A DNA stretch of 64,000 nt from positions 1 to 64,000 of the forward strand of contig NZ_BDJF01000020.1 of the NCBI RefSeq assembly GCF_001895205.1. The letters are read 5' to 3'. Shown here one piece after another: positions 1-64,000 of the stretch. A program made the position numbers and the translations under genes. The notes beneath the pieces were generated by a model. The model saw nothing but the letters and a program-made list of their open reading frames with translations. It ran no database searches and had not been told where the DNA came from. Each line of letters begins with the position of its first letter. Within the stretch, counting starts at the first letter, position 1. Source of the stretch: Vibrio injensis (lineage in GTDB: Bacteria; Pseudomonadota; Gammaproteobacteria; Enterobacterales; Vibrionaceae).

Positions 1-31
1 GCCTGAAGCCTTGTGGCGTCTGCCGTGTCAG

Positions 32-95
32 TGAGGGCGCATTATAGAGATCATCTTCACCTTAGCAAGCACTTTTTTTCATTAATTTTCTGTTC
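32..95 (-). promoter_or_regulatory. rRNA operon P1 promoter (rrn lies left of the window)
   Basis: Read on the minus strand there is a perfect -10 TATAAT (41-46) followed by the GC-rich discriminator GCGCCCTCACTGACACGG, which closely resembles E. coli rrn P1 promoters. A -35 TTGCTA (63-68) sits 16 bp upstream, the spacing typical of rrn P1. Positions 70-95 are A/T tracts fitting an UP element. Transcription would run off the left edge near base 32. E. coli has the same order (btuB, murI, rrnB), which supports the call. The rRNA genes themselves are not in the window. Confidence 0.88.
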
Positions 96-262
96 GCTCA
101 AAAAGCCATCGGATCATTAATTTTTGAATAAAATTCCAACATTTGAAGAGGGTCACAGCAATCGATTGGAAAAACTCCAAGCATAAACGTAAGATTCATG
201 TGTCTATATTGTTAATCTTAGATACGCCTCTTACTTTCATTCTGATTAAGTAGTATTTCAAT

Positions 263-733
263 ATGAGCTCGAATAAATCTACATTATTTATTATTGCACT
301 GGCTATCATTGGTGCACTGGTTTTTTCTCTATTATCGATTCATCCTGCGGTAAGTTTTGTTATTGGTGTTATTTCTGCCGCGATCACTTTACAACTTTTA
401 TCTAATCCTTTAGCAGCATCAGTCAGTGCTCCATCAATCGATGAGCCATCCGGTAATACAAAAACACTTTATGTCGGAAACCTACCTTATAAAGCGAATG
501 AATCCGATGTACGTGATTTGTTTGCGCAATACGGTGATGTGTTTGCGGTCCGACTAATGAAAGATAAACGTACAGGAAAACGTCGAGGATTTGGATTTGT
601 AGTCATTGCCACCGCTCATGCCTCGGCGGCAATTCATGCACTCAATGAAAAAGACTATATGCAACGTACGCTGAAAGTACGAATTGCTAATGATCCAAAA
701 CATCCAGATGAGGAAATGGACGAACAGGATTAA
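263..733 (+). CDS. Membrane-anchored RRM-domain RNA-binding protein
   Basis: The 156-aa protein starts with two hydrophobic segments (about residues 7-25 and 29-47), then a short linker and one RNA recognition motif. RNP2 is LYVGNL (69-74) and RNP1 is RGFGFVVI (108-115). The tail is acidic. This predicts an inner-membrane protein with a cytoplasmic single-stranded RNA-binding domain; its RNA targets are unknown. No strong Shine-Dalgarno precedes the ATG, and no promoter was identified. The last 47 bp overlap the 3' end of murI on the other strand. Vibrio and other marine bacteria carry similar short RRM proteins. Domain call is secure; cellular role is not. Confidence 0.85.
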
Positions 734-1496
734 AACCCATTTTAATTAAGTTTCCATTCAGAGCGCTCTCTTTCCAAGGGGGCGCACTGGCGAAAATTGT
801 GTGCGGATGCTGATGCTTTAAGCCAGATTCTACATCAAGCAACTGCTGTACTCGACGTGCTATCGCCTGACCAGAATCAATCAACATCACATCATCACCT
901 AATACTTGTTGAATCTCTGCTTTAATAAGTGGGAAATGGGTGCATCCTAATACCGCAACATCTATCCGCTGAATCAGTGGACTTAAAATCGCCGCCAATT
1001 CATCTTTATCAACTTCTTGCCCACGCAGCTTCTCTTCTGCCATATCCACTAAACGTGTCGACCCAAGTAATTCAACATTTTTTTCACTCGAGAAATTACG
1101 GATCAAATCATGTGTGTATTGCCTGGTAATCGTTGCGGGGGTAGCAATAAGCCCAATCGCTTTATGAGCAACGAGTGAGGCTGGCTTTATCGCAGGAACA
1201 ACACCTACAACAGGAATGGATAATTTGGCACGTAGCATGGGGAGCACAATAGTACTAGCGGTATTACAAGCTATCACGACTAAATCAAAAGATTGCCGTT
1301 TGACTAGCGATAAAATTAAACGCTCAACACGATCAAGCAATACCTCTTGCGCTAACTCTCCATAGGGATAAGCAGCATTATCAAACAAGTAGGTATAATC
1401 AAGCTGTGGTAGTAATGAAACTATCTCTTGATAAACTGACAATCCACCAACACCCGAATCAAAAATCAGAACCTTATGTGATGACTGTTGCTGCAT
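687..1496 (-). CDS. murI: Glutamate racemase
   Basis: Interconverts L- and D-glutamate in the cytoplasm to supply D-Glu for peptidoglycan. The cofactor-independent active site is complete: DSGVGG with Asp13, ACNTAS with Cys77 and GCTHFP with Cys185. I chose the ATG at 1496 (MQQQSS...) because GGGG lies about 7 nt upstream; an in-frame ATG at 1529 would add 11 residues and cannot be excluded. It is transcribed in the same direction as btuB, 160 bp behind it and separated by a hairpin. The stop codon lies inside the convergent RRM gene. The protein is about 269 aa, normal for the family. Confidence 0.95.
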
Positions 1497-1630
1497 ACTA
1501 CACCCCAAGAATAAAGAGTCAGTGATCATACTCCCTCTTTATCATTAGACAACCACTCTCACCCTAATGAAACAGTAATATTATGAGTGATCATAGAAAA
1601 TGATGGTTCGTCAGGTAGCTCTTCTCTGAA

Positions 1631-1654
1631 CAAGACCGCCTTAAGGCGGTCTTG
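1631..1654 (-). terminator. Hairpin just after btuB
   Basis: A perfect 10-bp palindromic stem (CAAGACCGCC / GGCGGTCTTG) with a TTAA loop begins 4 bp after the btuB stop codon. The T-richer flank is on the plus strand, so U-tract support for minus-strand termination is weak. It may be a partial terminator or attenuator between btuB and murI. Confidence 0.6.
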
Positions 1655-1658
1655 TATT

Positions 1659-3509
1659 TTAGAATTGGTAACTGGCATTTAGGTAATAAGCCCGCTCTGG
1701 AGCACGATACCCGAGCGCACTTTGATACTGCTCGTTAAAGAGATTTTCTATCCGACTACGAATGACCATGGCATCACTTATCCAGTAACCCACTGACACA
1801 TCCCACAAGTTGGTTGAATGAATATAATCGTTACTGGTTGGCTCTGGTGTAGGCAAGTCTAGGCGCTTACCCGTATAGGTATAAGTTGTATTTATATCAA
1901 AGTTACCCAATTGTATGGCTGTAATCCACTTGTAGTTTTCTTTTGCCCGACGAGCCAACTGCACATGATTATCATCTTTATGATCTTTGTACTCCGCCAC
2001 TAAAGTATGATTGATTGGACCAGTATCAAAGTTCACTTCCAATTCCACCCCTTTAATTCGTGCATCGGTATTCAAAGTGCATCCTCCCCAATTCACCACA
2101 TCACACACGGCACCGTTAGGATCAGAATACCAGATAATCAAATTATCCACCTGGTTGTCATAAGCCGACACACTCACTCGCGCTAATGGATAAGTGATAT
2201 CGAATCCAATCTCACTATTCTTAGACTTTTCTGGTTCAAGATCTTGTGCCGTTGATAAATCGGTGTAACTCGGTGCTTTAAATGCTGTGCCGTAGCTGGC
2301 TCGCAAACGATAATGATCGTTAACTTGATAACCGGCAGCGAAAGACCAAGTGGTGTAGTCATCATATTTATCATGCTTATCGTGACGAATATTCGCTTCA
2401 AAAATCCAATCGCTCACCGTCAGTTTGCCAGAACCAAAAATACCGTAGGTATCTCGGCTTTCTCCAGCCAACACATGACGACTACCATAACTGAGCGCAT
2501 CATGGTCTAATTTTTCCCGGCGGCCATCAATACCCGCTCCAAGTTGAATCATGTCATTCAGCTGATAAAGGTTCGCCCATTGCGTCTGGGTAAGGTCGAT
2601 GTTCGCCTTGGTATTAGCATTATGTTTACCCTCGCTTTGGGTATAATCGAGTTTTTCTGTTTGCTGATAATTAAGCATCAACAAACTTTTTAAGCGCTTC
2701 CCTTCGTAATTCATCTTCCCAGTAAAACTCTGGTTGTCGGAGAAACTGTGGTAGAACGTACCGAAAGAATTGTATTCTACATCGCTATCAAACCAGCTAG
2801 CCGATACATACCCCAACCAGTTCTGATTGAAGCGATACTCATAGCCACCCATCAGGTTCTGGCTTTCATAGCCATAGTCCACACCTGTCTGAAGGCTTTT
2901 TATATCGTAACCATCCGTTTTCTCAAAACCTGCAGAAAGTTGTAGATGCCCCAGCTCGTTCACATCCGTCCTCGTGACCACTTCACCTTTACGGGATTGG
3001 TTGCTGCCAACACCAACCGTCACTTGCTTAAGATTATTTCCACGATGAGAACGAGTGATAATATTGATCACACCACCGATAGCATCAGATCCATACATCG
3101 CGGCACCAGAACCACGAATCACCTCTAAACGCTCAACTAAGCCAATTGGAAAACGATTAATGGCAACCCCACCAGCGGCTGAATCAATCCGAACTCCATC
3201 CACTAAAATGAGAACATGACTACTATTGGTTCCTCGCATAAAAATAGAAGCATTCTGCCCTCGGCCACCATTTTGAGCTATCTCGATTCCGGGTACTCGA
3301 CGTAAAACTTCCGTCAAAGATCGCGCTTGATATTGTTCAATTTCTTGGCGATCAATCACCGTTGTGGCCGCCAGTACCGATGCCTGCTTTTGCTCAAACC
3401 GATTGGCTGTTATCACCATGGTCTCATCAACGGGTGCAGTTTCGGCATAGGTAAGAGGGTGATAAGAGAGCGCTGACAGCATTGTCAGGCTAAGATAAGA
3501 TTTATTCAT
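1659..3509 (-). CDS. btuB: Outer-membrane vitamin B12 receptor, TonB-dependent
   Basis: This 616-aa TonB-dependent transporter takes up cobalamin across the outer membrane. It has a signal peptide (about 1-22, ending TYA), a TonB box DETMVITA (28-35), a plug domain with the VPGI and RGTNSSHVLILVDG signatures, and a 22-strand barrel ending in the aromatic C-terminus YQF, the usual outer-membrane assembly signal. BtuB is preferred over other receptors because of overall similarity to E. coli BtuB, the cobalamin riboswitch in its leader, and murI downstream as in E. coli. Expression should fall when adenosylcobalamin is abundant. Confidence 0.94.
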   Translation of the reverse strand: MNKSYLSLTMLSALSYHPLTYAETAPVDETMVITANRFEQKQASVLAATTVIDRQEIEQYQARSLTEVLRRVPGIEIAQNGGRGQNASIFMRGTNSSHVLILVDGVRIDSAAGGVAINRFPIGLVERLEVIRGSGAAMYGSDAIGGVINIITRSHRGNNLKQVTVGVGSNQSRKGEVVTRTDVNELGHLQLSAGFEKTDGYDIKSLQTGVDYGYESQNLMGGYEYRFNQNWLGYVSASWFDSDVEYNSFGTFYHSFSDNQSFTGKMNYEGKRLKSLLMLNYQQTEKLDYTQSEGKHNANTKANIDLTQTQWANLYQLNDMIQLGAGIDGRREKLDHDALSYGSRHVLAGESRDTYGIFGSGKLTVSDWIFEANIRHDKHDKYDDYTTWSFAAGYQVNDHYRLRASYGTAFKAPSYTDLSTAQDLEPEKSKNSEIGFDITYPLARVSVSAYDNQVDNLIIWYSDPNGAVCDVVNWGGCTLNTDARIKGVELEVNFDTGPINHTLVAEYKDHKDDNHVQLARRAKENYKWITAIQLGNFDINTTYTYTGKRLDLPTPEPTSNDYIHSTNLWDVSVGYWISDAMVIRSRIENLFNEQYQSALGYRAPERAYYLNASYQF

Positions 3510-3557
3510 TATGTAGTTATCCTAAAACGCGTAGATTCTCCTGAGCAAAACACCACT

Positions 3558-3708
3558 GCTAGCCCAGTTGCTGGCAGGTATTCGGACTCGAGAGCATTGA
3601 CCTAGTAACTCGACTTCCCACCGTTAGGCAGTGTCTTAATGAGCGTTCGTTCTCTCTTACCGCTGCGCGTCAGTTCTGGATTTACACCAGATTCCCTTTT
3701 CAGAATTC
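3558..3708 (-). promoter_or_regulatory. Cobalamin riboswitch
   Basis: Read on the minus strand, the btuB leader contains the hallmark B12-element blocks in order: GGGAATCTGGTGTAAATCC (3678-3696), then ACTGACGCGCAGCGGTAAG, then AGTCGAG, and GAGTCCGAATACCTGCCAG (3571-3589). The block is about 60 nt upstream of the btuB ATG, where ligand binding would mask the ribosome-binding site. Ends are approximate. Confidence 0.93.
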
Positions 3709-3906
3709 AGCCATCTAGGCAGCTAAATATCACCAGCTACAATGATACTATTGACCAATGGTTAGCTTGTCTAGTATCGCTGATGATAATCAAGTGATTT
3801 GTCATTACCTTAACTCAGTAAATCGCCAACAAAACTGGACATGTAGGTCAGATTGAATAAAATCTGCGCTCTTTCAATAAATGCACCAGTAAAAGGTAAT
3901 ACCATC

Positions 3907-5016
3907 ATGGCGACGCTTGACGTAAATCCTGAACATTATTCAGCACAACTGGCTGAGAAAATCACCCGCCTCACTGAAATGTTTCAGCCCTATCACGTCC
4001 CAAAGCTAGAAGTATTTGAATCTCCAAAACAATATTACCGGATGCGCGCAGAGTTTCGGGTTTGGCATGAAGGGGATGAAATGTATTACGTCATGTTTAA
4101 TCCAACCACTCGAGAAAAGTATCGAGTTAATCAGTTCCCCGCCGCCAGCCGTTTAATTAACGACCTAATGCCACTATTAATAGAACTGATGCAAGGTAAT
4201 AACACATTACGTCACAAGCTGTTTCAGGTGGATTTTTTATCAACCTTGAGTGGCGAGCTATTAGTTTCTTTGATCTATCATCGTCAGCTTGATGAAGCAT
4301 GGACATCTGAGGCCAAGAAACTCAAACAACGACTGAACGATGAAGGCTTTAATCTCAACGTGATCGGACGAGCTCGGAAAATGAAAATTGTCCTAGACCG
4401 AGACTACGTCGTTGAAAAACTTCACGTAAACGGTCAACCTTATCTTTACCAACAAGTTGAGAATAGCTTTACCCAGCCTAACGGAAAAGTCGCAGAAAAA
4501 ATGTTAGAATGGGCAGTAGATTGTACACAAGAGAGTCAAGGGGATTTACTGGAGTTGTATTGTGGTAATGGTAATTTCTCGCTTGCACTCGCGCAAAATT
4601 TTGACCGCGTATTAGCCACAGAATTAGCCAAACCTTCAGTTGAGTCCGCCCAATATAATATTGCTGCGAATCATATAGATAATGTACAAATTATTCGTAT
4701 GTCTGCAGAAGACTTTACACAAGCAATGGAAGGCAAACGCGAATTTAATCGCTTAAAAGAGGCTGGGATTGATCTCAAAAGCTATCGTTGTAATACGATT
4801 TTTGTCGACCCTCCGCGCGCAGGAATGGATATCGACACTTGTAAAATGGTACAGGGGTATGAGCGTATTTTGTATATTTCTTGTAATCCTGAGACCTTAA
4901 AAGAGAATCTAGATATCTTATCTACTACTCATAACATCACCCGCTTTGCTTTATTTGATCAATTCCCGTACACCCACCACATGGAAGCGGGTGTAATGCT
5001 AGAGCGTAAAGCATAA
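3907..5016 (+). CDS. trmA: tRNA (uracil-5)-methyltransferase, makes T54
   Basis: Methylates U54 of the tRNA T-loop using SAM. The 369-aa protein matches E. coli TrmA (366 aa) over its length: an N-terminal RNA-binding part ([11 protein letters not shown]), the SAM motif [25 protein letters not shown], the DPPRAG motif and the catalytic cysteine in [12 protein letters not shown] chose the ATG at 3907, preceded by AAAGGT, rather than an upstream in-frame ATG at 3853 that would add 18 residues unlike the family. It is divergent from btuB and followed by a strong bidirectional terminator. Confidence 0.97.
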
Positions 5017-5047
5017 AAAATTAACGAGCCGTCAGGCTCGTTAATTT
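5017..5047. terminator. Bidirectional terminator between trmA and yijD
   Basis: The stem TTAACGAGCC / GGCTCGTTAA with loop GTCA is flanked by A-runs on the left and T-runs on the right, so it can terminate both trmA (plus) and yijD (minus). The yijD stop codon lies inside the element. Confidence 0.9.
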
Positions 5048-5403
5048 TTGCGTCCGATGAAGCCGAGCTTTTTACCGATCCACCACAAAAGCCCTAGTAC
5101 CACAATCACTGAGAACAAGATTGATCCGGAGTCGGGGTATTGAGCCTTCATAAACGCCGAGTGACCAAAAGCCCCAACAAAAAAGCAGGCTAAACCAACC
5201 AACGGAATATCTTCAGCTACCGGATGGCGTAAATAGTCTTGGTATAGCATTTGTACCGATAGCACGAGAGCGATCAGTGGAAAGATGGAAAAAGAGACCT
5301 CGCTGATCGTCAGCCATGATAACAGTGCATCGCCACACATGCCGCTAATCAGAGCAAGTAGCAATGTTTTACTATTGGAAGTGGGTGATGTTTCGTTACT
5401 CAT
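5041..5403 (-). CDS. yijD: DUF1422 inner-membrane protein, YijD-like
   Basis: A 120-aa protein with four predicted hydrophobic segments and a basic C-terminus (GKKLGFIGRKN). The family's function is unknown. The position directly downstream of fabR, overlapping by one base (TAATG), and beside trmA and sthA is the same as in E. coli, which supports the name. It is probably translationally coupled to fabR and cotranscribed with it. Confidence 0.9.
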   Translation of the reverse strand: MSNETSPTSNSKTLLLALISGMCGDALLSWLTISEVSFSIFPLIALVLSVQMLYQDYLRHPVAEDIPLVGLACFFVGAFGHSAFMKAQYPDSGSILFSVIVVLGLLWWIGKKLGFIGRKN

Positions 5404-6044
5404 TACTCTATCCCATTTTTTAGTCGATTACGTTCACGCTCTTTGCGATACCAAAGAGCTCCTTTGGCCATCATGCGCAACTGCATAATCAGTCGCTCTG
5501 ACAATTCATCACGCGCTTGTCGTTCTAGATCCAGAGCTTGCGCACCTGAACTAAAAACTAATGTGACTGACGCTTCGGCTTGGATCGCCGCTTCCTCTCG
5601 TCCCATGCCAGTATTGATCAGATATTCAGTCAATTCAGCTGAGAAATGTTGAATTTCACGTACCACTGCGGCGCGAAACTCAAAAGAGGTCCCAGAGCGT
5701 TCGCGCAGTAACAAACGAAAAACATTGGGGCTACTTTCAATAAATTCCATAAAGGTTTCGACTGAAGTACGTATCACACTGCCCTCTTTAACAATTCTCT
5801 GTCGAGCCTGACGCATCAATTGACGTAGCAGTAAGCCACCTTCATCAACCATGGTCAGTCCCAACTCATCCATATCCTTGAAATGACGGTAAAAAGAGGT
5901 GGGAGCAATCCCAGCTTCACGCGCGACCTCACGTAAACTTAAATTAGAAAAGCTGCGATCCGCGCTCAATTGACTAAATGCTGCGTCAATCAAAGAACGA
6001 CGAGTTTTTTCTTTTTGTAATGCGCGAATTCCTGTGGATTTCAT
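5403..6044 (-). CDS. fabR: TetR-family repressor of unsaturated fatty acid synthesis
   Basis: 213 aa. The N-terminal TetR helix-turn-helix is clear (about residues 15-60, with [25 protein letters not shown]) and is followed by a helical ligand-sensing domain. By family knowledge FabR represses fabA and fabB according to the saturated/unsaturated acyl pool. It forms a two-gene unit with yijD and is divergent from sthA; I could not find a convincing FabR palindrome in the 264-bp divergent region. Confidence 0.93.
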
Positions 6045-6308
6045 ACTGAACCTATTCTCATAACCCCATCATCAACCGCATACTATAACGCGAAAGGCAT
6101 TATTGTCGATCCTCACCTGTATTGTGATGTGAGCATTTTCTCAATGGCTTAACAACACAAAAATACCACACTTAAATTCTCCAGCCGCTATCCTATAAAA
6201 TGTCGTGATCCTAAACACCCTATCAGGGAAATGGGATTTACCTAGCAACACTATCGGTTACAATCTCGCTACAGCACTGATAAGCATCGATAACAACAAG
6301 GATATCCT

Positions 6309-7709
6309 ATGACACAAAAGCACCAGTTTGACGTTATCGTCATCGGCAGCGGACCGGGTGGAGAAGGCGCAGCAATGGGATTAGCCAAAGCTGGCATGAA
6401 TGTCGCGATCATAGAAAAGGAAAGCACCGTCGGCGGTGGGTGCACTCATTGGGGAACCATTCCTTCCAAGGCTTTACGTCACGCCGTTAGCCGAATCATT
6501 GAATTTAATAGCAACCCATTGTTTTGTAAAAACAATACTAGCATACACGCCACATTTTCATCCATTCTCGGCCATGCAAAAACTGTTATCGATAAACAGA
6601 CCCGCTTACGCCAAGGCTTTTATGACCGAAACCAATGCAGTTTAATTTTTGGTAGCGCCGAATTTATCGATCCTCACACTATCGCGGTCCATAAACACGA
6701 TGGCAGCATCGAACATTATCAAGCCGATAAATTTGTGATTGCCACAGGATCTCGCCCTTACCAACCGAATGATATCGATTTTAGCCATCCTCGTATTTAC
6801 AACAGCGATTCGATTTTAAATTTAAAGCACGATCCACAGCATATTATTATTTATGGCGCAGGGGTGATTGGCTGTGAATACGCCTCTATTTTTCGAGGAT
6901 TAGGTGTAAAGACCGATCTGATCAATACTCGCGATCGCTTATTGGCTTTTTTAGATAATGAGATTTCTGATGCGCTCTCTTACCATTTTTGGAACAGTGG
7001 CGTAGTCATTCGTAATGATGAAACTCATCAAAAAATTGAAGGCACTGATGATGGCGTGATTGTCCACTTAAAATCCGGTAAAAAAATGAAAGCGGACTGT
7101 TTGTTGTACGCTAACGGTCGTACTGGTAATACCGATCAACTGAATTTATCCGCGGTTGGTCTCGCCGCAGACGCTCGTGGTCAATTAACCGTCAACCACA
7201 ATTATCAAACCGATGTTGAGCACATCTATGCGGTTGGGGATGTGATTGGTTACCCAAGCCTTGCCAGTGCCGCTTACGATCAAGGCCGTTTTACCGCCCA
7301 AGCGATTACTCAAGGCCAAGCGGTAAATAAGTTGATCGAAGATATCCCAACGGGTATCTATACCATCCCAGAAATCAGTTCAGTTGGAAAAACCGAACAA
7401 GAACTCACCGCAGCGAAAGTCCCTTACGAAGTAGGACGATCCTCATTTAAGCATTTAGCGCGCGCGCAGATCTCCGGCAAAGATATCGGTAGTTTAAAAA
7501 TTCTCTTTCATCGCGATAGCAAAGAGATTTTGGGTATCCACTGTTTCGGAGAGAGAGCAGCGGAGATCATCCACATTGGACAAGCGATTATGGAACAAAA
7601 AGGCCCTGCCAATACCATCGACTATTTTGTCAACACGACTTTCAACTACCCCACCATGGCTGAAGCTTATCGTGTTGCCGCACTGAATGGATTAAACCGT
7701 TTATTTTAA
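6309..7709 (+). CDS. sthA: Soluble pyridine nucleotide transhydrogenase
   Basis: A 466-aa FAD flavoprotein that transfers hydride from NADPH to NAD+ in the cytoplasm. The FAD-binding motif GSGPGG is at 13-18 and the NAD(P)-binding motif [11 protein letters not shown] near residue 180. In the redox site of related disulfide reductases only the first cysteine remains ([13 protein letters not shown], Cys45; the second is Thr), which distinguishes SthA from lipoamide dehydrogenase or glutathione reductase. The length equals E. coli SthA (466). The start is preceded by AAGGATATCC. Confidence 0.96.
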
Positions 7710-7717
7710 CAATGGTT

Positions 7718-7751
7718 GACGACGACGGCTTAAACAAAAAAGTCGTCGTCA
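7718..7751. terminator. Inverted repeat between sthA and the MATE gene
   Basis: A 10-bp stem TGACGACGAC / GTCGTCGTCA with a 14-nt loop lies between the convergent sthA and dinF-like genes. Flanking T-runs are short, so this is a likely but not strong bidirectional terminator. Confidence 0.6.
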
Positions 7752-7773
7752 GTTTCAACTGTCTCTTCCTGAG

Positions 7774-9111
7774 TTAGAGAAAATCGCCTCGCTGCCACTG
7801 TCGCTTTAATACCCAACCTAAACTTAGTCCGCGCAGCGCCATAAACGTTAACATTGCCAGCCATAAAGCGTGATTTTGCCAAGCAGAAAACAGTATAAAC
7901 ACCAGAAAAAAACCACTGGCGGCAATAAACATGCTGTTACGCATCTCTCGCCCTTTCGTGGCACCAATAAATATCCCATCGAGTAAAAAACACCACATCG
8001 CCACCAACGGCATCGCGACTAACCACGGCAGATATTCCTGCGCGGTCTGTTGTACACTTGGAATAGACGTAATGAAACCAATCAAGTTAGACCCTGAGAT
8101 CGCAAAAACGGCCGTTAACCCAAGGCAAATTAACAAACTCCAAAACGTACTGCCAATGATAGAAGCTTTAAGTTGCGACGGGCTTTTCGCTCCTACCGCT
8201 TTGCCCACCATCGCCTCAATCGCGTATGCAAAACCATCCATGCCGTAAGAGATCATCATCAAGAAGCTCATCAGCACCGCATTCGCAGCCACTACCTGAT
8301 CGCCAAAAGCCGCACCTTGAAAAGTCATAAAACTAAAAGCAGCCTGTAAACATAACGACCGCAAGAAAATGTCACGATTCAAGCGTACAAAACGACTGAT
8401 CCCTTGCGTACTTTGTGACAATAAGCTCCAAGGTGATGGTAAGCCTTTCGCACACCAAAAACGCCAGACACACCATAAACCAAAAGCCATACCGAGGTAA
8501 TCAGCGATCACAGAAGCCAATGCGACACCTGAGACTTTCCAACCAAAACCAAGCACAAACAGGACATCGAGCGCTATGTTGGTCAGATTGGTAATGATCA
8601 CCATCCACATTGGCGCTTTAGCATTTTGCGTTCCTAATAACCAACCAAGCAATACAAAGTTGATCAATGCCGCTGGAGCACTCCAAGCCCGAATCATAAA
8701 GTATTGCTGAGCGTAATGTTTCACTTGCTCACTGGCTTCACTTAAAGCAAAAACCCCCTCGCCAATCAAACGATGCAGTACTAAAAATACGGCTGCAAAG
8801 CCAAGAGACATTAGCATGCCCTGTACCCAAACTAAGGCCAGTTGCTTCGGATCATCGGCGCCATAAGCCTGCGCTGTTAATCCGGTCGTCGACATGCGTA
8901 AAAAACCCAATAGCCAGAAAGAAACGCTGATCAGCATGCTGCCAAGCGCCACGCCGCCGAGATACCATGCGTGCTGTAAATGGCCAATCACCGCCGCATC
9001 GACCAAGCCAAGCAATGGAATGGTAATGTTGGACAACACCATAGGAATGGAAAGCAGTAAGACTTGACGATGAATGGTGCGGTTGGTAAGAATTTGGACT
9101 AGCGACGCCAC
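7774..9111 (-). CDS. dinF: MATE-family efflux pump, DinF type
   Basis: A 445-aa membrane protein with about 12 hydrophobic segments in the two-fold MatE arrangement. MATE proteins export cationic drugs or toxins with Na+ or H+ counterflow. It lies downstream of lexA in the same direction, as dinF does in E. coli, but a methyltransferase gene intervenes (gaps of 79 and 107 bp). I found no separate LexA box upstream of it, so SOS induction would come by read-through from lexA. Substrate unknown. Confidence 0.88.
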   Translation of the reverse strand: MASLVQILTNRTIHRQVLLLSIPMVLSNITIPLLGLVDAAVIGHLQHAWYLGGVALGSMLISVSFWLLGFLRMSTTGLTAQAYGADDPKQLALVWVQGMLMSLGFAAVFLVLHRLIGEGVFALSEASEQVKHYAQQYFMIRAWSAPAALINFVLLGWLLGTQNAKAPMWMVIITNLTNIALDVLFVLGFGWKVSGVALASVIADYLGMAFGLWCVWRFWCAKGLPSPWSLLSQSTQGISRFVRLNRDIFLRSLCLQAAFSFMTFQGAAFGDQVVAANAVLMSFLMMISYGMDGFAYAIEAMVGKAVGAKSPSQLKASIIGSTFWSLLICLGLTAVFAISGSNLIGFITSIPSVQQTAQEYLPWLVAMPLVAMWCFLLDGIFIGATKGREMRNSMFIAASGFFLVFILFSAWQNHALWLAMLTFMALRGLSLGWVLKRQWQRGDFL

Positions 9112-9218
9112 AGAGAAACCCTCTTAAAATCAGTCGTCCAGTGTACCGAAAATAACCAGCATTCCCAAATTATGACGACGGACAGAGATCAATGAGCGTC
9201 AATCCCAATAAAGCCATA

Positions 9219-10037
9219 TTACCAACGCACTTGGACCACCACGGGGGTTAGGCGATATTTGAATCCATTGATTTTACTCACCAAACGTTGCCAAAGTTTC
9301 CAACGATGGCAATGCCTGTCAAGGGGCGACAACAGTAAGGCGCTATGTGCCCAAGGCAAAGCATTAAGTATCGCTTGATCAGGTTTGGCAAAACCATGTT
9401 GGTAATCACCGGAACCCATTTTTTGTCCTAGACGAGTCATGGTTTTATCACCAGCCAGTACTAAACAAGCGCGAGCATTAACAAAATGCAGCCCTAAAGC
9501 ACGGATAAAAGAGGAAAGCTGTCTTGCATGGCAATCTAATAATGCATGTTCACATAAGATAAATATCGGAGCCGAATCAGGAATGATTAACCGCTCTAAC
9601 CAGTCAAGGTTATCAACACTACCGCAGCAATGCTGATAACGCTCACTACGATGAAAGAGTTTTTGCCGCCATAACAAATGCTCACTCACATCAACTTCCA
9701 CCCAGTGACAGCGCCCATTATCGACTCGATAAAAACGTGTATCCAAACCAGCGCCAACATTAATGATCCATCCATCTGGATGAGTCGCTAAAAAGCGATG
9801 TATTTGCTGATCACACAGTCGAGCCAACGTAACATGTAAGAGCTGTTTTTGCGGAATATCGCCCGCGAGACAATCTGGTGCCAGATGACAACGCTGACAG
9901 GCACGAGCGGCTATCGGATCATAAACTAAGCCATCATCGACTAAGCTTTCACGACTACGCAACCAAAGTGGCTGCACTAAACGAGTGGGTACTTGATAAC
10001 GTGGTGATGAATGAGTGTACTTAGAGGGCATTATCAT
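9219..10037 (-). CDS. Class I SAM methyltransferase, leucine-carboxyl-methyltransferase-like family
   Basis: 272 aa. The pattern RSRESLVDDGLVYDPIAA near the N-terminus, then WIINVGAGLDTRFYRVD and WVEVDVSEHLLWRQKLF, is typical of the LCM/COG3315 O-methyltransferase family. VGAGLDTRFYR forms the SAM site and the acidic EVD binds the SAM ribose. A cysteine cluster CQRCHLAPDC (about 48-57) lies between the RSRES region and the SAM motif. The gene sits between lexA and dinF on the same strand, so it is probably SOS-induced. Substrate unknown; small-molecule carboxyl or hydroxyl methylation is only an inference from the family. Confidence 0.82.
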   Translation of the reverse strand: MIMPSKYTHSSPRYQVPTRLVQPLWLRSRESLVDDGLVYDPIAARACQRCHLAPDCLAGDIPQKQLLHVTLARLCDQQIHRFLATHPDGWIINVGAGLDTRFYRVDNGRCHWVEVDVSEHLLWRQKLFHRSERYQHCCGSVDNLDWLERLIIPDSAPIFILCEHALLDCHARQLSSFIRALGLHFVNARACLVLAGDKTMTRLGQKMGSGDYQHGFAKPDQAILNALPWAHSALLLSPLDRHCHRWKLWQRLVSKINGFKYRLTPVVVQVRW

Positions 10038-10116
10038 CTTCCTTATGTCACCATAAAAAAGATGATAATGAATATCAATTAGATTAGCAAGCTAATGCGT
10101 GACGTTTGAAAGGTGT

Positions 10117-10743
10117 TCACATCCAATCAGTATTACGGATGATCCCAACCGCAATCCCTTCAATCGCTAAGTCTTGGCAGGTCAAGTCGACCTCAATCGG
10201 TGCAAAAGCGTCGTTTTCAGCATGCAGCCATACTTTAGCCCCTTTGCGCTCTAAACGTTTGACCGTTACATCTTCTTCGACACGAGCGACGACAACTTGG
10301 CCATTACGCACATCCTGAGTTTTATGAACCGCGAGCAAATCACCATCCATAATACCAATGTCCTTCATGCTTTCCCCCTGAACACGGAGTAGAAAGTCCG
10401 CTTGAGGTCGAAACATGCTCGGATCAACATGATAATGGGCTTCGATATGCTCTTGCGCGAGAATCGGTTCACCGGCCGCAACTCGGCCAATCAAAGGTAA
10501 ACCAAGATCTTGCTCTGCATCATTGGCAGCCCCTAATAGAATGCGGATCCCACGGGAAGCTCCGGGAACAATTTCAATCACTTGCTTACGTGCGAGGGCT
10601 TTCAAGTGCTCTTCGGCTGCATTGGCTGAACGAAAACCCAGTTCGCGAGCTATTTCAGCACGAGTGGGGGGCATTCCGGTTTCTTCGATCTTACTTTTAA
10701 TTAGCTCGAAGACTTGTTGCTGGCGTGGCGTTAACGGCTTCAT
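10117..10743 (-). CDS. lexA: SOS repressor LexA
   Basis: A 208-aa repressor. The N-terminal winged helix (about 1-70) includes [27 protein letters not shown]. The C-terminal latch/peptidase domain has the self-cleavage bond Ala90-Gly91 (GRVAAGEP), catalytic Ser125 (GESM) and Lys162 (TVKRL), spaced as in E. coli. RecA-filament-stimulated autocleavage derepresses the SOS regulon. Two LexA boxes directly upstream indicate autoregulation. It leads a probable operon with the methyltransferase and dinF. Confidence 0.98.
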
Positions 10744-10750
10744 GACTCAC

Positions 10751-10766
10751 CTGTCTTTTTATACAG
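10751..10766. promoter_or_regulatory. LexA box 1
   Basis: CTGT-N8-ACAG with both half-sites perfect and an A/T-rich centre (CTTTTTAT), 8 bp upstream of the lexA ATG. It matches the E. coli SOS-box consensus. Confidence 0.93.
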
Positions 10767-10770
10767 TCAA

Positions 10771-10786
10771 CTGTGAGTATATCCAG
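10771..10786. promoter_or_regulatory. LexA box 2 over the lexA -10
   Basis: CTGTGAGTATATCCAG, one mismatch from CTGT-N8-ACAG. On the minus strand it includes TATACT (10776-10781), a good -10, with a possible -35 TTGCTT at 10798-10803. The tandem boxes and -10 overlap reproduce the E. coli lexA operator layout. Confidence 0.9.
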
Positions 10787-11034
10787 TAATTAATCAAAAG
10801 CAAAGTGGATTGCTGCTTTTTTGATTACTTCACCGCCGATAAAGATCGAGCGCCTTTCTCATCAGGAATCATGAAACAAATCAAAACCCTAATAGACAAT
10901 CACCAGACATGACGGAATAGTATTAAAAGGTTTGACCAGTTTCTGGTATTCTTGCGCTTCAAAAAAAGACACCGACTCAAATCGAGCACTCTCGGTTTGC
11001 GTTTTAGTACAGCATCTTGAGGCCTTGAACTCTT

Positions 11035-13461
11035 ATGTCTTCCGGACACTCATTTTCTCGCTCTTTATTAAAATTACCACTATCGGTAATGGTAAAAGGC
11101 ACGGCGATCCCATCGAATCCGATTGATGATTTAGCCATTGATCTGCATAAACCGATTGTTTATGTCTTACCGTTTCGCTCGAATGTTGATCTGCTAACAT
11201 TACAAACTCATGCGCTTAACGCAGGTCTCCCTGATCCGCTTACCCCACTGACCATTAATGGTCAAACGCTAAAACGCTATGTTTTTATCGCTTCTCGTCC
11301 AGCGCTACTGCAAGACGACCATAACGTGCCTAACGAATCGATTACTACCTTTTCTGAACTGTTGGCCTTACATAAGCATGATTCTGAATTGGATGTTCAA
11401 ATGATTCCTGCAAGTGTGCTATGGGGAAGACGTCCGGGTAAAGAGGGGCAAGAAAAGCCTTACTTGCAAGCTTTAAACGGGTTACAAAAAGCCATTGCGG
11501 TGGTGATCTCTGGGCGTGACTGTTTAGTCCGCTTTAGTCCGGTTGTCTCATTACGTTATATGGCCGACGCTCACGGTACCGATAGTTCAATTGCTCATAA
11601 ACTCGCACGAGTGGCTCGCATTCATTTCTCTCGCCAAAAACTGGCCGCCTCCGGTCCCAATTTGCCTCAGCGCCATCAGTTATTTTCACGGCTAATGAAC
11701 TCTCCTGCGATAGAAAAAGCGATTGCCGATGAAGCTAATCGTAAAAACATCCCATTAGAAAAAGCTCGTAAAGAAGCGCATAATATTTTGGATGAGATCG
11801 CCGCCGACTTTTCGTACTCTTTAATCAAAAAAGGGGATCATGTTCTTGGCTGGCTATGGAATCGTATTTATCAAGGGCTGAACATCAACAACGCGGCCAC
11901 CGTGCGTCGACTCGCTCAAGATGGCCATGAAATTGTCTATGTTCCTTGTCATCGTAGTCATATGGATTACCTTCTGCTCTCTTATGTGCTCTATCACGAA
12001 GGGTTAGTTCCTCCACACATTGCCGCGGGCATTAATTTAAACTTTTTCCCTGCTGGACAAATATTTCGCCGTGGCGGGGCATTTTTTATCCGTCGAAGTT
12101 TTAAAGGCGATCCTCTTTATTCCACCATTTTCCGCGAATACCTTGCTGAGTTGTTTGCTAAAGGCTATTCGGTAGAATATTTCAGTGAAGGTGGCCGCTC
12201 ACGTACCGGACGTTTACTGCAAGCCAAAACCGGTATGTTAGCAATGACCATTCAAGCGATGCTGCGTGGCTTGAACCGTCCTGTAACCCTAGTGCCCGTC
12301 TACATTGGCTATGAGCACGTGATGGAAGTGGGTACTTACGCCAAAGAGCTTCGCGGTAAACGCAAAGAAAAAGAGAATGCTGGCTTAGTGTTTCGCACCC
12401 TACGCAAACTACGTAACTTTGGCCAAGGCTACGTTAACTTTGGTGAGCCTATCCCTCTTAATCACTACCTTAACGAGCATGCGCCAGAATGGACTCAAGA
12501 CATTGATGCCATGGGGGGCAGCAAACCACAATGGATGATGCCTATCGTTAATCAATTAGCGACTAAAATGATGACTCACATTAATGATGCCGCCGCCGCC
12601 AATGCGATGACCTTGTGTGCGACCGCATTATTAGCTTCAAGGCAGCGTGCATTGGCTCGGGATAATTTGGTCAAACAAATCGACTGTTACTTAGCCTTAC
12701 TGCGCAATGTTCCGTACTCAACGACCTTTACCGTACCTAGCGATAGCGCAGAACAACTGGTCACCCATGCTGAGTCGTTAGATAAGTTTTTGGTTGAAAC
12801 CGACAGTATTGGCGACATTATCTCATTAGATCGTAACCAGTCGATTTTGATGACTTATTATCGTAATAACATCATTCATCTATTGGCACTACCATCGCTA
12901 ATTGCGCAAATGCTGATCCGCCAACAATCATTATCGATCAGTGCTATCCAGCAAACCGTTGCTCAAGTCTATCCCTTCCTTAAGCAAGAGCTATTTTTAA
13001 GCTATCCCGATGATGATTTGGATGAAGTTGTTGAGCGTTACTTATCCGAGCTTGAACGCCAACAGTTAGTGACGATTGAGCAGCAAACGGTGACCATCAA
13101 CCAAGCACAGACACAAGTCTTGATGCTCCTTGGTCGAACGATTTCCGAAACGCTGCAACGTTATGCGATTGCCTTGAATCTACTGGTTGCTAACCCAGAT
13201 TTAGCCAAAACGGATCTGGAAGCTAAGAGTCAAGAGATTGCCCAGCGACTGGGACGACTACATGGGATTAATGCACCAGAATTTTTTGATAAAGGTGTTT
13301 TTTCTGCGCTGTTTGTCACCTTAACCGAACAGGGCTACTTAGGACATGATGGTTATTGCCAATTGGAAAAAACTCAGCAGTTTGCCGACGCGCTTTACCT
13401 GATGCTCTATCCGGAAGTCCGTTTAACTATTCAAGAAAGTATCTGTCAAGTTGAGTGGTAA
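11035..13461 (+). CDS. plsB: Glycerol-3-phosphate 1-O-acyltransferase
   Basis: The first committed step of phospholipid synthesis: acylates glycerol-3-phosphate at sn-1 at the inner membrane. The 808-aa protein equals the E. coli length (807). It holds the acyltransferase HX4D motif HRSHMD (His306-Asp311) and motif III EGGRSR (385-390). It is divergent from lexA. The 291-bp gap between them contains the LexA boxes near lexA and no other feature I can support. Followed by a strong terminator. Confidence 0.97.
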
Positions 13462-13511
13462 CGCTTGATCATCATCGTTATTACAACGCGCATTATCATC
13501 AAGCCAATAAC

Positions 13512-13539
13512 ACTAAGGCATCCCTCGGGATGCCTTAGT
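13512..13539. terminator. Terminator between plsB and ubiA
   Basis: A perfect 13-bp stem ACTAAGGCATCCC / GGGATGCCTTAGT with a 2-nt centre, between convergent plsB and ubiA. No long T-run on either side, but the stem is very stable. Confidence 0.75.
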
Positions 13540-13550
13540 CGTTCATCGAA

Positions 13551-14408
13551 TTACCACCATAGTGAGAGTATCAGCCCCAGTGTAATCACCATACCAACAT
13601 AGTTATTGTTCAAAAAAGCATGGAAGCAAGGCATACGTTGTCGATGACGAATCAAATGCTGCTGATAAACAAACAAACCACTGGCAATCAAAACCGTCCA
13701 ATAGTAACTGGCCGCTAGTGAATAAACCCAACCCAACGCGATTAATAAAACGATCGTCATCAGTTGCAACACCCCAATGATCGCTTTATCACGACGACCA
13801 AATAAAATCGCGGTCGATTTAACCCCAATCAACAGATCGTCATCGCGGTCAACCATTGCATATTGAGTATCATAAGCAATCGTCCACAGTAGGTTTACCC
13901 CAAAGACTAACCAGATAACAGGAGGTAACTCATTGGCTTGAGCGGCCCATGCCATCGGAATTGACCAACTGAATGCTAAGCCCAGAAAAAGCTGCGGCAC
14001 TTGAGTATAGCGTTTCATGAAGGGATAAATAAAAGCCAGAACCACTCCAACTAAAGAGAGTTTAATCGTCAAAGGATTCATGGTTAATACCAGCAAAAAA
14101 GACAAGATCACCAAGACCAAAAACAATCCAATCGCTTCTTTCTCACTGACTTTTCCCGTCGGTAGCGGACGTTGCGCTGTGCGCTTTACATGACCATCAA
14201 CGTGACGGTCAGCAAAATCATTAATCACACACCCCGCAGAACGCATCGCAAACACTCCAATCGCAAACACCACAAGTACACGAAAATCCGGCATACCTTG
14301 CGCAGCTAAGATCAGAGCCCATAACGTTGGCCATAACAACAGCAACGAACCAATAGGCCTATCCATACGCATCAGTTGCCAATAGGCACGAACTTTTGCT
14401 TGGTTCAT
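13551..14408 (-). CDS. ubiA: 4-hydroxybenzoate octaprenyltransferase
   Basis: Membrane prenyltransferase of ubiquinone synthesis that attaches the polyprenyl tail to 4-hydroxybenzoate. 285 aa with about nine membrane helices. Both Asp-rich Mg-diphosphate motifs are present: NDFADRHVD (63-71) and YAMVDRDDD near residue 190. The ATG directly abuts the ubiC stop codon, so translation is probably coupled. Confidence 0.96.
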
Positions 14409-14960
14409 TTACACACTCTCCTTCGCGTAAATTGGGCAATCGGGTAAAAATAACTCGGCGACTAACATCGGTTTATGGTTCATCCATAAACGTGAACGCC
14501 GAGCAAGTAACGGGCCATCCGAGGTCATCGCCCACCCAACTTGTAATCCATCCCGTCGAACATGGTCACTGTTGAAAACCGTGAGCCCCAGCGGAATAGG
14601 CCCTTGTTGAGTCAAATCATCCGGCTGACCTTGCAAAGAACTTTGGGGAATGAGAGTTCGACCGAATACCCAGGGTCTAGTATCTCCGGCTAAAATAACC
14701 TGACGCAGCAAACAAGTTTCCGCCGTTAACCACGCCACTTCTGTAAAATCCAGTTGGGCAGGTTCCAGCCACTGGTTATCGTGCTGAGTAATACTCAACT
14801 GCTGACAACGCTGGGCCATCAGACGCGACAACGACCCTTGCTCTAACAGCCAAGATTGGGCGTTATCCGAGGGATAAGTAAAATCTTCCGGCCATTGCCA
14901 ATCTACTTGGCGTAATGAAGAAAGATAGAGCGGAGTCATTCTATTCATACTAGTATTCAA
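14409..14960 (-). CDS. ubiC: Chorismate lyase
   Basis: Converts chorismate to 4-hydroxybenzoate and pyruvate, the first step of ubiquinone synthesis and the substrate for UbiA encoded next. The 183-aa protein matches the family in LLRQVIL, RTLIPQSSL, and the C-terminal RRSRLWM and LVAELFLPDCPIY blocks. Later in-frame ATGs (codons 5 and 8) are also possible starts; E. coli UbiC is 165 aa. Confidence 0.94.
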   Translation of the reverse strand: MNTSMNRMTPLYLSSLRQVDWQWPEDFTYPSDNAQSWLLEQGSLSRLMAQRCQQLSITQHDNQWLEPAQLDFTEVAWLTAETCLLRQVILAGDTRPWVFGRTLIPQSSLQGQPDDLTQQGPIPLGLTVFNSDHVRRDGLQVGWAMTSDGPLLARRSRLWMNHKPMLVAELFLPDCPIYAKESV

Positions 14961-15114
14961 TATGACGCTTAATCGTCATACAATAACGCCGACATGCAGG
15001 TAAACCGCGCAGCGTTCAGACTCTATTAAGCATTTTATTTACAATCAGATGCGCTATTGTAACAAGAGTCGGGCGATTCGAATATCGTGAACAGAAGAAA
15101 GAACAGGCACAACT

Positions 15115-15522
15115 ATGCTTAAACGTTATCTAGTCCAAATAATGCTCGCCTTTGGCCTGCTAGCCTCCTACTCCGCCATGGCAACCACGGAGAATAGAAC
15201 CCAATTCGCCTATTTTACACTAGAGCCGGAATTGACCACTAACTTCCATACCCGAGGTAATCGTCTCGGCTATATTCAGGTCAGAATTGATATTATGGTC
15301 GCCAATAGCGCCGATCTACCATTAATCGAGCTACATCAACCATTGATTCGTGATGCGGTCATTGAGCAGCTTGGTAAACAAACCGAGGACTCTATCCGTT
15401 CCCTTTCTGGCCGAGAAAATTTACGCAGAACTCTCGTCGAAGAGATTAATAACATTTTACTACCCGAAACAGGCCGTACCTTGATCGCTGACTTACTGTT
15501 TACTAAATATATTTATCAATAA
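15115..15522 (+). CDS. FliL-family exported protein, outside any flagellar locus
   Basis: 135 aa with a signal peptide or N-terminal anchor (MLKRYLVQIMLAFGLLASYSAMA, split here as MLKRYLVQIMLA and FGLLASYSAMA) followed by a FliL-like domain (YFTLEPELTTNF, LGYIQVRIDI, IRDAVIEQLGKQ, LRRTLVEEINNILLPETG). True FliL associates with the flagellar motor. This copy stands among ubiquinone and glp genes, and related copies occur at this site in Vibrio from memory. Its link to the flagellum is unproven. Confidence 0.8.
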   Translation: MLKRYLVQIMLAFGLLASYSAMATTENRTQFAYFTLEPELTTNFHTRGNRLGYIQVRIDIMVANSADLPLIELHQPLIRDAVIEQLGKQTEDSIRSLSGRENLRRTLVEEINNILLPETGRTLIADLLFTKYIYQ

Positions 15523-15532
15523 AACTGAATCA

Positions 15533-15574
15533 CGGTCATCGAAACCGCACTTAATCTAACGCTTTCGATGACCG
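15533..15574. repeat. 12-bp inverted repeat at the fliL-like/glpG junction
   Basis: CGGTCATCGAAA (15533-15544) and its exact complement TTTCGATGACCG (15563-15574) flank an 18-nt loop at a convergent gene end, running into the last codons of glpG. Probably a terminator without a clear T-run. Confidence 0.55.
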
Positions 15575-16390
15575 ACTGGCATCATGTAACCCAAGTAACA
15601 TACCGCTGATTAAGCCGACCAAGTGTGCGGTATTGGCGATCGCCATAAACGGCTGAACAAATCCCAACACTAACCAAATCAGCATAAAACCAATCAATGG
15701 TTTAGGCATCTCTAAACCAAGTTGAGGCGCTCGCCAGCCCAGCAACCATAAATAACCGACTAAGGCATACACTACGCCAGATAAACCACCAAAATTCGCG
15801 CCTTCCACCCAGTATTGTCCAGCACCAGATAAAGCCGCAGCGATCAATGTTATCTGGGTAAGTTTAAGACTACCCAACCGCTTTTCAATATCACCGCCAA
15901 GCTGCCACCACCACAGTAGATTAAACGCTATATGCATGACGGAAAAGTGCAGCAGTGCATGCGTAAACCAACGCCATAACTGCCATTGCTGACCAGCGAA
16001 AGCCGGAAAATGCAACGCCGCAAACACCTGACGAGCCAAACCAAACTGTTGTAAAACAAAAATTCCGATACAGACCATCATCATCAGCAATGTGATTGGC
16101 CCAGCTTTGGCTTTTACCAGCGACAGAAGGCTTGGGGCTTGATAAGTAAACGGCGTTGGTTGTGTATTCCCGACCTGCCAAGAAGCCGCTTGATATTTAC
16201 GGTCTTGAGGATGGTGCAAAAAATGCTGAAGTTCGCTTTCGGCTTCTATTTGATGCTGTTCATCGATGAGCCATAAAGAAACCTGACCACCTTCCTCTGG
16301 CTGCATCTGTACCTCGATGTGCCTTGAGGCCATGTAATCAATGAAAGCTTGCGCCATCCGTGGATGAGCTAAGGTGATCAATTTTATCAT
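15551..16390 (-). CDS. glpG: Rhomboid intramembrane serine protease
   Basis: 279 aa. It has an N-terminal cytoplasmic domain (about 1-85) and six or so membrane helices holding the rhomboid dyad: Ser in GLSGVVYALVGY (about residue 203) and His in NTAHLVGLISG (about residue 256), plus HFSVMHIAFNLLWWWQLG. It cleaves membrane-embedded substrates. Its start lies 5 bp after the glpE stop, forming a glpEG unit as in E. coli. There is no glpR at the end of this cluster. Confidence 0.95.
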   Translation of the reverse strand: MIKLITLAHPRMAQAFIDYMASRHIEVQMQPEEGGQVSLWLIDEQHQIEAESELQHFLHHPQDRKYQAASWQVGNTQPTPFTYQAPSLLSLVKAKAGPITLLMMMVCIGIFVLQQFGLARQVFAALHFPAFAGQQWQLWRWFTHALLHFSVMHIAFNLLWWWQLGGDIEKRLGSLKLTQITLIAAALSGAGQYWVEGANFGGLSGVVYALVGYLWLLGWRAPQLGLEMPKPLIGFMLIWLVLGFVQPFMAIANTAHLVGLISGMLLGLHDASRSSKALD

Positions 16391-16395
16391 TAGGG

Positions 16396-16716
16396 TTAAC
16401 TCGTTGTCGTCGGTAAATGAGCATGCTGCCAGGCTTCAAAGCCCCCATCAATACTATACACCTGTTCAAAACCTTGGTTAACCAAGTATTGAGCTGCTCC
16501 TTGACTACTGATGCCATGATAACACATCACTAAAACCGGCTGTATAAGTGGGTGATCCTTAATAAAGGCATTGAGCGTGTCATTGGTTAGATGGAAAGCA
16601 TTCTGTGGATGAGCTAACGCAAAAGACTGCGGATCACGGATATCAACCAGTATGGCCTTGGATTGTTCAAGTAGCTGTTGCGCACTGATAACATCAATAT
16701 GCTGAAAATGGTCCAT
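16396..16716 (-). CDS. glpE: Thiosulfate sulfurtransferase (single rhodanese domain)
   Basis: 106 aa, matching E. coli GlpE (108). The rhodanese active-site loop is [10 protein letters not shown] with the persulfide-forming Cys; the signature [22 protein letters not shown] (cited in part: VDIRDPQSF) is also present. I prefer the ATG at 16716 with GAGAACC upstream over the ATG at 16755. It is upstream of glpG and preceded by an intergenic region with DnaA boxes. Confidence 0.93.
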
Positions 16717-16827
16717 GAAGTGGTTCTCGTTGAGTGATAATTCGTTAGCACACATTGTAACCTAACCCACATTGAACAAGTACATAGCGACAGTAAGGTT
16801 ATGCCTAATCATCCTTAAGCATAATAT

Positions 16828-16836
16828 TGTGGATAA
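16828..16836 (-). promoter_or_regulatory. DnaA box
   Basis: The minus strand reads TTATCCACA, a perfect high-affinity DnaA box. A weaker same-strand box (CAATCCACA, 16840-16848) starts 12 bp away. Confidence 0.6.
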
Positions 16837-17004
16837 TTCTGTGGATTGCGTTGATAAGGTAGCTTAAGCAAAAAAGATCCACTACATGTTGTGATGATCC
16901 TTATTTTTCTGTGCGTAAGAAAAACATATCCCCAAATAGAAAACAGCGTTCAAGCCTTAATTTATCGTCATTGATGATCATTCGTGACACTTTTCATCAC
17001 AGAG

Positions 17005-17013
17005 TTATCCACA
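17005..17013 (+). promoter_or_regulatory. DnaA box
   Basis: Plus-strand TTATCCACA, perfect match, 177 bp from and inverted relative to the box at 16828. Confidence 0.6.
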
Positions 17014-17054
17014 GAAAAATCGACCAGATGTTGATCAATGTTGTCGATCCCAAT

Positions 17055-17082
17055 AAAAAAGCCGAGATCGATTGATCTCGGC
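17055..17082 (-). terminator. rpoH terminator
   Basis: Minus strand: stem GCCGAGATC / GATCTCGGC, 4-nt loop, then six T. It lies 25 bp downstream of the rpoH stop and is a textbook intrinsic terminator. Confidence 0.92.
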
Positions 17083-17107
17083 TTTACTCTGATTCGTTGC
17101 CTAGCGG

Positions 17108-17965
17108 TTAAAAATCACCAACCGCCTCTTTAAGCTTTTTCATCGCATTCTTTTCTAGCTGGCGAATACGCTCGGCAGACACTTGATAAAGATCCGCCAA
17201 TTCTTGCAAGGTCGCCTTTTGGTCATCCAGCCAACGAGAGCGCACAATATGCTGACTACGTTCATCCAAACTGGCCAAAGCTAAACTGAGACGATGATTG
17301 GTATGATTTTCCCAGTTTTGCGCTTCGATATTTTCCGCCAAGTCGGATTGCTTATCTTCCAAATACAGTACTGGCGCAGTATAGGCATTCGGATTGTCGT
17401 CATCTTCAGCAGAAAATTCAAACGTTGAATCGAGCGCTGCTAAACGAGATTCCATTTCTCGAACTTCGGCAGGTTCAACCCCGAGTTCACGAGCAACGGT
17501 TTCAACTTCACCGTTATTAAACCAACCGAGACGCTTTTTCGATTTACGTAGGTTAAAAAACAATTTGCGCTGCGCTTTAGTCGTCGCAATTTTCACAATA
17601 CGCCAGTTGCGTAATACGTATTCATGAATTTCGGCTTTGATCCAATGCACCGCAAACGAGACCAGTCTGACGCCGACCTCTGGGTTAAAGCGTTTCACCG
17701 CTTTCATTAAACCAATGTTTCCCTCTTGAACAAGATCCGCAATCGGTAACCCATAACCCGAATAACCACGAGCAACATGAACAACAAATCGAAGGTGCGA
17801 TAAGATCAACGTTTTCGCCGCTTCAATATCACCTGAGTAGTGTAACCGCTCAGCCAGTTCACGTTCCTCTTCAGCCGTTAGCATTGGGTAGCTACTAACT
17901 GAACGGATGTAGCTATCTAAGCTATCTTGTGAAATAAGAGCCATTGGATACGCTTGGTTAGTCAT
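17108..17965 (-). CDS. rpoH: Heat-shock sigma factor sigma-32
   Basis: 285 aa (E. coli 284). Sigma region 2 includes [17 protein letters not shown] and region 4 ends with the [25 protein letters not shown]. The RpoH box ([17 protein letters not shown]) distinguishes it from other sigma factors. It directs transcription of chaperone and protease genes. It is downstream of ftsX in the same direction with a 136-bp gap that probably carries its own promoters, as in E. coli. Confidence 0.97.
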
Positions 17966-18101
17966 TCAAATCCTCATCAATCTGTGATTTTGAGTTAATT
18001 TTAACCTGACAATCTTGAACCGAAAATCAATTCGTTTCAAGCCTTGATTGCCGATAATTTTACTCTCAGCCATGGTGGCCGTTCAATAAGACCGCTCTAT
18101 T

Positions 18102-19067
18102 TTATAACGGTTCAATTTCTTTTAAATGCCGCTGCGCAGAGAGACGCGCTGCCAAACAGCCCAATAGTGTTCCCAACATCAGTAATAACAACGATTCATC
18201 CCAATTAAGGCCAATCAATCGAAAACGGCTATCATAAAGTGCCGCCAATTCAGTCACGGCACCATTGAGAATAATCGTCACTAGGGCGGTCAGCAACCAA
18301 GCTGATAAGCTGCCCAATAAGCCAAGCCACATCCCTGAATAAAGGTAGGGGCGTAAAATATAGCTGTCGGTTGCGCCAATCAATTTCATGGTTTGAATTT
18401 CATCTTTATTCGCTTGAACATTAAAACGCAAGGTATTACCGATAATCAAAAAGATCGACGACAACATGAGTATCGATAAGCTCACCACGATGATCATGGC
18501 TAAATGTCGAATTGCATCTAACCTCGCTAACCAATCTTCATCTAATCGGACATCGGTTACGTTGGCTTGCTGACGAGCTTCCTCAGCAATACGTTTGATT
18601 TGTTGATTGTCTTCCACGCTGGGAGTGATGACCAATACTCCAGGTAGCGCGTATTCATCCAGTAGGCTGATAGCTTGATCAAACCCAGCATATTGACTGA
18701 GTTCTGCTAAACCTTGCTGTGGGGATATGTAATCAACCAAGGCGATATCGGAGCGATTTTCCAACTGATCTTTTAATATCATCACCCGAGATTCAGGCGT
18801 TCCTTGTTGAAGGTAGACACTAACTTGTGAAGGACTGGTCACATTGACCGCGACCGAAGCAATATTTTTCGTTAATAGATATAAACTGGCGGGTAACGCT
18901 AGCGCCATTGATATCACCGCCAATGTCAGTAAATTACCGAGCGGACGTCGCCATAATGCCGAGAATGCCATTTGGGCTTGCTTACTATGCGTAGTGATAA
19001 AACTGTCTCTTGGCGCTCTTGGGTAAGGCTGACTGCGCTTTTTAGGGTTGGCTTTATTGCTGACCAT
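18102..19067 (-). CDS. ftsX: Cell division protein FtsX
   Basis: 321-aa inner-membrane partner of FtsE. It has a basic N-terminal tail, four membrane helices (near residues 55-75 and three toward the C-terminus) and a large periplasmic loop. FtsEX regulates septal peptidoglycan hydrolases and divisome activity. I chose the ATG at 19067, preceded by GAGGTGGAAGAG; a GTG at 19082 would add five residues. It overlaps the 3' end of ftsE by 14 bp, implying coupled translation. Confidence 0.95.
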   Translation of the reverse strand: MVSNKANPKKRSQPYPRAPRDSFITTHSKQAQMAFSALWRRPLGNLLTLAVISMALALPASLYLLTKNIASVAVNVTSPSQVSVYLQQGTPESRVMILKDQLENRSDIALVDYISPQQGLAELSQYAGFDQAISLLDEYALPGVLVITPSVEDNQQIKRIAEEARQQANVTDVRLDEDWLARLDAIRHLAMIIVVSLSILMLSSIFLIIGNTLRFNVQANKDEIQTMKLIGATDSYILRPYLYSGMWLGLLGSLSAWLLTALVTIILNGAVTELAALYDSRFRLIGLNWDESLLLLMLGTLLGCLAARLSAQRHLKEIEPL

Positions 19068-19731
19068 ACTCTTCCACCTCACTTAAAAAGCCTTGGTTCA
19101 ACTCTAAGTGACGATATTGAGGTCGAGATTGCACCAAATTAATATCATGGGTCGCTAATAAAATCGTCACTCCTGCGCGATTAAACTCCTCAAAGAGCCG
19201 TAATATACGATTCGATAAATCAGGATCCAAGTTACCCGTCGGTTCATCGGCTAACAATAAGGTCGGTCGATTGACTACCGCACGAGCAATACCGACGCGT
19301 TGCTGCTCGCCACCGGATAACTGACTTGGTAGACAACGAGCTTTGTCTAATAAGCCTGTTTTATCTAATGCCGCTGAAACGCGCCGTTTGATATCTTGCT
19401 CTGCGATTGATTCAATACGCATCGGTAAGGCAACATTATCAAAGACCGTTCTGTCCATTAATAATCGATGATCTTGAAAAACAATCCCAATATTGCGCCG
19501 TAAAAAAGGAATGTCACGATTAGGAATACGGGTAATATCATGACCATTAAAACTAATTTTTCCGTCACTGGGACGCTCAATGGCACAGATCAGCTTGAGT
19601 AAGGTACTTTTACCCGCTCCTGAGTGGCCACCTAAAAAGGCCATTTCCCCCCGACGCAGATGAAAATCGACTTTCTGTAAGGCTTGCCGACCGCCACGAT
19701 AAGCTTTACTGACTTGTTGAAACTTAATCAC
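19054..19731 (-). CDS. ftsE: Cell division ATP-binding protein FtsE
   Basis: 225-aa ABC ATPase. Walker A is GHSGAGKS, the signature is LSGGEQQRVGIARA, and Walker B is LLLADEPTGNLD. It couples ATP hydrolysis to FtsX-controlled septal wall hydrolysis. The family start IKFQQVSKAYRGG is preceded here by a GTG codon at 19731 with GAGGGATCAC just upstream, so I use GTG rather than a longer in-frame start that would add a foreign 19-residue leader. Confidence 0.95.
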   Translation of the reverse strand: MIKFQQVSKAYRGGRQALQKVDFHLRRGEMAFLGGHSGAGKSTLLKLICAIERPSDGKISFNGHDITRIPNRDIPFLRRNIGIVFQDHRLLMDRTVFDNVALPMRIESIAEQDIKRRVSAALDKTGLLDKARCLPSQLSGGEQQRVGIARAVVNRPTLLLADEPTGNLDPDLSNRILRLFEEFNRAGVTILLATHDINLVQSRPQYRHLELNQGFLSEVEEYGQQ

Positions 19732-19835
19732 CCGTGATCCCTCTATGACACATAACGTATCGCTGACTAAACACCTTAACGGCGACATGCGGGCAAATCA
19801 GCCACACATGATCGCCAGATTCAACACCGCCAAGC

Positions 19836-20987
19836 TCACTCTTCTCGGCTAAATAGCGCGTCGATAAATTCTTGAGTAACAAACGGACGCAAATCATCAA
19901 TCCCTTCACCAACACCAATATAACGGATGGGAATTTGAAATTGGTCAGCAATAGCAAAAATAACACCGCCTTTCGCGGTACCATCCAACTTGGTCAGGGT
20001 TATCCCGGTGAGTGGCGCAGCTTGGCTAAACAACTTGGCTTGGCTAATGGCATTTTGTCCAGTTCCCGCATCAAGGGTTAACATGATCTCATGTGGCGCT
20101 TGCGGATCAATTTTCTTCATTACACGAACAATTTTCTTCAGCTCTTCCATTAAATTGGCTTTATTTTGTAGTCGGCCTGCCGTATCGGCAATCACCACAT
20201 CAATACCCCGAGCTTTAGCGGCTTCAATCGCATCATAAATCACCGAAGCACTATCTGCTCCTGTATGTTGAGCGATAACTGGGACGTGATTGCGCTCTCC
20301 CCAAACTTGTAATTGCTCAACGGCAGCGGCGCGAAACGTATCCCCCGCCGCCAACATAACTTTTTTACCTTGCGCTTGGAATTGTTTGGCTAATTTGCCG
20401 ATCGTCGTCGTTTTACCGACGCCGTTAACACCGACCATTAAAATCACATAAGGCATCGTTTGGCTATCAATCTGCAAAGGTTTCTCTACTTTGGCCAACA
20501 TTTCTGCCATTTCTTGCTTTAATAACGTGTAGAGTGCTTCCCCATCACGTAACTGCTGGCGAGACGCTTTTTCGGTTAAACTGGTGATGATTTTAACCGT
20601 CGTTTCCATACCCACATCGGCCATCAATAGTTGCTCTTCAAGCTCCTCGAATAGCTCATCATCGATTTTCTTACCTTGAAACAGCCCAAAAAAGCCAGCA
20701 CCAATGTTCGCTTTAGTACGGCTCAAACTAAGCTTGAGACGCACAAAAAAACTTTCACTCGGTTTTTCTTGCTCTTGAATTCTAGGTGCTGTTTCTGTTT
20801 CTGTTTCTGTTTCTAGACGAGTTTCGGTACTGGCTTGGTGATGCTCAACGGGTAAGGTCGATGGTTCTAAAGCAGGATCGTCCGCTTCTTTTACCGATTC
20901 GTTCTCTTCCACTACTGTTGTTGCGTTTGGTTGTTCATCCCCAAACCCTAACCATGACAATAAGCCACGTTTCTTTTTTTCTGTCAT
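19836..20987 (-). CDS. ftsY: Signal recognition particle receptor FtsY
   Basis: 383 aa. An acidic N-terminal A domain (about 1-85) rich in Glu/Thr precedes the SRP NG GTPase domain, with G1 GVNGVGKTTTIGKLA, DTAGR and TKLDGTAKGG. It docks ribosome-SRP complexes at the membrane for SecYEG insertion. The A domain contains a (Thr-Glu) stretch encoded by four tandem copies of a hexamer. It heads the ftsY-ftsE-ftsX cluster (104 bp before ftsE), divergent from rsmD as in E. coli. Confidence 0.97.
   Translation of the reverse strand: MTEKKKRGLLSWLGFGDEQPNATTVVEENESVKEADDPALEPSTLPVEHHQASTETRLETETETETAPRIQEQEKPSESFFVRLKLSLSRTKANIGAGFFGLFQGKKIDDELFEELEEQLLMADVGMETTVKIITSLTEKASRQQLRDGEALYTLLKQEMAEMLAKVEKPLQIDSQTMPYVILMVGVNGVGKTTTIGKLAKQFQAQGKKVMLAAGDTFRAAAVEQLQVWGERNHVPVIAQHTGADSASVIYDAIEAAKARGIDVVIADTAGRLQNKANLMEELKKIVRVMKKIDPQAPHEIMLTLDAGTGQNAISQAKLFSQAAPLTGITLTKLDGTAKGGVIFAIADQFQIPIRYIGVGEGIDDLRPFVTQEFIDALFSREE
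20791..20814. repeat. Hexanucleotide repeat in ftsY
   Basis: Four perfect tandem copies of GTTTCT on the plus strand, encoding Glu-Thr repeats in the FtsY acidic domain. Copy-number changes keep the reading frame. Confidence 0.9.
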
Positions 20988-21199
20988 TGGGAGCTATCCT
21001 GAATTTGACATAACGATGACTCTTTTCTTGCAAGATTATCCCTTTAAGAAAAGAAAAATGACAAAGCAGTGAAAACTTTCTCGTTCGCTTGATAAACTTT
21101 GTCATAATATTGAATTCTGCTGGCTATTTATCTCAATGTTTAAACACAAGCTAAATAGAACAGTCATATAGTAACACTTAATTCACGGTCAAAAAATCT

Positions 21200-21805
21200 A
21201 TGCTAAAACGTCGCCCGCAAACCCTATCACAAAAACGCCTCCCCAGTGGCCATGTTCGCATTATCAGTGGATTATGGCGGGGACGAAAATTGCCGGTGCA
21301 TGACGCTCAGGGATTGCGCCCCACCACTGACCGAGTCAAAGAAACCGTGTTTAATTGGTTGGCGCAAGACATCGCAAAAGCGAAATGCTTAGATTTATTT
21401 GCTGGTTCTGGCAGTTTGGGATTTGAGTGCGCCTCCCGTCAAGCGAGCTTAGTTACGATGCTCGAACTCAACGGAGCGGCTTACCATCAGTTGAAGAGTA
21501 ACATCGCTAGCTTACAAGCCAGCAACATCCACGCGGTGCATGGCGATACGTTGCACTATCTCAAACAATCTGCCAGCGAATACGATGTGGTTTTTATTGA
21601 TCCCCCCTTTCACCAAGGATTGATCAACCAAGTAGTGCCGTTACTTGAATCCAACGGCTGGTTGGCAGAACAAGCCATTATTTACATTGAATGTGAAAAA
21701 GAGCTCTCATTGAACGAGCTACCTGACAACTGGCAGTTGCATCGAGAAAAAACTGCCGGTCAAGTCTGTTATCACTTATACCTCAGACAAACAACCTCAG
21801 CATAA
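21200..21805 (+). CDS. rsmD: 16S rRNA (guanine966-N2)-methyltransferase
   Basis: 201 aa. SAM motif LDLFAGSGSLGFECASR and catalytic motif VFIDPPF; the N-terminal VRIISGLWRGRKLPV and RPTTDRVKETVFNWL are characteristic of RsmD. It methylates G966 of 16S rRNA in the small subunit. Divergent from ftsY, the conserved arrangement. Confidence 0.96.
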   Translation: MLKRRPQTLSQKRLPSGHVRIISGLWRGRKLPVHDAQGLRPTTDRVKETVFNWLAQDIAKAKCLDLFAGSGSLGFECASRQASLVTMLELNGAAYHQLKSNIASLQASNIHAVHGDTLHYLKQSASEYDVVFIDPPFHQGLINQVVPLLESNGWLAEQAIIYIECEKELSLNELPDNWQLHREKTAGQVCYHLYLRQTTSA

Positions 21806-21815
21806 CCTTACCGAT

Positions 21816-21850
21816 GCTCGCTATCATTTTATCGTCCGATGATAGCGAGC
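21816..21850. terminator. Perfect inverted repeat between rsmD and yhgN
   Basis: A 12-bp stem GCTCGCTATCAT / ATGATAGCGAGC around an 11-nt loop, 10 bp after rsmD at a convergent junction. No T-run follows on either strand, so termination is inferred from position and stem strength. Confidence 0.6.
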
Positions 21851-21874
21851 GCTCTATCCGTTCTCCACTACGCC

Positions 21875-22465
21875 CTACGCCGCACCCATGTAGCTTTTCA
21901 CACCATTCAGGAACATTTGGGTCGAAATCATCACCAGCAACAAGCCCATTAAGCGTTCGACAGCTTTTAGCCCCCGTTCGCCTAATACACGATGGAAAAA
22001 ATTGTAGAACATCAAAATAATAAAAGTTCCTGACCAGGCAATAATCACCGCTGCAGAAAGCTCAAGCATGTGTTGTGGATGCTGAGTTGAAAGTAAAAGC
22101 AGTGCGGCAATGACGGAAGGCCCAGCAATCATCGGGATGGCCATCGGAACTAAGAATGGCTCTTCTCCTGCGGCTAAACCTGTAATGCTACCCGCACTGG
22201 GGAAAATCATTTTAATCGCAATAATAAACAGAATAATGCCGCCAGAAATACTCAATGTTTCAGGCTGAACATGTAAGAAACCAAGAATCGATCGCCCTGC
22301 AAACAAAAATAACATCAAGATCACCAAAGCAAACAACAGCTCTCGGATCAATACTTTACGGCGACGTTTAGGATCAAGATGCTTAAGAATGGATAACACG
22401 ACTGGTAGGTTACCCAGCGGATCCATGATTAAAAATAGCATGGTTGCCGCAGATAAAATTTCCAT
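21875..22465 (-). CDS. yhgN: MarC-family membrane protein, YhgN-like
   Basis: 196 aa with six hydrophobic segments. It matches E. coli YhgN closely: LIMDPLGNLPVVLSILKH, SISGGIILFIIAIKMIFPS, AGEEPFLVP.AIPMIAGPS and ERLMGLLLVMISTQMFL. The family's transport role is unproven, and marC itself is no longer considered a multidrug resistance gene. It lies 61 bp after the YhhN-like gene in the same direction. Confidence 0.9.
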   Translation of the reverse strand: MEILSAATMLFLIMDPLGNLPVVLSILKHLDPKRRRKVLIRELLFALVILMLFLFAGRSILGFLHVQPETLSISGGIILFIIAIKMIFPSAGSITGLAAGEEPFLVPMAIPMIAGPSVIAALLLLSTQHPQHMLELSAAVIIAWSGTFIILMFYNFFHRVLGERGLKAVERLMGLLLVMISTQMFLNGVKSYMGAA

Positions 22466-22526
22466 AAAACCTCAATAGACACAGGATGTGATAGAGATAG
22501 GCATGCCCGCAGCAGGGAAGACGGAA

Positions 22527-23156
22527 TTAAGAGAGTAAAACAACCGAAGCGACAATCAAAGATTGAGCGAGCAAATAGCTCCCAGATATCCAATACTGTC
22601 CCCAAGGTAAAGAGTGTCGATAGTCATGAATCGCCAATAATAGCGCCGACAAAATAAACAGCAAACTACCCAAAAACCCTGCCAAAGACGCCAAAGATGG
22701 ACTCTGCAGCAACACCTCGCCGGAGGCCCAAGCTAATTGTACCAGCACCAGCCCCATTATCGTAACAGGAAAAAGTAACGTATCGATTTGTGGTAGCAGA
22801 AGGAAAAAGGTGACAACACTGGTTGCAATCAATAAGGCAGGTAACCACCAAACCATATTACCGGATAATTGAATCCAAAAAGCTTTACTGTAACAGAGCT
22901 GGGCAAATAGAAAGCCAAAAAAACACAATTTGGGCCGATAATGAAACGTATGTAACCCATCAGCCAACATCGCGATGACTAAACCAATTGCTATCCATAG
23001 CGCAGGCATAGAGCGAGAAAATAACGGTTCAATGATCATCGCAAGCAATAGCACTAAACTGACCATTTTAAACAATACTGCTTGCCGTCTATGCTGGTTT
23101 TCAAACGCAGAAATGCTGATGAATCCCGATAATGCCACAGAAATCCAGCTCCACAT
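22527..23156 (-). CDS. YhhN-family (lysoplasmalogenase-like) membrane protein
   Basis: 209 aa, about eight membrane helices. The pattern MLADGLHTF...F..GF..FAQLCYSKAF and the LQSPSLASLAGFLGSLLFILSALLLA block (parts quoted) fit the YhhN/TMEM86 family, some of which hydrolyse lysoplasmalogens. I chose the ATG at 23156, preceded by AGAGGTATCGAC, over the longer frame from 23255. YhhN, YhhM and RsmD are neighbours in E. coli too, supporting the family call. Enzymatic activity here is inferred only. Confidence 0.8.
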   Translation of the reverse strand: MWSWISVALSGFISISAFENQHRRQAVLFKMVSLVLLLAMIIEPLFSRSMPALWIAIGLVIAMLADGLHTFHYRPKLCFFGFLFAQLCYSKAFWIQLSGNMVWWLPALLIATSVVTFFLLLPQIDTLLFPVTIMGLVLVQLAWASGEVLLQSPSLASLAGFLGSLLFILSALLLAIHDYRHSLPWGQYWISGSYLLAQSLIVASVVLLS

Positions 23157-23900
23157 GTCGATACCTCTTATCAATTCTGCCGCCAGTGTAGGCATGTCAT
23201 CCATGAAGTCCAGAAGCGAACTGCAAAAATTGGATCTTGATTGCGATTCAATCACGTTAAATTCATCGTTTAAAACTTATCAGCATTCATCGCTCGTGGA
23301 CTATTCTTTAACTGAATGAGACAACAGACATAACAACCAAACATTAAAAAACATTGTTTTAAACAATAAACATGGTAATAAAAAACCAAAAAAAACCAAT
23401 GATAAATTAAAAAAATTAATAAAAGACATTTAAAATCAGTCAATTAAAAACAAAAATCAACAAAAATTAGATTTTGCAGGAAATTCCATTAAATCAAAAC
23501 AAATAAACATAATAAATCCATATAAACTCATCCAACCAGATGTAAATGATAACTCATATCATTAAAGTGTTAATGATTTATTTAAAAAATAGGAATTAAC
23601 TTAAAAATGACACAACTTGACAGGTAGCACCAGAAACCATAATAAACACATTAATAAAACATAAAAACAACATAAAAAAAGCATTAAAATTCAAACATAT
23701 ATATAAAAATCAGAATAATTAACCACCGATAAGAACAAGAGACAACCAACCAATAACACCCGCCTTAGTTCGCTATAATCGGAAAAATCATCACACTTTA
23801 ACAACCACTTTTAAGACTTTCACCAAGATCCCCTTGATCAAGTCAATAAAGCAAGCTATTCTGATTAACAAGATGAGACAGACAACAGAGGAGCAGTGTT
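23157..23900. other. AT-rich, G-poor intergenic tract
   Basis: About 700 bp without a convincing gene. From roughly 23,310 to 23,760 the plus strand is dominated by A, with C but few G (runs such as AAAAAACC and CAACAAAAATTAG). It contains a small palindrome ATTGTTTTAAACAAT (23353-23367). A TATAAT at 23774-23779 may be the -10 for the downstream small ORF, though its -35 is poor. Confidence 0.6.
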
Positions 23901-23981
23901 ATGATTTCTTCATCTCAAAAACAGGGATTGGTAATGATCGCAGTCATCGTCGGCTTAATGACACTGCCTCTACTCTACTAA
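23901..23981 (+). CDS. Predicted 26-aa single-pass membrane peptide
   Basis: ATG preceded by GAGGAG with 7 nt spacing. The 26-residue product begins MISSSQKQG and continues as an uninterrupted hydrophobic helix LVMIAVIVGLMTLPLLY, enough to span the membrane once. A strong intrinsic terminator follows the stop by about 30 bp, and a TATAAT lies about 120 bp upstream, so it looks like an independent transcription unit. I do not recognise a family. Too short for standard gene callers; evidence is RBS, composition and terminator only. Confidence 0.6.
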   Translation: MISSSQKQGLVMIAVIVGLMTLPLLY

Positions 23982-24010
23982 TTCATTGTTTTAAAACAAA
24001 AAATAAAAAA

Positions 24011-24053
24011 GCATATAAAAAGGACGCCTAGCGTCCTTTTTATATGCTTTTTT
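24011..24053 (+). terminator. Strong terminator after the small membrane ORF
   Basis: A perfect 17-bp stem (GCATATAAAAAGGACGC and complement) with a 3-nt loop CTA, followed by six T on the plus strand. The mirror A-run allows some bidirectional activity, which could also serve the DUF4145 gene on the minus strand. Confidence 0.92.
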
Positions 24054-24164
24054 ATTTGGCTGATCCGCGATTAAGCAAAGATGATACTTACAGCTCAACA
24101 AGCTTCACTCTGATCAAGTAGCAAAATAAATATCTAACTTTCAGAGAAAAACTACGCCATCGCG

Positions 24165-24551
24165 CTAGCTCTTCGGTAAAAAGTGAGGGAAAAACTTTGA
24201 TAATTCATCCCAATGGAGGTAATAAAACGTTACCGCAGCCATAGTCATCAATAACATCAACATTACAGCAACGCGCCAAATAAAACGCCCGCTACGTGGA
24301 GCCAGCTCTTTTTCACACTGAACACAGGTGATAAAAAATGCTTTTCTATCCGGCAAATGAAAATGATCTTCATGGACAATTTTATTGCGAATCGTGGCTA
24401 TGTATCTCAGTTTTTCAATAATATCATGCGGTAGCCGCTCCTCGCAGCTCGAAATAAGCTGATGCAGCCCTTTACCTTGAGCGTGATAACGCTGACGCAA
24501 TAAGGTTTCTAATCTTCTCGTTCGTAATACGACTTGTTCTATCTCGGACAT
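24165..24551 (-). CDS. DUF4145/HEPN-like protein with C-terminal membrane anchor
   Basis: 128 aa. An N-terminal helical domain carries the HEPN-type Rx4H pattern in IRNKIVHED (Arg55-His60). It is followed by a short segment with two cysteines (CVQC, 76-79) and one membrane helix (about 91-111), leaving the helical domain cytoplasmic. DUF4145 proteins resemble HEPN domains, some of which are RNases, but short stand-alone Vibrio forms have no assigned role. Monocistronic on present evidence. Confidence 0.7.
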   Translation of the reverse strand: MSEIEQVVLRTRRLETLLRQRYHAQGKGLHQLISSCEERLPHDIIEKLRYIATIRNKIVHEDHFHLPDRKAFFITCVQCEKELAPRSGRFIWRVAVMLMLLMTMAAVTFYYLHWDELSKFFPHFLPKS

Positions 24552-24566
24552 GTCTGCCTCCTTGCT

Positions 24567-24640
24567 TATCCCCTTACTACTTGAAGCTGCAGCGGGTTGG
24601 CTACGTTAACCTATCTGCAACTCCAAGTGGTTTGGATATA
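24567..24640. repeat. ERIC-like palindromic repeat remnant
   Basis: The terminal arms ACTTGAAGCTGCAGCGGGTTGG and CTGCAACTCCAAGTGG...GGATATA (parts) resemble the imperfect inverted ends of Vibrio ERIC-type repeats (CACTTGGAGTTGCAG / GCTGCAGCTTCAAGT), including the GTTGGCTACGTT core. The usual central segment is missing, so this is a short or internally deleted copy, about 15 bp upstream of the DUF4145 start codon. Confidence 0.6.
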
Positions 24641-24879
24641 CACTACCACGATCTCATTGTTACTGATCGTCAAGCGCAGCACGACTGAATTGTCATGCCA
24701 GAAAAAATCCCACCACCAAAGTGTGAACCCAACCGAAAAATCTTGTTGTTCAATGCTGGGTTAATCACGCAATTTCGTTTTACTGCCCCTAAAGTCAACC
24801 ACTTCGGTAAAATCAGTCTTCACTCTTTGACTATTATCGACATCCGTTATGGGCTTAGTTCAGCGGTTTTCTGGAGAAT

Positions 24880-25218
24880 ATGATGTCACCCTCTCTATTA
24901 CTTATCGTCACTATACTCATCCTTTTATTGGTTGGCTTATGGTTCTTCAGTCGTTTTTTTCGTCAACATTTTCAAGGTGAAAATGCCCCTGAACGTACCG
25001 CCTTAGTCACCGTTTTAGACAAACAAATCGTGGTTATAGATAACCCACTTCCCGACCAAGAGGAACAAGAATATTGGATTTATGTCCAAAAAGGGACATT
25101 GGGCCCGAAACGAGAATTTCAAATTGGCCCGCATTACTACCACGCTTTAAATCCAGGCGATCAAGGCATATTGACCTACCAAGGACGAAAATTTCTCCAC
25201 TTTGCTTTGAAAATTTAA
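24880..25218 (+). CDS. yhhM: DUF2500 membrane protein, YhhM-like
   Basis: 112 aa: one N-terminal membrane helix (about 4-26) then a beta-rich cytoplasmic or periplasmic domain (VTVLDKQIVVID, YWIYVQKGTLGPKREFQI, ALNPGDQGILTYQGRKFLHF). DUF2500 has no known function. GGAG precedes adjacent ATG codons at 24880 and 24883; either may be used. Its stop codon overlaps that of the convergent acyltransferase. I see nothing but an ERIC remnant in the 328 bp upstream. Confidence 0.85.
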   Translation: MMSPSLLLIVTILILLLVGLWFFSRFFRQHFQGENAPERTALVTVLDKQIVVIDNPLPDQEEQEYWIYVQKGTLGPKREFQIGPHYYHALNPGDQGILTYQGRKFLHFALKI

Positions 25219-26228
25219 GGTAGCAACCAACGTGTAGCTGTCGACCGAGATAAAGCATAACTAGTGAGTAATGCCCCCGCACCACTCAATAGTACCCAAA
25301 GTGGGATTACCCATAAGGGATGACCGTCATACCATGCGTAGGTTTTCATTGGCCATAGAAAAATCGGATGCAATAAATAAATGCCTAAGCTGTGCTGGCT
25401 GATGATCACCACCCAACGCTGTACTGCATTTGGTAATTGTTCAGCTAATGAGCGACACAACACAAAGACCATGATCGCCGCAGCAACGACATTAAGCGTT
25501 TTATACGATAACCAACGCCCAACCGTATACCGCCCGTGTGTCAGACTCAATTCCAGTACCGCTTGGACCGTCATATACAGTGCAAACGAGCCCAGAATTA
25601 TGACGAATAATAGACTAAAAGACGATAGCCGCAGCTTTTGGTACAGCAGGTAACCTAGAGGCAAATAACCGCTATAGAGCCAAATCTCATGACTCCATGG
25701 CCCGTCAATACCGAATAAGTACAAGCCTGTTGTCATTAACCATATCGTCACCAAACTGTACCAAAAGCCATCATCGACTCGATTGACTAACCAATGTAAA
25801 CAAGGAATAAGTAAATACAGCGGGATAAAATAGTAAAAGAACCCTAAATGGTAATAGGTTTCTTGATGGGGACTATCCAACAGCGTTTGTTTTACAACAT
25901 TGATATCAAATCCATGGCGACTCCATCCGCTTAAATAAGCGTAAAACAGCGACCAAATCACAAAGGGAACCACCACTTTGCCTAATCTTCGCTGAAGGTA
26001 ATAGCGTAAATCAAATGGCCTAGGGTCGCTCAACATCAAGGCGCCAGAAATCATAATAAAAATCGGCACAGCCCAGCGACTAAGGCCATTAATCGTCACC
26101 GCACTGATCCATTGTGGATCAGGAATGGTCCCCATCATCTGCCGATAAGGCGCTAAGACATGGATCGCAATCACCGCAATAGCAGCAACACAACGCAACA
26201 AATCAAAAAAAATCACTCGCTTAGTCAT
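25215..26228 (-). CDS. Acyltransferase family 3 membrane protein, WecH-like
   Basis: 337 aa with about ten membrane helices. Family-3 features: FFDLLRCVAAIAVIAIH at the N-terminus with the conserved Arg and His, RWAVPIFIMISGALML, and ISQHSLGIYLLHPIF near the C-terminus. These enzymes O-acylate surface polysaccharides or related substrates. It resembles E. coli WecH in length and C-terminal motif, but no polysaccharide genes are nearby, so the substrate is unknown. I chose the ATG at 26228 (MTKRVIFFD); the longer frame to 26387 adds a non-family leader. Confidence 0.82.
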   Translation of the reverse strand: MTKRVIFFDLLRCVAAIAVIAIHVLAPYRQMMGTIPDPQWISAVTINGLSRWAVPIFIMISGALMLSDPRPFDLRYYLQRRLGKVVVPFVIWSLFYAYLSGWSRHGFDINVVKQTLLDSPHQETYYHLGFFYYFIPLYLLIPCLHWLVNRVDDGFWYSLVTIWLMTTGLYLFGIDGPWSHEIWLYSGYLPLGYLLYQKLRLSSFSLLFVIILGSFALYMTVQAVLELSLTHGRYTVGRWLSYKTLNVVAAAIMVFVLCRSLAEQLPNAVQRWVVIISQHSLGIYLLHPIFLWPMKTYAWYDGHPLWVIPLWVLLSGAGALLTSYALSRSTATRWLLP

Positions 26229-26502
26229 AACATGCTCTAGAGGTGGTGAATAAGCAACAATCCCGCTTCCCCTAAAGCATAGACTGATGAATTTAGAGTT
26301 ATCCCTAATAAGAATATAACCATAACAAATTGATTTAAAAGAGAGGTAAAAATAAAGCCAATCGTCTGTCAATGATGAGTTCATCAATCAATGCGCAACC
26401 CAGTTCCATCGGTTTAACCTATTAAAACAATACCCACAACCGACTTTCTTAACACCTCATCAGGCGATAGCATAGCTTCAACGTTTGCAAAACAGCAAAA
26501 TC

Positions 26503-26532
26503 TTGTCATCGATTACCATCGATAGTTATAAA
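26503..26532 (+). promoter_or_regulatory. Likely dps promoter
   Basis: -35 TTGTCA (26503-26508) and -10 TTATAA/TATAAA (26526-26532), spaced 17-18 bp, 20 bp upstream of the dps ATG. The spacer contains two ATCGAT hexamers 4 bp apart (26508-26523), a possible operator. Confidence 0.6.
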
Positions 26533-26551
26533 AAATTAATGAGGTGAGTGT

Positions 26552-27022
26552 ATGAAAACCAATCTTATCGGCCTAGACAGTCATCAAAGCCAGCAACTCG
26601 CAGCATCGTTAAACCAATTACTGGCCAATTACCAAGTGCTGTATATGAATACTCGCGGCTACCATTGGAACATTAAAGGCAAAGCCTTTTTTGAGTTACA
26701 CAGTAAATTTGAAGAGATTTACACCGACCTGCAAAGCAAAATTGATGAGTTAGCCGAACGTATCTTAACGCTTGGTGCTCAGCCTTTGCATAGTTTTAGT
26801 GCCTATTTACAAGCGGCTGAAATCGAAGAACACATCAATGCCACTGACGGTCAAACAACCATGCATGGTCTCGTCAACGGTTTTGGCGCTTTAATCAATC
26901 AACAACGCGCGATCCTCGCTTTTGCGGCTGAAGTCGGTGATGAAGGCACCAGCGCACAAATGGGTGACTACATTCGTGAGCAAGAAAAACTGGTTTGGAT
27001 GCTTAACGCTTGGTTGCAATAA
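26552..27022 (+). CDS. dps: DNA-protecting ferritin-like protein Dps
   Basis: 156 aa. Dps signatures are clear: NTRGYHWNIKG (His38), His50, then Asp65 and Glu69, which form the inter-subunit ferroxidase site, plus LAERILTLG. Dodecameric Dps stores iron, consumes peroxide and protects DNA in stress. GAGGTGAG precedes the start. It is monocistronic, with its own promoter and a strong terminator. Confidence 0.95.
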   Translation: MKTNLIGLDSHQSQQLAASLNQLLANYQVLYMNTRGYHWNIKGKAFFELHSKFEEIYTDLQSKIDELAERILTLGAQPLHSFSAYLQAAEIEEHINATDGQTTMHGLVNGFGALINQQRAILAFAAEVGDEGTSAQMGDYIREQEKLVWMLNAWLQ

Positions 27023-27094
27023 ACCGAAGTCGCCTTTTAAACAAATAACAATTACTGAACCATTAAACTATCCATAAATAATCACCACCCTTTT

Positions 27095-27150
27095 GACCGG
27101 CGCTTATTCTCTCCCCAAAGACAAGGATGAATAAGCGTACGGTCTTTTTT
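27095..27150 (+). terminator. dps terminator
   Basis: Long hairpin: GACCGGCGCTTATTC (27095-27109) pairs with GAATAAGCGTACGGTC (27129-27144) with a 1-nt bulge, followed by six T. The 19-nt loop is unusually large. Confidence 0.85.
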
Positions 27151-27325
27151 ATTGGCGGATCGAATTCATCAACACAGTGAATGGACGCTGCACCACTATT
27201 GCCGTGCCTTTAATACAAACGATTTGGTGTTGCAGGTAGGCATTGCAATTCTGGTTGACTGGCTTATGCTAGCCAAGTCGATTCTTTACAGACGGCACCT
27301 CATCATCCATAGATTAGATAAGCTC

Positions 27326-28339
27326 ATGCCAAACTCTTATACTCAAGAAACCCATTTTCAACACGCGATGCAGCACGATATCACGCAATGTTGGCAATCT
27401 CGTCAGCAAGGTTATCACCTGACGCTTGATAATAAACGGCTCTATTGGTGTTCCCTCACCGCTGCACAGCACAATAAAGTGATTATCATTGTTAATGGCC
27501 GTATTGAATCAGCGTGTAAGTATCAAGAATTGTTTTATGACTTATTTCACCAAGGGTATGACGTTTACTCTTTTGATCATCGAGGCCAAGGACTGTCAGA
27601 GCGACTGATTGATGACCCACAAATGGGCTATGTGATGCAGTTTGATGATTATGTGCGTGATATGGATGAGCTTATTACGACATTTCGATTACAAAGCTAC
27701 GCGCAGCGCTATCTGTTGGCCCATTCCATGGGTGGTGCCATTACCACACGCTACCTAGAAAGTTATCCAAACCACCCTTTTGATGCGGCTGTACTCAGCG
27801 CACCCATGCTGGGGATCAATATGCCTTGGCAACTGCGGCCGATCGCTCTGACACTAACCAAACTGCTCAGCGCCTCCTATGCAACTCCCCGTTACGCTCC
27901 CGGCTATGGGCCTTATCTGCCAAAACCTTTTGCTATCAACCAACTGACCCACAGCGCTGTTCGCTACCAATGGTTTCGTGATCTGTATGAACAACAGCCG
28001 CAACTGAAATTAGGGGGGCCAAGTGCACATTGGGTTTGGCAAAGCCTGCTGGCTATCAAACGTTGCTTTGCAGAGATGCAAAATATTCGTCTACCACTGT
28101 TATTACTGCAAGCGGGACAAGATACGATTGTCAGTAATCACGCTCAAACTCGCTTCATGACGCAATTAGCACGCAGCAATCCTCAAGCCAAGATCGAGAT
28201 TATTGATGGTGCAAGGCATGAGTTACTGTTTGAAAGTGATCGTTACCGTACCCCAGTTCTCGATAAAATAATGGCTTTTTTTGCACAGCATGCCAATGGT
28301 GGCGAAAGCTCGCCAATAGAGGAAAATAACCATGCCTAG
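27326..28339 (+). CDS. pldB: Alpha/beta hydrolase, lysophospholipase L2 type
   Basis: 337 aa (E. coli PldB 340). The nucleophile elbow is AHSMGGAITTRYL, the oxyanion region VNGRIESACKY, the DHRGQGLS motif is present, and the Asp/His triad members fall in LLLQAGQDTIVS and DGARHELLFESD. It hydrolyses 2-acyl lysophospholipids at the membrane. I chose the ATG at 27326 (MPNSYTQETHF) to match family length; the frame extends upstream to 27152 without a good RBS. The next gene is yigL, as in E. coli. Confidence 0.88.
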   Translation: MPNSYTQETHFQHAMQHDITQCWQSRQQGYHLTLDNKRLYWCSLTAAQHNKVIIIVNGRIESACKYQELFYDLFHQGYDVYSFDHRGQGLSERLIDDPQMGYVMQFDDYVRDMDELITTFRLQSYAQRYLLAHSMGGAITTRYLESYPNHPFDAAVLSAPMLGINMPWQLRPIALTLTKLLSASYATPRYAPGYGPYLPKPFAINQLTHSAVRYQWFRDLYEQQPQLKLGGPSAHWVWQSLLAIKRCFAEMQNIRLPLLLLQAGQDTIVSNHAQTRFMTQLARSNPQAKIEIIDGARHELLFESDRYRTPVLDKIMAFFAQHANGGESSPIEENNHA

Positions 28340-28425
28340 GTTTACCCTCTTTTGGACAATCATTTTCACTTACACTAGTCTGCCACAGTTATGTCTTGGC
28401 ATTTTAGCAGTACAACGAGGGTTTT

Positions 28426-29265
28426 ATGACCACTGAACAAACAACACCGGTACGTATCGTCGCTTCCGATCTCGATGGCACCTTGTTAGCGCCTAATCAT
28501 CAATTAAGTGAAGTGACCAAGCAGACGCTGCAGGCTCTTCATCAACAAGGTTTTACCTTCGTATTTGCCACCGGGCGACACCATGTTGATGTTGCCGGTA
28601 TTCGTGAAATTGCTGGTATTCCTGCTTATATGATCACCTCAAATGGCGCTCGTGTGCATGATCAGCATGACAAAGAACTGTACAGTAAAAATGTACCTGC
28701 AGATTTAGTCCAAGCGATCATCGATCTGGTTAAACACGATGACGATATTTATGTACATATTTATCGTGATGAAGATTGGTTACTCAATCGTGAAGATGAA
28801 GTATTACGTCATTTCCATGAAGACTCCGGTTTTACTTATCAAGTATTTGACGTTAATGCCGCGCCAAATCAAGGTGTCGCTAAAATCTTCTTTACTAATA
28901 CCAAACAAGCTCATGAACAGCTCGTCCACTACGAAAACTTAATTAACCAACATTTCGCCGGACAACTGAGTGTCGCTTTCTCAACCCCTTGGTGTTTAGA
29001 AGTGATGGGAGCGGAGGTATCGAAAGGCGAAGCGTTGCAAGCGATTGCTCAATCTCTAGGCTTAACACTTGAACACTGTATCGCTTTTGGTGATGGCATG
29101 AACGATGTGGAAATGCTTTCAATGGCAGGTAAAGGATTAGTGATGGGAACGGCACATGAAAAAGTATTTCGCGCCTTACCTAATAACACCGTTATCGGCA
29201 GTCACGCTGATGACGCCGTCGCTCATTACCTACAGCAGCACTTGCTGAGCCATAACCAGCAATAA
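28426..29265 (+). CDS. yigL: HAD-family (Cof-type) phosphatase YigL
   Basis: 279 aa. HAD motif I SDLDGTLL, motif II VFATGRHH with MITSNGARVHD, and motifs III/IV KGEALQAIAQSLG and AFGDGMNDVEMLSMAGKG. It is closely similar to E. coli YigL, a phosphatase active on sugar phosphates and pyridoxal phosphate. GAGGGTTTT precedes the start. It follows pldB by 86 bp in the same direction. Confidence 0.92.
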   Translation: MTTEQTTPVRIVASDLDGTLLAPNHQLSEVTKQTLQALHQQGFTFVFATGRHHVDVAGIREIAGIPAYMITSNGARVHDQHDKELYSKNVPADLVQAIIDLVKHDDDIYVHIYRDEDWLLNREDEVLRHFHEDSGFTYQVFDVNAAPNQGVAKIFFTNTKQAHEQLVHYENLINQHFAGQLSVAFSTPWCLEVMGAEVSKGEALQAIAQSLGLTLEHCIAFGDGMNDVEMLSMAGKGLVMGTAHEKVFRALPNNTVIGSHADDAVAHYLQQHLLSHNQQ

Positions 29266-29292
29266 CATCAACAAACCATATGCAGTCACACC

Positions 29293-29336
29293 AAAGGGGA
29301 TAACTACGTCTAACAGTTGTCGTTAGCTTCCCCTTT
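29293..29336. terminator. Possible terminator between yigL and the EVE gene
   Basis: AAAGGGG (29293-29299) and CCCCTTT (29330-29336) flank a partly self-complementary interior at a convergent junction. Weak evidence. Confidence 0.4.
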
Positions 29337-29381
29337 ATGCTGCACCTCTGATAAGAACAATCAATCGCGAATATTAACGAG

Positions 29382-29849
29382 TCATCCTGACTTAACCCTT
29401 TCTTGGTTGATGATGGCTTGCCATTCTGACTCACTGAGCGGCATGATCGACAACCGATTCCCCTTTTTCACCAAAGGTAATGCCGCCAGCTCCCGCACCT
29501 GTTTTAGCTCTGACAGTGGGATCACGCGCTGAGTTTTACGTACAAACGCAACATCAACCATCAACCAGCGCGGTGACTCTGGGTTCGATTTAGGGTCGAA
29601 ATACTCACTGGTTGGATCAAACGCAAAATGATCGACATAAGCTTCCCGTACCACTTGAGCAATGCCCGCCACACCAATATTCTGACAAGATGAATGGTAA
29701 ATCAGTACGTGATCACCTTCTTTTACCGCATCGCGTAACCAATTTCTTGCCTGATAATTGCGTACCCCTTCCCAAGGTGAAACCTTTTGTGTTCGTAAAC
29801 TGTCAATAGAGAAGGTATCCGGTTCAGTTTTAAACAACCAATATGCCAT
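29382..29849 (-). CDS. EVE-domain protein (modified-base reader family)
   Basis: 155 aa, a single EVE domain throughout: YWLFKTEPDTFSID, WEGVRNYQARNWLRD, GDHVLIYHSS, GVAGIAQVVREAYVD and the PRWLMVDVAF block. EVE domains are PUA/YTH relatives that bind modified nucleobases in DNA or RNA. Stand-alone forms are widespread housekeeping proteins without a settled role. It is divergent from the lipoprotein gene (47 bp apart). The gene is in a core region, not a defence island. Confidence 0.9.
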   Translation of the reverse strand: MAYWLFKTEPDTFSIDSLRTQKVSPWEGVRNYQARNWLRDAVKEGDHVLIYHSSCQNIGVAGIAQVVREAYVDHFAFDPTSEYFDPKSNPESPRWLMVDVAFVRKTQRVIPLSELKQVRELAALPLVKKGNRLSIMPLSESEWQAIINQERVKSG

Positions 29850-29896
29850 AATAAAGCCCTATATTTTTGTATGTTCTGCCACGAGGAAGAGATAAC

Positions 29897-31441
29897 ATGA
29901 AGCAGCTAACAAGACCTGCCGCCCTTTTCGCGCTGCTTGCCATCCAAGCATGTTCATCAACGCCACCTGAGCAATCAGAGGTAACGCCAAACCCAGAGCG
30001 GACACAGGCGACACTCGATAATCCTGCCAGTATCAAAATGCAAACCTTTATTCTACGAGGTGAAGTCGTTCTTGGCCCAGATGTCAGCTCATTAACCCCT
30101 TGTGATAGCAATAACCAGTATTGGCTAGACTTATCACCTGAGCTCAAACAACAAGCGAGAGCTGTGGCTCATCAACCTTATCAAGCTCTTTATGGTGAAG
30201 TCATCGGTTATCTGACCCCACCGAGTCAAACAGGATTTAATGGTGATTATACCGCTCGCTTTGTCGTCCAGCAGATCAACCAACTGAGTTCGGAAAATCC
30301 TCAGCGCTGCCAGCATCCCCCACGTCCAACTCGCGCTTTTGGTACTGAGCCATTTTGGTCCATTCAGTTCACGCCTCAAGGACTAGAATTTCAGCCTTTA
30401 GGCGGTGATAAGCAACACTTTATGATTGAGAATAGCCAACTGTCGACCCAACAACGTCATTATCAATTTCCCGAAGGCAAGCTCAGTTTAGTACGCGCCG
30501 TTTGCTCCGATAATATGAGTGATACGCTTTACAGTTGGCGGTCGACCTTAACCTTATCCGCAACCACTTATCAAGGCTGTGCGACATTAAGTAACGTCGA
30601 TACCACACAAACTTGGGCGGGTACCTATTTTGCGAGCGCCAGTGATCAACGCGGCTTTGGTGTCACGCTAGAACTGAACGCTGATCATAGTGCCATCACA
30701 CGTTATCGTTATCTGAGTGGTGAACGGGAACTGGTTGAAAAAGGCTATTGGCAACAGCTGAATCCTAAGCAAGTACAAGTGGTCATGACCCACCATCAAC
30801 AGCAATATTTACTATCAGAACGGATTTATACTCGTGATGGCTTCCAGTTGCATGCTGATAAAGAAAAAATTGGCCACCAAGTCTATCCAATCAGTGAGGG
30901 GGGACTGACGCTCTTTCAAGCAAAAAGCATCGCCGATCAGCAGACATCCCTCAATCAACGTAACTTAGATGACCATCCACAATCGATCTCTTCTCGTGGT
31001 GATTATGATGAGCAAGTTGACCAAGCGATCAAACGCTATTTTGCGTTGCACAAAACCGACCCGAGTCATATCCATTATCGCTGGTTGAAGTACGACTTAA
31101 ATGGCAATCAAACACCAGAACTGCTCGTCCAACTGGATTGGTGCCAGCAAGAGCAATGCACCTTACTGATTTTCGAGCAAAAAGCCGGAGAGTGGCGTTT
31201 TAACAGCCGCATCAATCAGGTCGCTACGCCTTTTCAACTCGGTAAGCTGGCTCATCATGGTTGGCAAGATCTGATTTTAACTCTCAGACGTGATCCGCAA
31301 AGTCAGCATTACCAATTGTCTTATAATGGCATCAGTTATCCAGCCACCACTCGTGATGCTCAACCGGCGCAAACAACACAGATCAGCGGTGTCACACTGT
31401 TTGCCGATGGATTAGCACCCAAAAGTGGAGTGAAATTATAA
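29897..31441 (+). CDS. Predicted lipoprotein, COG3650-like with NlpE-like segment
   Basis: 514 aa starting from the ATG at 29897, preceded by GAGGAAGAG. The signal peptide MKQLTRPAALFALLAIQAC ends in a lipobox-like IQAC, with Ser-Ser following (outer-membrane sorting rule). A GTEPFWSIQF block typical of COG3650 lies near residue 140. WAGTYFASASDQRGFGVTLELNADHSA resembles the NlpE N-terminal barrel (WAGTY parts quoted). A C-terminal part (KYDLNGNQTPELLVQLDWC) looks like an EF-hand/VCBS-like segment. Function unknown. Its stop overlaps the next gene's start (TAATG). Confidence 0.75.
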   Translation: MKQLTRPAALFALLAIQACSSTPPEQSEVTPNPERTQATLDNPASIKMQTFILRGEVVLGPDVSSLTPCDSNNQYWLDLSPELKQQARAVAHQPYQALYGEVIGYLTPPSQTGFNGDYTARFVVQQINQLSSENPQRCQHPPRPTRAFGTEPFWSIQFTPQGLEFQPLGGDKQHFMIENSQLSTQQRHYQFPEGKLSLVRAVCSDNMSDTLYSWRSTLTLSATTYQGCATLSNVDTTQTWAGTYFASASDQRGFGVTLELNADHSAITRYRYLSGERELVEKGYWQQLNPKQVQVVMTHHQQQYLLSERIYTRDGFQLHADKEKIGHQVYPISEGGLTLFQAKSIADQQTSLNQRNLDDHPQSISSRGDYDEQVDQAIKRYFALHKTDPSHIHYRWLKYDLNGNQTPELLVQLDWCQQEQCTLLIFEQKAGEWRFNSRINQVATPFQLGKLAHHGWQDLILTLRRDPQSQHYQLSYNGISYPATTRDAQPAQTTQISGVTLFADGLAPKSGVKL

Positions 31442-32040
31442 TGGCTTGCTTAGAATGTGGTCTCGAATGGCAGTGTCTGTGTTCGGTGGTTCCCAGCCTC
31501 AGCAGTCCATTGATCCTCTCATTACTGATGCATGAAAATGAATATCAACGCGAGACCAATACGGGTCGCTGGCTGACCAAAGCCCTGCCCGATTGCGCAG
31601 ACTATCTCTGGCAGCGACGCACTCCACCACCAGCCTTACTCGATCGCATTAATGACCCAGATTATTATTCACTGCTCATCTACCCTAGTGAGCACAGTGA
31701 GCCTATCGAGCAGCATCTGCAACATGCACAAGATAACGGGCAAATCCCTCACTTTATTGTCTTAGATGGCACTTGGCAGGAGGCGAAAAAAATGCTGCGC
31801 AAAAGCGACTGGTTAAACCTACCCCATGCCCATTTAACAACCACACAGACGTCCCACTACCAGTTAAGACGTAATCAACAAACGGGACATTTATGCACTT
31901 TAGAGGTGGCCAGTGAATTGCTCAAGCACATCCACCAACCTCAGCAAGCTCAGGCATTAACTGATTTTCTCGACACGTTTATGAAAACCCTCCAGGCCGA
32001 TAAAAGCGGCCATCGATTACGCGATCACTCGCTGACGTAA
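31441..32040 (+). CDS. DTW-domain protein, tRNA acp3U synthase family
   Basis: 199 aa. An N-terminal cysteine cluster (CLECGLEWQCLC) is followed by LLMHENEYQRETNTGRWL and the namesake motif as DGTWQEAKKMLRKS. The family includes TapT, which adds aminocarboxypropyl to U47 of tRNA with SAM. Which DTW paralogue this is cannot be settled from one window. Translation is coupled to the lipoprotein gene by one-base overlap, and its 3' end overlaps the convergent EAL gene by 24 bp. Confidence 0.85.
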   Translation: MACLECGLEWQCLCSVVPSLSSPLILSLLMHENEYQRETNTGRWLTKALPDCADYLWQRRTPPPALLDRINDPDYYSLLIYPSEHSEPIEQHLQHAQDNGQIPHFIVLDGTWQEAKKMLRKSDWLNLPHAHLTTTQTSHYQLRRNQQTGHLCTLEVASELLKHIHQPQQAQALTDFLDTFMKTLQADKSGHRLRDHSLT

Positions 32041-34515
32041 ACGCACAGGCTGACCTAAATAAAAACCTTGCAAGTAATCAACCCCCATGTCTTCGCTTAT
32101 CTGACAGACGGTTTGGTTATGGACAAATTCAGCCACCGTTTTGGCATTCAGCACTTGGCACAGCTTAACCAATTGCTGCGCAATTTTACGCTGCTTAATG
32201 TCTTGATCGATATTACAAATTAAGCTGCCGTCTAACTTAATGACTTGCGGCTCTAATTTAATAATCTCGTCAATATTCGAGTAACCACTGCCAAAATCGT
32301 CAACAATAATTCGCACGCCTAAACGCTTAAAGTGTTCGCATACCTCAATCATCTGACCATAATCTTTGATCTGTTCATTTTCGAGCACTTCTAACCCCAC
32401 TCGAGAGGGATCAGCCAATGACTTCACCGCGGCCTCAAGACGCAATAACGTGCGTTCACTCATTAAATCTTGCGGAGAGAGATTAATTGAAAATGCTTCC
32501 TGGCGATCACGCATGATATCAAAGGTACTTTTTATCATTTGCCGACTTAGGCGCGTGTAAAGATGACTGCCTTCGATGATCGGTAAAAATCGTCCCGGTA
32601 GAATAATCTCCCCTTCGTCTTCAATACGCACCAAACACTCATAGGAAGCCAGTTGATGAGAATGAGCGTGAACGATCGGTTGGCCGTACACCAACACATT
32701 ATTATCCAGAACCGCCCGGCTCACACACGATAACCAGCCCAATCGTTTTTGACGTAATTCATCTTGAGCACGTAATCGCGTTGCACTGCAAAAATGCCGA
32801 TTACGCTGAAAGGCGTGCCGACGAGCTTCAATCGCGCGCAGCAATAAATCGTCCGCATCTTCAGCCGGAAACTCTTTACGACTGACTAATCCCGCGCACA
32901 ACGAAACAGAAACATAATCCACTTCTGGTAAGCCATAAGGTTCAAAATTGACATGCTCAAGCTGCTCAACAAATTGTGAAAACAGGCGATGAATCTCTTC
33001 TTCATCGCGATCAGCACTAAACACGGTCGCCCACTCGCCAACACCAATCGCATACAATGAACTCAGGCCCGGTAGATGCTCAGTTAAGTACTCTTGAAAA
33101 TGCCCAGTTAAATCAACCAATAACTGGTCACCAACTTGATAACCGTACTTCTCATTAATCTGATGGAAGTTGGTCAATTTTAGCGCGAGTAAGTGTTCAC
33201 CGTTCACCATCTGCAATAACCGTTCACGCAATACCACACGATTGGCTAGGCCAGTACGTCGATCAACGCGATAACTAGCCGTGAGTAATGAGGCTTGATC
33301 TTGAATTTTCTTGCTTAAATCACGATTCATCTCGTCCAAATCATCTAACGCATTACGAATCAGACTGAATAACGGGGCAATTTCATCGTGTTTGGTAACA
33401 TAAGCAGGGCTTAACGTAGCCTGAGCTGGCACGCCTTCACGTAGCGCAAGATAAGTCATACTGTGATGAAGCATGCGTTGTGACTGTCCGTCATGCCACA
33501 GTTCACCCGCTAAGTAGCCACCATGAGTGGCCACTTGGTTTTGTAAAGGCAGAAGTTCTTGGTTACCAGCAATAAAGTCCAAACGTGAAGTACAGCTATA
33601 GATAATCATTTGCTCAGCTTGGAACTCACGTAGCCGCTCAGCACCGATCGAGATTTGTTCTAAGGTTATCGATGGATGATCGAAACAAAAGCGCACCTCA
33701 TCTCCTACCGATAATGGTGCGTTGAAAATCAAGCCGCCATCTTGTTCAGCAAGAGGAACGTAGACGTCTTGTAGCGTGACTTCACCTTTCAGCAGTGGGA
33801 AATGGCTCAACCTTTCCAGCGGCACCGATTGACCATTGCCTAAGTAACGGTCATACAATTGACGAACGGGTATATCATCGACTCGTTGTACCATGCAGCC
33901 AGTGGCAGCCGTGACCCGAAAGGTTCGCCCAACCGGATTCCACTCCGTGTAAGCCCCAGTTTGAACGTGTAAGCTCTCGCTATGCAAGGCAACACTCACC
34001 ATCGCTTGATGATATAACTGTCGTCCCAATAATACCCACTGCCCTTGCTGGGTTTCGGTGGCTAATCCCCCAGCGACGACAATCCCCGGAGCAAAGGTAT
34101 TCAAGGCATGAAAACGCGCCTTATCATCGATATGGGTTTGACTGATAAAGCACAACATTGCCTGAGAGTCGGACTGTAACTTCAAGCCATCAATCAACGC
34201 TTGAGTGTCTTTTCTTCCAGACAGGGAAAGGGTTTGTGCTGAGCAAGTGAGGTGAGTATTAGAAAAGTGACTGAAAATCAATAAAGTACCGTCGTGGTAC
34301 AACTGTCCATCATGAATCATCGGCTCAGCGCTCAAACCGATTATCTTGGCCTCAGGATAAAGGGCCAATAACCTATCAACCCATGCTTGAACGCTTTCTA
34401 TCGATTCACTCGACAGCAATTGGATCAACAATTGACCCGCCTTGGTCAAAGCGGGATGAATCGGTAATTCTGGAACGTCAGATTGTGCCGGAAAAAATAA
34501 CGATGTTGTGAACAT
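32017..34515 (-). CDS. FIST-GGDEF-EAL c-di-GMP protein, probable phosphodiesterase
   Basis: 832 aa with three modules. Residues about 20-380 form FIST N and C sensor domains (small-ligand sensing, no membrane helices). About 410-575 is a GGDEF domain whose active-site loop reads GVGEW near residue 490, so cyclase activity is unlikely. About 590-825 is an EAL domain with YECLVR near 626 (E and L kept), SINLSPQDL, DDFGSGYSN near 737 and IKLDGSLI, so the phosphodiesterase residues appear intact. Likely a cytosolic c-di-GMP hydrolase. I recall a similar protein at this locus in V. cholerae (VC0130). Confidence 0.9.
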   Translation of the reverse strand: MFTTSLFFPAQSDVPELPIHPALTKAGQLLIQLLSSESIESVQAWVDRLLALYPEAKIIGLSAEPMIHDGQLYHDGTLLIFSHFSNTHLTCSAQTLSLSGRKDTQALIDGLKLQSDSQAMLCFISQTHIDDKARFHALNTFAPGIVVAGGLATETQQGQWVLLGRQLYHQAMVSVALHSESLHVQTGAYTEWNPVGRTFRVTAATGCMVQRVDDIPVRQLYDRYLGNGQSVPLERLSHFPLLKGEVTLQDVYVPLAEQDGGLIFNAPLSVGDEVRFCFDHPSITLEQISIGAERLREFQAEQMIIYSCTSRLDFIAGNQELLPLQNQVATHGGYLAGELWHDGQSQRMLHHSMTYLALREGVPAQATLSPAYVTKHDEIAPLFSLIRNALDDLDEMNRDLSKKIQDQASLLTASYRVDRRTGLANRVVLRERLLQMVNGEHLLALKLTNFHQINEKYGYQVGDQLLVDLTGHFQEYLTEHLPGLSSLYAIGVGEWATVFSADRDEEEIHRLFSQFVEQLEHVNFEPYGLPEVDYVSVSLCAGLVSRKEFPAEDADDLLLRAIEARRHAFQRNRHFCSATRLRAQDELRQKRLGWLSCVSRAVLDNNVLVYGQPIVHAHSHQLASYECLVRIEDEGEIILPGRFLPIIEGSHLYTRLSRQMIKSTFDIMRDRQEAFSINLSPQDLMSERTLLRLEAAVKSLADPSRVGLEVLENEQIKDYGQMIEVCEHFKRLGVRIIVDDFGSGYSNIDEIIKLEPQVIKLDGSLICNIDQDIKQRKIAQQLVKLCQVLNAKTVAEFVHNQTVCQISEDMGVDYLQGFYLGQPVRLRQRVIA

Positions 34516-34600
34516 GTTCTCACTAACTCAGACTGCGAATACAACTTGTATCATTTGTGCAACTACGTTAATGATTAACCATGGAAATCACAATGTTTAT

Positions 34601-35323
34601 TCAAGAAATCAATTGATTAAGTTGCTCTAGTCGATGAATTTCAATATCTGGCAAAACCGTTGCGCGAGAGTTTTCACGCAAAGTGAGACCTTGATCATTA
34701 TACCAACACGATTGGAAACCATTTTGCTTCGCCCCTTGCACATCCGTCACCAAGTGATCGCCAACATGCAAAATCATTCGCGCTGGAAGCGCTAACCTGT
34801 GACTCGCTTTATCAAAAAGATCCGCGTAAGGTTTGGCTCGCCCATCGGCACCTGCCTTCAATACGCTCTGAAAATAATCACCTAAACCAATTTTCTCAAC
34901 ATCAACGTTACCATTAGTGATCGCAATCAGCGGCAGCTTTTCCGCTAGAGAGCTCAATACCTGATGCGTCATTAATGGTACATCGACCAAATTGCGTAAG
35001 CGTAATACTTCATGGATTGTCTCTTCTGCAACTTGTTGCGCCAAAGATACAGAGTAGCCTAACTGCACTAATCCTTGTCTTACCTGTTCAAAACGCCACT
35101 GCGTAACATCGTGACGCAGCCAAGGATCTTGCATCGCAACCTGCCGCTTGAGGCTTACCCACCATGCCTTAGGTTGGCTAGCAGTCAACGGATGTTGCTG
35201 ATGCAACCATTGCGTCACCTGCTGCTCTAAATGCTCAATCACTGGGTGGTTATCATATAAGGTGTCATCCAAATCAAAGCTCATGGCTCGAATTGGTCCT
35301 AACTGACGGTAAAACAGCATCAA
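34601..35323 (-). CDS. yigB: HAD-family phosphatase YigB
   Basis: 240 aa. HAD motif I FDLDDTLYDN, motif II ITNGN, Lys in GRAKPY, and motif IV HVGDHLVTDV. Strong similarity to E. coli YigB, which dephosphorylates FMN and the riboflavin intermediate 5-amino-6-(ribitylamino)uracil phosphate. Its start abuts the xerC stop, and the lptM...xerC-yigB order is that of E. coli. Confidence 0.93.
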   Translation of the reverse strand: MMLFYRQLGPIRAMSFDLDDTLYDNHPVIEHLEQQVTQWLHQQHPLTASQPKAWWVSLKRQVAMQDPWLRHDVTQWRFEQVRQGLVQLGYSVSLAQQVAEETIHEVLRLRNLVDVPLMTHQVLSSLAEKLPLIAITNGNVDVEKIGLGDYFQSVLKAGADGRAKPYADLFDKASHRLALPARMILHVGDHLVTDVQGAKQNGFQSCWYNDQGLTLRENSRATVLPDIEIHRLEQLNQLIS

Positions 35324-36253
35324 CTACTCCTTGGCTTTCTTTTTTGCTCGTGGATGAGCTTGGTCATACACCTGAGCAAGATGTTGAAAATCAAGATGAG
35401 TATAAATTTGCGTGGTTGAAATGTTCTCATGGCCTAATAACTCTTGCACAGCACGCAAATTATTACTCGATTCCAACACATGAGTGGCAAAGGAATGACG
35501 CAATTTATGAGGGCTAATATGACTGGCTACCGACTGCTTATGTCCCCACTCTGCCATGCGCTTTTGTACGCTGCGATGAGAAATTCGACCACCAAGTTTA
35601 GAAATAAATAGCGCCACTTCATCGCCTTTCAATAGCGAACCACGAACTTTCAACCACTTACCAACCCACTCTTTGGCTTGCCCTGCAAAGGGTACTTTTC
35701 GTTCTTTATCGCCTTTACCGATCACTCGAATCTCGCCGCGGCTAAAACTGAGGTCTTTAAGATCAATCGCCACCAGCTCTGCCAAACGTAAACCAGCGCC
35801 ATACATTAACTCCATCATCGCTCGATCACGAATCGACAATGGGTCATCATCGGTCACCTCAAGCAACTGAGCCATCTCGTCCACATCGAGATTCTTCGGT
35901 AATGGTCGCTGTTTTCGTGGTGCTGAGACGCCTTTGGCTGGATTAGCCGCCAGCTCACCACGTAAAATTAAAAAATCAAAAAAGCTACGTAAAGAGGATA
36001 AACGCGTCGCTAAACTGCTGGCCTTCATCCCATCACGCATTCCTTTACTGGCTAGCTGACGAACCCAAGCCGCATCGACGTGTTGCCACTCGCTCACGCC
36101 GAGATGATGAAGGTGTCCAGCCATGGCTTGTAGCTGCTGCTGATAATTACGCTGAGTATGCAAACTCAACCCCTTCTCACTGCGCAAGTACTCATAAAAG
36201 CGCAATAGTGGCTGAGCCAACGTGTTAGGTAATGCCGAATCTTGCTCACTCAT
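35324..36253 (-). CDS. xerC: Site-specific tyrosine recombinase XerC
   Basis: 309 aa. N-terminal SAM-like core-binding domain (about 12-100) and catalytic domain with R (AGLRLAEL), K ([11 protein letters not shown]), H-x-x-R ([10 protein letters not shown]), H ([13 protein letters not shown]) and the Tyr nucleophile in QIYTHLD. With XerD it resolves chromosome dimers at dif during division. Overlaps DUF484 by 8 bp. Confidence 0.96.
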
Positions 36254-36929
36254 GATGATCAGATTGCCAAGGCAACACCGTAATCAAGTGACTTAACAAT
36301 AGCGCCAAATGACGCAAAAAAAGCGTATCCATACAAGGTTGAAAATGACCCCCATCGGGGCTAGAAAAGGCTAAAATCCCTTGCGCTGCATTCTGGCCAA
36401 GAGGCAATACGACATAAGAGCCCATTTCGGGTGCCGTGCACTGCTCACCAAGTAACAACCAGCGATCGGCTTGCCGCAATCGACCTAAATAGGCTTGTTT
36501 TCCATTAAAATGATTGGTTGAAAAGCGTTGTAATTGCTCTTGGCTGATACCGTATTCTGCCAGCCTTGCATCCACTAAACGTAGATAAGCGATTAACCCA
36601 AGTCGCTGAGCGGTCGTTTCAATCGCGCGACATACCGCTGATAAACAAGAACACTTTAATAACTGCTCTTGTAAGTCCATAAATTCATGGAAAGTGCGAT
36701 CATTGTTCGCAGCAAGAGACATCAAAGCCGTGATCTCTTCTTCCAGCTCTTCAATCCGCTGTCGCTGACGAGCCATTTGAACATGCACCAAAGAAACCGC
36801 ACCAGCTTGTGGATGCGGTAAGGATAAACGCTCCACCAATTGAGAACGGTGCTGGAAAAAATCAGGGTGATCAGTTAAATATTCAGCGACGACCTCTGCC
36901 GTCAGAGCTTCTACTTGTGGTTGTAACAA
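36246..36929 (-). CDS. DUF484 GAF-like protein
   Basis: 227 aa. An N-terminal helical part ([27 protein letters not shown], typical DUF484, quoted in pieces: [12 protein letters not shown]) leads into a coiled coil ([20 protein letters not shown]) and a GAF-like domain. The function is unknown. It is fixed between dapF and xerC in gammaproteobacteria, as here, with 14 bp to dapF. Confidence 0.9.
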
Positions 36930-36943
36930 AACACATCCTTACT

Positions 36944-37774
36944 TTAGCAAGAAACTTGGCCATCAAACACATGGGTTGCCGGCCCTATCATATAGAGAGG
37001 CTGTCCCGGACCTTGCCAGCTGATCTCTAAACGACCACCGGGTAAATTAACCGTCACGGTATCATCCAACAGATCTTGCAGGATACCGACCGCAACAGCA
37101 GCACAAGCTCCACTACCGCACGCTTGAGTTTCACCAGCACCACGTTCGTAAACCCGCAGATTAATTTGCTGACGATTGACAACCTGCATAAATCCAGCAT
37201 TTACACGCTCAGGAAAACGTTCATGCGACTCCAACAAAGGACCGATTCGTTCCACTTCTGCGGTAGCAATATCCTCGACAACAGTCACCACATGGGGATT
37301 GCCCATGCTAACCGCGCCACAAAACAGCGTCTGTTCATCGACACGCATAATGTACGTTTTTTCTGCTTGCTTAGCGCGAAATGGAATTTTGCTCGGCTCA
37401 AACTCAGGGATGCCCATGTTCACGCACACCTGATCATCCTCTTCAATGCTCAAGATGATTTTGCCTTTTTTAGTACTGACACTGAGACTGTACTTATTGG
37501 TTAAGCCTTTCATTCGTACAAAACGCGCAAAACAGCGTGCGCCATTGCCGCACTGCTCCACTTCACTACCATCAGCATTAAAAATCCGATAATGAAAATC
37601 GCTTTCTGGATCATACGGTGCTTCAACCACCAAAAGCTGATCAAATCCGACCCCAGTATGACGATTCGCCAAACGGCGAATCAGCTCAGGAGAAAAGAAC
37701 ACGTTTTGGGTAATACAGTCAACGACCATAAAATCATTGCCCAAACCGTGCATTTTAGAAAAATGGAAATGCAT
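36944..37774 (-). CDS. dapF: Diaminopimelate epimerase
   Basis: 276 aa. Converts LL- to meso-diaminopimelate for peptidoglycan and lysine. The two catalytic cysteines are present in [12 protein letters not shown] and [15 protein letters not shown], with the N-terminal signature [12 protein letters not shown]. Eleven bp after lysA on the same strand. PLP-independent enzyme. Confidence 0.97.
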
Positions 37775-37785
37775 AAATGGTCACT

Positions 37786-39039
37786 TTACTCCGGCAAAAT
37801 AGTTTCTAACGCCCAAAGGCTAGCCAACGATTCACGCTGACGAACAAGATGAATCTTATCGCCATCCACCATCACTTCTGCCGCTCGGGTTCGAGTATTG
37901 TAATTCGATGACATGGCAAACCCATACGCACCAGCAGAACGAACCGCCAACAAATCGCCTTGGGCCAACACTAACGGGCGATCTTTCCCTAAAAAGTCAC
38001 CCGTTTCGCATACTGGACCAACCAAATCATAAATAATGGCTTCACCTGCACGCGGTGCAACAGGCACAATATCTTGCCAAGCTTGATAGAGTGCAGGACG
38101 CATCAAATCATTCATTGCTGCATCAATAATGGCAAAGTTTTTATGTTCTGTATGTTTTAAGAACTCAACCCGCGTTAATAACACTCCAGCATTAGCTGCA
38201 ATGGCACGACCGGGTTCAAAAATCAGCTCTAAATGCGGATGCTTATGCAAACGAGCCAGCAGGGCTTTCGCGTAATCCCCCGGCTGAGGTGGACGCTCAT
38301 CACGATAGACAACCCCCAAACCACCACCGACATCCAAATGCGCGATAGTGATCCCTTCAGCAGCCAATTGGTCAATCAACGCCAGTAGCCGATCGGTAGC
38401 ATCAATGAATGGCTCAAGTGCCGTTAATTGAGATCCGATATGGCAGTCAATACCACGCACATGGATATGCTCTAGATTGTGCGCCAAACGATACACTTCC
38501 GGCGCACGCTCAAAGGCAATACCAAATTTATTGTCGCGCAGACCTGTCGAAATATAGGGGTGAGTATGCGCATCAACATCTGGGTTGATACGTAATGAGA
38601 CAGGGGCTTTAACACCAAGCTCCCCAGCCACTTGATTTAATAGCAGTAGTTCAGGTTCCGACTCAACATTAAAACACTTAATCTGCAGTGTCAGTGCGCG
38701 TTTCATCTCTGCCGCAGTTTTGCCAACACCAGAAAAAACCACATTACTTGGGTTACCCCCAGCCGCTAATACACGTTCTAACTCGCCACCCGAGACAATA
38801 TCAAATCCCGACCCTAGGCGAGCGAGGGTATTCAGTACGCCCAAATTGGAGTTCGCTTTCACCGCGTAACAGATCAAATGCGGGTGCGCACCAACAGATT
38901 GATCAAAAGCATGCCAATGACGCTCAAGTGTGGCTCTGGAATAAACGTATAACGGGGTGCCGTATTGCTCAGCTAACTGTGTGAGGGAGACGTTTTCTGC
39001 CCAAAGCTGACCATCTTCCTGATAATTAAAGTAATCCAA
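37786..39039 (-). CDS. lysA: Diaminopimelate decarboxylase
   Basis: 417-aa PLP enzyme that makes lysine from meso-DAP. PLP lysine in CYAVKANSNLGVL, the Gly-rich phosphate loop HLDVGGGLGV, EPGRAIAANAG and the substrate-binding region with GPVCETGDFL. DapF (its substrate supplier) is encoded next. No lysine riboswitch is seen in the short leader between lptM and lysA. Confidence 0.97.
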   Translation of the reverse strand: MDYFNYQEDGQLWAENVSLTQLAEQYGTPLYVYSRATLERHWHAFDQSVGAHPHLICYAVKANSNLGVLNTLARLGSGFDIVSGGELERVLAAGGNPSNVVFSGVGKTAAEMKRALTLQIKCFNVESEPELLLLNQVAGELGVKAPVSLRINPDVDAHTHPYISTGLRDNKFGIAFERAPEVYRLAHNLEHIHVRGIDCHIGSQLTALEPFIDATDRLLALIDQLAAEGITIAHLDVGGGLGVVYRDERPPQPGDYAKALLARLHKHPHLELIFEPGRAIAANAGVLLTRVEFLKHTEHKNFAIIDAAMNDLMRPALYQAWQDIVPVAPRAGEAIIYDLVGPVCETGDFLGKDRPLVLAQGDLLAVRSAGAYGFAMSSNYNTRTRAAEVMVDGDKIHLVRQRESLASLWALETILPE

Positions 39040-39069
39040 AATAATGTCCCTTAATCTAATGTCTTGAAT

Positions 39070-39186
39070 TTACTGATTCTGTTCACTCGGTTGAGCACGA
39101 TCAGGCGGATATAGCGGCCCCGTTTGTCCACACCCTGCTAACGCAAGAGCAGAGAACAAAAATAGAGTTGTGATGGCTGTTTTCAT
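39070..39186 (-). CDS. lptM: Small lipoprotein LptM (YifL)
   Basis: 38 aa: signal MKTAITTLFLFSALALAGC with lipobox LAGC, then GQTGPLYPPDRAQPSEQNQ. The CGxxGPLYxPP start of the mature protein is the LptM/YifL hallmark. LptM helps LptD mature in the outer membrane. I use the ATG at 39186; the frame extends upstream to 39300 but not as a signal peptide. SD is weak. It leads the lysA-dapF cluster as in E. coli. Confidence 0.92.
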   Translation of the reverse strand: MKTAITTLFLFSALALAGCGQTGPLYPPDRAQPSEQNQ

Positions 39187-39261
39187 TTTGCATATCGTTA
39201 TTATTGACTCAATGCTCTCTATAATCGCACCACAATCAGGAAAAGCAATAGCATAGACAGG

Positions 39262-39318
39262 ATGAACGAAACTGAATTTCCGCTCCAGCTTGAGCATCAA
39301 TCAAAATACAGCAGATAA
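39262..39318 (+). pseudogene. cyaY: cyaY (frataxin) N-terminal remnant
   Basis: An 18-codon ORF starts MNETEFPLQLEHQ and then stops. The first six residues match the CyaY start (MNDSEF/MNDTEF), and the place and orientation (divergent from lptM, convergent with cyaA) are exactly those of cyaY in E. coli. Only about 150 bp separate it from the end of cyaA, too little for the roughly 85 missing residues, and I find no frataxin motifs (INRQEP, GGYHF) in any frame. It looks like a deletion remnant. Confidence 0.6.
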
Positions 39319-39471
39319 ATCACGGGGAATCGGTATCAGTTGGGCTATATTAGCTAAAAAATTATACTTAACCGACCAGAGCCGATTCGATGGGCAATGA
39401 ATAACAAAAAGCTAGACATTCCAAATCCGTAGACATTGCTGATAGCAGAGCGAGAATCAACGTCAAGAGGA

Positions 39472-42000
39472 CTAAGCGTTGATCACTTTTGAAGGGCGAG
39501 AATAAACCGAGGAGTCATTACGATAAGGCACAACGTAGCTTTCTCCTTCTTCAGGATGAATGATTTGATAATACTGTGGCAGGTTAAAGTTAATTAATTT
39601 AGCCGCGATCTGATTATCATCTTTCACTGACGTGTAGAAGCTATTAACACTGTTGATCATCTCGTCTTTTTCACCACTACACTGATGATACACCTCGATC
39701 CGATTCGCTTCATCGAGTACGTAAATATTAAAGCCCTGCTCGGTATCCTCAAAAAAGAACTGCACCAATCCTTCACTGGCAAAACCATCCACTACATCGG
39801 GCAGTTGATAATCTTGCTCACGATCCAACATCAGTAATGGTGAACCTTTGAGTTTATTACTGGATATGCTGCGATAAAAATCGACAGAGTTTTCTAAGCG
39901 TTGCACTGAAACGCCTCGCCGCTCAAAAAATAGGCCATACATCTGCTTACCAATCCGCATCGCTTTAAACCGACGGCGTTTCTCTTGCTCAACGGGCTTT
40001 AGGCGTAAATCGATGCACTCGGCCAGTAATTGATAAATCAAATTACGCATCACACCACGCAAATGCTTGCTGTAACAAAAGACATCCACCGACTCTGGAG
40101 GAATCGCATCTTGGTGCATCTTACCTAATACGGTTTTCAGAGCATCCAATATCGCGGTTTCGCCCTTAAAGTGCAGGGTGCGTACTTCTTGCCAAGAGTT
40201 GCGATATACCAAATCAACACTGCCAACCAAACACTGCTGCTGCTCAGAAAAACTGAAAATATCTAAACGCTTAACATCAACCTTAAGCGACTTACCAGTT
40301 AACTGAGTCGTTGGATCGTTTTCAAAATTGATGAACATCGCCAGTTGGCTAATTTCACAAGGACTCGCCAGCGCCGCCATGGTCGGGCGACGTTTATGCA
40401 ATGAAAAGGTATTTCTTAAGTCGCTGACCATTTGATAAAACTTATCGAGGTCGAGATGCGCATCACGGACAACCGAATGCAAACGGGTCGATTCGGTAAT
40501 CAAGCCATTAAAAAAAGACCAAGCAACCAGTTTACTTAAATATTCATGATGATCTAAACAGCGCTGACCAATCATCCGCTCGGCCAGTGGCGGCTGTTTA
40601 TACAGATACCATCCTGAAGGGTTCGCTCGCCCCGAACGAACCTCGATAAAAGTCAGATCCGGCTCATGTAAATCTGGGGAGATCTGTGGATTAAGCAGCG
40701 TCACTTTGCCAGGCAGCACTTCAAACGCGGCATACAATTTACGCGCTAAAATAGAAATATCTTGTGGGCTGATCGCAGAAGTGATGTCATGACGACGCGC
40801 AAATTGAATCAAGTTACGGTAACTGAGCATCAACGCATCCAATAAGGCATGATGAACCGTTTTCACTTGCTCAACTTTCCAATGACGGCGGTTATCCAGT
40901 TGTTGAATCGTTGCCTCGTCCCATTGCCAATCTTGAACCATTTCAGTTAGGGCTTCTCGTCGCCAAGCAACAGATCCCGCCCCCGGTTCACGCGATAATT
41001 TCTCATGAGTTTTGAGATAAAAACAGCGACGAACTAAATCGAGTCGTGAACGGTCACCAATTCGCTCTAAATAGCGGGTGACTTTTTTCAACATCAAATA
41101 GTACGCATCCATCCCATACAGATCAGGCTCATGGGCAAAAAAACGTCGTTTAGTATCAATGCTGAGTAATTGAGTATGGGGATATTCCCAAGAGTAAGCT
41201 TCTAATAAAGTCGCTTTTAAGACCGACTTATACGGTGAGTCAATACTCTTATACAGTTGCCATAAATTGGCACCAAAATACTCTTCGGCAGGAATTCGGT
41301 TTAGGCGCCCAAAATCAATCCATTCACTGCAATCAATGTAGTGATTAGCACACAATAAATTGACGTATTCATCGTAACACTCCTCCATTTCCGGAGGTAC
41401 GATTTGCCACAATAAGCGCTTACCCGCCAGACGAACCGCAGAACGATAGAATTCATCCAACAACAAAAGGTGTTGAGAAGAACCGCAGTTCTCACCGGTC
41501 ATTTGATCCGATTGATTATGGCGAAAACGCTGTTCATCCATAATAAAGAAATTCGCTTCGACACCTTGGCTTTTTGCCCAATCGGTGATCAGCAAACATT
41601 TATTGCTTAATCGTTCACGCTGTTCGCAGCTCATGCTGGCCGCCACACATACCCAAATATCCAAATCACTTGAGGTACTTTGGCCAATCGATGACGTGCT
41701 ACCCATAGTGTATAAGCCTAAAATACTCGGCTGACTAGGTACGGGCAGTGTTGCTCCCAAAGCCAATTGCGTATCATCGATTAATTGTTGCTGAATCGGA
41801 TCTAGGTTAAAACACTCAATACCGTGTGGAACTTGCTGCTCAAAATAGCCGGGGATCAAAGGATGGTTGTAGTGCAGCAAAGCGGGGATCAGATGAAAAA
41901 CACGCTGACCTTGTAAATCCATAAGCGCCAGCGCACGCTCAGTGCGTTGCCGGTTAAGATTATCTAATCGCTGAATTAAGGTTTTTGTGTAAGCCTGCAA
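39472..42000 (-). CDS. cyaA: Class I adenylate cyclase
   Basis: 842 aa. The N-terminal catalytic half has the nucleotidyltransferase core GLYTMGSTSSIGQSTSSDLDIWVC (in part: GSTSSIGQSTSSDLD) typical of enterobacterial-type cyclases; the C-terminal half is the glucose-sensitive regulatory region. It makes cAMP for CRP. It is divergent from hemC, as in E. coli. A CRP-like site lies 65 bp upstream of the start. Confidence 0.96.
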   Translation of the reverse strand: MQAYTKTLIQRLDNLNRQRTERALALMDLQGQRVFHLIPALLHYNHPLIPGYFEQQVPHGIECFNLDPIQQQLIDDTQLALGATLPVPSQPSILGLYTMGSTSSIGQSTSSDLDIWVCVAASMSCEQRERLSNKCLLITDWAKSQGVEANFFIMDEQRFRHNQSDQMTGENCGSSQHLLLLDEFYRSAVRLAGKRLLWQIVPPEMEECYDEYVNLLCANHYIDCSEWIDFGRLNRIPAEEYFGANLWQLYKSIDSPYKSVLKATLLEAYSWEYPHTQLLSIDTKRRFFAHEPDLYGMDAYYLMLKKVTRYLERIGDRSRLDLVRRCFYLKTHEKLSREPGAGSVAWRREALTEMVQDWQWDEATIQQLDNRRHWKVEQVKTVHHALLDALMLSYRNLIQFARRHDITSAISPQDISILARKLYAAFEVLPGKVTLLNPQISPDLHEPDLTFIEVRSGRANPSGWYLYKQPPLAERMIGQRCLDHHEYLSKLVAWSFFNGLITESTRLHSVVRDAHLDLDKFYQMVSDLRNTFSLHKRRPTMAALASPCEISQLAMFINFENDPTTQLTGKSLKVDVKRLDIFSFSEQQQCLVGSVDLVYRNSWQEVRTLHFKGETAILDALKTVLGKMHQDAIPPESVDVFCYSKHLRGVMRNLIYQLLAECIDLRLKPVEQEKRRRFKAMRIGKQMYGLFFERRGVSVQRLENSVDFYRSISSNKLKGSPLLMLDREQDYQLPDVVDGFASEGLVQFFFEDTEQGFNIYVLDEANRIEVYHQCSGEKDEMINSVNSFYTSVKDDNQIAAKLINFNLPQYYQIIHPEEGESYVVPYRNDSSVYSRPSKVINA

Positions 42001-42413
42001 GGTTGGTTCCTTGGTTGAAACATTAACGCCCGCTTTGGATATGTTTTGTACGACAGACTAAACAAAACGTGATCAATTTAACACTTTAAATCCGCTGGGT
42101 AAAGCCATCTGCACTCTCTATCATACTAAAGTCGTAATTGATTTACCAAATCAATACCCTAGGGCATAAACGCGGCAGTACTAGTCATTTACTGTCTATT
42201 TTACTCGATATCGCCACAAACACCACTCAACTTGAAGATCCTCTCTCGTCAGCAAAGCAAGACTAAGTGCGATCCCAACGAGAAGCCCATCACACTATTT
42301 TCACTAAAAATCATCAATTTAGTCACAAATGAGCATCATCGCCATCTAGTATTAAAACTTTCCTGCGCACAATGTTAGGATGTCAGTATTGTTGACTGTT
42401 TATCGGGATTATC
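42001..42413. other. cyaA-hemC divergent intergenic region
   Basis: 413 bp with no gene. Besides the candidate CRP site I see no firm promoter or structured RNA. Both promoters should be here. Confidence 0.5.
42065..42086. promoter_or_regulatory. Candidate CRP site upstream of cyaA
   Basis: Core CGTGA-N6-TAACA (42068-42083) matches TGTGA-N6-TCACA at 8 of 10 positions. cyaA is CRP-repressed in E. coli, which makes it plausible. Confidence 0.4.
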
Positions 42414-43352
42414 ATGACTTCCACGCCTCCAATTCGTATTGCCACTCGGCAAAGCCCACTCGCTTTATGGCAAGCGCATTTTGTCAAAGATGCCTTGCAA
42501 GCCGCTCATCCACATTTAGAGGTAGAACTGGTGACCATGGTCACTCGTGGTGATGTGCTATTGGATACGCCTCTGGCCAAAGTCGGCGGAAAAGGCCTGT
42601 TTGTGAAAGAATTGGAAGTCGCGATGCTGGAAGGACGCGCTGATTTAGCCGTCCATTCGATGAAAGATGTGCCGGTGGATTTTCCTGACGGATTGGGGTT
42701 AGTCACGATTTGTCAACGTGAAGATCCTCGTGATGCTTTTGTCTCTAATCACTACCATTCACTGGCAGATCTACCTCATGGTGCGACTGTTGGGACTTGC
42801 AGCCTCCGCCGTCAATGTCAAATTAAGGAAGCGCGTCCTGATATTATCATTAAAGAATTACGGGGCAATGTAGGGACACGCCTAGCAAAATTAGACGCTG
42901 GGGAGTTTGATGCGATTGTCCTTGCCGCCGCAGGATTAAAACGTTTGGAGCTGGAACAACGTATCGCCAGTTTTATTTCCCCAGAACAATCGCTCCCAGC
43001 AGTCGGTCAAGGCGCTGTCGGTATCGAGTGTCGCCTCGATGACCAACGTCTCCTCACATTACTCGAACCCTTAAATCATGCCGACACCTATGATCGCGTG
43101 ATCTGCGAACGTGCAATGAACCTGACCTTACAAGGTGGCTGCCAAGTGCCTATCGGTAGTTACACCGAGTTAGACGGTGATCAGATCTGGTTACGTGCTT
43201 TGGTTGGCGAGCCAGATGGCTCACGGATCATCCGTGGTGAGATTCGTGGCCCACGCCAACAAGCTGAACGCCTTGGTGTTGAATTAGCTCAGCAACTGCT
43301 TGACCAAGGTGCGCGTGATATCCTCAATAAACTCTATGCTGACCACGAGTAA
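42414..43352 (+). CDS. hemC: Hydroxymethylbilane synthase (porphobilinogen deaminase)
   Basis: 312 aa. Condenses four porphobilinogens to hydroxymethylbilane. [14 protein letters not shown] at the N-terminus, the [15 protein letters not shown] and HSMKDVP blocks, and the dipyrromethane-cofactor cysteine Cys243 in QGGCQVPIG are all present. First gene of a four-gene operon, 3 bp from hemD. Confidence 0.97.
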
Positions 43353-43355
43353 ACC

Positions 43356-44078
43356 ATGGCAATATTGGTCACCCGCCCAGATCAACAAGGCAAAGCACTG
43401 TGCCAATTACTCCAGCAGCATGGGCACCAAGCGCTACATCATCCGTTAATCCGTATCGAAGCCGGAACGGACTTAGCTTTGCTGAGCTCAGAACTGGTTG
43501 ACTATGAGGTGATTGTTGTCGCCAGCCAACACGCGGTCAGTTGGGTTGAACGCACGCTCCAAGCCGAGCACCTCTCGTGGCCTACTGCAGCTATTTATGT
43601 TGCCATTGGTCAAAAAACCGCACAGGTTTTAAGCAAAGCCTGTCAACAACTCGTACACTACCCCGAGATCAGTGATAGTGAACATCTTTTGGCGTTGCCA
43701 GCGCTACAATCGGTAGCCGGAAAACGCGTGGTGATCTGGCGTGGTAATGGCGGGCGAGAGTTAATTTACCAAACACTGCACCAACGAGGCGCTAACGTTG
43801 ATTACCGTGAAATGTACCAGCGACACCCCTTACCTTTTGACGGTGCAATGGCTTTAACACGTTGGCAAGCAGCCAATGTCGATACCTTAATCATTACCAG
43901 CGGTGAGCAGCTGGCGTTTTTTTGTTCACAACTGCCTCCTGAAGCTCATGCTTGGACAAGGAAATTACGCTTATTGGTCCCTAGTCAACGTATCGCTGAA
44001 CAAGCACGAGAATTAGGATTTCAACATATTGTGATAACAGGAAGTGCGGCAAACCGCGATTTAGTGGCGGCTGTTTAG
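43356..44078 (+). CDS. hemD: Uroporphyrinogen-III synthase
   Basis: 240 aa. Cyclises hydroxymethylbilane with ring-D inversion. Sequence is poorly conserved in this family; support comes from ILVTRP near the N-terminus, VASQHAV, GQKTAQVL, WRGNGGRELI and TSGEQLAFF, and from its fixed position after hemC. Confidence 0.94.
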   Translation: MAILVTRPDQQGKALCQLLQQHGHQALHHPLIRIEAGTDLALLSSELVDYEVIVVASQHAVSWVERTLQAEHLSWPTAAIYVAIGQKTAQVLSKACQQLVHYPEISDSEHLLALPALQSVAGKRVVIWRGNGGRELIYQTLHQRGANVDYREMYQRHPLPFDGAMALTRWQAANVDTLIITSGEQLAFFCSQLPPEAHAWTRKLRLLVPSQRIAEQARELGFQHIVITGSAANRDLVAAV

Positions 44079-44098
44079 CCTTAACACAGGATTTAGCC

Positions 44099-45301
44099 AT
44101 GACAGATAATAACCAACCCTCTCCACAAAAACCGGAACAGACTTCATCTCAATCTGGCGATCCGGTCGATACAAGCAGCAAAGCAAAAAAGACTGAGCGT
44201 AAGGCAGAATCAACGAGCCGCTCAAATCCGCCGCAAACTGTCAATCCGCCAACGAGCCCATCCGTTAATCGCCCAACGAACGGTGGTAGTACACTGGCCA
44301 CGATTGCGATTGTATTAACCGTACTGTTTGGTGGCGGTATCACTTTGCATATGCAACAGCAACGCGCCGACTATCAGGCGCAAATGCATGCGCTACGTGC
44401 AGAACTCAATCAAGCTCGCAACACCATCAATACTCAGCTTAGCGAAGCGAAAGAACAAGCGATTGGCGCAACTCGTGATATCGCGACTCAAGCTGAAACG
44501 TTACTTAACCAGCAAAAACAGAGTGTCGATAGTTTGCATCTCGCACTTGCCGAAATTCAAGGTCGACGTCCCAATGATTGGCTATTGGCAGAAGCCGACT
44601 ACTTAGTTAAATTGGCTGGACGCAAGCTGTATTTAGAGCGCGATATTGAAACGGCAACCCAGTTAGTCCAAGAAGCCGATTTACGTGTTGCTGAACTCAA
44701 TGACCCAAGCTTAACCTCACTGCGTCGAGCGCTAAGTTACGATATTGCTCAATTACAAGCCATGCCGATCATCGATAGAGACGGCTTAGTGCTGCGCCTG
44801 ATGAGCCTACAACAGCGTATCGACCGACTACCGCTCGCCAATGCACTATTGCCAGAGGAAGCTCAACCTAGCCAACCAACCGTTTCAGAAGATATTGCTG
44901 ATTGGAAAACCAATCTCCGTACCTCTTTACAAGCTTTTGCCGATAACTTTATTACCTTTCGCGTAAGAGATGGACAAGCGATACCGCTGTTATCACCACA
45001 GCAACATCTTTACCTTCGTGAAAACCTTAAAGCAAAATTAGATACTGCAATTAAAGCCGTCTATAGCGAACAGCAAGACATTTACACGCTCTCCCTTAAC
45101 ATGGCCCTAGAGTGGTCAAGGGATTACTTCAATCGATACGATCAACAGGTCAAAGCGTTTAACCTTAGTCTTGAGCAACTGGCAGAGCAACACATTCAGC
45201 TTGATACGCCTCAGCTCACGGCTCAACAGCCACTCTCAGATGTGATCCGTGAACGGTTACGTCGCTCTGTAGCACCAATAATGACGGAGGGACAACAATG
45301 A
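44099..45301 (+). CDS. hemX: HemX, membrane protein of the hem operon
   Basis: 400 aa. A low-complexity Ser/Pro/Thr cytoplasmic N-terminus (about 1-60), one membrane helix (about 64-82) and a periplasmic coiled-coil domain with DWLLAEADYLVKLAGRKL. It was once called a uroporphyrinogen methyltransferase but lacks those motifs; role unclear. Its stop codon overlaps the hemY start (ATGA). Confidence 0.92.
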   Translation: MTDNNQPSPQKPEQTSSQSGDPVDTSSKAKKTERKAESTSRSNPPQTVNPPTSPSVNRPTNGGSTLATIAIVLTVLFGGGITLHMQQQRADYQAQMHALRAELNQARNTINTQLSEAKEQAIGATRDIATQAETLLNQQKQSVDSLHLALAEIQGRRPNDWLLAEADYLVKLAGRKLYLERDIETATQLVQEADLRVAELNDPSLTSLRRALSYDIAQLQAMPIIDRDGLVLRLMSLQQRIDRLPLANALLPEEAQPSQPTVSEDIADWKTNLRTSLQAFADNFITFRVRDGQAIPLLSPQQHLYLRENLKAKLDTAIKAVYSEQQDIYTLSLNMALEWSRDYFNRYDQQVKAFNLSLEQLAEQHIQLDTPQLTAQQPLSDVIRERLRRSVAPIMTEGQQ

Positions 45302-46479
45302 TTCGTTTACTCTTTTTACTGGTTGTCCTCGGCCTTGGCTTATTTGTAGGTACCCAATACGCAGGCCAACAAGGTTATGTCTTAATTTCCATCGCTAATA
45401 CCAGCATCGAAATGAGCGTCACCACGCTGATCATTGTGATGGTCGCCTTACTGGCTGGACTATTTTTTCTTGAATATCTGATAAAAAAAATCCTTCGAGC
45501 CAGTAGCAGCACATGGAACTGGTTTACCATTCGTAAGCATCGTCGCTCTCGCCGTTACACCGACGAAGGCATGATTAAGCTGCTTGAAGGGGATTGGAAA
45601 CAAGCCGAGAAAAAAGTCACTCGCTGGGCGAATCATCATGATATGCCGCTACTCTGTTATTTGGCCGCGGCGGCGGCCGCTCATGCACAAGGCGAACAGC
45701 GTAAACGAGACGACTATTTGGCGTTAGCGGCCAAGCAGCCGAATGCCACTCTTGCGGTTGAATTAACTCGAGCCAAACAGTTATTAAGTGACCAAGCATG
45801 GCAAGCGGCTGTTGATATTCTGACTCGATTAGAACAGGCTTACCCTAATAACCTTTTAGTCTTAAAGCGCTTAAAGCAAGCCTATCTCGCCCTAGAGCAG
45901 TGGCAACCGCTACTGGCGTTGATTCCCAAACTCACTAAAAACCAATTAATCACTCCATCACAGGCTGATGCACTGACCTTACAAGCTCAACAAGCAATGC
46001 TCAGCGTTGTAGCAACACAAGGAGGCAGCGAAGGGTTATTGGCCTACTGGCAATCTCTCCCAAAAGCTCTTAAACACGAAACCCGTTTAATGGTTGAAGT
46101 GATTGAACAGTTATTACAGCGTCAAGCCGACCTAGCGGCGTTTAAATTACTCAAAGAGTGGCTAAATAAGCAGCCTACGACTGAGTTATATCGTTTTCTG
46201 CCTAAGTTAACGCTAAAAGATAAACAGCCGCTCATCGCCTTACTGCAAGACAAGCTACGTCGCGATAAAAATAATGCTGAAGCCCACAGCGCGCTAGGGC
46301 AAGTTCTGCTTCACGAGAAACAGTGGGCACAAGCTCAGCAGCACCTTGAACAAGCCCTATCACTTCGAGTAAATATTGAAGATTACGCCTGTTTAGCTCA
46401 AGCATTAGAGCAGCAAGATCGCCCACAAGCGGCGCACGATGTCAGTCGTAAAGCTTTATCCCTACTGACTACAGCTTAA
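45298..46479 (+). CDS. hemY: HemY, TPR protein of the hem operon
   Basis: 393 aa. Two N-terminal membrane helices (about 3-20 and 40-60) then TPR-like helical repeats, the last clear one near residues 330-365 (AHSALGQVLLHEKQWAQAQQHLEQAL, in part ALGQVLLHEKQW). This HemY is unrelated to protoporphyrinogen oxidase. Proposed to scaffold haem-synthesis enzymes; not proven here. Last gene of hemCDXY. Confidence 0.92.
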   Translation: MIRLLFLLVVLGLGLFVGTQYAGQQGYVLISIANTSIEMSVTTLIIVMVALLAGLFFLEYLIKKILRASSSTWNWFTIRKHRRSRRYTDEGMIKLLEGDWKQAEKKVTRWANHHDMPLLCYLAAAAAAHAQGEQRKRDDYLALAAKQPNATLAVELTRAKQLLSDQAWQAAVDILTRLEQAYPNNLLVLKRLKQAYLALEQWQPLLALIPKLTKNQLITPSQADALTLQAQQAMLSVVATQGGSEGLLAYWQSLPKALKHETRLMVEVIEQLLQRQADLAAFKLLKEWLNKQPTTELYRFLPKLTLKDKQPLIALLQDKLRRDKNNAEAHSALGQVLLHEKQWAQAQQHLEQALSLRVNIEDYACLAQALEQQDRPQAAHDVSRKALSLLTTA

Positions 46480-46482
46480 TCA

Positions 46483-46516
46483 AAAAAAGCGGTTCCTCTT
46501 ATCGACGAACCGCTTT
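46483..46516. terminator. Terminator between hemY and hemN
   Basis: Stem AAAGCGGTTC / GAACCGCTTT with an 11-nt loop. A run of seven A on the left gives T7 on the minus strand, so it is strong for hemN and weaker for hemY. Confidence 0.88.
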
Positions 46517-46541
46517 CTCTCTATTGTCTTTTTTGAACAAA

Positions 46542-47930
46542 TTAAATAACCCGAGAAAACTGCTGCTGGCGGGCACGCTGACGTAAATACTTGTCAAAAC
46601 ACATGCAAATATTGCGGATCAGTAATCGGCCACGTAAGGTGACACGGATAAAACGGGAATCAACCTCAACCAATTGATCATCAATAAAGGTTTGTAATAA
46701 CGCGAGATCTTGCTGGAAATAGTCATTAAAACGCAGCTTAAAATGCTGTTCTATTGCCTGTTTATCCAACTGAAAATTACAAATAAGTTGTTTAATGACT
46801 TCACGACGCAACAGATCATCACTGTCCAATGATACCCCTTTCCACAGCGCGTGACGCATTTCATCCACTTGCTGATAATAACGCTTCAGCTCTTTCTGAT
46901 TTTGGGCATACACATCGCCAACCATTGAAATGGCAGAGACACCAAATCCCAGCAAATCACAATCGCCCTGCGTGGTGTAACCTTGAAAATTACGATGTAA
47001 AACACCGTTACGTTGCGCCACGGCTAATTCATCATCGGGTAACGCAAAATGGTCCATGCCAATAAACTGATATCCCGCTTCAGTTAAAGTGCTAATGGTA
47101 TCTTGTAAAATAGCCATCTTTTCTTCTACCGATGGCAAGTCGTCAGATTGGATTTTCCGTTGCGCGGCAAACAACTCGGGCATATGAGCGTAGTTAAACA
47201 CCGACAAACGGCCTGGGCGCATCTCAATCACTTGCTGTAACGTCGCGTGGAAGCTGGCAACGGTCTGCTTGGGTAAACCGTAAATTAAATCGAGGTTGGT
47301 GGAGCGAAAACCCAGTTGCTTAGCGCGTGCCACTAAATCAACAATAAACTGTTCATCTTGTTCACGATTCACAGACTGCTGAACTTGTTTATCAAAATCC
47401 TGCACACCAATACTGATGCGATTAAAGCCCTCACTCCGCAGATGATCGAGTACCGACAGCTCAATTTCACGCGGATCGACTTCAATGCTGATCTCCGCTT
47501 CCGGCTGAAAATTAAACTCCGCCCGCAATAATGCCATTAATCGACTAATTTGAGCGTTAGTTAAAAACGTCGGCGTACCACCACCAAAATGCAATTGAGT
47601 AACAGGACGCGACAATAGTAATGGTGCACGTTGACGAATTTCGTGCTCCAGCACATCTAAGTACTCATCCGCTTTATGCGAGTGACGAGTAATAATTTTA
47701 TTGCAGCCACAGTAGTAACAAAGCTTGTGACAAAAAGGAATATGGATATATAGAGATAACGGCCGCTGTGGATAACGTGCACAAGCCATATCAAATTCAG
47801 CAATAGTGAACGCTTCGTGAAATTCCACCGCAGTTGGATAGGAAGTGTAACGCGGCCCCGAGTAGTTGTACTTGTCTAAAATGGTTTGATCCCAAACAAT
47901 CTGCTGACTGGGTACGACTGGCGACAACAT
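46542..47930 (-). CDS. hemN: Oxygen-independent coproporphyrinogen III dehydrogenase
   Basis: 462-aa radical-SAM enzyme that decarboxylates coproporphyrinogen III anaerobically. The [4Fe-4S] motif CHKLCYYCGC is present, preceded by LYIHIPF and followed by HFGGGTPTFL and GVQDFD. The ATG at 47930 is preceded by GGAAGAG; the longer frame to 47975 adds a non-family leader. I saw no clear FNR box in the 240 bp upstream. Confidence 0.96.
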   Translation of the reverse strand: MLSPVVPSQQIVWDQTILDKYNYSGPRYTSYPTAVEFHEAFTIAEFDMACARYPQRPLSLYIHIPFCHKLCYYCGCNKIITRHSHKADEYLDVLEHEIRQRAPLLLSRPVTQLHFGGGTPTFLTNAQISRLMALLRAEFNFQPEAEISIEVDPREIELSVLDHLRSEGFNRISIGVQDFDKQVQQSVNREQDEQFIVDLVARAKQLGFRSTNLDLIYGLPKQTVASFHATLQQVIEMRPGRLSVFNYAHMPELFAAQRKIQSDDLPSVEEKMAILQDTISTLTEAGYQFIGMDHFALPDDELAVAQRNGVLHRNFQGYTTQGDCDLLGFGVSAISMVGDVYAQNQKELKRYYQQVDEMRHALWKGVSLDSDDLLRREVIKQLICNFQLDKQAIEQHFKLRFNDYFQQDLALLQTFIDDQLVEVDSRFIRVTLRGRLLIRNICMCFDKYLRQRARQQQFSRVI

Positions 47931-48098
47931 AGTGACTCTTCCGTTATTGAACGTGGACTGATTATTCTGCCACACGACAAGGCATGGCGTCGGGAAGCAA
48001 AAGAAGATTTACCGATAAAATAGTCTAAATTGCTAGCCGGATCACTTCTTATTACTCGTTAAATGATGATGGAAGTGGGACTAGACCATTATCGGCAT

Positions 48099-48156
48099 CT
48101 TAGCGACTTTCGAGGTATTAGGCGACGAACGTACCTTATCGAAAGCTTTCGCTAAG
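48099..48156. repeat. Long interrupted inverted repeat downstream of the DUF2489 gene
   Basis: Three nested arms pair in order: CTTAGCGA (48099-48106) with TCGCTAAG (48149-48156), CTTTCGA (48107-48113) with TCGAAAG (48139-48145), and GGTA (48114-48117) with TACC (48132-48135), around a GC-rich loop. No T-run on either strand. It starts 14 bp beyond the DUF2489 stop codon and lies upstream of hemN. Confidence 0.7.
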
Positions 48157-48170
48157 AGCCTATAAATAGA

Positions 48171-48659
48171 TTAAACGAATTGAATAGGGATCTGTTGATT
48201 CAACGGACGAATACGCTGTTGTAACGCTTTCAGCTCCGCCACAATCGCGTCATTTAGACGAACTTCAGCTTTCTGCCGAGTTAAGTTATGGCGCATTCTC
48301 TCTTGTTTTGGCATTGCTTGTCGCGCGTCACCACGAGGCATATCTTTGACAATGTGGTACAGCTCAGCCGTCGCTGGATAGTCACGTTCAAAATCGACCC
48401 GTTGTTCACCCTGCACATAATCCATGATGCAGTAGACGCGAATGGCAATTTCGGATAAATCACACTGACCTTGAATACCGGCCAAACAGAGTGTATTCAC
48501 ACTATCAAAAATATTGGCATTGCGTTTTTCTATAGCCAATGTTTGATGTTGCTGCTGTAACTGAGTTTGTTTTTTTACTTGTAATAACAAGTAAACGGCA
48601 TAGCTTGCCAAACCAAGAATGATCAGTCCACCAACCATCACCAACAAAAGCGTATTCAT
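48171..48659 (-). CDS. DUF2489 protein
   Basis: 162 aa: one N-terminal membrane helix (about 4-26), a coiled-coil linker, and a helical cytoplasmic domain (SVNTLCLAGIQGQCDLSEIAIRVYCIMDYV, in part IAIRVYCIMDYV). The function is unknown. It follows yihI by 9 bp in a conserved pair. Confidence 0.88.
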   Translation of the reverse strand: MNTLLLVMVGGLIILGLASYAVYLLLQVKKQTQLQQQHQTLAIEKRNANIFDSVNTLCLAGIQGQCDLSEIAIRVYCIMDYVQGEQRVDFERDYPATAELYHIVKDMPRGDARQAMPKQERMRHNLTRQKAEVRLNDAIVAELKALQQRIRPLNQQIPIQFV

Positions 48660-48668
48660 ACCATTGCC

Positions 48669-49241
48669 CTACTGTTTGTATCCATCCACATCTAGATTTT
48701 CAAATTGCGCCAACAACTCATCATCAGATTGCACTTTACGTGTCTTAGACTGAGCCGCTTGCGGGATAGGAAAATCATCGTCAAGCTCCTCATCTTCGTC
48801 GGCAGCATCATCAAACAAGCCTAGTTGCTTCATCAATACTTCGATCCGATCCAGTTTCTCGTCGACGTATTTTTGTAAACCAGCCCCTAGATTTTCACCA
48901 CTATCGATTCTATCGAGCAGGACGTTCAATTGAGCATCATTTTCCAGCATCGCTAACTCTTGCTCAGCATCTAAACGGCGCTGCTGTTTGCTGGCTTTTT
49001 TCCCGGTTTCCACGATCAAGGGAATTTTTTTCTTGCTTCCCAAACGTGGATCACGAGCTTGCTCAGTGGAACGTTGACTGTGCTCACCACCATCAGAATG
49101 GCGACTACCACTTTTCAGTCCTTTACGTTTTTTTAATTTTTTGCGCTCACGGCTTTCTAAATCAGCCTCACTACGGTTACGTTTACGAGCCACGATCAGT
49201 TCACCGTTAAAGCCGGTTTTTGCTTTCTTTGTACGAGACAT
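48669..49241 (-). CDS. yihI: Der GTPase-activating protein YihI
   Basis: 190 aa. A basic, low-complexity N-terminal half (RKRNRSEADLESRERKKLKKRKG, in part ERKKLKKRKGLKSG) and an acidic C-terminal half, typical of YihI, which stimulates the Der GTPase and so modulates 50S ribosome assembly. Its ATG overlaps the stop of the upstream methyltransferase by one base. Confidence 0.93.
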   Translation of the reverse strand: MSRTKKAKTGFNGELIVARKRNRSEADLESRERKKLKKRKGLKSGSRHSDGGEHSQRSTEQARDPRLGSKKKIPLIVETGKKASKQQRRLDAEQELAMLENDAQLNVLLDRIDSGENLGAGLQKYVDEKLDRIEVLMKQLGLFDDAADEDEELDDDFPIPQAAQSKTRKVQSDDELLAQFENLDVDGYKQ

Positions 49242-49879
49242 TACTGGGGTTTCCTCAGTAAAATTACATCATTTCCGATAAATTCAAGTTCGAGCTTATC
49301 CCGCTCGGCCAGAAACTGAAAGGTATCACAACTAAAAAAGCTTACATGAGTAAGATCATTTTTATAGTGCCATCCAGCAAACGCATCTACGTCTTTCACT
49401 AGCTTGGTCATAATACCAATCCAGCCGCCTGGCTTAACTAAATTCAGCCATTGCTGCCAAATACGGTGAGGATCATGTAAATGTTCAATCACTTCACTGG
49501 CAGTTATAAAATCATAGTCTCTTTGTAAGACTTCTTGTTGTGGATAATAAAAGAAGTCATACAACGCGACATCGTGTCCTGCTTCTTCAAGCATGACTGA
49601 CAAGGTTGGCCCTGGTCCACAGCCAAAATCTAACCCCTGAGATTGAGGAGCGAGCCTCTCCAACATTGGCTGAGAGAGACGAGATAAGAAACGGCGATAT
49701 CCCAGATCGCTGGGATTGTTGTCGTGCAAATCATAAATGCTTTTCTCACGCTCAGCACTCAGTCGATCAGCAGGAGGTACAAACACCAATCGACAAACCG
49801 AACACTCTCTATAAGCGCGATGATTATCGGCAAAGTAAGCGTGGGTTTGAGCGCTGTGGCATAAAGGACAAGTATGCAT
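49241..49879 (-). CDS. Class I SAM methyltransferase with N-terminal zinc ribbon
   Basis: 212 aa. The N-terminus MHTCPLCHSAQTHAYF...YRECSVCRLVFVPP holds two CxxC pairs, a zinc ribbon. A Rossmann methyltransferase follows with GLDFGCGPGPTLSVML, then ITASEVIEHLHDPHRIWQQW and LVKPGGWIGIMT. Resembles the methyltransferase-23 group; substrate unknown. AGGAGG lies 5 nt before the ATG at 49879. It starts the yihI-DUF2489 unit. Confidence 0.85.
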   Translation of the reverse strand: MHTCPLCHSAQTHAYFADNHRAYRECSVCRLVFVPPADRLSAEREKSIYDLHDNNPSDLGYRRFLSRLSQPMLERLAPQSQGLDFGCGPGPTLSVMLEEAGHDVALYDFFYYPQQEVLQRDYDFITASEVIEHLHDPHRIWQQWLNLVKPGGWIGIMTKLVKDVDAFAGWHYKNDLTHVSFFSCDTFQFLAERDKLELEFIGNDVILLRKPQ

Positions 49880-50282
49880 GGTCGCCTCCTGATTGGGGGA
49901 TGCGCAACATACCAGAAACTGGCGATAGTGTGGAGTCTCTTTGTTCAAAAACAGAGCAATTCTTGTAAAAAGATCATCAATCCATTGATCGCACAATGAA
50001 AAGCCTCACCGCAGCTTATGAGCTATCCGCCATACCCAACATCAAAATCCACTGCATTTACTCTTAGCCCATCGAAGAAGACCATTTCTCTCGATTCAGA
50101 TAAGCGATTGATATCAAGTACCAAAAATTCACTTACAACGAGGAAATCAATTTCTTCCTATCACACGATTGATAATTATCCAGCTTACCTCTGCACTCAT
50201 GATACAATCACCGATCTTGTACCGAGTACGATTCTTCGACTAAGTTTTTATAAAAGCAATCAATCGACTACGCAAAGTCGAG
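49880..50282. other. Intergenic region upstream of engB
   Basis: 403 bp, no gene I can support. It carries promoters for the minus-strand methyltransferase and for engB (candidate -10 GATACAAT near 50199); neither is firm. Confidence 0.4.
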
Positions 50283-50951
50283 ATGGAGTTAACATTGAGC
50301 GTAAAAATTCACTATCAAAACACGCATTTCATTACCAGTGCGCCAGACATTCGCCATCTTCCCGCCGATGACGGTATCGAAATTGCGTTTGCAGGACGTT
50401 CAAATGCGGGTAAATCAAGCGCTCTCAATCGCTTAACCAATCAAAGAAGCTTGGCGAAAACCAGTAAAACCCCCGGACGAACTCAGTTAATTAACTTATT
50501 TAAAGTGACTGATGGCTGCCATATCGTTGATTTACCGGGTTATGGTTTTGCACAAGTACCACTAGAAATGAAAAAGAAGTGGCAAAAATCACTGGGTGAA
50601 TACCTGCAACAACGTTCTAGTCTTAAAGGTTTGGTGGTGTTAATGGATATCCGCCATCCAATGAAAGATCTTGACCAACAATTGGTCTTGTGGGCTGTAG
50701 AGTGCGCGATTCCCGTTCAGGTTCTGCTCACTAAAGCCGATAAACTAAAAAGTGGTGCACGTAAAGCTCAGCTCAACAAAATCAGAGAAGAGTCGCTATC
50801 GTTCGGTGGTGATGTGAGTGTCGATGTGTATTCATCGCTGAATGGTCTAGGGGTTGATACCTTACGCAGCAAACTCGATAGTTGGTTTATGCCTGAAGTG
50901 CTGCGTCGTACTGAGCAACCTTTATCGACCGACGAACCTCCTGTCGCTTAG
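50283..50951 (+). CDS. engB: Ribosome-biogenesis GTPase EngB (YihA/YsxC)
   Basis: 222 aa. G1 [13 protein letters not shown]2 TPGRTQ, G3 [10 protein letters not shown]4 TKADKLKSG. Needed for 50S subunit assembly. The ATG at 50283 gives the [18 protein letters not shown]-terminus expected of the family. Spot 42 and polA lie downstream on the other strand, as in E. coli. Confidence 0.96.
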
Positions 50952-50971
50952 TGTTACCACAGCCAGTAATA

Positions 50972-50995
50972 AAAATCCCCACCATCCTGGTGGGG
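50972..50995 (-). terminator. Minus-strand terminator downstream of engB
   Basis: Stem CCCCACCA / TGGTGGGG with 3-nt loop. On the minus strand it is followed by ATTTTTATT; on the plus strand there is no T-run. Its orientation favours a minus-strand transcript, yet no minus-strand gene is annotated directly upstream before Spot 42. Confidence 0.65.
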
Positions 50996-51334
50996 CAACG
51001 GGAGAGAAATAGGAAGTAATTATTGTTATAGCGTTAGCATTCCTCAATCCCGCCGAAATTACAAGACACCACACAGCATAAGCTTAACTCACCACCATCG
51101 CATAATTTCTGTTATTTCACCTATTAATCAATCAATTAAAATAAAAGTACCGCACATCATTGACTTGGTTTTTTGGTAAAAAGAATCGAAAGTGTGAATG
51201 ACATTTAATTACAACATTGATCAAAAACTATCGTAAGTTTTCTTTATATTGCCGAACAACTTGGCAGAAATAATCAAAGTGTCTTGGTCATAGCCAGTAA
51301 GAATGGGATAGATAACAGGTGGCAAGCGCGCAAT
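50996..51334. other. Intergenic region between engB and Spot 42
   Basis: About 340 bp, AT-rich, no coding signal. It is bounded by two minus-strand terminators (50972-50995 and the Spot 42 terminator), so it may hold a short minus-strand RNA. Confidence 0.4.
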
Positions 51335-51439
51335 AAAAAACGCCCCAGTCAATAATCGACTGGGGCGGCTGAATCAGCCTAATCCAATAACGTGAAACAA
51401 AAGGTCTGAAAGATAGAACATCTTACCTCTGTACCCTAC
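51335..51439 (-). ncRNA. spf: Spot 42 sRNA
   Basis: The minus strand starts GTAGGGTACAGAGGTAAGAT and continues with TTCTATCTTTCAGACCTTTT, nearly identical to E. coli Spot 42. It ends in the terminator CGCCCCAGTC..GACTGGGGCG plus six T. Length about 105 nt. Spot 42 is an Hfq-dependent antisense regulator of carbon-use mRNAs (e.g. galK), repressed by CRP-cAMP in E. coli. It lies between polA and engB, the conserved position. Confidence 0.97.
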
Positions 51440-51552
51440 GGAATTAAATCTACAGCAACTGATCAGAAATGAAAATAGTTTTTGTAGTTTTTTTTCATTA
51501 AAATTTTATTAAAATACATAAACACTTGAAAACCACTTACTTTTTTTCGATT

Positions 51553-51580
51553 AAAAAAAAGCCAGCGACAAGGCACTGGC
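51553..51580 (-). terminator. polA terminator
   Basis: Minus strand: GCCAGTG / CGCTGGC stem (one G-T pair), 6-nt loop, then eight T, 35 bp after the polA stop. It isolates polA from Spot 42. Confidence 0.88.
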
Positions 51581-51614
51581 TAGAATAATCGCTTGATTTT
51601 ATGCTAAATCGACA

Positions 51615-54410
51615 TTAATGGGCTTCATCCCAGTTATTTCCGTGACCAGCATCAGCCACTAATGGCACGTTAAGTTGCGCAGCAGATTCCATCAATTCTT
51701 GTACTTTACTTTCAATTTCGGATAACGCTGACTCTTGTACCTCAAAAACCAGTTCATCGTGTACTTGCATTAACAACTTCACTCGTCCCTGACCTTCGTT
51801 TTCGATCCAATTATCCACCAGTAACATCGCTTTTTTGATGATATCCGCGGCTGTCCCTTGCATTGGAGCGTTGATCGCTGCTCGTTCTGCCGCTTTACGA
51901 CGCATCGCATTGCGCGATTGAATTTCAGGTAAATGCAAACGGCGACCAAATAAAGTTTCCACGTACCCTTGCTCTGCGGCCATACTGCGCGTCTCTTCCA
52001 TATAGCGCAGCACTCCTGGATAACGTTCAAAATATTTATCCATGTAATGCTGTGCTTCAGAACGCGGAATACCGAGTTGCTTAGCCAGACCAAAGGCGCT
52101 CATGCCATAAATAAGGCCAAAGTTGACCGCTTTAGCGCGGCGACGTTGCTCACTGGTTACCTGATCAATACTCACACCAATGATTTCTGCTGCCGTTGCG
52201 GCATGAATATCCTTACCTTGTTGGAAGGCTTCCAGCAACGCAGGATCGGCCGAAAGATGGGCCATGATGCGCAATTCAATTTGTGAGTAGTCGACCGCCA
52301 TGATTTTCCAGCCCGCTGGAGCAATAAAGGCTTGGCGAATGCGCCGCCCTTCCTGATTACGGATGGGAATATTTTGTAAGTTTGGATCAGTAGAAGACAA
52401 ACGCCCTGTCGCCGTCACCGCTTGATGATACGAGGTATGTACGCGTCCTGTCGTTGGGTTGATCATCTTTGGTAGTTTATCAGTGTAAGTAGACTTAAGT
52501 TTTGCTAACCCTCGATACTCGAGAATCACTGCGGGTAACGGGTAATCTAACGCCAACTCTTGCAACACTTCTTCGTTGGTCGATGGGGTACCTGATGGCG
52601 TTTTTTTCACCACTGGTAACTTCATCTGCTCAAACAAAATCGTTTGTAATTGCTTTGGTGAACTTAAATTAAATTCTTGATCAGCCAGCTCATAGGCTTT
52701 GCGCTCTAGCTCAACCAAGCGCTGGGCAATTTCTTGAGATTGAATCGCCAGTAATTGATCGTCAATCAATACGCCAGTGCGCTCCATACGTGATAATACT
52801 GGAACCAATGGAACTTCAATATCGCGATAAACCGTTAATAATGGCGCATCCGCTTCAAGCAAAGCTTGTAAACGATGGTGCAATCTCAATGTCACATCGG
52901 CATCTTCAGCCGCGTATGGCGCAGCTTGTTCAAGATCGATTTGATTGAAAGTCAGCTGATTTTTACCCTTACCGGCCACTTGCTCAAAAGAAATGCAGCT
53001 ATGCTGTAAAAATCGTAGCGCTAAGCTATCCATATCCTGCTTACCACCGACGCTGTTATAGACATAAGAAGCCAGCATCGTATCATGAGCAATACCACGC
53101 ATCATTATCCCATAACGCGCCACAATACTGGCGTCGTATTTCAGATTTTGACCAACTTTAGCCAATTGAGGATCTTCTAATAACGGTTTTAGCTGCGCCA
53201 GTACCCAATCACGGTCCAGTTGCTGAGGCGCATCAAGATAGTCATGCCCAACGGGCACATACGCCGCTTCGCCTTCTGCTACGGCAAACGAAAGGCCAAC
53301 CAAATTAGCTACCATATAATCGAGACTGTCTGTCTCGGTATCAAAGGCAAACACTTCGGCTTGTTTGAGCTTAGCTATCCATACCGCAAAACTCTGTTCA
53401 TCGAGTATGGTTTGATACTGACTGCGATCAATCGTTACCGCTGAGTGCTCACTCACGGCCGTGTGTGCTTGACCAGAAGCAATCTCTCGTTGGGCAATAG
53501 GTTCACGCGCTTCAACCACGCCAGTACCGCCGTCTAATAGTTCCGTTAACCAAGACTTAAACGCCATTTTTCCATATAAGGCGATTAAGGCGTCGCAGTC
53601 TGGGGACGTTTTTAACAAGGACTGAGGGGTGTAATCCAGTGCCACATCAAGTTTAATTGTCGCTAATTGATAGGATAACCAAGCATTGTCACGATTGTCT
53701 TCCAGCTTCTTCGCCATGGTTTTTGAACCACGAAAGCCTAAATCGGCAATTTTATCTAAATTGGCATATAACGCCTCAAGGCCGCCGATCCCCTGCAACA
53801 AGGCGGTGGCGGTTTTATCACCAACACCAGGAACGCCGGGAATGTTATCAACTTTATCCCCCATCAAAGCGAGGTAATCGATGATCAATTCTGGCGGAAT
53901 ACCGAATTTTTCAATCACGCCTTCACGATCCATCACGACGTTAGTCATGGTGTTAATCAGAGTGACATGATCGTTGACTAATTGGGCCATATCTTTATCC
54001 CCAGTACTGATCAGCACTGGCATTCCCGCTTGTGATGCTTGCGCCGCTAAAGTGCCGATCACATCATCCGCTTCCACGCCTTCAATCGAAATCAGCGGTA
54101 ACCCCATAGCACGAATAATCTGATGTAGAGGCTCAATTTGACACCTGAGATCATCCGGCATAGGAGGACGATTGGCTTTATACTGCTCATACATGTCGTC
54201 ACGAAAGGTTTTACCCTTCGCATCGAAAATGACCGCCATGCGCTCAGAAGCAAACTGGCGCATCATGGCACGCAGCATATTGACAACCCCATACACCGCA
54301 TTGGTCGGGATCTCACCATTGGTCATGGTGCCTGGATAAGCGTGAAAAGCGCGGTACAAATAAGAGGAGCCATCGATCAAAATAAGGGGATTATCAGGGA
54401 TACGAGCCAT
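51615..54410 (-). CDS. polA: DNA polymerase I
   Basis: 931 aa (E. coli 928). The N-terminal 5'-3' exonuclease (about 1-290, [30 protein letters not shown] in part) is followed by a 3'-5' exonuclease with [11 protein letters not shown], and the family A polymerase with motif [13 protein letters not shown], motif [14 protein letters not shown] and motif [11 protein letters not shown]. It fills Okazaki and repair gaps. Upstream are two inverted DnaA boxes, and RyhB ends 415 bp upstream. Confidence 0.98.
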
Positions 54411-54535
54411 AGTTTTACTATCCGATCAGAAACAATAAGCGCCTAGGATGCCATGACTGCTGCTTGGTTTCCATGCTGATCAAGCTGACTCTCTCTCGAA
54501 GCGTACACCGTTATCGCTTCTGACACCCACCCATC

Positions 54536-54544
54536 TGTGGATAA
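54536..54544 (-). promoter_or_regulatory. DnaA box upstream of polA
   Basis: Minus strand TTATCCACA, perfect consensus, 126 bp upstream of the polA ATG. Confidence 0.65.
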
Positions 54545-54559
54545 GTCTGTTTATAGATT

Positions 54560-54568
54560 TTATCCACA
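54560..54568 (+). promoter_or_regulatory. DnaA box upstream of polA
   Basis: Plus strand TTATCCACA, perfect consensus, inverted relative to the box 24 bp away. I recall reports that DnaA stimulates polA transcription in E. coli. Confidence 0.65.
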
Positions 54569-54825
54569 AGTGATAAGAACCGCTTTCATCATCATAAATT
54601 AAATTATAATTAATTGATATTTAAAAGAATTAATCAAGATCGATAAAGATAACAATGATCCTTTTACGATCATCAATTGTGGAAAAAATACTTGCTGCCC
54701 TTTTGCTCGGGCTGAGATCTTACTCGAAATTTGCTGATGATAATTGCAGCAATCTCATCCTAACTCGCTAACCCAATGACGTAACATCGATAGATATAGC
54801 TATACACACGCCAAATTCAATGCAT

Positions 54826-55044
54826 AAAAAAAGCGACACCCGAAGATGTCGCCTAGCCGTATGCTGGTGAAGCTAATGGTAAAATCAACTCCCCAAAAAG
54901 CTAAATATTACACTGGAAGCAATGTGAGCAATGTCGTGTCAAAAAGAATTGGTGTTGCCCAATAACTTCTGCTTATTGATTAGCAATAGAGAAAGCTAAA
55001 ATCATAAGTAGGTCGGTTGTTGAGCTCGACTTATCCCCTAAGAC
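54826..55044 (-). ncRNA. ryhB: RyhB, Fur-regulated iron-sparing sRNA (long Vibrio form)
   Basis: The conserved core on the minus strand reads CACGACATTGCTCACATTGC then TTCCAGTGTAA (54901-54940 region), near-identical to E. coli RyhB. A terminator with a cUUCGg loop (GCGACATC / GGTGTCGC) and seven T ends it at 54826. The -35 TTGACA (55074-55079) and -10 TATTAT (55052-55057) put the start near 55044, giving about 219 nt, the size reported for V. cholerae RyhB. It represses iron-protein mRNAs with Hfq when iron is low. Confidence 0.95.
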
Positions 55045-55050
55045 AAGGTT

Positions 55051-55069
55051 AATAATAATCGTTCTCATC
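55051..55069. promoter_or_regulatory. Fur box over the ryhB promoter
   Basis: On the minus strand GATGAGAACGATTATTATT agrees with GATAATGATAATCATTATC at 12 of 19 positions and covers the -10 and spacer of the ryhB promoter. Fe-Fur would block transcription. Confidence 0.78.
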
Positions 55070-55133
55070 TTAATGTCAACAGTCAAATGAGAAAAAATCT
55101 CATTTATTGATCTAGGCCACTTTTATTTTATGG

Positions 55134-56207
<1,074 letters not shown>

Positions 56208-56279
56208 TCATCATAGGATCACCTGCGGACGTGATTGGAACGTGTAGTCGTGAAATCATATCACTCTGATAACTTGGCG

Positions 56280-56295
56280 CTAGGATCAATCCTAG
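56280..56295. repeat. Operator-like dyad in the hemB-tatD divergent region
   Basis: CTAGGAT-CA-ATCCTAG, a perfect 7-bp inverted repeat, about 100 bp upstream of hemB and 115 bp upstream of tatD. Regulator unknown. Confidence 0.45.
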
Positions 56296-56407
56296 AAAAG
56301 GCGAAAAATGATCTGCATGATACACTCGCGTATACTGCTCATTGCTCCGATATCATTCCACAGACGATAACTCGAAAGCGACTACAGTAACTAACCATAA
56401 AGAGATC

Positions 56408-57172
56408 ATGATGATTGACACCCATGCCCATGTTTACGCCAGTGAATTTGATCACGACCGCGACCAAGTCATACAACGTGCCATTGAACAAGGTATTGAG
56501 CGCATTTTATTACCCAATATCGATCTCGACTCTATCGCTCCTATGCTTGCTACCGAAGCGGCTTATCCTGATTTATGTCGATCAATGATGGGGCTGCACC
56601 CCTGCTATGTAAACGCCGATGTTAAACAAACGTTAGAGCGAATAGAGCACTGGTTTAGCCAACGCGATTTTATTGCCGTGGGTGAAATTGGCATTGATTT
56701 GTACTGGGACAAAACCTACCAAGCCGAACAAGAGATGGCATTCATTACCCAACTTAACTGGGCGAAAAGTCTTAACTTACCGGTAGTGATTCATACTCGT
56801 GACTCGATTGATCAAACGTTAGCTTTGCTCAAACAAGAGCAAAATGGTCAATTGAGCGGTGTTTTCCACTGTTTTGGCGGAACGGTTGAGCAAGCCAAAG
56901 CCATTAATGACCTTGGTTTCCATTTAGGGTTAGGGGGAGTTTCAACGTTTAAAAATGGCGGAATGGATAAAGTGATTCCCGCGCTCGATTTGAACTATCT
57001 GGTATTAGAAACCGATTGTCCTTACCTCGCGCCAGTGCCGCATCGCGGTAAGCGTAATGAACCCGCCTACACCCGATTGGTCGCAGAACGTATTGCTGAA
57101 TTACGCAGCCTAAGTACACAGGCAGTGGACCAACTCACCACAGCTAATGCCAAAGCCTTATTTAAATTATAA
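56408..57172 (+). CDS. tatD: TatD-family metal-dependent 3'-5' DNase
   Basis: 254 aa. Metal ligands in DTHAHVYASEFD, GEIGIDLYW, VIHTRDS, FHCFGGT and ETDCPYLAP. TatD is a nuclease, not a component of Tat export. I use the ATG at 56408 (an adjacent ATG at 56411 is equally likely), after AAAGAG; the longer frame to 56342 is not family-like. It points toward tatC rather than following it, unlike E. coli. Confidence 0.93.
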   Translation: MMIDTHAHVYASEFDHDRDQVIQRAIEQGIERILLPNIDLDSIAPMLATEAAYPDLCRSMMGLHPCYVNADVKQTLERIEHWFSQRDFIAVGEIGIDLYWDKTYQAEQEMAFITQLNWAKSLNLPVVIHTRDSIDQTLALLKQEQNGQLSGVFHCFGGTVEQAKAINDLGFHLGLGGVSTFKNGGMDKVIPALDLNYLVLETDCPYLAPVPHRGKRNEPAYTRLVAERIAELRSLSTQAVDQLTTANAKALFKL

Positions 57173-57185
57173 TCAGAATGCCTAA

Positions 57186-57201
57186 GGGAGCCTACGCTCC
57201 C
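57186..57201. terminator. Short hairpin between tatD and tatC
   Basis: GGGAGC-CTAC-GCTCCC at a convergent junction, with no T-run. Possible weak bidirectional terminator. Confidence 0.45.
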
Positions 57202-57203
57202 GA

Positions 57204-57947
57204 TTACTCTTGCGCCTCGCGAGGCTCTCGCTGACCATAAAAACGCGCAAAAAACAGTCCAATTTCAAATAACAAGCACATCGGAACCGCTAATAACGTT
57301 TGAGAAATAATATCCGGTGGCGTGAGTAACATACCGATCACAAACGCGGCAACCACAATGTATGGCCGCTTCTCACCTAATGCTTTCGGAGTTGTCGCGC
57401 CAGCCCAACATAACAAAATGATCGCCACGGGAACCTCAAAAGCAATGCCAAAGGCTAAAAAAAGCGACAACACAAAGTCTAAATAGCTGGCGATGTCGGT
57501 AGCAAATTGTACACCGCCCAGCGAAATTGCGGTAAAAAAGCCAAATACCAATGGAAAAACGACGAAATAAGCAAAGGCCACACCACAGTAAAACAGTAAA
57601 GAACTCGAGACCAATAGTGGAAAAATCAATCGACGTTCATGTTTATACAAACCGGGAGCGACGAACGCCCAGACTTGATACAAAATATAGGGCACCGACA
57701 AAAATACAGCGACAATTAACGTCAGTTTCAGCGGCGTAAAAAATGGCGAAGCAACATCGGTAGCAATCATCGTCGCGCCAGCAGGCAAACGCTCAACCAA
57801 AGGCCGTGAAACAAATTCGTAAATTGTATTTGAGAAATAAATCAAACCAATAAAAACCACAATCACCGCCGCAATACTGCGTAATAAACGGTCACGTAAT
57901 TCAAGTAAATGAGCGATGAGCGGTTGGGTTTGTTCAACGGATGACAT
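57204..57947 (-). CDS. tatC: Twin-arginine translocase subunit TatC
   Basis: 247 aa, six membrane helices. The N-terminal [21 protein letters not shown] is the TatC signature that reads signal peptides with TatB, and [13 protein letters not shown] and [14 protein letters not shown] are conserved. Start ATG 57947 is preceded by GAGGTTGTT. The 133-bp gap to tatB is long for this operon. Confidence 0.96.
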
Positions 57948-58080
57948 AACAACCTCGGTTAGCATGAAGTATAAATGATCAGCATCAGCATGGCTGTTCA
58001 ATCACTGAAAGAGACCGCTTTGGGGTGGCGCCATACTGCACCAACAGCATCGCAGTCTCGGTAAAACCAAGCGGTTCGAC

Positions 58081-58482
58081 TTAATCTGATGGCGGTTTGC
58101 TGAGTGTTTTTTCCGATACGGATGAGTTTGATGTTGGTTCTTCTGGTTTTAACGCTGCGCCTGCTTGTTCAGTGAGATTCTCAGCATTAGCACCATAAGA
58201 ACGCTGCACATCCTGAGCTGCTTTTTTTAACGTATCGACCGACTCTTGCAGTTCTGGTGATAGATTTTTCATCCCCATTTGCTCAGCCTTACGTAATTGC
58301 TCTTGCAGTTCTTGTACTTTTAGCTCTTGGGTTAACTCTTCTTTAACGCTGTTGGCCATCCCTTTTGCGGTAGCAACAAACTTAGCCACACTGCGTATGG
58401 CATGGGGTAAGCGCTCAGGCCCCAGCACAACCAGTGCGACCACCGAGATCAATACCAGCTCCCAAAAACCGATATCAAACAC
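58081..58482 (-). CDS. tatB: Twin-arginine translocase subunit TatB
   Basis: 133 aa. N-terminal helix with [26 protein letters not shown] (in part [20 protein letters not shown]), then an amphipathic helix and a charged tail. Forms the substrate receptor with TatC. 3 bp after tatA. Confidence 0.96.
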
Positions 58483-58485
58483 GGC

Positions 58486-58725
58486 TTATACCTTCTCTTG
58501 GTCTTTTTTAGCGTCTGCCGTGCTTTCTGTTTTCTGTTGCTGCAGATTTTTCTGCTCAAAATCGGCGTCTTTTTTCGCTGGCTCTTCATCTTCAGCCATC
58601 GCCTTCTTGAACCCTTTGACTGCACTGCCTAAATCACTGCCTATACCACGTAATTTCTTGGTGCCAAATAATAAAACGACGATGACCGCAATAATAAGCA
58701 GTTGCCAAATACTGATACCACCCAT
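58486..58725 (-). CDS. tatA: Twin-arginine translocase subunit TatA
   Basis: 79 aa. Membrane helix with [21 protein letters not shown], the FG hinge, the amphipathic helix ([19 protein letters not shown]) and a charged tail. It makes the pore for folded proteins. First gene of tatABC, 56 bp downstream of ubiB. Confidence 0.97.
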
Positions 58726-58781
58726 TTTTTTCTACCTCGGGTTATGTGTTACACAATGATGAATTCTTCAGTGAATCCAAG

Positions 58782-60413
58782 TTATCGACGATACGCTCGC
58801 CAGCTTAACCACCAGCTGATTGCCCCCGCTATCACCGACCCCAACGCTAATGAAGGATAGTCGGTTAACAATAAAGCAGAGCATACGACTAAAGTGGCGC
58901 CAACACCAAATAAAAACTGCCCAGTTGACTGCTGGCGCTTCGAAGCGCAGTAGCCTTGATAAAATTGCTCCATGCGAAGATTGAGGTTTTTCCCCTGTTT
59001 TAAGCTGTCATAGAGGAGTTCAGGCAATTCTGGGAGCTTCTCCGCCCAAAATGGTGCTTTCTCTTTCACCGCATTAATCACCGCCTGAGGGCCGACTTGA
59101 TTGCGCATCCATTTTTCTAAAAAAGGCTTTGCGGTTTGCCATAAATCCAATTGCGGATAAAGCTGACGACCTAATCCCTCAACGTATAATAACGTTTTTT
59201 GTAGTAAGACCAGCTGAGGCTGCACTTCCATTTCAAACCGTCTAGCGGTATTAAACAAATTCAATAACACGTGACCAAACGAGATTTCACACAGCGGCTT
59301 AGCAAAAATTGGTTCACAAACAATGCGAATCGCCACTTCGAATTCATCGATATTGGTATCGTAAGGTACCCATCCGGAGTCAACGTGTAACTGCGCCACT
59401 TTTCGGTAATCACGGTTAAAAAACGCCAAAAAATTTTCAGCTAAGTAGCGCTTATCTTCAGCATTTAAAGTGCCAACAATACCGCAATCGAGCCCTATCC
59501 ATTGCGGATTCTCTGGATGTTCAGGATTAACAAACACATTGCCAGGATGCATGTCAGCATGGAAAAAACTATCACGAAACACTTGGGTAAAAAATACCGT
59601 CACGCCACGTTCCGCTAACAGCTTCATATTGGTCCCGTTGGCTTTTAATCCCGCCAAATCTGACACTTGAATACCGTAAATGCGTTCAGAAACCATCACG
59701 GTTTTATTACTAAAATCGGTAATCACTTCTGGGACGTACAGCTCTTCGCTATTTTCAAAATTACGACGCAGTTGAATGGCATTGGCGGCTTCTCGACGTA
59801 AATCAAGTTCATCCAATAAGGTTTTTTCATACTCACGCACGACTTCAACTGGTTTTAAACGACGAGCTTCTGGCGTTACTTTGGCAATAATACGCGCTAG
59901 GCGGTACATCAGTTTTAGATCTGCATCAATAACGGGACGGATATCAGGGCGGATCACTTTCAGTACAATGTCGCGACCATTAGATTTCAGTTTCGCAGTA
60001 TGGACTTGGGCGATTGAAGCCGACGCTAAGGGCTGGATATCAAACTCATCAAACCATGTCTCTAATGGACCACCAAGAGCTTGCTCAATGTGTTGTTTGG
60101 CTAAGAGGCCATCAAACGGAGCAACTTTATCTTGCAGCAGTGCCAATTGATCGGCGATATGAGGCGGGAATAAATCTCGTCGAGTCGACATCATCTGACC
60201 AAATTTAATCCACACTGGCCCCAGCTCTTGTAGTGCAAGACGTAGCCGTTCACCCAGTGGTTTATCCACGTGCTGATTACGGATCCAAAACAACATTTTA
60301 CGGGCGAATAATGGAGCTTGGCTTAATTGGTGCTGTGGAATAAGCTCATCTAAGCCATATTCAAGCTGAACTTTGATGATGCGATATAAACGCTTAACTT
60401 CTGCAGGAGTCAT
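58782..60413 (-). CDS. ubiB: UbiB, ATPase/kinase-like ubiquinone biosynthesis factor
   Basis: 543 aa (E. coli 546). ABC1/ADCK fold with the KxGQ motif in [16 protein letters not shown], the Ala-rich loop [22 protein letters not shown] and GLDCGIVG, and two C-terminal membrane helices (about 498-540). It supports the Ubi complex that hydroxylates the quinone ring. Overlaps ubiJ by 4 bp. Confidence 0.96.
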
Positions 60414-61015
60414 ACTCTTCCCAATAACTGATGCAATTTGGCTTCTAAACGAGCGGCATGGCTTTTGACTTCATCCACTTGATCACAAAAGTCGGCGATT
60501 TCGAGTGGCGGAGGAGCAATACGCCACTCTTCAGTAAGGACTTGGGCTACATAATGCTGTTGTTTGACAAAGTGAGCCGTCAATTGTTGATGCACATCCT
60601 TAATACCTTGTACAACGGTGTGAGCGACCACATCACCTGTGATGCGTGACAACCACTCTTCAAGATCGGGCTTACTCTCGGTCAATAATTGCGCAAATTT
60701 CTGTGCTAACTGAATATCCCCTTGTAACACCAGTTTATCTTGTTTGATTAACTGCGTGATGTTGGCCTGCTCACGCAGCTCCGGCAAAATTGTCAATGAT
60801 AGCGACAAGTAGCAATCGGGCTGCGCTTCATAAGCACCAAGCACATCAATTTGTTGACTGAACACAAAGGTAAAGGTTTGATCGAGCTCTTTAATATGCA
60901 GCTGAATCACTTGCCCTTTTAAACGAGTCAGTCGACGGTGCAATTGGGGATCATCCTCAATTAATTTATTGAGCGTCGTTTCCATCACCGCAGTGATCAA
61001 AGATTGCAACGGCAT
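60410..61015 (-). CDS. ubiJ: UbiJ, ubiquinone biosynthesis accessory factor (SCP2 domain)
   Basis: 201 aa. An N-terminal SCP2-like lipid-binding domain (about 15-120) and a C-terminal coiled coil. UbiJ binds ubiquinone intermediates for the Ubi metabolon with UbiK. Sits between ubiE (8 bp gap) and ubiB, exactly as in E. coli. Confidence 0.94.
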
Positions 61016-61023
61016 AAGGCCCC

Positions 61024-61806
61024 TTAGAATTTGTAACCACGATGCAACGCCACAATACCACCAGTAAGGTTATAGTAAGTGGTTTGCTCAAAGCCCGCAT
61101 TCTCCATCATGCCTTTTAACGTCTCTTGATCAGGATGCATGCGAATTGACTCCGCTAAATAACGATAACTTTCTGCGTCATTTGCAATCAATTGGCCCAT
61201 TTTAGGCAGGATATGAAACGAGTAGGCATCGTATATTTTGGAGAGCGGGTCAAGGACAGGTTTAGAAAACTCGAGCACAAGTAAACGGCCACCAGGCTTT
61301 AACACTCGATACATCGAGCGTAACGCTTGGTCTTTATCGGTCACATTGCGTAAACAAAAACTGATGGTGATGCAGTCAAAGTAGTTATCAGGAAACGGCA
61401 ATTCTTCCGCATTCGCTTGCACATAATGCACGTTACCGACAATGCCTCGATCACGCAGCTTATCACGGCCCACATTGAGCATTGAATTATTAATATCAGC
61501 CAAAATGACATGGCCTTTGTCACCGACAATGCGCGAAAACTTGGCCGTTAAATCGCCCGTACCACCACCTAGGTCTAAAATTTTCTGTCCTGGGCGCGCA
61601 CCCGCACAATCAATGGTAAAACGCTTCCATAAACGATGAATACCTCCAGACATCATGTCATTCATGATGTCGTATTTGGCAGCAACAGAATGGAATACTT
61701 GCGCCACTTTGGTGACTTTTTCGTCTTTAGCGACGGTAGTGAAACCGAAATGAGTGGTTTCTTGATTGTCTATTGTTGTATTGGTTTGCACGCTGATATC
61801 CGTCAT
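61024..61806 (-). CDS. ubiE: Demethylmenaquinone/2-methoxy-6-polyprenyl-benzoquinol methyltransferase
   Basis: 260 aa. C-methyltransferase of ubiquinone and menaquinone synthesis. SAM motif [43 protein letters not shown] and the terminal [16 protein letters not shown] are diagnostic. First gene of ubiE-J-B, with tatABC following on the same strand. Confidence 0.97.
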
Positions 61807-61854
61807 TATTGTTCCTCTTGGGCAGTCCTACACCTAAACTGCAACTGCGGGCGA

Positions 61855-63411
61855 TTAGTTTACTTTATCCTCAGCGGGATGTCTTTCTAGTAAAGGCGCA
61901 AAATCAGGATCCGATTCACGCTGTGCTTGTTCAACCAATTCGCTCGCTATCGAACGTTTAATTTCCACCCCAAGCTGCTTAAAACTTTCCGCCTGACGTA
62001 TCGCATTCCCACGCCCTGTGGCCAGTTTATTCATCGCCGACTGATAGTTCTGGTTGGCGCGATCCAGTGCACCGCCTAGACCTTGCATATCTTCTACGAA
62101 TAAACGCAGCTTATCGTACAATTTACTGGCTCGTTCTGCGATTTCCTGCGCATTTTGATTTTGGCGCTCGTAACGCCATAAATTATCAATCGTACGCAAA
62201 GCAACTAATAAGGTGGTTGGACTGACTAAGATAATATTTTTCTCAAGGGCATCTTTGACTAGGCTTGGATCGGCTTGAATCGCCACCTGAAAGGCCGGTT
62301 CGACCGGAATGAACATCAGCACATAATCTAAACTGTGTAGCCCTTTCAACTGGTGATAATCTTTTTGACTCAAGCCTTTCAGGTGATTACGTAGCGCCGC
62401 TAAGTGATCATGCAAAGCGCGATCGCGTTCACTATCAGTCTCGGCATTAAAATAACGCTCATAGGCTACTAGCGCCATTTTGGAGTCGATCACCACTTGT
62501 TTGTCGTGTGGTAAATGGACGATCACATCCGGTTGATAGCGTTTACCCGCGGCATTTTGTAAGCTGACTTGGGTGTGATATTCATGCCCTTCGCGCAAAC
62601 CGGACTCGGCCAATACCCGAGCAAGCACCACTTCGCCCCAATTACCTTGCTGCTTATTGTCCCCTTTTAACGCTTGGGTGAGGTTGAGCGCTTCTTTGGC
62701 CATTTGCTCATTCAATTGCTGCAAGTTACGCAGCTCATGGACCAAGGTATGCCGCTCTTTCGCTTCTTGGTTAAAACTGTCATTGACCTGTTTTTTAAAC
62801 CCTTCGAGCTGCTCTTTCAGTGGGTTAAGCAAACCAGCTAAACTTTGTTGGTTTTGCGCATCGACTTTCGCGGTTTTGTGTTCAAAAACCTGATTGGCAA
62901 GCTGCTCAAATTGCTGCTTTAACCGCTCTTCAGCACGCTCAAGTAATTGCAGCTTATCTTGGCTAGCGGCGAGTTGCTGTTCATGTCGGGCTTGCTGCTC
63001 ATGAAGCTGCACTTCCAATTGCGTTTTGAGATCGCGCATCTGGTTTAATTGCTCAGCATAAGCCAAGCGCTCTTGCTTGACCGCTTCAAAATGACGTAAT
63101 TTTTCCATTACCGCCATCATCTTGCCGTGGGCTTGTTTTAACTCAAATTCCGCTTTATCTCGCTGCTGATCGAGCTCATCTAACTCTTGCTGAGCTTGCT
63201 GTAACGACTGCTCTAGCTGCGTTTTTTGTTGTTGATGCCAACGGGCTTCACTCGCCAATTGCTGCTCTAGTAGTTGCAGTGAGAACTGCATTTTCTGCTT
63301 TACCCACCAGCCAGTGGTAATCGCGGCAACGCCAGCAGCAGAGAGCGCAGCCAGCCAAGTCGTCGCATGTTCCATGATCCATTGCATATCAAGCACTTCA
63401 TCAATTATCAC
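61855..63411 (-). CDS. rmuC: RmuC, DNA recombination/nuclease-like protein
   Basis: 518 aa. An N-terminal membrane helix (about 15-33), a long coiled coil (about 40-220), and the RmuC domain with GNWGEVVLARVLAESGLREG, QPDVIVHLPHDKQVVIDSKMAL (in part VIVHLPHDKQVVIDSKM), IPVEPAF and VSPTTLLVALRTI. The PD-(D/E)XK-like core suggests nuclease activity; E. coli RmuC limits inversion at short repeats. Follows no operon directly; 48 bp upstream of ubiE on the same strand. Confidence 0.94.
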   Translation of the reverse strand: MIIDEVLDMQWIMEHATTWLAALSAAGVAAITTGWWVKQKMQFSLQLLEQQLASEARWHQQQKTQLEQSLQQAQQELDELDQQRDKAEFELKQAHGKMMAVMEKLRHFEAVKQERLAYAEQLNQMRDLKTQLEVQLHEQQARHEQQLAASQDKLQLLERAEERLKQQFEQLANQVFEHKTAKVDAQNQQSLAGLLNPLKEQLEGFKKQVNDSFNQEAKERHTLVHELRNLQQLNEQMAKEALNLTQALKGDNKQQGNWGEVVLARVLAESGLREGHEYHTQVSLQNAAGKRYQPDVIVHLPHDKQVVIDSKMALVAYERYFNAETDSERDRALHDHLAALRNHLKGLSQKDYHQLKGLHSLDYVLMFIPVEPAFQVAIQADPSLVKDALEKNIILVSPTTLLVALRTIDNLWRYERQNQNAQEIAERASKLYDKLRLFVEDMQGLGGALDRANQNYQSAMNKLATGRGNAIRQAESFKQLGVEIKRSIASELVEQAQRESDPDFAPLLERHPAEDKVN

Positions 63412-63569
63412 TTTAATTAAAAATGGTATGGCGATACTGGATAAATGTCCAGTTTACTGACTGGTTTTTCCACCGTAGATTAGCTCTTTGCACAAAGTAA
63501 CCACACAATGACGTGTCACAACAGCGAGAAGCTAATCTAGGTCGCTGATCATCAACAGGGAGTATAAGC

Positions 63570-64000
63570 ATGAATGAGCGCCGAGCCCTTGGACTGGCAT
63601 TATCCGCCGTATTACTTTGGTCAACGGTGGCGACTGCGTTCAAGCTCACTTTAGCTGAGCTGACCCCAATTCAAATGCTGACTATGGCGAGCATCGTCTC
63701 GGCGTGCGCCTTGGCGGTCATTTGTGGACTACAAGGTAAACTGGCACAGCTTATCCCGACCTTTATCGCCAATCCGTTTTACTATTGCTTGCTCGGTTTG
63801 ATTAATCCGCTCGCCTATTACTTATTGCTCTTTAAAGCCTACGCTTTACTGCCCGCTTCTCAGGCACAAGCGATTAACTACAGTTGGGCGATTACACTCA
63901 CGTTAATGGCGGCGCTATTTCTGGGCCAAAAAATCCGCAAACAAGATTGGCTCGCCTGCGCTGCAAGTTATTTTGGTGTACTGGTGATTGCCACTCAAGG
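63570..64000 (+). CDS. EamA/DMT-family transporter (5' part, runs off the window)
   Basis: Starts MNERRALGLALSAVLLWST after GGGAG, with 143 codons before the edge. Four or five hydrophobic segments fit the first EamA half (STVATAFKLTLAEL, LLFKAYALLPASQAQAINY). Metabolite or drug export is likely for the family; substrate unknown. The GGAG-ATG spacing is good. Divergent from rmuC. Confidence 0.88.
   Translation, partial: MNERRALGLALSAVLLWSTVATAFKLTLAELTPIQMLTMASIVSACALAVICGLQGKLAQLIPTFIANPFYYCLLGLINPLAYYLLLFKAYALLPASQAQAINYSWAITLTLMAALFLGQKIRKQDWLACAASYFGVLVIATQ

Follow-up and report, generated by a model that had tools for sequence, protein, structure and literature searches.

Most bacteria have one iron-sulfur system, which is usually SUF according to passages of PMC11559095, and SUF alone is described as the commonest bacterial state in parts of two papers (PMC10631705, PMC11559095). 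The mutual exclusion of ISC and SUF was noted especially in Gammaproteobacteria, as an excerpt of PMC10631705 has it. The group around Vibrio metschnikovii, judged from its genes, appears to live on SUF instead of ISC. This would be the same as the proteobacterial ISC/SUF replacement outlined in those excerpts (PMC10631705, PMC11559095), with one system in and the other out. Unlike the replacement described there, the clade sits within an otherwise ISC-bearing genus and has kept iscR and iscS, a remnant of cyaY is still visible, and interface residues of IscS have changed. A replacement inside one genus with remnants still readable seems to be new within the literature searched. This search returned no paper joining CyaY with Vibrio metschnikovii, with a survey cited as reference 16 in PMC10631705 possibly mentioning it, and none of the papers found on Vibrio metschnikovii and iron-sulfur was titled on the ISC/SUF subject.

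An indispensable machinery was apparently swapped recently here, and the steps are legible in the defunct frataxin gene, the shortened isc operon and the altered surface of the desulfurase. In the living bacteria of this clade one can ask about the purpose of frataxin and IscX, about the IscS surfaces that serve ISC only, and about whether a genus that normally relies on ISC can manage with SUF alone.

The window, meaning the whole stretch of 64,000 nucleotides of Vibrio injensis that was analysed, comes from contig C20 of a 3.67-Mb genome in 33 contigs. The following features surround the frataxin locus:

39070..39186, minus strand: lptM, small lipoprotein gene of 38 aa, intact (ORF; name taken from the first-pass, sequence-only annotation)

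39187..39471, no strand: spacer of 285 bp from lptM start to cyaA stop, with the cyaY remnant and faint collinear traces inside (sequence comparison)

39262..39318, plus strand: cyaY remnant, start plus 18 codons, then a stop (sequence and translation)

39472..42000, minus strand: cyaA, class I adenylate cyclase, intact (gene end set by the longest frame)

The window genome has lost cyaY, and a stub and collinear traces are left at the normal locus. The frame opened at 39262 reads MNETEFPLQLEHQSKYSR up to the stop codon. It begins MNETEF near the usual start, and the intact gene of V. cincinnatiensis, 103 codons long, begins MNDTEF. The traces are weak and collinear: in the DNA comparison the first 19 bases are 95% identical (E 0.001), and a 28-base match of 79% (E 0.045) comes later, with the order preserved. 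When spacers were compared with CyaY by tblastn, the window gave E 0.034 over 56 residues and V. metschnikovii E 0.004 over 29 residues; the spacer of a Vibrio metagenome-assembled genome (MAG) gave no CyaY match, and its DNA matches reached only 9-10 bases. The first-pass annotation had described cyaY as reduced to its first codons next to intact cyaA and lptM, and the locus reads exactly so, with an 18-codon stub in the short spacer. The cyaA product, whose stop codon is at 39472, scores above the curated threshold of the class I adenylate cyclase family, and the 38-aa lptM frame has its ATG at 39184-39186, the listed ORF beginning further upstream at a TTG.

A relocated cyaY, which the same annotation had considered, was not found: the whole window genome (completeness 100%) holds no frataxin-family (PF01491) match. 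Its expectation that such a loss would be unusual in a Vibrio was well founded, as 144 of the 148 genomes in the genus sample have a frataxin match. The four without one are the window genome, G026 with its 1.0 Mb, and two further genomes of 73% and 79% completeness. G026 (L108) has IscU and no frataxin match. Counted among the 144 are three broken or partial copies, one with two in-frame stops (G001:C112:7963-8244), one split in two pieces (G010:C2:3298431-3298731) and one covering 72 of 107 model positions (G071:C5:19510-19710), and in each of them a sequencing error is possible.

From 80 cyaA loci that were fetched, six were read. The comparison with close relatives, also proposed at first pass, places the loss in a small group: cyaY is missing at the cyaA locus in V. 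metschnikovii CIP 69.14 and the Vibrio MAG as well, with differing spacers, and present in both V. cincinnatiensis, V. furnissii and V. mimicus. The whole-genome search agreed, with no frataxin match in the window genome, V. metschnikovii and the MAG and a match over the cut-off in six of six others. V. metschnikovii (G148) is about 90% identical to the window in DNA over the 10 kb compared and is therefore probably another species. The MAG (G149) is 73-81% identical, in pieces; with 2.6 Mb it is possibly incomplete, and what its whole genome lacks therefore counts for less than what its locus shows.

The first-pass reading of the locus as the loss of an iron-sulfur regulator captured only a part of the picture. 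The regulator has indeed gone, but it did not go alone, because most of ISC is gone too and SUF is present; what looked like a lost regulator becomes the probable replacement of the entire machine that CyaY served. As reference we used the isc locus of V. cincinnatiensis, ordered trmJ, iscR, iscS, iscU, iscA, hscB, hscA, fdx, iscX, pepB, where all names except iscR, iscS and iscU are presumed from position, and compared its DNA with the window genome, V. metschnikovii and the MAG. In all three, iscR and iscS match, a gap follows, and then come the terminator after iscX and pepB; iscU, iscA, hscB, hscA, fdx and iscX are gone, and only 257 bp separate iscS from pepB in the window genome. Outside this locus, whole-genome DNA searches of the three matched nothing in the isc part of the query except a stretch of 70-72% within hscA, which is probably dnaK. 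IscS and IscR of the window genome exceed the NCBIfam cut-offs (TIGR02006, TIGR02010).

IscU (PF01592) has no match in G000 (the window genome), G148 and G149 and is present in eight of the 11 genomes searched, so that CyaY and IscU are missing from the same three genomes. Across the genus sample, 147 of 148 genomes have IscU, the window genome being the sole exception. With IscU absent, its residue 108 is moot as a marker of frataxin independence. Second matches in some genomes are explained by the fact that the IscU family includes NifU. One such case is a second NifU_N protein of V. cincinnatiensis DSM 19608 (319-aa frame, G150:C22:46343-46708, L109), possibly the NifU of a nitrogen-fixation cluster. 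Compared with E. coli, which has both ISC and SUF, the clade shares IscR, IscS, homologues of SufB-E, ErpA and NfuA; unlike in E. coli, none of IscU, IscA, HscA, HscB, Fdx, IscX and CyaY was found in it.

That cyaY and isc genes were merely missed, as an artefact of assembly or sampling, is scarcely credible. Each of the three assemblies is a draft or a MAG, yet in every one the contigs span both loci, the flanking genes are in place and the residual sequence differs, and the window genome scores 100% for completeness. The cyaY gap is seen in two further assemblies, where the sequence left over is not the same, and this argues in particular against a collapse in one assembly.

In place of the lost genes, all three genomes carry a suf operon ordered sufB, sufC, sufD, sufS, sufA, sufT, sufE. 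SufB, SufC and SufD exceed the NCBIfam cut-offs TIGR01980, TIGR01978 and TIGR01981, and SufS that of TIGR01979. SufE has its best match in PRK09296, under the equivalog cut-off (128 vs 160 bits), and the best match of SufA is SufA, likewise under the equivalog cut-off. SufB/SufD (PF01458) was found in four of 12 genomes, namely the window genome, V. metschnikovii, the MAG and V. mimicus, and not in V. cincinnatiensis (two genomes), V. furnissii, V. anguillarum, V. aestuarianus, G026, G064 and G117. In the genus sample 21 of 148 genomes have it, and the 20 besides the window genome all have an IscU match.

These losses and gains bear on whether cyaY simply dropped out on its own, because selection was relaxed or the genome was shrinking, with no connection to the other iron-sulfur genes. 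The gene can go alone, since the 1.0-Mb G026 keeps IscU and lacks CyaY, and E. coli cyaY mutants are mild in phenotype according to a passage of PMC4440780. We nevertheless regard an isolated loss as very unlikely, because CyaY, IscU and the rest of the operon were lost in the same three genomes, all with an extra SUF, and because the IscS of G026 does not have the changes at R116 and R225 described below.

The origin of this SUF appears to lie outside the Vibrionaceae, as suggested by protein identities and the best matches listed, and the operon would have been acquired horizontally. A search of the class for SufD covered 369 genomes, 210 of them with a match. The nearest SufD outside the window genome belongs to G503, from another family of the same order (60%); besides it, SufD identities among the matches listed were at most 38%, with one partial match at 40%. 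The G503 locus reads iscR, iscS, sufBCDSATE, ndk, rlmN, named by likeness to the clade proteins, and identities between window genome and G503 range from 91% for SufB, 85% for SufC and 70% for both SufS and SufT to 66% for SufE, 60% for SufD and 50% for SufA. Like the clade, G503 combines sufBCDSATE with retained iscR and iscS, a shortened IscS changed at R116 and R225, and no frataxin found in the genome search. Among the eight genomes searched for frataxin, including G503, it was found only in two of the same order without a SufD match, and it was absent too in five more distant SufD-bearing genomes. In G503 suf follows immediately behind iscS, within the isc locus. V. metschnikovii differs, with isc and suf about 1 Mb apart on one contig (G148, C6; L144, L155), which places its suf outside the isc locus.

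It is very unlikely that the clade SUF descends vertically from an ancient SUF of Vibrio that the relatives have lost. Some SUF does occur in the 20 other Vibrio genomes, but it is of another type, with a SufA-like match upstream of sufB in 20 of 20 loci. Their SufB proteins are only 60-65% identical to that of the clade (71% over one partial match), against the far closer SufB of G503 outside the family, and SUF is missing from V. furnissii and from both genomes of V. cincinnatiensis. The clade operon is flanked by genes for LemA, an M48 peptidase, a trypsin-like protein, a GntR regulator and an ABC transporter. No syntenic flank pair marking an empty site was found in the two V. cincinnatiensis and V. 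furnissii, and no intermediate with clade-type suf and a full isc operon in the genomes examined. The 16 kb around suf hold no tRNA gene. Plasmid SUF systems are more distant, with SufB at best 76% among the matches listed and SufD at best 33% among the eight matches listed, and SufD had no match on viral contigs; hence these searches revealed no mobile vehicle. Close to the suf region, some 130 bp (L154, reverse strand, 14584-14714) have copies of 83-92% identity in several places in V. cincinnatiensis and V. furnissii.

We consider it highly probable that ISC gave way to a foreign SUF before the clade diversified and that cyaY decayed as an orphan. The common ancestor of the window species, V. 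metschnikovii and the sister MAG lineage would have acquired sufBCDS-A-T-E, which would then have become the machinery for building iron-sulfur clusters. Between iscS and pepB, the genes for the scaffold, carrier, chaperones, ferredoxin and IscX would have disappeared, and cyaY, which acts on the IscS-IscU complex, would have been left without purpose and decayed in place. We infer this order of events, its cause and the position of SUF as the main machinery. A 2014 survey found iscU in every genome with cyaY, as given in part of PMC4440780, which is consistent with a decay of cyaY after the loss of iscU. In E. coli, CyaY binds SufS-SufE and can inhibit it, as described in a section of PMC11446229, so the possession of SUF alone does not make CyaY useless. 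Given this inhibition, the loss of cyaY might, speculatively, even be favoured under SUF.

Of the two retained proteins, IscS was plausibly kept for tRNA thiolation and other sulfur delivery, and IscR for feedback regulation, probably acting on suf today. In the five IscR sequences aligned, the presumed cluster site of CX5CX5CXXH type keeps its cysteines and histidine. A site resembling the type-1 IscR consensus lies upstream of sufB in three of three genomes, where it matches 23 of 25 positions and is equalled in none of the 200 mononucleotide shuffles made for each genome. Upstream of iscR such a site is present in six of six examined (22-25 of 25). Through this putative site IscR likely controls suf directly, in an ISC-style feedback. 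The E. coli suf operon uses a type-2 IscR site, in contrast to the type-1-like site that precedes suf in the clade. A type-2 site before sufB was rejected as a candidate, since 148, 45 and 196 of 200 shuffles scored equally well. The window genome has three A-type proteins, ErpA, SufA and NfuA, and no IscA was found among them; ErpA is over its cut-off, and NfuA is under it because only its N-terminal stretch was searched.

We find it rather probable that after the swap IscS shed the docking sites of its lost partners, the IscU tail and the CyaY/IscX arginines 116 and 225, while keeping the TusA sites and the arginines shared with ThiI, that IscR was rewired to SUF by ISC-style feedback, and that both happened convergently in two families. 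If true, this selective shedding amounts to a natural mutagenesis of the frataxin-binding surface. According to parts of PMC2854127, R116 and R225 belong to the set of IscS residues whose mutation impairs CyaY and IscX binding; R225E/E227R leaves TusA, IscU and ThiI binding intact, and R116E weakens ThiI binding too. The same parts report that the helix 379-391 contacts IscU and that deletion of 376-404 abolishes IscU binding (PMC2854127).

The IscS sequences of the three clade genomes were aligned against 46 rows, made up of five rows from named species, G064 and 40 genomes hand-picked from the 147 with IscU; among the picks, L277 duplicates the genome of the V. cincinnatiensis type strain, leaving 45 distinct genomes. 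All three clade sequences differ from each of the 46 rows at 24, 116, 136, 174, 225, 257, 304 and 379, and further at 382, 388, 390 and 393-404, with missing residues counted. The IscU-binding tail is thus lost and the CyaY/IscX contacts R116 and R225 are changed. L386 and M389 of the IscU helix are kept, as are R220, R223 and R237 of the CyaY/IscX surface and W45, E49, D52 and D65 of the TusA site. R340 to K and R112 to H occur in the MAG only. The tail is enriched in differences (16 of 26 positions vs 7 of 378, Fisher p 6e-17, the positions not being independent events), and so are the CyaY/IscX residues (2 of 10 vs 5 of 368, Fisher p 0.012), a modest and post hoc result.

Four of the 46 rows have both SUF and ISC (V. 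mimicus, G053, G054, G099) and show no change at 116 or 225, so the presence of SUF alone does not bring these changes. G026 and G117 were left out of the alignment and read separately. G026, without CyaY and with IscU, keeps R116 and R225 and matches through residue 401; CyaY loss alone did not cause the changes there. G117 keeps both arginines and the full tail, its gene being split by a frameshift near residue 35. The IscS of G503 has 388 residues and carries R112E, R116S, R223K, R225N and E227V.
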